Positions 1 through 32,071 of a DNA stretch of 32,071 bases are shown here, piece after piece (the stretch's first letter is position 1; each line of letters starts with the position of its first letter). A program made the position numbers and the translations under genes. Source of the DNA: Chloroflexota bacterium (lineage in GTDB: Bacteria > Chloroflexota > Dehalococcoidia > UBA2247 > RBG-13-53-26); contig JAPLHP010000016.1 of assembly GCA_026389585.1 (NCBI GenBank), forward strand, positions 1 to 32,071, read 5' to 3'. The notes beneath the pieces are model-generated. The model was not told the origin of the DNA. It did no database searches and saw only the letters and a list, made by a program, of their open reading frames with translations.

Positions 1-79
1 TCAGCAAACCAGACTACCCACGCATCCGTTCCAGGTATCGGGTTGCAAAAAATCAAAAACATCAGGAGGCAAAAATCAA

Positions 80-373
80 ATGGCATCATGCTCAACTTGC
101 GACAGGTGGTCAGAAATTGAAGGGTGCCTGATAGGCGAGTGTCAGGCATCCCGGGATCAGTGGGCAGCCATTCAGAAAGCATTTCAGAAAAAAAAGGAGA
201 GGGAGGAAAGACTAATGACAATCAGGGACGCAGTGGAAAAGGTGATGAATTGCTCGGAGTCAACCCCGGTTTCAGAGTGCGAGGTTTGCCCGATCAGGCT
301 GCAGTGTGGCCCGCTATATCGGGCGCTTGCCAACGCCGAGCAACAGCTTGAGAAAGAGGCAGGAGAGAAGTAA
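80..373 (+). CDS. Small Cys-rich hypothetical protein of a phage/plasmid-type cassette (97 aa)
   Basis: I do not recognise the family. The ATG follows an AGGAGG ribosome binding site at about 64-69. Two cysteine clusters are visible: an N-terminal one (CSTC, then single Cys in GC and EC within the first 22 residues) and a C-terminal one (CEVC, then QCG), separated by a Lys/Glu-rich stretch around residues 36-45. This spacing could bind zinc or an Fe-S cluster, which is inference. The stop is immediately followed by the next ATG, so it is the first visible member of a coupled run of small genes ending at 3702. The operon may start upstream of the window. Confidence 0.7.
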   Translation: MASCSTCDRWSEIEGCLIGECQASRDQWAAIQKAFQKKKEREERLMTIRDAVEKVMNCSESTPVSECEVCPIRLQCGPLYRALANAEQQLEKEAGEK

Positions 374-628
374 ATGCCAATACAAATGACCGAGATGACC
401 AGCGCGCTAGTCAAGCTCACGGTGGCGACAGAGCTCTTGGAGATGGTGAGGGACGCCCTCTGTCAGATACCCAACAACGTCTGCCCTCACTGCGAGCGGG
501 ATATATCAAACCCGCTCTATGTCAGCGATGACGACATCAGGCAGTGGATGTCCAGCTATAGCCAGAAGCACAACGAAGAAAACGAAGAAATAGGAGGAAA
601 GGAGAACCATGGAAGAAGCCAAGTATAG
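374..628 (+). CDS. Small hypothetical protein with a CxxC pair (84 aa)
   Basis: The ATG abuts the TAA of the preceding gene with no gap, which argues for translational coupling, and AGGAGAGAAG lies just upstream. The protein is mostly helical and charged. A CPHC motif near residue 37 could be half of a zinc site. The last 20 bases overlap the start of the next gene. I recognise no family. Position and composition resemble accessory genes of phage or plasmid early regions. Function unknown. Confidence 0.65.
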   Translation: MPIQMTEMTSALVKLTVATELLEMVRDALCQIPNNVCPHCERDISNPLYVSDDDIRQWMSSYSQKHNEENEEIGGKENHGRSQV

Positions 629-1064
629 CGCCAACGTCAGAGCCAATCTGAGAGGCTATGACGTGCAAATCACAGCCAGGTCAGACGGCGAGGATGACCT
701 GATCGAGCTCGTGGTCGCCATGGTCGAGAACCTGGACCGCATAGGCGCCATGCCAGAGAGACGCTGGGAGAATGGCAAGACCAACGGAAACGGTCACCAG
801 GAGCCAGCGGCAGTCACCCAGGCCAAACCGGAAGCGAAGCCAGCCCCCGCGCCAGCGCCAAAGGCAGAGGTAAAGCAAGCGCCAGCGCCAGCACCGAAGC
901 CAGCGCCAGCGCCCAAGGCAGCCGCCAAAGTCCCCATCTGTGCCGTATGCGAGGCGGGAAAGGGAAAAATAGAGCTTATCAAGTGGTCAGACAAGGAGAC
1001 AGGCGAGATGAAACAGGCTTGGAAATGCCAGACGTGCAACACATGGCACAGGGAGCCCCGCTAG
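609..1064 (+). CDS. Zinc-ribbon protein with a Pro/Ala/Lys repeat linker (151 aa)
   Basis: The start ATG sits behind AGGAGGAAAGGAG and overlaps the end of the previous gene. There are three parts. Residues 1-60 form a small folded domain. Residues about 70-112 form a low-complexity linker of alternating Pro-Ala-Pro-Lys units (repeated PAPAPKP-like blocks). The C-terminal part is a zinc ribbon with CxxC (CAVC) and, after about 24 residues, CxxC (CQTC) plus a His two residues past the next Trp. The layout is that of a nucleic-acid- or protein-binding module tethered by a flexible arm. The linker is GC-rich and repetitive, so length variation between strains is likely. Function unknown; the mobile cassette context suggests a phage or plasmid replication accessory. 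Confidence 0.7.
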   Translation: MEEAKYSANVRANLRGYDVQITARSDGEDDLIELVVAMVENLDRIGAMPERRWENGKTNGNGHQEPAAVTQAKPEAKPAPAPAPKAEVKQAPAPAPKPAPAPKAAAKVPICAVCEAGKGKIELIKWSDKETGEMKQAWKCQTCNTWHREPR

Positions 1065-1102
1065 TCGGGGCCCCCGGGCCGGCCAGGAAGGAGAGCGCAG
1101 AG

Positions 1103-1420
1103 ATGAAAGGCTACAGAAACACCAGCGCATCGAGGACAATCGAGGCCATGCTCCAAAGGTTCCCCATCCTGAACCAGCTATTCGACGACCCCCGCAAGCC
1201 CCAGGCCGAAAGGCCGGGTGCTTGCCCCATCTGCGGAAGGCGTCTCAGGTTTGAAATTGTGGAGTTTCACGGTGCCAGCTATCCCGTCAGGATGTGCCCC
1301 CGATGCAGCCGACCCGTGACACCCGCCCAGACGCAGAAAGCAATGGCGGACTGGGAGCTACTACAGCGCCGGTACGAGGCGAGACAGCGCGCCCTAGACG
1401 AGATCGAGGCGGCGGAATGA
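1103..1420 (+). CDS. Zinc-ribbon hypothetical protein (105 aa)
   Basis: I chose ATG 1103 because AAGGAGAG lies 10 bases upstream; the open frame extends back to 947 but has no site there and would overlap the previous gene. The centre carries two CxxC pairs about 25 residues apart (CPIC and CPRC), a typical four-Cys zinc ribbon, followed by an Arg/Glu-rich helix. The stop overlaps the next start as ATGA. Function not recognised. A DNA-binding role in a phage/plasmid cassette is possible. Confidence 0.65.
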   Translation: MKGYRNTSASRTIEAMLQRFPILNQLFDDPRKPQAERPGACPICGRRLRFEIVEFHGASYPVRMCPRCSRPVTPAQTQKAMADWELLQRRYEARQRALDEIEAAE

Positions 1421-1587
1421 CATACCAGGCCATGTTCACCGAGACAGGCCGCATCACGGCCATCCCTACCAAGCTCACCGAGCACCCGCAGCTTGAGCAG
1501 CAGGGCAACATCTTCAACTGGGAGGAGACCAAGACCAGGCTTGACCAGTGGAAGACCCAGAAAGAAACGAAGGAGGAAACCGAATAA
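1417..1587 (+). CDS. Small hypothetical protein (56 aa), translationally coupled
   Basis: The start is taken at ATG 1417, which overlaps the preceding TGA (ATGA). Upstream in-frame ATGs at 1294 and beyond lie inside the previous gene. The product is short and polar with a charged C-terminus rich in Lys, Glu and Thr. Its TAA overlaps the ATG of the DUF932 gene (TAATG), so the three genes are probably co-translated. No family recognised. Confidence 0.55.
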   Translation: MTYQAMFTETGRITAIPTKLTEHPQLEQQGNIFNWEETKTRLDQWKTQKETKEETE

Positions 1588-2534
1588 TGGCACACCTAAT
1601 AGAAACAATGATGTATGTCCGCGAGGAGCCCTGGCATGGACTAGGGCAAAAGCTGGAGGCAGAGGCCACCAGCGCCGAGGCACTCAGGGCCGCAGGTCTG
1701 GACTGGGATGTCGAGCTCCTACCTGTCTTCCGTGGTGACACCATGGACAGGACCATACTGATACCCGACAAGCGGGCAGTGGTCCGCAAGACAGACGGAC
1801 GCACCTATAACGTGGTAGGTGACCAGTACACGCCCATCCAGAACGCCCAGGCGTTCGAGTTCTTCGACGACGTGGTGGGCACAGGCCAGGCCGTCTACCA
1901 CACCGCCGGAAGCATCGCCAACGGAGCCAAGGTTTGGATTCTGGCAAAGCTCCCCACCATCGGCGCCGTGAGAGCTGTTGACCTGATGGAGAACTACTTG
2001 CTACTCGTGAACGGCCACGACGGCAGCCTGAGCTTCCAGATGCTCTGGACACCAATTAGAGTGGTCTGTAACAACACCCTTGTGAGAGCGCTGGGCAAGA
2101 CCAACGGCCAGGTATTCGTCACCCGCCACTCTCCCAACATTCAGGCCCGCGTGGATCTGGCCCAGCAGACGCTCGGAATCACCACCCAGAAATTCGAGAC
2201 GTTCATGGCCCAGGCCGAGCGCATCGCCGGGCAGTCATTCCTCAAGGCCGAGATGGACGAATTCCTTGCTAACGTACTGGAAATCAGGCCAGACGTCCCC
2301 CTTGAGAAGCAGCCCCACAAAGTCAAGGCCATGGCCAGGATCGAAGAGCTCGTGGAGGTAGGCGCTGGCCTGCAGCAGGCCGAGATCAGAGGGACAAAAT
2401 GGGCACTTTACAACGCCCTCACGGAATGGGTAGACCATGAGCGCTTCGACAACCGCGACAGGGCACTTAATAGCGCCTGGTTCGGATCAGGCGCAGACAT
2501 CAAGGCCAGGGCATGGGAGCTAATCCAGAACTAA
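1587..2534 (+). CDS. DUF932 / phage-plasmid-like protein (315 aa)
   Basis: The N-terminus reads PWHGLGQ close to the start, followed by the sequence YTPIQN around residue 80 and a central region with TPIRVVCNNTL. Together these are typical of the DUF932 family (phage/plasmid-like protein TIGR03299), often encoded beside ssDNA-annealing or replication genes of phages, plasmids and integrative elements. The biochemical role is not established. Length is normal for the family. ATG 1587 overlaps the upstream TAA and has AGGAGG about 10 bases before it; an alternative in-frame start at 1548 lies inside the preceding gene. This is the best marker that 80-3702 is a mobile-element cassette. Confidence 0.85.
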   Translation: MAHLIETMMYVREEPWHGLGQKLEAEATSAEALRAAGLDWDVELLPVFRGDTMDRTILIPDKRAVVRKTDGRTYNVVGDQYTPIQNAQAFEFFDDVVGTGQAVYHTAGSIANGAKVWILAKLPTIGAVRAVDLMENYLLLVNGHDGSLSFQMLWTPIRVVCNNTLVRALGKTNGQVFVTRHSPNIQARVDLAQQTLGITTQKFETFMAQAERIAGQSFLKAEMDEFLANVLEIRPDVPLEKQPHKVKAMARIEELVEVGAGLQQAEIRGTKWALYNALTEWVDHERFDNRDRALNSAWFGSGADIKARAWELIQN

Positions 2535-2602
2535 ACCAGGCAGGAAGCGGGAGGGCCCCTCCGCCGAGGGGCTCCCCCGCTCCAGAGGAGGAGGAAGAAG
2601 AC

Positions 2603-3463
2603 ATGAAGCAGTACATCGCAGACGCCCAGACAGGCGAGATCATCAAGGAGCTTGACGACGCCACCCCGAAGAACCGCTTTCTTGCCCCAGGCGAGCAGCC
2701 CCCGCCCTGGTCGGAACCAGGACAGCCGAGCCGACCCGCCGCACCCACCGAGGAAGACTTCCCAGCCGAAGAAGCCACGGCAGAGATGAACACCCCCGCT
2801 GGAATGGCCATGGTCAGGATCGACCCGGGGGCCGATGCTGTCATCATCGCCCTCGGAACTGAGATCCTGCGGATCAACCGCTACGCCCAGATCACCCAGG
2901 TTACCGACCAGGACACCGCCCGGGCAGCCACCAACGACCTCGGAATGGTAGCCAACCTGAAGAAAGCCATCGAGGAGAAGCGGAGGAACTACAAGGCGCC
3001 CCTTCTCGAATACGCCAGGAGGATAGACGCCGCCTTCACGTTTATCACATCGCCGCTGGAGGCAGCTGACAAGACCCTCCGGCAGAAGCTGATCGACTAC
3101 AACCAGAAGATCGAGGCCGAGAGGCAGCGGATCATTGACATCAACCGCCTGAAGGAACAGGCCGCCTTCCTCGAAGCAGAGGCAGCCCGGGACATGGGCC
3201 AGGAGGCACCACCACAGCCGAAGCTCGAACGCATCCCCGAGATAGCCCCCGAACACTTCCGGGCCGACATCGGCGCGGTGGGGATCACCACCACCATTGA
3301 CAGAGAGAAGGTGGATCAGGCCGTAGCCAAAGGGTGCAAGGATATCCCCGGGATATATATCTGGTTTGAGCCCAAGTGGAAGGTTCTCAACCTGAAGATG
3401 GTGCCCGAGGAATACAAGAGGAAGAACACCCGCCTGACCACGAAGAAAGGAGAGGACAACTAA
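2603..3463 (+). CDS. Coiled-coil phage-type protein (286 aa)
   Basis: ATG 2603 follows GAGGAGGAAGAAG; the open frame begins at 2513 inside the DUF932 gene and is less likely as a start. The first 60 residues are Pro/Glu-rich and probably disordered. The middle (roughly 90-200) is a long helical, charged segment with many Lys, Arg, Glu and Gln residues, as in phage proteins encoded beside recombination genes (some are grouped under DUF1351-like names; I cannot confirm the family). The C-terminus has aromatic residues (IYIWFEPKWK) suggesting a small beta domain. Its TAA overlaps the next ATG. Inferred to belong to the same recombination or replication cassette. Confidence 0.7.
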   Translation: MKQYIADAQTGEIIKELDDATPKNRFLAPGEQPPPWSEPGQPSRPAAPTEEDFPAEEATAEMNTPAGMAMVRIDPGADAVIIALGTEILRINRYAQITQVTDQDTARAATNDLGMVANLKKAIEEKRRNYKAPLLEYARRIDAAFTFITSPLEAADKTLRQKLIDYNQKIEAERQRIIDINRLKEQAAFLEAEAARDMGQEAPPQPKLERIPEIAPEHFRADIGAVGITTTIDREKVDQAVAKGCKDIPGIYIWFEPKWKVLNLKMVPEEYKRKNTRLTTKKGEDN

Positions 3464-3702
3464 TGCCACACCGCAAGAAAACGCTCAGACGCCTACCGAC
3501 CACCGCCCGGAAGATAGCCCGACTCTGCGACGACCTCCACTCTGTCGAAGCCAGGCTAAAGAACCTTATCCCCACTATCGTCGATCTGGAGATGTGGGAG
3601 AGGGCCGAGAAAAGAAGCTCCGCAGCCGATCCTTCCGCGGAAGGACTGAAGCTGGAGAGAACGCCAGGGCTGGCAGACTTCACCGAGGAGGAGGGGACTT
3701 AG
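3463..3702 (+). CDS. Small basic/helical hypothetical protein (79 aa), last gene of the cassette
   Basis: The start overlaps the upstream stop (TAATG), and AAAGGAGAGG lies 8-17 bases before it. The N-terminus is strongly basic (HRKK, RR), then a predicted helix with alternating charged and hydrophobic residues, then an acidic C-terminus. Short basic-helical proteins like this occur in phage early operons. No domain recognised. Beyond its stop the strand coding sense switches, marking the edge of the cassette. Confidence 0.55.
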   Translation: MPHRKKTLRRLPTTARKIARLCDDLHSVEARLKNLIPTIVDLEMWERAEKRSSAADPSAEGLKLERTPGLADFTEEEGT

Positions 3703-3720
3703 CGCCCCTCCCCAAAATCG

Positions 3721-3777
3721 ATTCGTTTTGGCATTCGTTTCACGCTCCAGGAACCACTCCCCAAGCACGATTCGTTT
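3721..3777. repeat. Three copies of ATTCGTTT at the cassette edge
   Basis: ATTCGTTT occurs at 3721-3728, 3733-3740 and 3770-3777, between the end of the phage-type cassette and the hsdR-like stub. Repeats at a junction could be a scar of insertion or binding sites; which one cannot be told from one sequence. Confidence 0.4.
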
Positions 3778-3889
3778 CCCTAGAAAACATTGCCCGCCGC
3801 CATCCGTCCCGCAGAAGCGGCACATAGCCATTGTCCAGCAGGTGGGCCTCAATAACGGTTTCAAAGGCTTTTTCATTCGTCCGCCTCAT
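3740..3889 (-). pseudogene. Remnant resembling the HsdR (type I restriction endonuclease) N-terminus
   Basis: Reading the minus strand from ATG 3889 gives a 49-residue frame whose first 25 residues (NEKAFETVIEAHLL, then GYVPL) resemble the start of type I restriction subunit R proteins, where a similar FE-x-x-IE-x-HLL pattern precedes the nuclease domain. It then ends at a TGA at 3740. A full HsdR has about 1000 residues, so this is a stub cut off at the boundary with the phage-type cassette. Its ATG overlaps the TGA of the PIN gene (ATGA), showing it was the third gene of that operon. The family assignment rests on a short match. Confidence 0.5.
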
Positions 3890-4380
3890 TGTTGCGGCCC
3901 CAGGACAAAACGCGCCCGCTCATGCCTTAGCATCTCGAACGCCGTCATACACTTGATCTCAAGGCCAATACAGGCGTTTGGGATTTTGATCTTCTTCGTT
4001 GAGACGGATGCAATCTCGTGGGTGACGACGGTAAGTCCATGGGCCAGCGCGTGGGCCACGAGGTAATAGTCAGCCACTTGCAGGAATGTGCTCACGGCGG
4101 CAGCCTCGTAGCGTTGACCCGTCGCCCAAGTGCTGACCGAGCCGAGAGCTGGAACCATCGCTGTATCCGGCTTTAGGAAGAAGTCAGGCCCGCGCTGCGC
4201 GGCCCAAGCTGCGAGCTCATCGCCGCCGGCCTCGATCTCGTCGCCGACCTTCTCTATGCTGAAAACCCGCTTCGCCGCATTGCTCGCGATGAGCCAATCC
4301 CAGAACGCCGGACAGAAGTCGAGGCCATAGTAGAGGTTCTTCGCCTGCATGAACACATTGGCATCGAGCAGGTAAGCCAT
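3886..4380 (-). CDS. DUF4411 family PIN-domain protein (164 aa)
   Basis: The N-terminus LLDANVF contains the first acidic residue of the PIN fold, followed by AKN.YYG.DFCPAFWDW and VFSIEKVGDEI, the signature of DUF4411 proteins. A later Asp in VADYYLVAHA and the THE motif are consistent with further active-site acids. PIN proteins are Mg-dependent RNases, usually toxins. The ATG overlaps the TGA of the XRE/ImmA gene upstream (shared bases 4380), so the two are translationally coupled, an arrangement well known for DUF4411 with XRE-ImmA partners. The pair may be a toxin-antitoxin or phage-response module; the actual partner function is inference. Confidence 0.85.
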   Translation of the reverse strand: MAYLLDANVFMQAKNLYYGLDFCPAFWDWLIASNAAKRVFSIEKVGDEIEAGGDELAAWAAQRGPDFFLKPDTAMVPALGSVSTWATGQRYEAAAVSTFLQVADYYLVAHALAHGLTVVTHEIASVSTKKIKIPNACIGLEIKCMTAFEMLRHERARFVLGPQQ

Positions 4381-5540
4381 CAGACCACCCCCAGGCTGCG
4401 CCCGAGATCCCGGAATGTCTCAAGCTTTGAGAAACCAAGCATGCGGAAGGCGTCGCGGTGCAGCGTCTGGCCCTCGAGCGTGCTGACGACGAGAGCGCGG
4501 GCGAAGCGCTTGCTGACCCGCGCCGCCTGCGTCAGGTAGAAGTCGCCACCCTTTCCCCTGGGAATAGCCCGCAGCCGTTCCAGTTCTTCCTGATATGCCT
4601 GCGAGAGCTGCTCCTGTGTAAGGCCACCGGCGTCGTGGATCCGGCGCAAGACGACCAGTGTGCTGACCTTGAAGCGCCGTGCCATGCGGTCGACCTCGAT
4701 GCGCAATTCATTGCTCTTCTGGTATTCTTCTCGCACAACGGCGAGCGGCACCAGGAGTTCGGCCGCAACCCGGTTGCACCAGCGCTCGACCCTGTGTTCC
4801 GGTATCCACGACGCCTGTGCGTCGGAGATAGCGGTCTGACCAAGCCAGATATGGGCCAACTCATGCGCCAGCGTGAACATCTGGGCCGCCTTGGTGTCCG
4901 TGCCGTTGACAAACACCAGAGGCGCCAGGTTATCTGCTATCGCGAAGCCGCGAAACTCTTCAGGGTCGAGGTGTCGGCGGTTGTTGTTCAGCACCACGCC
5001 ACTGCACATGACAAGGATCCCAAGCGAATCTGCCTGATCGATGAAGCGGCGTAGCGCGTCAGTCCATGTCGGCGTATTGCGGCGCTCCTCAAGGTCGAAA
5101 CCAAGCACGTGCCGAATTATCGCCGCGGTCTCCTCTACATCGCTCGTCAGACGCGCAGAGCCAACGAAAGGAAGCGGGTCCTCGCCCACGGATCGCGCGA
5201 AGTCGCGGTACCACTCCTGGCGCTGCTGGCAAATGTAGACGGTGTCGAGCAGGTCCGGGCTCGGGCTTCCGATGTACTGGCTGCCCGCGGTGCGGAAGTC
5301 CGGGATCGGAACGCTCTCTATGGGTGGTTCCTGGAGGAAGAGAAAGCCGACGGGTGTGTGCATGGCCTTGGCGAAACGCTCGATCTGCTTGAGCGTCGGA
5401 AGAGGCTCGCCGCTCTCCCAGGCAGCAAGCTGCGGAAAGCGGTGCGTGAGCATACCAACGTCGAACCCGGCACGCTTGCACGCCCAGCGCAGCAATTCCG
5501 GTTTCACCTTGACACGCATCATCCCGGCATCCTTATTCAC
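4380..5540 (-). CDS. XRE-type HTH regulator with ImmA/IrrE metallopeptidase domain (386 aa)
   Basis: Residues about 12-68 form an XRE-like helix-turn-helix (AAWESGEPLPTLKQIERFAK is the recognition part). The C-terminal half carries the zinc-peptidase motif HELAH at residues 226-230 with the upstream TLA context typical of ImmA/IrrE (COG2856). Known relatives cleave or inactivate partner repressors in response to stress or phage. The GTG at 5540 has AGAGGTG about 8 bases upstream; ATG codons at 5522 and 5519 are alternatives. It is the first gene of a minus-strand run with the PIN gene and the HsdR-like stub. It diverges from the small gene at 5604, leaving only about 60 bp for both promoters. 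Confidence 0.85.
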   Translation of the reverse strand: MNKDAGMMRVKVKPELLRWACKRAGFDVGMLTHRFPQLAAWESGEPLPTLKQIERFAKAMHTPVGFLFLQEPPIESVPIPDFRTAGSQYIGSPSPDLLDTVYICQQRQEWYRDFARSVGEDPLPFVGSARLTSDVEETAAIIRHVLGFDLEERRNTPTWTDALRRFIDQADSLGILVMCSGVVLNNNRRHLDPEEFRGFAIADNLAPLVFVNGTDTKAAQMFTLAHELAHIWLGQTAISDAQASWIPEHRVERWCNRVAAELLVPLAVVREEYQKSNELRIEVDRMARRFKVSTLVVLRRIHDAGGLTQEQLSQAYQEELERLRAIPRGKGGDFYLTQAARVSKRFARALVVSTLEGQTLHRDAFRMLGFSKLETFRDLGRSLGVV

Positions 5541-5567
5541 TATTCACCTCTAGCCTCATAACCCCCC

Positions 5568-5595
5568 TTGACAAGCCAATGTTTAGCTGTATGAT
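5568..5595 (+). promoter_or_regulatory. Sigma70-type promoter placing the start site at the next ATG
   Basis: TTGACA at 5568-5573 and TATGAT at 5590-5595 are separated by 16 bases. Transcription would start around 5602-5604, which is the ATG of the following gene, so the message would be leaderless. Confidence 0.6.
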
Positions 5596-5603
5596 TGTAT
5601 GTC

Positions 5604-5792
5604 ATGCGAGGCGGGAAACGCAATGGAGCCGGCGCCCCACGAGGCAACCTCAATCGCCTCTCCCATGGGGCCAGGTCGGAGACTGTTCAGTCAGCCATCA
5701 CCCGCGCGCTTCAAGACCCCAAGGGACGTGCCAAGGTGCTAGAGATCGTCCGACGCTATTCCCAACCACTGACCACGGAGACACAGTCATGA
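5604..5792 (+). CDS. Small Gly/Asn-rich basic protein, probably leaderless (62 aa)
   Basis: The N-terminus has the pattern GGKRNGAGAPRGN.NRLSHGAR, a motif seen at the start of many small phage-associated and mobile-element proteins (GxxxGNxNxxxHG type), whose function is not established. ATG 5604 lies about 9 bases after a near-consensus -10 box and no ribosome binding site is visible, so a leaderless transcript is likely. The C-terminal half is a short amphipathic helix. It diverges from the XRE/ImmA gene and may be part of the same mobile unit. The end overlaps the tail of the decayed deacetylase frame on the other strand. Confidence 0.5.
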   Translation: MRGGKRNGAGAPRGNLNRLSHGARSETVQSAITRALQDPKGRAKVLEIVRRYSQPLTTETQS

Positions 5793-6512
5793 AAAACGTT
5801 TGGATAAACTCTATTACCATATCTTGTTTTCGAGTCCGTGCCATGGGCTTTATTATAACACCCGGTGCCCCACAGGGGGCATCATCTTCAGAGGCTTCCT
5901 GGGCCCTTATTGGTTTCTGCGGTGAGCAGCTTTCCTTTGGATACTGTAATGGGTGATGACAACTAAATTTGATGTCGGTGCTGGCTCTATTCATACGGCA
6001 GGCGAAATGCCTGCCAATACCTGGATCATTTTCAAAGATTTCCCACGTGCCGTTGTCATGATGGGCGTCAGTGTCTATAATGGCCACCTTTTTCACTCCG
6101 AAGTGGCGTCTCAGCTCATGGATGGCTATAGCGGTGCCGTTGAAGTAGCATCCGCCACCGAAGAAATTGCCGCCGGCATGATGATCGCCGTATCCGGTGA
6201 AGACAAAGGCATTATCTATCTCATTGCGCCATATCCTGATGGCTGCTGAGACTGTGCCTGCTGCCGAAAAGAGCGCCCCCTCATATTCGCCACTGGCCTT
6301 AACTTGACGGACCATCTCCGGGGTATGGACTTGATGGAGGATTTCCTCAGAGATGGGCTCCAGTTCGAAAGATGAGGGAGGTTTCAGGGGGTAGAAGGCA
6401 TCATAGAGGAAGACGTTGTCCTTATCCAGATTCCTTCCAGCGCCTGAGGAAAGTCGCGGAGTCTCTCACCATACTGATAATGGAAGAATATGCCGGTTCG
6501 GCGTCTAAGCAT
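5698..6512 (-). pseudogene. Histone-deacetylase/AcuC-family gene, frameshifted and truncated
   Basis: From ATG 6512 the minus strand reads FFHYQYGERLRDFPQALEG, like the N-terminus of HDAC/AcuC amidohydrolases. The similarity then jumps frame near 6427-6433 and continues as LDKDNVFLYDAFYPL, then GYGDHHAG (catalytic His pair), GGGCYFNGTAIAI and IIDTDAHHDNGTW (zinc ligands D-x-H). After about residue 165 the resemblance fades, and the second metal Asp and catalytic Tyr expected in a protein of about 340 residues are absent. It is therefore broken at both ends. Its ATG overlaps the stop of the macro-domain gene (ATGCTTAG), so the two were one operon. Clear homology stops near 6020; the open frame runs on to 5698. 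Confidence 0.7.
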
Positions 6513-7086
6513 TCCCTGATGTCAACTGCTCCAGTGTCTTACGATATGTCTCGTAGGTTGTAGCATCAAAGAGGACGAAGACTACCTCGTTCAAGGATTC
6601 TTCCTGGCGGAGGAAGCTGATGACTGTCTGAAGGGCTATATCTGCGGCTGGTTCAACAGGGTAGCCATAGGCGCCGGTGCTTATGGAAGGGAATGAGACG
6701 CTCTTCAAGCCATTGGCCATTGCTATCTTGAGGCTTTCTCGGTAGGCACTGGCCAGAAGGTCGGACTCGCTGCGGTGACCACCGTGCCAGACAGGACCCA
6801 CGGTGTGGATGACGTATCTTGCCCCCAGTCTCCCTCCTGTGGTGATGACAGCCTTGCCAGTTGGCAGCCGGCCCTGCCTGGAAACGATCTGTTTACATTC
6901 TTCAAGGATAGCCGGCCCTCCAGCACGGTGAATGGCACCATCAACCCCGCCACCGCCCATCAGGCTGGAGTTGGCGGCGTTAACTATGGCATCTGTACTC
7001 TGACTAGTAATGTCCCCCTGAACGAGTGAGAGCCTGGTCTTATTGATGGTTACTCTCATTTCCGTTAGCTCTTCTTGTCGATCCAT
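6505..7086 (-). CDS. Macro-domain protein, O-acetyl-ADP-ribose deacetylase type (193 aa)
   Basis: The motif DAIVNAANSSLMGGGGVDGAIHRAGG is the MacroD/YmdB ADP-ribose-binding loop, and SISTGAYGYPVE is the second phosphate-binding loop. The family hydrolyses O-acetyl-ADP-ribose and removes mono-ADP-ribose from acidic residues. Length fits a single domain. The start may be ATG 7086 or the ATG ten codons later; AGTAGG upstream of 7086 is a weak ribosome binding site. The coupled downstream gene was a deacetylase, so the original operon combined lysine deacetylation with ADP-ribose metabolism. The macro gene itself looks intact. Confidence 0.88.
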   Translation of the reverse strand: MDRQEELTEMRVTINKTRLSLVQGDITSQSTDAIVNAANSSLMGGGGVDGAIHRAGGPAILEECKQIVSRQGRLPTGKAVITTGGRLGARYVIHTVGPVWHGGHRSESDLLASAYRESLKIAMANGLKSVSFPSISTGAYGYPVEPAADIALQTVISFLRQEESLNEVVFVLFDATTYETYRKTLEQLTSGNA

Positions 7087-7281
7087 TATAGCCGACCTAC
7101 TCGGTGGATTCTATGGGCCTTAGGTGCAGGTGGAATTTTGCGGGAAGGCAGCAGGAACTGGCCACAATATTCAAAGGAAAGGTACAAAATCGCATGTTGG
7201 TCTCCAAACAGCGAGCCCTATGCTAAATGTGCATGGGGCTCGCTAATGTCTGTAGCTTTGATGTCTCTTGATTGGGGTTGG

Positions 7282-7671
7282 CTAGTCGCCTGGCTGGGCC
7301 AGTGACCATACCACCCTGATGGCGTTGATGACAGCCGCTGGCACCATAAGGACTGCGATGAACTGCACCATGCCGTTAAGGACTCTGCCCAGCCCGTCGA
7401 TGACGTCGTTCAGGGGATTGAATGACTGCGTTCCAATGCCAACCACGACCAGGGCAATGGCTGCCACCAGGAAGGGGATCATCTCCTTACTGGTGATGTT
7501 GAACAGTCCGACGATGATGCCCATGATGAGCAGGATCAGGACGATGGTTCCGTTATCGCCCTCAGATATGCCACCCCCGATGATGGCCAGGAGCATGCCT
7601 GCGAAGAATGCTATGGCGCCGATTATGCCTATCATGCTCCTTTGTGGCTTGGATGATGATGTGTTGACCAT
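7282..7671 (-). CDS. Small polytopic membrane protein (129 aa)
   Basis: Four hydrophobic segments are visible, roughly at residues 13-33, 42-60, 64-81 and 98-118, separated by short polar turns. The N-terminus is polar and Ser/Lys-rich, then MIGIIGAIAFFAGMLLAIIGGG begins the first helix. The ATG is preceded by AAAGGAGG with good spacing, so it is surely translated. No catalytic motif is seen and I do not recognise the family. Confidence 0.7.
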   Translation of the reverse strand: MVNTSSSKPQRSMIGIIGAIAFFAGMLLAIIGGGISEGDNGTIVLILLIMGIIVGLFNITSKEMIPFLVAAIALVVVGIGTQSFNPLNDVIDGLGRVLNGMVQFIAVLMVPAAVINAIRVVWSLAQPGD

Positions 7672-7842
7672 TAAATACCCTCCTTTCTAGAGTTCTTTAA
7701 CTCTGGGGCAGAAGTCTAGCAACAACGTGAGATGCTGTCAAGCATTGGACTGCTGGGTGTCATACCTTTTTCCCCCTGTGTTCCAGATTGGGAGATTACT
7801 AAGGCGAGAGAGACCGGGATGTGTTTGCTGAATAGGAAAAGC

Positions 7843-7872
7843 TTGACAGTGAGAGGAGTTTTGTCTGAGAAT
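7843..7872 (+). promoter_or_regulatory. Possible promoter of the B12 radical SAM gene
   Basis: TTGACA at 7843-7848 and GAGAAT at 7867-7872 are 18 bases apart. The -35 is consensus and the -10 is a partial match. It lies 36 bp before the ATG at 7909. Confidence 0.35.
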
Positions 7873-7908
7873 GTGAACAATAAGGACTAGGCTCCCGATT
7901 CTTGAATC

Positions 7909-9474
7909 ATGCGAACGCGAGTTCTGTTTATCAACACGCCCTTCCCCCGTGAAGAACATCCTGTACCACCGCTCGGTTTGACCTACCTTGCTGCAGTACT
8001 TGAAAAGGAAGGGATGGATGTCCGCATCCTGGATCTTCTTGTAGAGCAATACTCCCCCGAGAAGCTGAGGAGGAACCTGCAGGAATATCAGCCTCAATTT
8101 GTTGCGGCTACATGCTCGACCCTAAATTACGGGATTGCCTCTAGAATCCTCAAGGTCTGCAAGAACTTCGATGCCAGCCTGGTTACACTCATTGGGGGGC
8201 CGCACGTGAGTTTTGTGGCCAGTCAGGTAATTGAAAAAGCCCCCTGGATTGATTTTGTTGTAAGAGGAGAAGGCGAATATACGCTGGTAGACCTGTTGCA
8301 TACCCTGGTAAATGGGAAAGAGTTGAGGGATGTTCTGGGCGTTGCCTTTCGAAGGGATGGGAAGGTTATTCTTACCCCCCCTCGTCCCTTGATTAAAGAA
8401 CTCGATAAGCTGCCTTTGCCTGCCCGTCACCTGCTTCCTCTATCGAAGTATCGAGCCCTCAAGGCGCCCACCACTGTTATCACCAGCAGAGGGTGTCCTT
8501 TTGGTTGCATCTTTTGCTCAGCACCGAAGATGTTTGGAAGGGGTGTCCGCTTCCGAAATCCCAAGCTGGTAGTTGATGAGATAGAGATGATTTACCGAGA
8601 GCTCGGCTTCGAGCAAATAAACATTGTTGATGACACCTTTACGGTGAAAGAACAGCATGTGCAGAGTATTTGTGATGGATTGATGGCTCGCGGTCTCAAG
8701 GTCAGATGGTCGGTTTACTCCAGGGTGGACACGATCAGCCCGCGTCTACTGAGCATTATGAAGGAGGCTGGCTGTTCCTGGGTCTGTTTTGGGCTGGAGT
8801 CAGGATCGCAGGAGATTCTGGATAGGATCAAGAAGGGGATTACTATAGCCAAGTCAAGAGAGGCGGTGAGGATGGCAAAGGAGGCTGGCATAAATACCAT
8901 GGTCTCCTTCATCCTGGGTCTGCCCGGTGAGAACCCGGAGACCGCCAGACAGACAGTCAAACTGGCCAAGGAACTATTCGATAAGTATGGTGTCAGTTAT
9001 GGTTTCCATATCCTGGCCCCTATGCCCGGTACGGAGGTGTGCGAAAAGGCCGACGAATATGGCATCAGGATCCTCACCCACAACTGGGCAAAGTATGATG
9101 CAAATCGCCCGGTGGCCGAGACCACTACGTTCAGCGCTGCCCAGATGATACGCATAGTCGAGGACTACGAATATGATGTCAATGAAGCCTGGAAGGAGAT
9201 GAAGTCGCAGGCGGAGTGTGGGAATCCCCAACTCATGGAGAGGGTAGCCGGGACTATTACCCAGGATTTTGTGTGGAAGCTGTTGAAAAGCGATGCAATT
9301 GAGCGCGTGGGGCGCTCTGATGGCCATCAAAGTGAGCTGGCCCGGAAGATATCTCAAAGACTGGATGTTTCTTTAGACTTGGCTGAACAAGAACTGGCGA
9401 AGCTGATTGCGGCGGGGAATATCACCAGGACCAAAGTGGATGGGGAGAAGCGCCCTGTTTGGAAGTGGGCCTAA
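7909..9474 (+). CDS. B12-binding radical SAM protein (521 aa)
   Basis: Residues 1-150 form a cobalamin-binding Rossmann-like domain: LFINTPFPREEHPVPPLGLTYLAAVLE is the usual opening and LIGGPHVSF the usual later strand of this class. Cys196, Cys200 and Cys203 in RGCPFGCIFCSAP make the CxxxCxxC 4Fe-4S site that cleaves S-adenosylmethionine. Residues about 280-380 hold the radical SAM barrel sequences FGLESGSQEIL and SFILGLPGE. The last 80 residues look like a winged-helix extension. Class B relatives are methyltransferases or ring-forming enzymes for secondary metabolites, cofactors or lipids. The substrate cannot be read from sequence. Only a weak ribosome binding site precedes the ATG. Confidence 0.9.
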   Translation: MRTRVLFINTPFPREEHPVPPLGLTYLAAVLEKEGMDVRILDLLVEQYSPEKLRRNLQEYQPQFVAATCSTLNYGIASRILKVCKNFDASLVTLIGGPHVSFVASQVIEKAPWIDFVVRGEGEYTLVDLLHTLVNGKELRDVLGVAFRRDGKVILTPPRPLIKELDKLPLPARHLLPLSKYRALKAPTTVITSRGCPFGCIFCSAPKMFGRGVRFRNPKLVVDEIEMIYRELGFEQINIVDDTFTVKEQHVQSICDGLMARGLKVRWSVYSRVDTISPRLLSIMKEAGCSWVCFGLESGSQEILDRIKKGITIAKSREAVRMAKEAGINTMVSFILGLPGENPETARQTVKLAKELFDKYGVSYGFHILAPMPGTEVCEKADEYGIRILTHNWAKYDANRPVAETTTFSAAQMIRIVEDYEYDVNEAWKEMKSQAECGNPQLMERVAGTITQDFVWKLLKSDAIERVGRSDGHQSELARKISQRLDVSLDLAEQELAKLIAAGNITRTKVDGEKRPVWKWA

Positions 9475-9670
9475 AACCTGCAGTGAACTACTGCCTTGGT
9501 ATTCTTCCGTTCCCTGGCATACAGTCACGGCCCTCCTGGGGATGTCCCCTGAGTAACCCTCCTGATATCTCTCTTCGCCTTATACTATCAGCCTTTCCAC
9601 TGCTCGGACCCACATAAATTTGAAGGATCTGAAGTGACGTGTTTTGCCTTTGTGGATGCATCATCTCTTA

Positions 9671-11098
9671 TCAATGATTGGCTTCCCGATGGAAGGCGTA
9701 GTATTCGGTGACGCGTTTCAGCGCCTTGGCCGCTCTTTCGAAGTTAGTAAAACTGGGTATGCCCCTCTCTATCAACTTGTTTCTTATGTCCAATGCTTCT
9801 GCTTCCAGTTGCCCTGCAGAAATAACGGTCAAGAAGGGCTTGGAGCATCTGTTTTTGAATTCTGACAGGGCCTCAACCAGGTTATCGATATAAGAGGGGT
9901 AGTATTGCCAGATTTGGGATAGGAACGGTAGGGACAGCTCGAAGACCAGGGAGTCTGTGTTGGCGTCAGCGCTCAGGACATCTAATATCCTGATGGAATC
10001 TTCTATTGAAGGCGCATGCCAGGAAATATCCAGCGGATTGAGGTAACTGCCACCTATGATGTTAAAGAAGGAGGCAAATTGCCGATAGGAGCGATCGCTG
10101 AGTTTTGGAGCTGTAAGTCCCACCCTGGTGAAGGCATCTGCTATCACCACGGACTGTCCCCCGCTCTGTGCCACCAGAGCCACCCTGCCCCCGAGAGGGG
10201 CTTTGAGATAAAGGAGCGCTTTCACACAATCGACCATCTCGTCGAGGCTGTCGACCTTGATGGCGCCGCACTGTCTGATAACGGCCTCCCATATAGTGGG
10301 TTTGGAGGCTAGCGAACCGGTGTGGCATGCTATTGCCCTGTATCCCTCTTCGCCTTTACCCCCCTTCCAGACAAGCACTGGTTTGCTTCTGGCCGTTTCC
10401 ATGAGGGATTGGAAGAACCTTCTTCCCTCCTTTATCCCTTCTATGTACATACCTATTATTTTTGTTTCCTTGTCCTGGGACAGGTATTCCAGGTAGTCTG
10501 TGCTGTCGAGGACTGCTCCATTACCATAACTTACTGATTTGCTTATCTTAATTCCGTTTAGTGCTCCTACGAGGCTGAAGAAGATGGCGTGGGTGCCGCT
10601 CTGAGAGATGAAGCCTACCGGGCCGGCTATCCCATGGTATTGGTCTGGGTCATGGCGCAACCCGAGAATCGGGTTGAAGATACCCATACAATTTGGCCCG
10701 ATAAGGTTGAAGTTAGCGTCCTTCGCCATCTTGACAAGAACCTTCTCCAGTCGCAATCCCTCCTCAGTATTTGTCTCGGCAAAACCCGAGGTAAACAGTG
10801 CTGCCCCGCCCACTCGCTTCTGAATGCAATCGTTCAGGACACGAGGGGCTACTCCCCTGGGAACGGCGATAAGTACGTAATCCACCGGCTCGGGTATATC
10901 AAGCAAGCTGAAGTAGTTCGGTATTCCCATGCTCTCTATGCCGGGCAGTTCTTCCGGGTCAATCTGGACGGAATATAGTTTGCCGGTGAAGGTGCTCAGG
11001 CTTCTGAGCCACACATAACCATTCCCCCTCTTGTCGCCCACTACTGCTACGCAGTGAGGGTTAAAGGCCCTATCCAGTTCCTTCCGGTTTATACTCAA
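9671..11098 (-). CDS. ADP-forming acyl-CoA synthetase alpha-type subunit (475 aa)
   Basis: Three domains of the NDP-forming acyl-CoA synthetase alpha subunit are present: CoA-binding (residues 1-140, with NPHCVAVVG), the succinyl-CoA-ligase-like domain (GPVGFISQSG near 160) and the third ligase domain from about 300 (GGRVALVAQSGG). His259 in ACHTGSLA is the expected phosphohistidine. The reaction is acyl-CoA + ADP + Pi to acid + ATP + CoA, but it needs an ATP-grasp beta subunit, which is not in the window. The start is TTG 11098, eight bases after AGGAGG. It diverges from the CoA-transferase gene, suggesting shared acyl-CoA metabolism. Several residues around SQSGTH differ from the usual SQSGA, so substrate preference may be unusual. 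Confidence 0.85.
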   Translation of the reverse strand: MSINRKELDRAFNPHCVAVVGDKRGNGYVWLRSLSTFTGKLYSVQIDPEELPGIESMGIPNYFSLLDIPEPVDYVLIAVPRGVAPRVLNDCIQKRVGGAALFTSGFAETNTEEGLRLEKVLVKMAKDANFNLIGPNCMGIFNPILGLRHDPDQYHGIAGPVGFISQSGTHAIFFSLVGALNGIKISKSVSYGNGAVLDSTDYLEYLSQDKETKIIGMYIEGIKEGRRFFQSLMETARSKPVLVWKGGKGEEGYRAIACHTGSLASKPTIWEAVIRQCGAIKVDSLDEMVDCVKALLYLKAPLGGRVALVAQSGGQSVVIADAFTRVGLTAPKLSDRSYRQFASFFNIIGGSYLNPLDISWHAPSIEDSIRILDVLSADANTDSLVFELSLPFLSQIWQYYPSYIDNLVEALSEFKNRCSKPFLTVISAGQLEAEALDIRNKLIERGIPSFTNFERAAKALKRVTEYYAFHREANH

Positions 11099-11150
11099 CG
11101 GATAATCCTCCTGTCCGATGCTATAGACGTCATTTGTTGCTACATTGGAA

Positions 11151-11163
11151 TTGGTTTAACCAA
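11151..11163. promoter_or_regulatory. Short palindrome between divergent acyl-CoA genes
   Basis: TTGGT-TTA-ACCAA has perfect 5 bp arms. It lies in the 291 bp gap between the synthetase and the CoA-transferase and could be an operator. Short palindromes are common, so this is weak. Confidence 0.25.
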
Positions 11164-11280
11164 CTGTCCCAGGGGTTTTCGAAGTCTAGTCGATTATTCT
11201 ATCACCTCACATTTGAAAAGGCATTTTGATCTGGCATGATTGTAGTAACCGTAGTAGTCAGGATGCCCTGCTTGTCTGGT

Positions 11281-11310
11281 TTGCTCAGGCAAGTGAGCTT
11301 GCGGTATCAT
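11281..11310 (+). promoter_or_regulatory. Possible promoter of the CoA-transferase gene
   Basis: TTGCTC at 11281-11286 and TATCAT at 11305-11310 have an 18 base spacer and sit 79 bp before the TTG start. Moderate match only. Confidence 0.3.
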
Positions 11311-11389
11311 ATCCTCTAGTCTGCATAAAAGAACCGGAGACTTATCTCATTCTATCTTCGGCCATTGCCGATAAAAGAGGAGGATCAAA

Positions 11390-12604
11390 TTGGCATCAGC
11401 GCTTAGTGGGATTAAGGTAATCGACATCTGCGGCTTAGGGCCAGGTTCGCTTGTTTCCATGACCTTGGCAGACATGGGGGCTGACGTCATTAAGGTTGAC
11501 ATGCCACCTGGGGGTGGGCATCGAGGTGTCGGCGATGGTCTGGTTTATTTCCCGGAGGCGGAAGATGAAGCCGAGAAGATGGTTGCCTACGGGGCGGTCA
11601 ACCGCAATAAGAAGAGCATGGCGATCAATTTTCGAACTGAGGCAGGGCAGAGTGTCCTTCATAAACTGGTCGGGACTTGTGACGTTGTCATCGAAGCCTT
11701 CCGGCCAGGTGTGATGGATCGTATGAACGTGGGCTATGAGGCCCTGGCTAAGACAAATCCCAGGATCATCTATTGCGCGATTTCCGGTTATGGGCAAACT
11801 GGCCCGTATCGAAGTTTCCCTGGGCATGATGCCAATTATGCTGGTTTTGGGGGTGTATTGGGCTTGACCGGCGATCGCCGTGATGGCCCACCGGTTATGG
11901 CGCTCAATATAGTGGCTGATATGGCCGTTGCATATCTGAACGCTGTTATCGGTGTTCTGCTGGCCGTTTGTGCTCGGGAAAGAACAGGTAAAGGTCAGAT
12001 GGTGGATATATCAATGCTGGATGGTGTTGTGGGGCTTTTGGCTGGTGTGCCTGGTACGGCAGAGTATCCCTACAACGGAGTTTTACCACAGCGTGGTGAT
12101 ACACTGACCAGCGGCAATAACCCCTTCTACGCTGTCTATCAGACCAAGGATGGTAAGTATCTCAGTGTTTGTCCGATTGAGCCGCGCTTCTGGCAGAACC
12201 TGTGTCGGGTGCTGGGGCGCGAGGATCTGGCCCCTCATGAATTTGACCTGAGTCCCAAGAAAGAAGAGATGTTGGGGGACTTAAAGAAGATATTCCTCAC
12301 CAAGACCAGGGATGAATGGTTTGATCTTCTCATCAAGGCTGATGTGCCGGTAGGCAAGGTTCTTGATGTAGATGAAGTATTCAAAGATCCCCAGGTGCTT
12401 GCCCGGAAGATGGTAATTGAAGTACCTCATCCCAAATTTGGCAAAGTGAAACAGATTGGCATCAGCGTCAAACTCTCCGATACACCGGGCGAGATACGCA
12501 GTTTGGCGGTTCGTCTTGGCAAGCATACTGACGAAGTCCTCTCGGGGTTGGGTTATTCCAAGGCTGAGATCGAGAAACTGCGGCATGACGGGGCGGTTGG
12601 CTGA
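11390..12604 (+). CDS. Class III (CaiB/BaiF) CoA-transferase (404 aa)
   Basis: The protein begins LSGIKVIDI, then LADMGADVIKVD, the standard opening of family III CoA-transferases. Asp147 in GHDANYAG is the catalytic aspartate that forms the aspartyl-CoA thioester. NRNKKSMAINF and GQMVDISMLDG are further family blocks. The length of 404 is normal. Family members move CoA between organic acids in oxalate, carnitine, bile-acid and aromatic breakdown. The substrate is not determinable here. The start is TTG 11390, with AGGAGG at 11378-11383. The divergent acyl-CoA synthetase alpha subunit suggests the pair activates and drains an organic acid. Confidence 0.92.
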   Translation: MASALSGIKVIDICGLGPGSLVSMTLADMGADVIKVDMPPGGGHRGVGDGLVYFPEAEDEAEKMVAYGAVNRNKKSMAINFRTEAGQSVLHKLVGTCDVVIEAFRPGVMDRMNVGYEALAKTNPRIIYCAISGYGQTGPYRSFPGHDANYAGFGGVLGLTGDRRDGPPVMALNIVADMAVAYLNAVIGVLLAVCARERTGKGQMVDISMLDGVVGLLAGVPGTAEYPYNGVLPQRGDTLTSGNNPFYAVYQTKDGKYLSVCPIEPRFWQNLCRVLGREDLAPHEFDLSPKKEEMLGDLKKIFLTKTRDEWFDLLIKADVPVGKVLDVDEVFKDPQVLARKMVIEVPHPKFGKVKQIGISVKLSDTPGEIRSLAVRLGKHTDEVLSGLGYSKAEIEKLRHDGAVG

Positions 12605-12935
12605 GCCCCCGGTCTTGTTCTTGGCAGAGAAATCTCATCTGAAGAAGCCGTCTTTGTCCTGAGCAGTGGGGACGGGGAGGTGCGGGTTACATTTTAACCG
12701 GATTCTCCTTCACCTTTGCTGCTCTTGCGATGTAGGGGCTCTTCCATTATGGGGTTCCGGGATATCCACTGCCGCGTGCCGGATTGCCGTAGTTGATTAT
12801 GTGACATTTCCCCTCGTATTGCGGTTGTTGCCCATATACATATATTTATTTGTTTGCTGTTCGACGAGCAAAGCTGACATAGTTAACCTCATAGTAGAAG
12901 TCTAGATCGGGCGAGCCGATTGAGGGAGGGACGTT
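12605..12935. other. Intergenic region, no gene seen
   Basis: This is 331 bp between the CoA-transferase and nitroreductase genes. The segment around 12825-12855 is AT-rich and may contain the nitroreductase promoter, but I see no convincing -35/-10 pair. No terminator hairpin with a T tract is obvious. Confidence 0.5.
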
Positions 12936-13601
12936 ATGGATGTCATTGAAGCTATCAACAGCCGGAGGAGCGTTCGGGCATTCAAGACTGAGCCTGTGCC
13001 CGGGGAGGTCCTCCGGTCGATCATGGAGGCTGCTCTGCGGGCGCCTTCCTGGGAGAACACTCAGCCGTGGGAGCTGGCTGTTCTGGGGGGGGATGTCATG
13101 AAGAATTTGAAGGCAGCCATTTTAAGTATGATGATGGCTGGAGAGAAGCCCAGTCTTGACCTACCCTGGCCCAAGTTTACCGGGCGGCACCTCGAACGGG
13201 CGAAGGCAGATGGCAGGCGTCTTTTCCTTGAATTAGGTATATCGAAAGAGGATAAGAATGCAATCATGAACTGGCGGTTGTCCATGTCCCAGTTCTTCGA
13301 TGCCCCTAATGGAGTAATAGTATATATGGATGCTTCATTGGGGCAGTGGTCACTGGTCGATGTCGGGATAGCGCTGCAAAACCTGATGCTGGCGGCGTGT
13401 CACTACGGTGTGGGGTCATGCCCTCTGGCGGCTGTGGTGGTGTATCCTGCAGTTCTACGCGGTCTTCTGGGAATACCTGAATCGAAGCGTGTTGTTTTGG
13501 GTGTGGCTCTGGGATACCCGGATCTTTCGAAGCCAGCGTCAAAATTCCAGGCCAGTCGGGAGCCTTTGGAAAGCATGGTGACCTGGCATGGCTTCGACTA
13601 A
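12936..13601 (+). CDS. Nitroreductase-family flavoprotein (221 aa)
   Basis: The start INSRRSVRAFK is the FMN-phosphate-binding RRS motif of the nitroreductase family, followed by APSWENTQPWE, the N-terminal FMN loop. DVGIALQNLMLAACHYGVGSC and VVLGVALGYPD are the later conserved blocks. Family members are FMN-dependent oxidoreductases using NAD(P)H, or deiodinase- and ring-fragmenting-type enzymes. The insert around residues 55-105 is somewhat long and Met/Lys-rich, so the substrate is uncertain. GAGGGAGGGACGTT precedes the ATG. No neighbour clearly shares a pathway. Confidence 0.88.
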   Translation: MDVIEAINSRRSVRAFKTEPVPGEVLRSIMEAALRAPSWENTQPWELAVLGGDVMKNLKAAILSMMMAGEKPSLDLPWPKFTGRHLERAKADGRRLFLELGISKEDKNAIMNWRLSMSQFFDAPNGVIVYMDASLGQWSLVDVGIALQNLMLAACHYGVGSCPLAAVVVYPAVLRGLLGIPESKRVVLGVALGYPDLSKPASKFQASREPLESMVTWHGFD

Positions 13602-13663
13602 TCATGATGGCGAGGCGTCATGCAAGTTCGGTGAGTTGAGACGAGAACGGCGTGTGATGGGCA

Positions 13664-13692
13664 GGTTTGATGGCTTGGATAAGTGATATAAT
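13664..13692 (+). promoter_or_regulatory. Possible extended -10 promoter for the zinc-ribbon gene
   Basis: TATAAT at 13687-13692 is preceded by TGA (extended -10); the -35 position 13664-13669 reads GGTTTG, a poor match. It would give a leader of about 150 nt carrying the 27 bp dispersed repeat. Confidence 0.35.
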
Positions 13693-13787
13693 TCGCCGTT
13701 GGCCACTATTCTGACTTAGTAAAGAAGGTAGGCAACCTCAACTCGTCCCCAAACCTCATGCTTCTGGTACGGTGCTTTACCTAGTCT

Positions 13788-13814
13788 CCCCTTTGTATCC
13801 AGGCTGAGGTTGGG
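13788..13814 (+). repeat. 27 bp dispersed repeat, copy 1
   Basis: The block starts CCCCTTTGTATCCAGG and ends GCTGAGGTTGGG. It recurs on the opposite strand at 30845-30871 with one mismatch, and 17 bp of it recur at 15054-15070. All copies are intergenic. Confidence 0.65.
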
Positions 13815-13844
13815 GTGGTACAATGTCGCAAGTGAATCAAACTG

Positions 13845-14663
13845 ATGTCTCTGCTTGACATAATCAAGGGGCTTTTCACTGGACAGCCTGGTAGCGATTC
13901 CAGGCAAAGTGGCAATTCGGCTCTGGTAGTGAAGCCCTCCACCATAAGCAAAACGTCTAGCTCGCTGCAGAAGATTGGTGATGTTGAATCCAAGTGCCCC
14001 TACTGTGGTTGTACACTGGAGAAGAGACCAGTGCGAAAGAAGAAATGCACAAACTGCGGGAACTTCATTCTCGTCCGCACAAGACCGAGTGACAGTCAGA
14101 AGATTCTTGTCACAGAACAGCAAGCAGCACAGATTCAGAGGCAGTGGCAACACAGAATGCCTGAAGGACTTGAGAGAGACCCTGAGTATAGGCAAATGAG
14201 GGCGAAGCTAAGGGTCAACCGGGGCACAGAGCCTTCAGTGGAGGATGTCCGTTGGGCTTTGGCCAATGAGCGTTCACTTCAACATGCAAGAAAACGGGAT
14301 TGGGGGCTGTATCGAAACGAGAAGTTGGATATGGCCGGGGTACTAGAGTATGAGGATAGATTGAGGGACGCTCTGCAAATGTATCTGGAAATCTGCTATC
14401 TTGATGTGAATGGCCCGACAAATGGAGGCGGCCCAAGAGCCTCCTTTGACCCCACACAGGCTTTCATAGCCCCAGGCATCATCTGGGAAGTAAGAGAGCT
14501 GAGTGATAACCTTGGGTTGGAGACAGCCGAGGTCAAGAGCCTGTTCATCGAGAGAGCCGAGATCGTTCACCATTCCTTGAGACTCCCAGTAGCTCCTGCC
14601 AAAGCCTGGGATCAAATAGAGCTGGAGTTGAGAGTCGCTCGTAGCCGCCCAACCAAGCCCTAA
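13845..14663 (+). CDS. Zinc-ribbon hypothetical protein (272 aa)
   Basis: A four-Cys ribbon is clear: CPYCGC near residue 51 and CTNCG about 17 residues later, separated by a basic stretch. The N-terminus is a short hydrophobic/Ser-rich segment. The rest is helical and charged, with a C-terminal region that could be all-alpha. No enzyme motif is seen and I do not recognise the family. No good ribosome binding site precedes ATG 13845, but this is the only early ATG in frame. Genes of this shape sit in Chloroflexi and Firmicutes accessory regions; that is a general impression only. Confidence 0.65.
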   Translation: MSLLDIIKGLFTGQPGSDSRQSGNSALVVKPSTISKTSSSLQKIGDVESKCPYCGCTLEKRPVRKKKCTNCGNFILVRTRPSDSQKILVTEQQAAQIQRQWQHRMPEGLERDPEYRQMRAKLRVNRGTEPSVEDVRWALANERSLQHARKRDWGLYRNEKLDMAGVLEYEDRLRDALQMYLEICYLDVNGPTNGGGPRASFDPTQAFIAPGIIWEVRELSDNLGLETAEVKSLFIERAEIVHHSLRLPVAPAKAWDQIELELRVARSRPTKP

Positions 14664-14728
14664 TAGAACTCTAACCTTGTTCCTTCATGTATCCAAGCAT
14701 GTCGCAGAGAACTTCAAAGGGAGGCTCA

Positions 14729-15013
14729 ATGAGTGTAACGCATACTGCCAAAATGGATGGAAAATCTTGGGCAATCTACGGAGTGCTTCTAGGTCTAGTT
14801 GTGCCACCTGCCTTCTATGGGGTGTTCTCAGTGCTTGACATTGGTTTTCTTTACAAGTGGCTGATATGGCTAGGTGTAGTAATGTTTCTGGCAGTGCTCC
14901 TACGCTGGTATCCCTTCCAAATGTTCCTGCGGTGGATAGGCGAGCAGGCAACTGGCAACTGGCAACTGGCAAGCACACACAATCCTAAGGAGTTCGACTC
15001 TAACCCACCATAA
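14729..15013 (+). CDS. Small two-helix membrane protein (94 aa)
   Basis: ATG 14729 is chosen because GGGAGG lies 6-8 bases upstream; the open frame reaches back to 14687 without a site. Two hydrophobic helices are visible, about residues 17-35 and 42-58, then an amphipathic stretch. The C-terminal tail is encoded over a 7 bp tandem repeat (14947-14972), so slippage there would change only the last 20 residues. Function unknown. Confidence 0.55.
   Translation: MSVTHTAKMDGKSWAIYGVLLGLVVPPAFYGVFSVLDIGFLYKWLIWLGVVMFLAVLLRWYPFQMFLRWIGEQATGNWQLASTHNPKEFDSNPP
14947..14972 (+). repeat. Tandem repeat of GGCAACT (3.7 copies)
   Basis: GGCAACT is repeated head to tail within the end of the small membrane-protein gene. 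Seven is not a multiple of three, so copy-number change would shift the reading frame. Confidence 0.85.
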
Positions 15014-15053
15014 CCGAGGAGCACACAGCATGTTACTCCAGACCATCCCTTCC

Positions 15054-15070
15054 TATCCAGGCTGAGGTTG
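15054..15070 (+). repeat. Dispersed repeat, partial copy 3
   Basis: TATCCAGGCTGAGGTTG is identical to the core of the repeat at 13788-13814. Confidence 0.55.
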
Positions 15071-15277
15071 ACACCCTTTGCCCCACCATGCTATTGTTCG
15101 AGCCGATCTGCACCGTTGAGCAAAGTGGACTGTGGCCTGCCAACACCCGTGCACTACTCGGAGTCGATACCCTGGGGAGAACTCTGGGCTACCATCACCT
15201 CCCGTTGGAGGAACTACCTCTTCCTGTTTCCGTCGAGACAGGTGATGGAGGGGAATGACAAATAGGAGGAGTCGCCA

Positions 15278-15991
15278 ATGCCGATCTTCTTCATTCTCGT
15301 TCTGATCGTCATAGGTGTTGCCGTCATCGGCCTTGCTGTCTGGAACCGCCGACTCAGAGACAGGCGCCGGAAGGAGTTGGCCGAGTGGGCACGCCTGAAC
15401 GAATTTGGCTTCCTACCTGCAGAGGACTACTCGATAGGCTTCCGCTACCAGTTTTTTAAGTGCTTGCAGCGGGGCGATAACCGCTACGGCTACAACATAA
15501 TGGAGGGGATTTCCGGCAAACGAGTAGTGTGCGCCTTCGATTACCACTATGAAACGCACTCCAGTGACAGCAAGGGCAACCGGCAGACTCACCATCACCA
15601 TTTCTCGGCCGTCGTTGTGGAAGCTGGCCTGCCGCTCAAGCCCCTGTTTATCCGCCCCGAGGGTTTTCTTGACAAAGTGACCGAGTTCGTCGGGTTCGAC
15701 GACATTGACTTCGAGTCTGCAGAGTTCAGCAAACGGTTTTTTGTCAAATCCCCTGACCGTCGCTGGGCTTACGACGTTCTGCACCAGGCCACCATGGAGC
15801 TGATGCTGTGCTACCCCCGCTTTATCATTGACTTCCAGGGCAGCCAGGTCATGGCCTATTGGGACAACAAGACGTTCTCCCTGGGGGATTTCGGATCGGC
15901 ACTGAAGGTGGTGACGGGCATCCTGGATGGGTTGCCTGACTCTGTGGTGCGGGAAATGAAGGGAATCCGTTCAGGAGGCCAGCCGTCATGA
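15278..15991 (+). CDS. Membrane-anchored protein coupled to LemA (237 aa)
   Basis: One strongly hydrophobic N-terminal helix (residues 2-23) is followed by a basic stop-transfer segment and a soluble domain. The soluble part has a run of four histidines near residue 107 and a beta-rich pattern, resembling DUF3137-type domains often found beside LemA; the family name is tentative. AGGAGGAG precedes the ATG. The TGA overlaps the lemA ATG (ATGA), so both are made together. Expected to sit in the cytoplasmic membrane with the bulk exposed on one face. Confidence 0.7.
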   Translation: MPIFFILVLIVIGVAVIGLAVWNRRLRDRRRKELAEWARLNEFGFLPAEDYSIGFRYQFFKCLQRGDNRYGYNIMEGISGKRVVCAFDYHYETHSSDSKGNRQTHHHHFSAVVVEAGLPLKPLFIRPEGFLDKVTEFVGFDDIDFESAEFSKRFFVKSPDRRWAYDVLHQATMELMLCYPRFIIDFQGSQVMAYWDNKTFSLGDFGSALKVVTGILDGLPDSVVREMKGIRSGGQPS

Positions 15992-16548
15992 CTTGGATAA
16001 TTGGCATCACCATTGGCGTCGTCTTGTTGCTGGTGCTCTGGATAGCTGTGATGTACAACACCCTGGTGCGGGGCCGCAACCACTGTGATGAGTCGTGGTC
16101 GGACGTTGATACTGAACTGAAACGGCGCTATGATCTGATCCCCAACCTGGTCAACACAGTCAAGGGTTATGCCACCCATGAGAGGGAAGTCATGGAACAG
16201 GTGACTCAGGCTCGGAGTGCTGCTGTGGCCAGTCAGGGCTCGCCCTCCTCGCAGGCGCGCGACGAGAACGTGCTGGTGGGCACCCTGCGGCAGTTGCTCG
16301 CCGTGGTCGAGAGCTACCCTGACCTGAAGGCCAGCCAGAACTTTCTCAAACTTCAAGAGGAACTGGTCAACACGGAAGACCGTATTCAGAGAGCACGCCG
16401 GTTCTACAACGGCAATGTGCGGGACTACAACAACCGCGTGGAGCTGTTCCCGTCCGCCTTGGTGGCTGGATGCCTCGGCTTCAAGGAGCGCGAGTTCTTC
16501 GAGATCAAGGTGGCGGTGGAGCGCGAAGCGCCGGTGGCGAAGATGTAG
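15988..16548 (+). CDS. lemA: LemA family protein (186 aa)
   Basis: The N-terminal membrane helix IIGITIGVVLLLVLWIAVMYN is followed by the LemA signature block LVRGRNHCDESWSDVDTELKRRYDLIPNLV, where RRYDLIPNL is nearly invariant. Then come the long helices and RFYNGNVRDYNNRVELFPS, also conserved. Length is normal. LemA proteins are membrane-anchored helical-bundle proteins linked to envelope stress; the precise role is unclear. It overlaps the preceding membrane protein by ATGA, and AGGAGG lies within the end of that gene. Confidence 0.93.
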   Translation: MTWIIGITIGVVLLLVLWIAVMYNTLVRGRNHCDESWSDVDTELKRRYDLIPNLVNTVKGYATHEREVMEQVTQARSAAVASQGSPSSQARDENVLVGTLRQLLAVVESYPDLKASQNFLKLQEELVNTEDRIQRARRFYNGNVRDYNNRVELFPSALVAGCLGFKEREFFEIKVAVEREAPVAKM

Positions 16549-16614
16549 GGCAGGTTGCTCAACGGAAAGGGCCATAGCAGAATCCCGCACCGAAGAGCCA
16601 GATTTGAGGGCAAG

Positions 16615-17859
16615 TTAGCGATTCGGCGCAGATTGACAGGGCTGCGAGAGATAGACCATGCCGCAGATGGAGACCAGGGACGTGCCATCATCACTGGCTG
16701 GACATTGAGCATAGCCTGTCAGTAAGCCTTTGACTTCGGACAGCACTGATAGTGTAATGTATATGGGAGGCATGCCGCAGATGCGCCTCTGGTCGCCCTC
16801 GCCCCTGATCTCCTCAAAGAAAGCCTCGGCGTTACCCTGACGAAGAATGTCGGTCAGCCTTTGATCCTGCTCTGCCAGCCTGTCCCTACCTGCAAGGTCT
16901 AGCGGGAGGTGATCCCCAAAAGCAGGCCCAATGTGAGCCAGGTCGGCTGCTGCTACTATGAGAGTGCGCCGATCGGTCGCTGCTTTCCTGATGATTTCGA
17001 TAGTGGCTGATATGGATGTGCCTTGTAAGGGACTCTCACCCTGATCGATGAACGAGTGGAAGGAACCGCAAAGGACAGGGAGTATGTCACACCGTCTGTT
17101 ACCCAGCAAGTAATGCAGCCAGATGAGCGCTGCCTCAACGGAATGCTCTCCACGGTGATGCAGTTCATTGCCGAAAACCCTTGCCTCTCCGGCTAGCCGG
17201 GCGATCTCGTCTACTAATTCCCGGGCTGTTGGCAGGATGCCCCAGGGGGTCTCATAATTCTGGCGGGTCAGGTTTATCTCACCCTCTCCTCCATTATGGT
17301 CTGTTCCCAATATAACGACCAGCTCAGTCTCCTCCAGGGCCGATGCTGCTTTGGCCCAGACTCTGGCATAGATAGGCCCACCCCTCGCAAAGTCGATGTG
17401 GGGGCTGATCAGTCCCTGTACCTCTCCGGTGGTTTGCGGGTCGTCCTTTTCTGCCTGGTCAAGGTATCTTTGCAGCAAAGCCCTGATTTCCTGGGGATCC
17501 TCCGGATAACATTTTCCAATAAGGAGGGGTTGCCTCGAGGCAGCATGTCGGAAATCATCGATGGCAACCTGATGGGCCTGGGCGAATCGCTCGTTGTTCA
17601 GAAGAAGAGCATTATCGAGCTCTGAAACGAGCTTCTCCATGATGGAGGTGCTGATGGGAATCCCTGTTCGCAGTTCAAACCCGGTCCTGACCATCCCCAA
17701 GTCACGGCTCCCATCCAGCAGTGTCAGGACTGGGGACAAGGCGCGAGGTACGAATAATCCTCTTTGGCTTATCCCCAGGGGGTCGCTTAGAAGGACACCT
17801 TGCTGTCCCCTGTGTAATACAGGCTGAGCATGGACCTCTCGAAGCTTAGGATTAGCCAC
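16615..17859 (-). CDS. MEMO-family (AmmeMemoRadiSam system protein B) protein with N-terminal extension (414 aa)
   Basis: Residues about 145-410 carry MEMO1 motifs: SPHIDFARGGPIYARVWA (His154), GTDHNGG (His188), HHRGEHSVEAAL (near 235) and LCGSFHSF (Cys264), which line the metal-binding pocket related to extradiol dioxygenases. The N-terminal 110 residues look like a winged-helix/PqqD-like domain, seen in bacterial members. Function is unsettled; relatives co-occur with an AMMECR1 protein and a radical SAM protein, neither of which is next door here. It lies 74 bp downstream of the flavoprotein gene on the same strand, so they may share a transcript. Confidence 0.85.
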   Translation of the reverse strand: MANPKLREVHAQPVLHRGQQGVLLSDPLGISQRGLFVPRALSPVLTLLDGSRDLGMVRTGFELRTGIPISTSIMEKLVSELDNALLLNNERFAQAHQVAIDDFRHAASRQPLLIGKCYPEDPQEIRALLQRYLDQAEKDDPQTTGEVQGLISPHIDFARGGPIYARVWAKAASALEETELVVILGTDHNGGEGEINLTRQNYETPWGILPTARELVDEIARLAGEARVFGNELHHRGEHSVEAALIWLHYLLGNRRCDILPVLCGSFHSFIDQGESPLQGTSISATIEIIRKAATDRRTLIVAAADLAHIGPAFGDHLPLDLAGRDRLAEQDQRLTDILRQGNAEAFFEEIRGEGDQRRICGMPPIYITLSVLSEVKGLLTGYAQCPASDDGTSLVSICGMVYLSQPCQSAPNR

Positions 17860-17933
17860 AAAATCGAACTACCGAATTCTCTACCTTGCGGATTAGATGC
17901 CGTACAGGTTTATTTTTCCGCAGCCGAATCCAG

Positions 17934-19403
17934 CTATAAGGTTGCTTGCCGGAAGCGGTGGTACTGGAGAACCATGCGGGCTGTTTTGATCCCTCCGCCC
18001 GATGCCTTATGTGTGCCCATACCAGCGATGCCAACGTCGGCACCGGTATAGAAAAGCCCTCTGATCGGTGCCTTTGGTGATGGCTGATACTTGCCACACT
18101 GGCCTGCAATCTGGGCCAGGCCAACACACTCTCCCCCCTGCCCCTCAACCACATGATCGCGGGTAAAGTGTGACACCTCGGCCGGCCCCTCCAGTTCCTT
18201 GTACATAACGGCGTCCATGACCCCGGGATACAACTTGTCCCACATTTTGTCCATCTTCTCGTATAGCATCTTGATTTCTTTGGCATCCGGGTCTGGTGAA
18301 CAGATGGTTCCAGCAACGATACACTGCTTACCCGGGGGTGCCATGTTGGGGTCAAAGTTGGAGGGGACTGTGGCGAACATCATTACCTCGTCGGATACCT
18401 CGCCAGAGCGCACCTTGAGGAAGCGCTCCAGGTTCATGGTCGTGTCATCGGCCCAGATGTTGTACATCTGATCTTCCAGGACTTTCTTATTGAGAAAATA
18501 CTTGACGCCGGTGAATGCCCAGCCCGGGACCAGCCCCTTAACATAGTTTACATAACTTTTATCGAATTGGTTCTCACCCACCAGTTTGAGTACTGTGGGC
18601 TGGATGCCGACATCACTGATAATAATAGGTGCCTCGTAGGTGCCGTCCCCGGTGTCTACTCCGGTTACCCGGCCGTCGCTGATCTTTATCTTCTCTGCTC
18701 TGGTGTGCGCTCGTATCTCCCCCCCGTTGGCCTTCATTGCCTTGGCTAAGTCATCAAGCACACGTCCGAAGCCCCCGACGTAGTACCCTGCAGCTCCACG
18801 GAGAGCTATGTCCTGCATTATCACTATTTGTTCTGAGGCTGAAACAAGATCGATGGGCTCAGCCAGCGATCCATTGGCATGCATTGCAAAGTAACTGTAG
18901 AGGGGCAATGGCAAATCAGCAAATTGAGAAAGCCATTGCTCCGAGGTCAGGTCATCCAGGGCATTGATCTGCTCTGCAGGCATCATGACCACGTCAATCA
19001 TGAACTTCAGTGCAGTCTCACGCTCCTTGCTTCCAATCTCCCAGAGGTCGAACAAGGGATCTGGTTGCAGTCCGGTGGTTGCAGGCAGGACGCCCTTATT
19101 ATATTTCCCTGATCGACCTCTATATGCTAACCCGGCAACATTCAAGGGAAGCGGCTTAAGTTGAGACTCGATGCCCAGTTCTTTGAAGGCTACGGCAAAG
19201 CTTGGCCCCTGAGCCGGCACCTGAAGCTTGGGTCCCAGTTCATAAGAGAAGCCGTCTTTGTTGGTTGGCGTGACTGCCTTCCCGCCAGTCGTCTCATTTT
19301 TCTCCAGCAGCAGGGTCTTAGATCCCCATTTGGATAGTAAAGCGGCAGAGGTAAGACCACCTGGCCCTCCTCCTATCACTATCACATCGTATTTCTTTGT
19401 CAT
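17934..19403 (-). CDS. FAD-dependent oxidoreductase, CrtI/phytoene-desaturase-like (489 aa)
   Basis: YDVIVIGGGPGGLTSAALLSKWG is the N-terminal FAD-binding Rossmann motif (GxGxxG), followed by LLLEKNETTGGKA. The C-terminus GLFYTGADVGIAGMGTHKASGGG is the second FAD-contact motif typical of phytoene desaturase/amine-oxidase-like proteins. Length is normal. Homologues desaturate carotenoid or saturate/isomerise polyprenyl chains; no carotenoid genes lie nearby, so the substrate is open. AAAGGGGGG precedes the ATG. The MEMO-family gene follows in the same direction. Confidence 0.88.
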   Translation of the reverse strand: MTKKYDVIVIGGGPGGLTSAALLSKWGSKTLLLEKNETTGGKAVTPTNKDGFSYELGPKLQVPAQGPSFAVAFKELGIESQLKPLPLNVAGLAYRGRSGKYNKGVLPATTGLQPDPLFDLWEIGSKERETALKFMIDVVMMPAEQINALDDLTSEQWLSQFADLPLPLYSYFAMHANGSLAEPIDLVSASEQIVIMQDIALRGAAGYYVGGFGRVLDDLAKAMKANGGEIRAHTRAEKIKISDGRVTGVDTGDGTYEAPIIISDVGIQPTVLKLVGENQFDKSYVNYVKGLVPGWAFTGVKYFLNKKVLEDQMYNIWADDTTMNLERFLKVRSGEVSDEVMMFATVPSNFDPNMAPPGKQCIVAGTICSPDPDAKEIKMLYEKMDKMWDKLYPGVMDAVMYKELEGPAEVSHFTRDHVVEGQGGECVGLAQIAGQCGKYQPSPKAPIRGLFYTGADVGIAGMGTHKASGGGIKTARMVLQYHRFRQATL

Positions 19404-19679
19404 TTTGCCCCCCTTTCTATTTTGGCTACATGCCTGGAATTGGTGTTGGCTTTGGTACTAACGCATGATAAACCATGCATTTCTTTTTTGCAATTTCGTA
19501 ATTGGCAAGCGAAAGGATGTGATAGCAACGAGCACAGAGAACTAAGGTTGACCAAGGTCGGCCAATAGTGCTAATTTAAGGAGGAGACAGGAACATTGTA
19601 TAGCGGTTTGCGGTGTGTATTGAATGTAGAAGAGAGCATGATCCTGCCCAGTAGCCCAGACAGCCATAAGAGGCATATA

Positions 19680-19771
19680 GGAGGGATCGCATAGTGGTCT
19701 AGTGCGGGCGCCTGCTAAGCGCTTACAGGGGTTAAACTCTGTCGTGGGTTCGAATCCCACTCCCTCCGCCA
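19680..19771 (+). tRNA. tRNA-Ser (anticodon GCU)
   Basis: The acceptor arm GGAGGGA (19680-19686) pairs with TCCCTCC (19761-19767), then discriminator G and encoded CCA to 19771. The anticodon loop CTGCTAA gives GCT at 19714-19716 on a 5 bp stem. A long variable arm and the GGTTCGAATCC T-loop fit a class II serine tRNA reading AGC/AGU. Confidence 0.95.
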
Positions 19772-19875
19772 TATTGACAGGGCACTGCTTCAAACGAAAC
19801 GAAAGGTCTTTCTCTCCCAGTTCTGGTTTAATTGCGTTGATCTCACATTCCAGCCGATTCTGAGGTAGAAAACCC

Positions 19876-21171
19876 GTGCCAAAATACTATATTTGGACTA
19901 TTGGTTGTCAGATGAATAAGGCCGATTCGGACTGTATGGCCAACTACCTGGAGCATTCAGGGTACTCTCGCACAGAGATGGCTGATGAGGCTGAGGTGAT
20001 TTTGCTCAATAGCTGCGTGGTGCGTCAGAATGCAGAGGATAAAGTAATCAACAAGCTCAACTCCCTCAGGGGTCTGAAGAGGAGGTCTCCAGGTGCGGTC
20101 ATCGCTCTCACTGGCTGTATGGTTGGCTCTGAAATCGACGACCTTAGTAAGCGCTTCCCCTGGGTTGACCTTTTCTTTCGGCCACAGCAATGGGAAGTCT
20201 TCTTCCAATGGGCTGGAAGCCACGGATTAGGCAGCGCCGACAACAAGGGCTTTCTCACCCCTCAGCGACCTCCTGTGAGTGAGTTGATTCCGATCATGCA
20301 TGGTTGCGATAGTTTCTGCTCCTATTGCGTTGTGCCCTATCGCCGCGGAAGGGCGAAGAGCCGTGACCTGCATGAGATCTGCTGTCAGGTAGAAGCGCTC
20401 GTTCAGCGTGGTGTGAAGGAAGTCACCTTGCTTGGTCAAATTGTCGATTCCTATGGCCTTGACCTGCCCTCAAGGCCTGATCTGGCGGATTTATTGGCAG
20501 AACTGAACAAAATCGAAGGACTTCTGCGAATACGCTTTCTGACCAACCATCCAAACTACATGAGCCACAAGCTTATCCAGGCGGTGGCTGGACTGGAAAA
20601 GGTCTGCGAGTATATCAGCCTGCCTGTTCAGGCTGGTGACAATGAGGTACTGAAGGCAATGCGGCGTGGCTATACAGTGGAGCATTATTGTGACCTGGTG
20701 GGGCAGATACGCGGAACCATCCCCGATGTTTCATTGAGCACCGATGTGATTGTTGGTTTTCCGGGTGAAACAGAGGAGCAGTTTGCCAGTACCCTGGACA
20801 TCCTGCGGCAGATCAGATTTGATAAAGTCCACATAGCTGCCTACTCGCCCCGGCCTGAGACCATTGCCTTCCGAAAACTTGATGACAATGTCTCTTCTGA
20901 ACGAAAGGAGCTGCGGCGTTTGCAGACTGAAGCTGTACAACAGCGTATAGCCGCCGAAATCAATGCCGACTTTGTGGGCAAGATAGTGGAGGTTCTGGTG
21001 GAGGGCAAGAAAAAGGATAAATGGCAGGGTCGCACTAGAGGGGACAATCTAGTATTCTTTCCGGGCAGTGACAGCCTGGTTGGGCAGTTGGTGATGGTGA
21101 TAGTTGAGAAGACCAGCGCTTTCGCACTGCAGGGCGTGCCACAAGAAAAGATTAAGAATCCAGTAGTTTGA
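19876..21171 (+). CDS. miaB: MiaB-type tRNA methylthiotransferase (431 aa)
   Basis: The N-terminal UPF0004 domain has the three auxiliary-cluster cysteines Cys11, Cys47 and Cys81. The radical SAM motif GCDSFCSYCVVPYRRG provides Cys144, Cys148 and Cys151. The C-terminal 65 residues look like the TRAM RNA-binding domain. MiaB adds a methylthio group to N6-isopentenyl-A37 in tRNAs reading UNN codons, using two SAM and two Fe-S clusters. A related RimO or MtaB assignment is less likely given the overall block pattern. The start is GTG 19876 with GAGGT upstream. Its 3' end overlaps the DUF5343-type gene on the other strand by 20 bp. Confidence 0.88.
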   Translation: MPKYYIWTIGCQMNKADSDCMANYLEHSGYSRTEMADEAEVILLNSCVVRQNAEDKVINKLNSLRGLKRRSPGAVIALTGCMVGSEIDDLSKRFPWVDLFFRPQQWEVFFQWAGSHGLGSADNKGFLTPQRPPVSELIPIMHGCDSFCSYCVVPYRRGRAKSRDLHEICCQVEALVQRGVKEVTLLGQIVDSYGLDLPSRPDLADLLAELNKIEGLLRIRFLTNHPNYMSHKLIQAVAGLEKVCEYISLPVQAGDNEVLKAMRRGYTVEHYCDLVGQIRGTIPDVSLSTDVIVGFPGETEEQFASTLDILRQIRFDKVHIAAYSPRPETIAFRKLDDNVSSERKELRRLQTEAVQQRIAAEINADFVGKIVEVLVEGKKKDKWQGRTRGDNLVFFPGSDSLVGQLVMVIVEKTSAFALQGVPQEKIKNPVV

Positions 21172-21931
21172 CGGAGTTCTTGCCCAGGAACTCCTTCATA
21201 GAGTCAAACCATCTGGCCTTCAGGTCGTCTGGCCACTCGGTATTGAAGGAAGGGAACTTATCCATTAGAAACATCATGGTCTGAAGACGGTCGAACCATT
21301 CTCCCCGGACATCTTTAGGCCAATTTGGATCAAAGTCTGGCAATTTGGCAGCCAGATAGTTCGATCCCAGCAGCCCGGCTTTGTCCAATTGACGCCTGGG
21401 GGATGATGAAAGAGAGGGCGATCTCCTTTTTCGGGGTGGGAGTGCCTGAGGGCTGGCTTTCTGAGATGTCCCTACCCTGGACCTGGTCAATAGGTTGGGC
21501 GATAACCCTATGCCTGAGTCCTTAGCAAGAGCCAGGAAAAAGGAAAGGCACTTGTTGCCTACATTATTATCAGCGCCGAACTGGCGGAAGCACTCTTTTA
21601 CCTGCCCCAGCGTAGCGTGTTCCAGATCCAGGCCTCCGAATACCGGCTTATAAGCTGCCTCAGCTATTTCTCTCAGCAGCAATCTGCGGTTTTCTCCCTC
21701 TGTCTTTACCAGGTTCAAGAGCTTATCAGTTGGTTCATTCCCGGGGCCGATCAGATCCAGGAAAGAAAGGGTGGCCCTGACAGTCAACGCTGTGCTTTCG
21801 GACACCCCGAGGTCCTTAAGATAACTTTGATCCAACTGCAACGGAACGTGCTGGTATAGAGCTCCAAGAAGCCTTTGCCAGGTGGCGTAGGTCAAATATG
21901 GTGGCAGACGGTTCTTTCCTCTTGATTTCAT
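21152..21931 (-). CDS. DUF5343-type protein with a C-terminal duplication (259 aa)
   Basis: Residues 10-150 match the pattern I recall for DUF5343: PYLTYATWQRLLGALYQHVP, then a helical block ending LGLIGPGNEPT-like text. The middle (155-185) is basic and Ser/Pro-rich. The C-terminus contains two copies of a WPxDxxxxWFD motif (residues about 205-222 and 233-250), an internal repeat. DUF5343 function is unknown; the domain is thought to be winged-helix-like. A perfect consensus promoter at 21970-21998 drives it, AAGGGAAG lies before the ATG, and it shares the TGAAAT-box region with the divergent FtsZ-like cluster, so it is a candidate regulator of that cluster. Confidence 0.7.
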   Translation of the reverse strand: MKSRGKNRLPPYLTYATWQRLLGALYQHVPLQLDQSYLKDLGVSESTALTVRATLSFLDLIGPGNEPTDKLLNLVKTEGENRRLLLREIAEAAYKPVFGGLDLEHATLGQVKECFRQFGADNNVGNKCLSFFLALAKDSGIGLSPNLLTRSRVGTSQKASPQALPPRKRRSPSLSSSPRRQLDKAGLLGSNYLAAKLPDFDPNWPKDVRGEWFDRLQTMMFLMDKFPSFNTEWPDDLKARWFDSMKEFLGKNSVKLLDS

Positions 21932-21969
21932 AAATTCAGTCTTCCCTTCTCAGTAATCGCCATTTCAGG

Positions 21970-21998
21970 ATTATAGTCCTGGTGAAATGAAATGTCAA
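21970..21998 (-). promoter_or_regulatory. Consensus promoter of the DUF5343-type gene
   Basis: On the minus strand TTGACA (21998-21993) and TATAAT (21975-21970) are separated by exactly 17 bases. The transcript would start near 21963, giving a leader of about 32 nt. Confidence 0.8.
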
Positions 21999-22003
21999 GA
22001 CCA

Positions 22004-22033
22004 TTGACTTATGAAATTATATTTCATTATGAA
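22004..22033 (+). promoter_or_regulatory. Upstream promoter toward the FtsZ-like cluster
   Basis: TTGACT at 22004-22009 and TATGAA at 22028-22033 have an 18 base spacer that is almost filled by the palindrome 22011-22027. A protein bound there would block this promoter. Confidence 0.5.
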
Positions 22034-22125
22034 ATGATACCTGAAATGAAATCATGTGGGCAATGAGGTAAAATTTTAGTGTGAAATTGGCGATATAAAC
22101 AATTTATTTCAATTGTGAAAAGCTA

Positions 22126-22155
22126 TTGACAAGCAATTTTTTTGTGATCTACAAT
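22126..22155 (+). promoter_or_regulatory. Main promoter of the FtsZ-like cluster
   Basis: TTGACA at 22126-22131 and TACAAT at 22150-22155 have an 18 base spacer. A start near 22162 gives a leader of about 120 nt containing a TGAAAT box and the palindrome at 22182-22197. Confidence 0.65.
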
Positions 22156-22181
22156 GGCTTGTCTGTGAAATTCCCCTAGTC

Positions 22182-22197
22182 ACCTAGGTACCAAGGT
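22182..22197. repeat. 16 bp near-perfect palindrome in the leader
   Basis: ACCTAGGTACCAAGGT pairs with its own complement in seven of eight positions. It lies just after the predicted start site and could be an operator or a leader hairpin. Confidence 0.45.
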
Positions 22198-22281
22198 GGA
22201 TTTAGAGGGAAAGTGGGAAACAGGAATGAAGATAGGAATCAAGAAAATAAATACAAGTAGAAAATCGAGAAGGAGGAGCAA

Positions 22282-23325
22282 GTGAACGAAAGAGACGCAA
22301 GGGTTCCTGCGCCCATTAAGGTGATTGGTGTGGGTGGGGGTGGATGCAATGCTGTACGGCGGATGCTGGTGAAGCCGACGCCGGGGGTCCAGTATATAGT
22401 ATGTAATACTGATATCAAATCGCTGGATTCCTGCCCCACCGATGTACTGTCGGTGCAGATTGGTGAGCATATCACCCGTGGCTTCGGGGCAGGGGGAGAC
22501 ATGGCGGTAGGGGCAAAGGCTGCGGAGGAGGGTCGTTTTCTATTAAAGAGGGCACTTAAGGATGCCGAGTTGGTATTCGTCACGGCTGGCATGGGTGGAG
22601 GCACGGGGACAGGCGCAGCTCCAGTTGTAGCTCAGATAGCCAAGGAAAGCAAGGCCTTGGTCATCGCCGTAGTAACCACCCCATTCTCTTTTGAAGGGAA
22701 GAGACGTTTCTCACTGGCTCTAACGGGTATCCGCAGACTCAGACCGGAAGTAGATAACCTGATCATCATTCACAATGACCGGCTGCTGCAATTCTGTGAG
22801 TCAAACGTCCCAACGCAACATGCATTTTCTGTTGCCGATGAAGCTGTTTCCGAGGGTATTTTGGCCGTATCTAACCTGGTTAATGTATCAGGGGAGATCA
22901 ATGTTGACCTGGCTGATGTGAAAGCCGTCATGGGTATTCCTGGTGGTGCACTCCTTGCCATTGGCAAAGCAGATAGCAAGAGCCGCTACCCGGCGCAGGA
23001 AGCAGCAGAGCAAGCCATTCAGAACCCGTTGCTGGATATAGACATAAAGGGAGCCAAAGGCATCCTGTTCAATTTCAGTGGTGGCCCGGATCTAACACTG
23101 GGTGAGGTAAACGATGCGGCCAATCTCATTGCCAGGGAAGTGGATAGCAGTGCCCTGATGTTCTTTGGTATGTCCACCCCCAGCGAAGAAATGAGGAATG
23201 TGGTGAAGATCACGCTCATTGCCACTGGCATACATCCGCCTTTGCCCACCAGCTGGCTGGCTGAAATGGGAGAGACTATTAAAGAGGTGCTAACAGGGCA
23301 CAAGAGGCCTGGTTCATATCACTAG
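22282..23325 (+). CDS. FtsZ-like GTPase 1 (347 aa)
   Basis: [17 protein letters not shown] (residues 12-28) is the first nucleotide loop, GMGGGTGTG (103-111) the tubulin/FtsZ signature, HNDRLL near 164 the T6 contact and NVDLAD (207-212) the T7 loop that completes GTP hydrolysis, so assembly and GTPase activity should be intact. FtsZ itself usually continues into a long linker ending in a conserved peptide that binds FtsA/ZipA. Here the protein ends about 30 residues after the core with a short tail (TSWLAEMGETIKEVL) that could be an amphipathic helix. The start is GTG 22282 after AGGAGG. It is first in a cluster with two membrane hairpin genes following. A role in non-divisional filaments is inferred. 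Confidence 0.9.
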   Translation: MNERDARVPAPIKVIGVGGGGCNAVRRMLVKPTPGVQYIVCNTDIKSLDSCPTDVLSVQIGEHITRGFGAGGDMAVGAKAAEEGRFLLKRALKDAELVFVTAGMGGGTGTGAAPVVAQIAKESKALVIAVVTTPFSFEGKRRFSLALTGIRRLRPEVDNLIIIHNDRLLQFCESNVPTQHAFSVADEAVSEGILAVSNLVNVSGEINVDLADVKAVMGIPGGALLAIGKADSKSRYPAQEAAEQAIQNPLLDIDIKGAKGILFNFSGGPDLTLGEVNDAANLIAREVDSSALMFFGMSTPSEEMRNVVKITLIATGIHPPLPTSWLAEMGETIKEVLTGHKRPGSYH

Positions 23326-23383
23326 TAGTAGAGGTATAACACAAAATAATGGCTGAATCAGACCGAAAAGGGGGTTAGACGAG

Positions 23384-23578
23384 ATGTCACAGTTGCTATC
23401 ATGGATCAATGCGGTATCGGGGATGATACTCTTCTTTGCCATGTCTAATATAACGACTTGGGTCATCTTCGACTCGCCGCAAGCCAAGATATTCCCCTTC
23501 CTCGTTGGCATACTGCTCCTGGGTAATGCAGTATACCTATCCGTGGCAAAGGGAGAGATCTCGAGCCATCGCAGTTAG
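23384..23578 (+). CDS. Two-helix membrane protein, type a (64 aa)
   Basis: Two hydrophobic helices (about residues 7-22 and 35-54) are joined by a polar loop with Trp and SPQAKIF; the C-terminus carries Lys, His and Arg. The opening LLSW.N...G..LFFAMS.I is shared with the four other small proteins of the cluster, and it is a close paralogue of the protein at 26636. GGGGG precedes the ATG. It follows FtsZ-like 1 by 58 bp. It may anchor or regulate the FtsZ-like filaments at the membrane; this is inferred from gene order only. Confidence 0.75.
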   Translation: MSQLLSWINAVSGMILFFAMSNITTWVIFDSPQAKIFPFLVGILLLGNAVYLSVAKGEISSHRS

Positions 23579-23589
23579 GGGGTCATGAA

Positions 23590-23793
23590 ATGGCACGTTT
23601 GTTAAGCTGGGCCAACATGCTGGTGGGTGGACTGTTATTGTTTGCACTTTCAGACATAGCAAGCTGGTCCTGGTTTTCGGCCCCCGCCGCCAGGCTGATT
23701 GTCTTTGTTCTAAGCGTGCTGCTGGTAGGGAATGCAGTTATCCTCTCGTTTGGAAGCGAAGGACAATGGGCACGGCGGGATGGAGTGGCCTAG
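23590..23793 (+). CDS. Two-helix membrane protein, type b (67 aa)
   Basis: The protein begins RLLSWANMLVGGLLLFALSDIASWSW, then FSAPAARL and a second helix ending VGNAVILSFG, with a charged tail. It starts 11 bp after the previous stop, so the two are likely co-translated. It is nearly identical over most of its length to the protein at 26927, including long stretches of DNA, which points to recent duplication or gene conversion. Motif and topology match the other cluster hairpins. Function unknown. Confidence 0.75.
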   Translation: MARLLSWANMLVGGLLLFALSDIASWSWFSAPAARLIVFVLSVLLVGNAVILSFGSEGQWARRDGVA

Positions 23794-23843
23794 CCTCCTT
23801 ATGAACGGCCTCGCGTTTAGGGGAAGCAAGCTTTTGTACTTTT

Positions 23844-23870
23844 GGGGAGAGGGATGGGCTCCCTCTCCCC
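23844..23870 (+). repeat. Perfect 11 bp hairpin between modules 1 and 2
   Basis: GGGGAGAGGGA (23844-23854), loop TGGGC, then the exact complement (23860-23870). No T tract follows, so it is more likely an mRNA-stability or processing hairpin than a classic terminator. It separates the first Z-a-b unit from FtsZ-like 2. Confidence 0.65.
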
Positions 23871-23928
23871 ACAACCAGCGGGGATTCTTGATACATATAT
23901 CTAATGAAAGGAGGGAGAGGCAAGGAGC

Positions 23929-25035
23929 ATGATAGATACAGTGCGGGGAGGCATGAGAGCGGGTGACCGTGCCAGGACACCGGCGCTGATCAAGGTAATA
24001 GGTGTCGGCGGTGGCGGCTGCAATACTGTCCGCCGCATGATGCGCACTCAACAGACTCCTGGCGTGGAATATATTGTCGCTAATACGGATGTAAAGTCCT
24101 TAGACCTGATCCAGGGAGGAGCAATTTCACTGCAAATCGGCGAGCATCTCACCCATGGGTTTGGTGCTGGGGGAGATCCCAAGGTTGGTGGCCAGGCGGC
24201 TGCAGAGGCGGAGTTTCTGCTCAAACGAGCACTCAAGGATGCTGAGCTGGTATTTATCACAGTGGGTATGGGTGGAGGCACAGGCACCGGAGCAGCTCCA
24301 GTAGTAGCTCAAATAGCCAGGACCTGTGGTGGGCTGGTTCTTGCTGTTGTAACCACCCCCTTCTCCTTTGAAGGCAGGAAGCGTGATGAGGTTGCCATGG
24401 CAGGCGTCGATAAGCTTAGGTCAATGGTCGACAACATGATTGTTGTCCACAATGACCGCCTTCTCCAATACTCAGACCACAATGCCAGCATAAGCCAAGC
24501 CTTCGCCATGGCTGACGGGGTGGTGAGCGAGGGGATCTTAAGCGTATCCCAGCTTGTCAATGTCCCCGGAGAGATAAATGTTGACCTGGCTGATGTGAAA
24601 GCCGTAATGAAGCTGGCTGGAACAGCTATCATGGCTATGGGCCATGGTGAGGGACAGCATCCTGCTATGGATGCTGCAGAACAAGCTATCACCAATCCTC
24701 TGCTCGATGTCACCATGAAAGGGGCCAGAGGGCTTCTGGTCAGTTTCTCCGGTGGGCCAGACTTGAGCCTCGGCGAGGTCAATGAGGCAGCGACAGCCAT
24801 CGCCAGAGAAGCTGATCCCAATTGTAATTTCAAGTTCGGCCTGGCTTCCCTCAGTGATGAGCTTCGGGGGAAGGCCAAGGTTACCGTTATTGCTACAGGC
24901 ATAAGAGCATCAGGCATAAGAACATCGTCGTCTTCGTCTTCGCCGCCACCCTCTATGACCTCGACGACCAAGGGGTTATTCAAGAGCCTGGGACAGCAGA
25001 TCGACAAGGCGACCAAAGATCGCAAATGGTTTTAG
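23929..25035 (+). CDS. FtsZ-like GTPase 2 (368 aa)
   Basis: The same core is present: [17 protein letters not shown] (21-37), GMGGGTGTG (113-121), HNDRLL near 174 and the T7 loop NVDLAD (217-222). The core runs to about residue 325. The tail is the most distinctive of the three: a Ser-run linker (about 332-346) with prolines, then a basic segment TKGLFKSLGQQIDKATKDRK that could form an amphipathic, membrane-touching helix. No canonical FtsZ C-terminal peptide is visible. AAGGAGC lies directly before ATG 23929. Followed after 48 bp by a single membrane hairpin gene (type c). Confidence 0.9.
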   Translation: MIDTVRGGMRAGDRARTPALIKVIGVGGGGCNTVRRMMRTQQTPGVEYIVANTDVKSLDLIQGGAISLQIGEHLTHGFGAGGDPKVGGQAAAEAEFLLKRALKDAELVFITVGMGGGTGTGAAPVVAQIARTCGGLVLAVVTTPFSFEGRKRDEVAMAGVDKLRSMVDNMIVVHNDRLLQYSDHNASISQAFAMADGVVSEGILSVSQLVNVPGEINVDLADVKAVMKLAGTAIMAMGHGEGQHPAMDAAEQAITNPLLDVTMKGARGLLVSFSGGPDLSLGEVNEAATAIAREADPNCNFKFGLASLSDELRGKAKVTVIATGIRASGIRTSSSSSSPPPSMTSTTKGLFKSLGQQIDKATKDRKWF

Positions 25036-25083
25036 TTGAGACTTACTAGGGAAGTTTGAGCAATAAAGGAGGAGGGATTTACT

Positions 25084-25299
25084 ATGGCGCGTGTGCTAGG
25101 TATGGTTAATGTGGTTATTGGATTCTTCCTGTTAGTGCTGGTCTTGTCAGGGGTATTCAGCCAGGTGTTGTCACATATATCAGGCTGGAACCACTTCGAC
25201 AGCATGGGGGCTAAGGTGGTTGTTTGTATTGCCGGCGTCTTGGCCCTTGTCAGCTCCGGTTATCTCGTTCTCGGACAGGGACGACGAGAGAACAGATAA
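25084..25299 (+). CDS. Two-helix membrane protein, type c (71 aa)
   Basis: A divergent member of the same small family: it keeps the N-terminal [LV][LM]..N...G..LL motif and a second hydrophobic segment (VVVCIAGVLALVSSGYLVL) but has a longer, His-containing loop and a C-terminal RRENR. AAGGAGGAGGG precedes the ATG. It pairs with FtsZ-like 2, which has the unusual Ser-rich tail, so the hairpin and the tail may have co-evolved; that is speculation. Confidence 0.7.
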   Translation: MARVLGMVNVVIGFFLLVLVLSGVFSQVLSHISGWNHFDSMGAKVVVCIAGVLALVSSGYLVLGQGRRENR

Positions 25300-25456
25300 G
25301 AGGTTACCTGACTAACTGCCCAACGTATGAGTTTCTGCAATTCTAAGAACAGAAGTGGCTGAGACAGTCTGTGTGTCAAGGCATGGAGAAGCTCCTCTTT
25401 ACTAGTCCCGTGTGGAGGGGGAAGAGACTATTAATAGGATGGAGGAAATGCCAAAG

Positions 25457-26554
25457 ATGGAAGAGGCGGAGAAGACATTAAGAGTGGGGGATGGTGTCAG
25501 GGCGATAGCGCACATCAAGGTTATTGGGGTAGGCGGTGGTGGCTGCAATGCTGTCCGTCGGATGATGTACGAGCATACGCTCAGAGGGGTGGATTACATT
25601 GTGGTCAACACCGACATTAAGTCCCTGGAGCTAGCATCACATACCCAGTCTGTCCAGTATTCCATCCAGATTGGTTCTCATCTCACTGAGGGTTTTGGGG
25701 CAGGAGGTGAGCCCAAGGTCGGTGAATTGGCCGCAATGGAAAGCCGCATGGCTTTACAGAAGGTCATTAGAGGGGCTGATTTGGTATTCATTACTGCCGG
25801 CATGGGTGGCGGCACGGGCACTGGTTCAGCTCCGGTAGTGGCTGATATAGCCAGAGAGAGTGGTGCCCTTGTTGTCGCTGTAGTTACCACCCCGTTCTCC
25901 TTCGAGGGCAACAAGAGAACAGAGGTTGCCTTTACTGGCCTCCGTCGTCTTATGGAGAAGGTGAATAGCACTATCATTGTCCCCAACGATCACCTTCTCC
26001 GCTTGGGAGATCATGATGTCCCGATTCAAAAAGCCTTTGCCGCAGCAGATCGGGTGGTGGCAGAGGGGATCATGTCCATATCAGAGCTGATTAATATCCC
26101 TGGAGAGATAAACGTGGATTTGGCTGATGTCAAGAGGGTTATGGGTATTCCGGGAGTAGCCCTCATGGCTACAGGGTGGGGGAAGGGTGCCAATGGAGCG
26201 GAACAGGCAGCAGAAGAGGTTATCTATGAACCCCTGCTCGAAACTCATGTAAATGGTGCCAAGGGTGTTCTTTTCTGTTTCTCCGGTGGCCCGGACTTGA
26301 CCCTTGGAGGAGTGGAGAAGGCAGCCTCTCTCATTTCCAAGCATGTCGACCCTCGTGCCCTTATCTTCTTTGGTATTAACCTGCCCAGGGAGGAGTTAAT
26401 CGGCCAGGTAAAAATCAATCTGGTAGCTACGGGTATAAGGCCGTCAGTAGAAGGCAATTGGTTATCCGGAGTCAAGCAAAACTTGAAGAGCACTGCGGCT
26501 CAGGCTCAGCCGAGCAAACTCACCAGATTGGGTATGGGATATGCTTCAACATAG
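25457..26554 (+). CDS. FtsZ-like GTPase 3 (about 365 aa)
   Basis: The frame opens at GTG 25412. I place the start at ATG 25457, where GGAGG lies 11 bases upstream and the leader before [17 protein letters not shown] becomes 19 residues, like the other two paralogues; ATG 25439 and GTG 25412 are alternatives. The signature GMGGGTGTG and the T7 loop NVDLAD are intact; S replaces A in the usual GAAP. The tail resembles FtsZ-like 1 ([12 protein letters not shown], a possible amphipathic helix) followed by a basic stretch, again without the FtsZ C-terminal peptide. Membrane hairpins a' and b' follow. Confidence 0.88.
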
Positions 26555-26635
26555 AGACCGAAGTATACCCTGCGCATCGGGTGAGAAATAAGAAGGGGAT
26601 GCAAAGTAATTAGTATGGAAACGGGAGGTTAGACG

Positions 26636-26833
26636 ATGGCACAGGTAATGTCATGGCTCAACATGATGACGGGGTTGATACTCTTCTTTGCCATGTCCGG
26701 TATAAGCCAGGATTGGGTTATGTTCTCCAATCCGCAAGCCAAGATATTTCCCTTTGTGCTGGCCATATTACTCCTGGTGAATGCGGTGTATCTCGCCCTG
26801 GCAAGAGGGGAATTCTGGGCCCGCCGCCGTTAA
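26636..26833 (+). CDS. Two-helix membrane protein, type a' (65 aa)
   Basis: Paralogue of the protein at 23384: MSW.N...G.ILFFAMS.I, loop with NPQAKIFPF, second helix ILLLVNAVYLA and an Arg-rich C-terminus (ARRR). GGGAGG precedes the ATG. It follows FtsZ-like 3 by 81 bp as in module 1. Its conservation supports a real gene and a shared function with the type a protein. Confidence 0.75.
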   Translation: MAQVMSWLNMMTGLILFFAMSGISQDWVMFSNPQAKIFPFVLAILLLVNAVYLALARGEFWARRR

Positions 26834-26926
26834 GTAGCCTTAAGTCGCGATGCGCTATTTCTAAGATGTAGAGAGCACACTGATGGTGCTTAATTCATTG
26901 AGCTAATTGTAAAAGGAGGTTATCAG

Positions 26927-27124
26927 ATGTCACGTTTACTAAGCTTTGCCAACCTGCTGGTGGGTGGACTGTTATTGTTTGCCCTTTCAGACATAGCCAG
27001 TTGGTCCTGGTTTTCAGCTCCAGCCGCTAGGCTGATTGCCTTTATTCTCAGCGTGGTGCTGGTGGGGAACGCAGTAATCCTCTCGTTTGGAAGTGAAGAG
27101 CCGCAGAGCAGAATGGCCTCCTAG
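26927..27124 (+). CDS. Two-helix membrane protein, type b' (65 aa)
   Basis: Near-copy of the type b protein at 23590 (FANLLVGGLLLFALSDIASW, then FSAPAARLIAF), diverging only in the first few residues and the C-terminus. The genes share long identical DNA runs. AAAGGAGG precedes the ATG. This completes a second Z-a-b module. Confidence 0.75.
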   Translation: MSRLLSFANLLVGGLLLFALSDIASWSWFSAPAARLIAFILSVVLVGNAVILSFGSEEPQSRMAS

Positions 27125-27180
27125 CCATTCCTCTTTGAACAGATCTCTTTTTAAAGCAACGAGGGGGATAAGGAGGGGCA

Positions 27181-27270
27181 ATGCCGAGTAGGACGGAAGT
27201 AATGGTTTGGGGTCTAGTGGTTATTGTCATGTGCATAATAGCGATTGACGTATTGAGTCCCTGGGCATAG
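27181..27270 (+). CDS. 29-residue single-helix membrane protein
   Basis: ATG 27181 is preceded by AAGGAGGGG at ideal distance. The product starts MPSRTEV, has one hydrophobic helix (VWGLVVIVMCIIAI) and ends LSPWA before a TAG at 27268. It is too short for most gene callers. Its position directly after module 3 and the excellent ribosome binding site argue that it is real, and it could be a helper peptide of the membrane hairpins. Evidence is the start site and hydrophobic pattern only. Confidence 0.55.
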   Translation: MPSRTEVMVWGLVVIVMCIIAIDVLSPWA

Positions 27271-27425
27271 TCTGCGAGATTATCTCTGGGAGCTGTGTAA
27301 TACCGGTTGATGACTTTGGCCTGGAGGCGATATTGAAAAAAGGGAGAATAGTACTTTTGGTATCCGTTATTAACAAGAGTGGCATGTCAGTCCTGGTTGT
27401 CTTGGGGAGATGATGGGGGTAGCCT

Positions 27426-27602
27426 ATGAAAATCAAGAACAGTCTCAGGGTTGCGGCTGCGGCTTTGATCCTGTTACCAGAGCCTATAACTACGCTACCC
27501 GGTATAGTTTTGCTATTGATGTCACTCGCTTTGCGGGAACAACGCTACAGATTGGCTCCCTGCTCCGGCGTGACTATACGGAGAGGCACTTTGCCAAGGT
27601 AG
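27426..27602 (+). CDS. Possible small membrane protein (58 aa)
   Basis: Frame from ATG 27426: a basic start (MKIKNSLR), an Ala/Leu helix, a Pro-containing turn and a second helix (GIVLLLMSLAL), then an Arg-rich tail. GGGGG lies six bases upstream. A different overlapping frame (27410-27646) is open too, so only one, or neither, is real. The hydrophobic pattern fits the neighbouring small proteins, which is why I favour this one. Confidence 0.35.
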   Translation: MKIKNSLRVAAAALILLPEPITTLPGIVLLLMSLALREQRYRLAPCSGVTIRRGTLPR

Positions 27603-27665
27603 GGTACTGTGAAAGCGATCAAAGGAAACTCGGAGTAGTTGGTTGACTTATCCAGAGATATGTGC

Positions 27666-27800
27666 CAGCGGGCAGGCTAGGAGGAGCAAGGTCCCCCCCT
27701 TGCCTGGCAGGTTTCATAAAGGTAGATGGCTGGAGCCAAGATATCTTTCGTTCTTGCAGCCTTCGATCAGTGAGATTTCACTGCACTAGCCTGCCTGCTG
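27666..27800. repeat. Wide inverted repeat between the cluster and the ArsA-like gene
   Basis: CAGCGGGCAGGCTAG at 27666-27680 and CTAGCCTGCCTGCTG at 27786-27800 are complementary at 14 of 15 positions, around a 105 bp spacer without a gene. It may be a large RNA stem or a mobile-element scar. Confidence 0.5.
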
Positions 27801-27841
27801 ACCAAATTTGCCTGTAAAGGCCTTCGAACCACAATGGGTTG

Positions 27842-28756
27842 CTAACCAAACAGCCTTCGCTCCACCTCTTTTAGCCGTTCTATTCCCTTGATCTCGTAAG
27901 GGAAGAGGGGCAGTAACAAGGAGTTGTTAGCTCCGTATTTGTCCTCCACCTCTAGGATGTAGCGTTGTTGCATCTGTGCCTTGCTGTGAAGAAACGGCGA
28001 GTCTGCTCCCTGCACCACTTGATTGACAATTATGTGATTGATATGGAGGCCATAGTCATTGAACTCGCCGAATATATCTTCAAGCTGATGCACGGCCAGG
28101 GCTTCCGCTATGGTAACAAGATTGAACTCCACCTCGTTCTTCAGGAATGCCATGTCCTTATCGGAAAGCTGCTGCCACTCCCTGATTAATCCGAGAACGG
28201 AGCGTTTCATCTTTTGCGTCGTTTTCAAAGACGAATAGATTCTGGCGGCGGGCTTAAGGTGTTCATTGACAATGGATGGCATCCGTAAGAGCCCCAGGGT
28301 TTGTCCTGCGGGTGCAGTATCCCACACTATTCTCTCAAATTCCCCAGATTCGCTGATCTCCCTGATATAGTCAACCATGAACTCGTCTCTGATCCCAGGA
28401 AGGATGGTGGCAACAAATCCCGTAAACTCATCGTAGTCGATATCAACGAAACTGGAGAATACATCGTAAACTTGAGATCCGAACTTCTTACTCCAAAGCG
28501 CTTTTATGTCGCTGTAGCCGATCTCGTCTAAGTACAGATTCTCAGTGACCTTGGCTGGCTTGTCCGAAGAATCCAGTTCGAAGATATCTCGCAGAGAGGG
28601 CGTAAAGTCAGTGGAGATGATGATAGTTCTCTTGCCAGACGCAGCGTGGTGCAGAGCGGTAGCTGCAGCAGAGGTGGTCTTGCCCACACCTCCCTTACCA
28701 CAGAACATGGTGACTTTCTGGGAGTTCAGTCCGTCTGTTCTTATTACCATGCTCAA
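27842..28756 (-). CDS. ArsA/Get3-like ATPase (304 aa)
   Basis: GKGGVGKTT (residues 20-28) is the deviant Walker A of the ArsA/Get3/ParA class, and DTAPAGQTLGLLR (146-158) is the switch II region typical of ArsA/Get3. Length fits a single-domain ArsA homologue. Eukaryotic Get3 delivers tail-anchored membrane proteins; bacterial ArsA drives arsenite efflux with ArsB, and no ars genes are present. The expected methionine-rich client groove cannot be judged by eye. It is encoded convergent to the cluster of small membrane proteins, which makes a membrane-protein-handling role conceivable but unproven. Confidence 0.85.
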   Translation of the reverse strand: MSMVIRTDGLNSQKVTMFCGKGGVGKTTSAAATALHHAASGKRTIIISTDFTPSLRDIFELDSSDKPAKVTENLYLDEIGYSDIKALWSKKFGSQVYDVFSSFVDIDYDEFTGFVATILPGIRDEFMVDYIREISESGEFERIVWDTAPAGQTLGLLRMPSIVNEHLKPAARIYSSLKTTQKMKRSVLGLIREWQQLSDKDMAFLKNEVEFNLVTIAEALAVHQLEDIFGEFNDYGLHINHIIVNQVVQGADSPFLHSKAQMQQRYILEVEDKYGANNSLLLPLFPYEIKGIERLKEVERRLFG

Positions 28757-29079
28757 TTTTGTCCGATGTAGTTAATTCTAACACCCTCTCAGGGGTGATA
28801 CCAATTAATTCCATGCGGTGATCCAAAATGTCACTGGGCGGGCACAACTACCACCCAAATCCACCACCTGTTTTCGTTATCGGTGTGGTGAGAGGCTTGG
28901 TGCGGTCTTGGAGCGGGGATATGCCCCGTAAGCAGAAGCTGGGGGTTGTTATCGGAGGACTTTCCCCACTCTTAGCGGCCAAGGAATGCCGAAAGGGGCT
29001 GCCTGCAGCCAAAAAAGCGCACTATTCCCCCTTCCGCCTGAATGGCATCACTCTTCCGCTGGTCACTTATCGGCCAGTA
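28757..29079. other. Intergenic region, no gene seen
   Basis: This is 323 bp between the ArsA-like gene and the transposase fragment. An open frame at 28828-29106 has no ribosome binding site and atypical composition; part of the segment is probably the non-coding end of the IS1380-type element. Confidence 0.5.
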
Positions 29080-29371
29080 TCATGGCGGTCCCGCCGCCAC
29101 AGGTAAGCCTCTGTAGTCCTGAGACAGCGCATTAATGCGTCGCCTCACTTCCAGCAGTAGCCCACAGGCCGGATGATCTGCACTCAAGCGGATGATGAGA
29201 TGACGGGCATGCCTTACTTACCCGTCCAGCTATGTTGATGAAGCCAAACCTCACTGCCTTCATCCGCTTTGGCGCCCATCCCTCAGGCATGACCAGCCGC
29301 TTCATCAGCGAATTGAGATTGTAAGCTAGTACTGTTATTCCCCACCACGCAGCGTTGGCACAAGCAAGCAT
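29080..29371 (-). pseudogene. IS1380-type transposase C-terminal fragment, frameshifted
   Basis: On the minus strand the frame reads ANAAWWGITVLAYNLNSLMKRL, then APKRMKAVRFGFINIAGRV, the C-terminal part of IS1380-family transposases. Near 29215 the similarity shifts frame and continues RHARHLIIRLSADHPACGL, then LLEVRRRINALSQ, ending at a TGA at 29080-29082. Only about 100 codons remain and the catalytic region is missing, so the element is dead. Confidence 0.7.
29080..29371 (-). mobile_element. Remnant of an IS1380-family insertion sequence
   Basis: Defined by the transposase fragment. Ends are not recognisable, so the true extent may reach into the gene-free DNA at 28757-29079. Confidence 0.5.
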
Positions 29372-29405
29372 TGGGATTACTCATTTGGCACGTGTGAAGG
29401 TGTCA

Positions 29406-30593
29406 TCAGGCGCCAGGGCCAGAGGAAGTACGCAAAAGTCTCTGGTAGTACATGGCCACGTCATCAGCGAACGCAAGCGATTTTGACAGCTCGGTCAGAA
29501 CAATGACCTTGCGTTTTTTCCATCTGTACTCGAGCCAGTCCAGTAGATCAGTACCCGAAAGGTTCGGCGCAGGTAGGCCAAGAACGAAACTCAACTCCAA
29601 TGCATCACGAAGCCGGGGTGCTGCAACCAACCCCAATTCCTTCTCAAGGAGCGTAGAGAGCTCCCGGATGACCTTGTTGGCTTCGTACTTCGAGCCTGAG
29701 TCATGCAAATCCAGGGCATCGGTCTTAGACGAAAGCCAATGTCTAAGATCTTGGGTCTTATCTCTCAGCCGGACTGCCTCTGATATGAGTGCGGCCGGGT
29801 CACCTTTTGCTTTGAGAATTAGATAGCCGGCGATAGATGGAACTCCCAGAGGAACGTCTCGCAGTTTCCTGACCGCCTGGTCCACTACACCTGCAAGGTG
29901 CGAAACCAGGAACGCATTGTCCTTTCGCAGAAGGTGCGCCCGCGAGACAGCCGGAGTGTAACGAGCTTGGTAGCTCGAAGCGAGAGAGTCATTGAAGTAA
30001 GCCCTGCAGAACATATCAAGTTGGATGAGGGTGCCATCGGAGCGGGGCCACCGTGACATCTGTCTGGAGGCCGCATGTCGGAGGGATTCACATGAGCACA
30101 GCATGAATGCTGCTGCACCCAACTTCTTTGAAGATAGAGCCTGCTCTCGATGCTCGTTCAGCTCAGAGTCTGACATGCCTGGTGTCAAGAGCCGCCGAAT
30201 GATTTCAACTTGGGTAGAGATAATAGCTGTTCGCAGCCCCGAAGGATAGAGCCCAGGCAACGTCTCAGCACGAGGGTTGAAAGCCAATTCCAAGTCATCA
30301 GCGCATCTCTTGGCAGCACTTTCGCAAGTGGCAACGAAAGTTGTGTCATCGACTCTATTGAGCTCCAGTGTTTCTGGAGTCACGCCAAGTCCAAGAAGCC
30401 GCGCTCGAACCTCGCTCGTAGGAGTCGCCAATACTACTACATCGTCTCCATAGCTATCTACTACGAGACGGTCTGCAAATGCGAGGAGGGTGGCAAGCTG
30501 CAGGAGTTCGTGAAGGTTGACCACGTCGACGGTCTTGCCCTCAAGGAACCCGCCGGCAGATTGGATTGCCGTGTTGTCTACAAAGACCTGCAT
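29406..30593 (-). CDS. Hypothetical protein (395 aa)
   Basis: I do not recognise this protein. It begins MQVFVDNTAIQSAGGF and has an alternating helix/strand pattern over the first 110 residues (LHELLQLATLLAFADRLVVD), then long helices rich in Leu, Arg and Asp. The last third has a basic WKKRK segment. No catalytic motif stands out and no signal peptide or membrane helix is visible. A weak AGGG lies upstream of ATG 30593. It stands between an IS remnant and an unannotated stretch, so it may be cargo of an integrated element. Confidence 0.65.
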   Translation of the reverse strand: MQVFVDNTAIQSAGGFLEGKTVDVVNLHELLQLATLLAFADRLVVDSYGDDVVVLATPTSEVRARLLGLGVTPETLELNRVDDTTFVATCESAAKRCADDLELAFNPRAETLPGLYPSGLRTAIISTQVEIIRRLLTPGMSDSELNEHREQALSSKKLGAAAFMLCSCESLRHAASRQMSRWPRSDGTLIQLDMFCRAYFNDSLASSYQARYTPAVSRAHLLRKDNAFLVSHLAGVVDQAVRKLRDVPLGVPSIAGYLILKAKGDPAALISEAVRLRDKTQDLRHWLSSKTDALDLHDSGSKYEANKVIRELSTLLEKELGLVAAPRLRDALELSFVLGLPAPNLSGTDLLDWLEYRWKKRKVIVLTELSKSLAFADDVAMYYQRLLRTSSGPGA

Positions 30594-31203
30594 TTCGACA
30601 ATACCCTATTTTGGCAGGGAATCTGGGGCAACCAAGAACCACGTTCAGCCGATGTGGCAAGCCTTCGAGCTAGATTCGGGCCACGACGGGCGGCCAGCTC
30701 GAACATCAAGCTGATTTCGACCTTCTTCCCTAGGTCAATGAATCAACCATGTATCTCTGGCCCACACTCCCATTCATCCTGCTATAGCTGGCTAGATACT
30801 ACAGACGAGTCGCGGATAATGTCAAGAATGATAGTCTGTCCGAGCCCAACCTCAGCTTGGATACAAAGGGGGGCGTTGGGGAACACACCGGAGAATGCTA
30901 CGTCCAGGTGGCGATAACGACGGCGTCGGGGTCGTTCTCCCGTTCCTGGTGGAAGGGGCGAGTGCCGCGCAACCATTCTCGCATGGACGCGGGCATCGCG
31001 AACGTCTGGTCAGGATCATGGGGCGAAATATCTCCGCTACGCGATTATTGGGACGGACTCCTGGCGTTCAAGTTAGGCTCCTAAAGCCAAATGTGCTAAT
31101 ATAGCAGCAGTTTGTATCGGAACGCCGGGCAACTCATCGTGAGTGACTTGGCTATTGGGATGGGTGTGCCTGGAGGCAAACACATTCTCCTTAAGGTGAT
31201 GGT
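30594..31203. other. Gene-free segment of 610 bp with one dispersed-repeat copy
   Basis: No convincing coding frame. Contains copy 2 of the 27 bp repeat. Several open frames exist on both strands but none has a ribosome binding site with a plausible protein. Confidence 0.55.
30845..30871 (-). repeat. 27 bp dispersed repeat, copy 2
   Basis: On the minus strand this reads the same as 13788-13814 with a single G-to-A difference. Confidence 0.65.
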
Positions 31204-31944
31204 ATGGCGAGGGCCCTGCTGGTCAGTTACTGCGGATATCCCGACATCACTTCACTAATGCCAGACAACGGCTTGGCCAACCTGGCCGGCTCGCTGGTTA
31301 GTGAAGGTCACCATGTCAAAGTACTGGACTTCGCAACCATCGACACCATGAGAAGGTTGGTTCCCGAGCAGTTGAGAACAAAGCTGAGACAGCTATGGCC
31401 TGAGATATCGTCTTATGGTTCACTCAATGACGAACAGAAAGGTAATCTCGCCTCCCAGCTAGTGAATGTCGACCAAGCGTTGACCAAATACCATGAGCAA
31501 GAAGCCCATCGGATTGCCGACGAGGTCGTTGGCGTTGTACAACAGGAGAGCCCGGACTTCGTGGGCTTCAAGCTTTGGGTCGGCGATGGTCTCGATCCTT
31601 CCATACAAACTGCCCAGCGTCTCAAGAAGGAATTCCCCGGCCTACGAATCTACGGTGGTGGTCCTTTGATTGACCAGACGATGGATAAGTTCTATCACCT
31701 CAAGGGAACCGACGCTTTTGATGCAGTCTCCTATGCTGAGGGCGAGGAGACTATTCTCGCCTTGGCTGCCCATTCAGTTGGCAAAGCTCAACTAGCTGAA
31801 ATACCTAATCTGGTCTTTCGGAATGGAGACAGCACAGTCACAACAGCACTGAACAGACCTAGTCTAGTATTTCATAAACTGCTTTACAACGAGCGAGCTT
31901 GTCAAGAATGGCTTTGGCGGAGGCTTTCCACACCAACGGTTTAG
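31204..31944 (+). pseudogene. B12-binding domain of a radical SAM protein, truncated by an IS
   Basis: Residues 1-217 form a cobalamin-binding domain: MARALLVSYCGYPDITSLMP, then LANLAGSLVSEGHHVKVLDFATID, later LRIYGGGPLIDQTMD and SYAEGEETILAL. These are the usual opening of class B radical SAM proteins. The CxxxCxxC domain never appears. From about 31858 the sequence becomes the end of an IS630-type transposase on the other strand, and the frame stops at 31944 within it. The gene is thus interrupted after the B12 domain. Confidence 0.75.
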
Positions 31945-32071
31945 GGTCGGCATTGGATATTGTCAGGTACTCCTTAATGGCATGGATCAACTCTGGCACA
32001 CTTCCGAAGCTTCCACGCCGCAGACGCTTTTCCGTCAACTCCCCCAACCAACGCTCAACAAGGTTCAGCCA
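31858..32071 (-). mobile_element. IS630-type insertion sequence, one end only
   Basis: The element end must lie near 31858, where the radical SAM reading frame loses its similarity, close to a TA (the usual target). The other end is outside the window. Confidence 0.65.
31859..32071 (-). CDS. IS630-family transposase, C-terminal part (partial)
   Basis: Reading in from the window edge on the minus strand gives WLNLVERWLGELTEKRLRR, then SVPELIHAIKEYL and NADPKPLVWKASAKAIL, the well known C-terminus of IS630 transposases (the DDE domain's final Glu region is just before it). The stop is at 31859. The rest of the element lies beyond the window. It has landed in the B12 radical SAM gene. Confidence 0.85.
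   Translation of the reverse strand, partial: WLNLVERWLGELTEKRLRRGSFGSVPELIHAIKEYLTISNADPKPLVWKASAKAILDKLARCKAVYEILD

Follow-up and report, generated by a model that had tools for sequence, protein, structure and literature searches.

A conserved TGAAAT-box array between a DUF5343-type gene and a triple ftsZ cluster in Dehalococcoidia as a putative operator of division genes

Bacteria of the class Dehalococcoidia are difficult to cultivate, and little is known about the control of FtsZ in them. In other bacteria a point of comparison is MraZ, whose gene is usually followed by rsmH. MraZ is a repressor of its own gene and of further genes of the dcw cluster (Eraso 2014, cited in PMC8475190), and in Mollicutes its site has the form (AAAGTGKN3)3 (PMC5282649). 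The locus that we describe here is like the MraZ system in that it has a locus-linked, here predicted, DNA-binding protein, and short repeated words in the promoter before division genes. That protein, of DUF5343 type, is also linked to division genes, which are ftsZ here and ftsA-ftsZ, ftsZ or rsmH elsewhere. The DUF5343 protein, however, has no MraZ domain, its gene faces away from the division genes, and the repeated word TGAAAT occurs in both orientations at irregular steps, whereas the MraZ operator is a regular direct repeat. By analogy, our best reading is that the DUF5343 protein and the TGAAAT array would work like MraZ and its boxes, yet be unrelated to MraZ. A second point of comparison is BrxA, which is similar to type IIS recognition domains, has two helix-turn-helix motifs placed for DNA binding, and binds double-stranded DNA (PMC9240713).

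The window, meaning the whole 32,071-nucleotide stretch that we analysed, carries three tandem ftsZ genes on its plus strand (ftsZ1, 22282-23325; ftsZ2, 23929-25035; ftsZ3, 25412-26554). A preliminary description called the cluster FtsZ-like, and the products can now be named true FtsZ by the equivalog TIGR00065, with scores of 345, 339 and 346 bits over a cut-off of 295. The genome has no other Tubulin-family gene, and ftsZ1 is 80-87% identical in relatives. From 22282 to 27124 the three genes are interleaved with genes for five hydrophobic proteins of 64-71 aa, assigned to the membrane by hydropathy and forming two similar pairs and one single protein: two (64 and 67 aa, 23384-23793) between ftsZ1 and ftsZ2, one (71 aa, 25084-25299) between ftsZ2 and ftsZ3, and two (65 aa each, 26636-27124) after ftsZ3, all on the plus strand. 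The last pair duplicates the first, with 58% and 84% identity, and the three proteins encoded between ftsZ genes are conserved in relatives. Complete loci share the order DUF5343, ftsZ1, two small membrane proteins, ftsZ2, small membrane protein, ftsZ3, from which the small open reading frames detected in one relative deviate slightly. FtsA was sought in the window's genome and not found; among family members it went undetected in exactly those with the triple-ftsZ locus, and the two members that lack the locus (G003 and G005) have it. Because no FtsA was found and the three ftsZ genes are the only members of the Tubulin family, the five small hydrophobic proteins may be membrane anchors of FtsZ. 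What we have, then, is a division locus with three FtsZ proteins, small membrane proteins and no detected FtsA.

Upstream of this cluster, the region between the start codons of the DUF5343-type gene (21152-21931, minus strand) and ftsZ1 spans 21932-22281, and we think it very likely that it is a genuine regulatory region of cell division. The preliminary description reported about eleven copies of TGAAAT/ATTTCA here, and our count agrees: 11 exact hexamers lie within 210 bp (21962-22171), at 21962(-), 21983, 21988, 22012, 22021(-), 22030, 22042, 22047, 22082, 22106(-) and 22166, where (-) marks minus-strand copies. Steps between boxes are irregular (5, 12, 9, 24, 35 bp) and both orientations are used. 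A 12th copy, at 21925, overlies the ATGAAATC start of the DUF5343 gene. Counting coding and intergenic DNA together, the whole genome (1.93 Mb in 103 contigs) holds 1048 copies, or an expected 0.11 per 210 bp, and the density within the array is about 96 times that of the genome; the genome-wide count that had been proposed as a check on enrichment thus found the word far from equally frequent elsewhere. Same-strand pairs no more than 30 bp apart occur at 12 places in the genome, five of them in the array, and both genomic occurrences of the exact tandem TGAAATGAAAT are in the array as well. The remaining pairs that we looked at are mostly intragenic. A search of the genome by such pairs and by tandem TGAAATGAAAT found no second array, so we rejected a genome-wide TGAAAT regulon; confinement of the array to this locus suggests a locus-specific regulator. 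The TGAAAT papers that a literature search listed had, judged by title and abstract, no relation to this system.

Among 100 related genomes searched for the divergent DUF5343/ftsZ pair, six relatives have it, all of the window's family, and together with the window they form our seven-genome comparison. With the window excluded, TGAAAT is the most over-represented hexamer in the intergenic regions of these six (18 copies against 3.5 expected, a level reached in 0 of 1000 shuffles). In the core alignment, the columns of nine window boxes have a mean pairwise identity of 0.67, compared with 0.42 for other columns (p = 6e-8); no circular shift of the boxes reaches as high, and the promoter hexamers stand at 0.88. 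Box positions relative to both promoters are constant to 1-2 bp, the conserved ones lying at -10 and -5 (in the spacer) and at about +38, +50, +55 and +66 relative to the DUF5343 -35 element. Midway between the promoters is a plus-strand trio, TGAAAT-N6-TGAAATGAAAT (22030-22052), with a 12-bp and then a 5-bp step, which recurs at +37 to +39, +49 to +51 and +54 to +56 from that -35 in most of the seven genomes, usually with at most one mismatch. A minus-strand box at 22106-22111, 19-20 bp upstream of the ftsZ1 -35, is found in all seven with at most one mismatch. The boxes at 22012, 22021, 22082 and 22166 are either less well conserved or confined to the window's genome, and the array is sparser in more distant members, g3 and g5 having 1-3 exact copies.

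The two divergent units each have a conserved promoter. The perfect TTGACA-17-TATAAT promoter claimed for the DUF5343-type gene stands: on the minus strand, with TTGACA at 21998-21993 and TATAAT at 21975-21970, it matches the consensus at 12/12 positions and carries two boxes in its spacer. Its -35 is kept in seven of seven genomes and reads TTGACAT in each, such that a one-mismatch box (TGACAT) overlaps it, and the spacer box at -10 has at most one mismatch in six of the seven. Of two promoters proposed toward ftsZ, one held up, the plus-strand TTGACA-18-TACAAT of ftsZ1 (22126-22155; TTGACA 22126-22131, TACAAT 22150-22155), which scores 11/12 and is conserved in all seven genomes. The other, with TTGACT at 22004, matches at 9/12 positions; relatives lack its -35, and we reject it as a promoter. 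With it goes the idea of a palindrome-filled promoter spacer, even as the 17-bp inverted repeat itself, ATGAAAT-TAT-ATTTCAT (22011-22027), is present as described; at its site the alignment has ATGCAATTNNANNGCAT-like dyads in the g2 relatives. Similarly, GTGAAATT does occur at both 22081 and 22165, 84 bp apart, but relatives have no box aligned with that at 22165 and at most a partial one at 22081, and looping between them is rejected as a general mechanism. There is good support for joint control of both divergent units, as the boxes were found neither equally common elsewhere nor unconserved when upstream regions of homologous clusters were compared.

Which protein might read these boxes? 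The preliminary description names none. The adjacent DUF5343 gene is the best regulator candidate, and we consider it probable, with some reserve, that the 210 bp are an autoregulatory, ftsZ-controlling operator array for which the DUF5343 protein is the putative binder. A shared array would then serve both divergent promoters, and the protein would bind the asymmetric TGAAAT as separate units in either orientation. Occupied boxes in the spacer and -35 of the DUF5343 promoter would shut off its own transcription, whereas the box upstream of the ftsZ1 -35, together with the central trio, could modulate the operon of ftsZ and small membrane proteins. Activators often bind at such a position upstream of a -35, and the effect on ftsZ could be activation, or repression by coating. 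The central trio could nucleate cooperative binding.

The candidate itself is a protein of 259 aa, with a predicted two-helix-turn-helix domain (residues about 1-150), a basic linker (151-195; 9 K+R against 1 D+E) and C-terminal helices. Its sole Pfam match is PF17278 (DUF5343), at 20.5 bits (E 6e-4) and below the gathering cut-off of 27 bits. The same family matches eight of eight orthologues at E <= 0.01 (best 6.5e-7), and a homologue from a relative in the class (L045) scores 35 bits, above the cut-off; we therefore call the window protein a divergent relative, or DUF5343-type. An AlphaFold model of residues 1-150 has a pLDDT of 89 and a pTM of 0.84. Foldseek returned nothing significant for either the full-length model or the domain model (E about 1 or worse), and a sequence search of solved structures with an orthologue profile was likewise without significant hits. 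In a VIA structural comparison the domain aligned with BrxA (7zge; Z 5.8, rmsd 4.2, 138 aligned), with the BrxA homologue 3bhw (5.7) and with the DNA-bound type IIS enzyme PaqCI (5.0), values of Z 5-6 being below the level that the tool regards as convincing. These alignments cover about 130-138 residues at 5-12% sequence identity, and below them (Z 3.6 and lower) come winged helices of GntR and DtxR type, matched over residues 14-78. Another comparison gave a similar ranking. Like BrxA and the PaqCI-type recognition domains, then, the DUF5343 domain is predicted to be all-helical with two helix-turn-helix motifs over some 138 residues (Z 5.0-5.8), and it may share their DNA-binding fold; it is unlike them in its low identity and its regulatory context, and the scores are weak. 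By analogy, a monomeric domain reading a short asymmetric word would suit irregular boxes in both orientations. BREX or restriction genes were not identified among the DUF5343 neighbours that we examined, and a literature search for DUF5343 found no paper on the family. PADLOC gave the window protein and the L045 homologue (L045:4950-5639) only a weak match, to the candidate defence family PDC-M34A, so the DUF5343 domain also occurs in suspected defence loci; given the division-gene setting, we set a defence role aside and take the match to reflect a shared domain.

Another account of the same array is that it is the true operator of a regulator encoded elsewhere, for example one of growth or the cell cycle, and that DUF5343 is just a neighbour under the same control, with a role in division or in the nucleoid. 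Conservation shows selection on the boxes, not the identity of the binder, and class-wide surveys, in which neighbour genes were named by Pfam, leave room for such an account. In other families of the class, the DUF5343 homologue is divergent to ftsA-ftsZ in four Dehalococcoides/Dehalogenimonas-like genomes (L044-L047), to rsmH followed by ftsA and ftsZ in two others (L048, L049), to ftsZ in L052, and to rsmH at a distance of 1.4-1.5 kb in L064 and L065, a linkage that favours the DUF5343 protein as the regulator. Some homologues from further lineages are found apart from division genes, and the protein may thus have additional functions. In the first 60 genomes, linkage to division genes was seen for 12 of 18 DUF5343 hits of about 60 bits or more and for 0 of 11 weaker ones, and it thus marks the closer homologues. 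A multi-target regulator should, however, leave further arrays in the genome, where we found none. Repeats adjacent to DUF5343 also vary by lineage, a pattern that an autoregulator with sites of its own should produce. Beyond the nearest relatives we saw no enrichment of TGAAAT next to DUF5343, including in ftsA-side regions, where other repeats are found, and we rejected its extension to the ftsA-side regions of distant relatives. Upstream of DUF5343 we find TGGCAT (G003), TGCAAT (G022), AGGCAA/ATTGCC (G019), GGACAA (G080) and TGATTA (G051), and a weaker TGGAAT in G027 and G062; a shared word TGNNAT among these other arrays was spotted post hoc. Repeats reach significance (p <= 0.02) in 5 of 20 upstream regions outside the window's family, compared with 1 of 38 control intergenic regions (p = 0.016), a result that is no more than suggestive of lineage-specific arrays upstream of DUF5343 elsewhere in the class. 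Taken together, we regard a regulator encoded elsewhere as a serious but rather unlikely alternative to binding by the DUF5343 protein.

Less plausible still, and in our view improbable, is that the boxes are mainly architectural, that is, UP-element-like A-tracts and bent AT-rich DNA at a pair of strong divergent promoters, or sites of a nucleoid protein, with no dedicated regulator. The array region has a GC content of 34% in a window of 53%, and there are A-tracts within the boxes. Yet dinucleotide-preserving shuffles of the same 210 bp (n = 2000) give a mean of 0.96 and a maximum of 6 copies, so AT-richness alone does not suffice for 11, and the exact word is conserved at fixed places even in relatives whose array region reaches 46-48% GC. 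The two exact TGAAATGAAAT tandems could be products of slippage, but an origin of the array by chance, or by recent tandem slippage of some short AT-rich word, is highly improbable, given the irregular spacing, the use of two orientations and the conservation across genera, and is contradicted by the shuffles, the hexamer enrichment in relatives and the alignment identity.

MraZ (PF02381) has no match in the window's genome. Among 60 relatives it is absent from 17 of 29 genomes with a DUF5343 hit and from 2 of 31 without (p = 1.5e-5), and, taking one genome per family and excluding the window's family, from 9 of 19 and 2 of 26 (p = 0.004), counts that include noise from incomplete genomes. We find it tempting to speculate, though the idea is more doubtful than the operator proposal for this one locus, that DUF5343-type proteins could be a Dehalococcoidia family of division-gene regulators that replaces MraZ, with a two-helix-turn-helix, type IIS-like domain that would read a short asymmetric word as a unit and an array that would drift together with the protein by lineage. 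The locus bears on FtsZ control in cells that have neither MraZ nor FtsA, and, if our proposal is true, a family without an assigned function would gain a DNA-binding role and a named operator.

Some features of the DUF5343 neighbourhood deserve mention in their own right. In two AT-rich genomes (L054, L055) groEL is on one side of the DUF5343 gene and a divergent ParB-HTH gene, in place of ftsZ, on the other. In L044 (at about 4690), L045, L046 and L047, the space separating the DUF5343 gene from ftsA holds a conserved open reading frame (MGTAI-YQKLMTEIV...) about 71 codons long. In the window, a radical SAM/TRAM (MiaB-like) gene (19876-21171) converges with the DUF5343 gene and overlaps it by about 20 bp, a pairing that is kept in four relatives.
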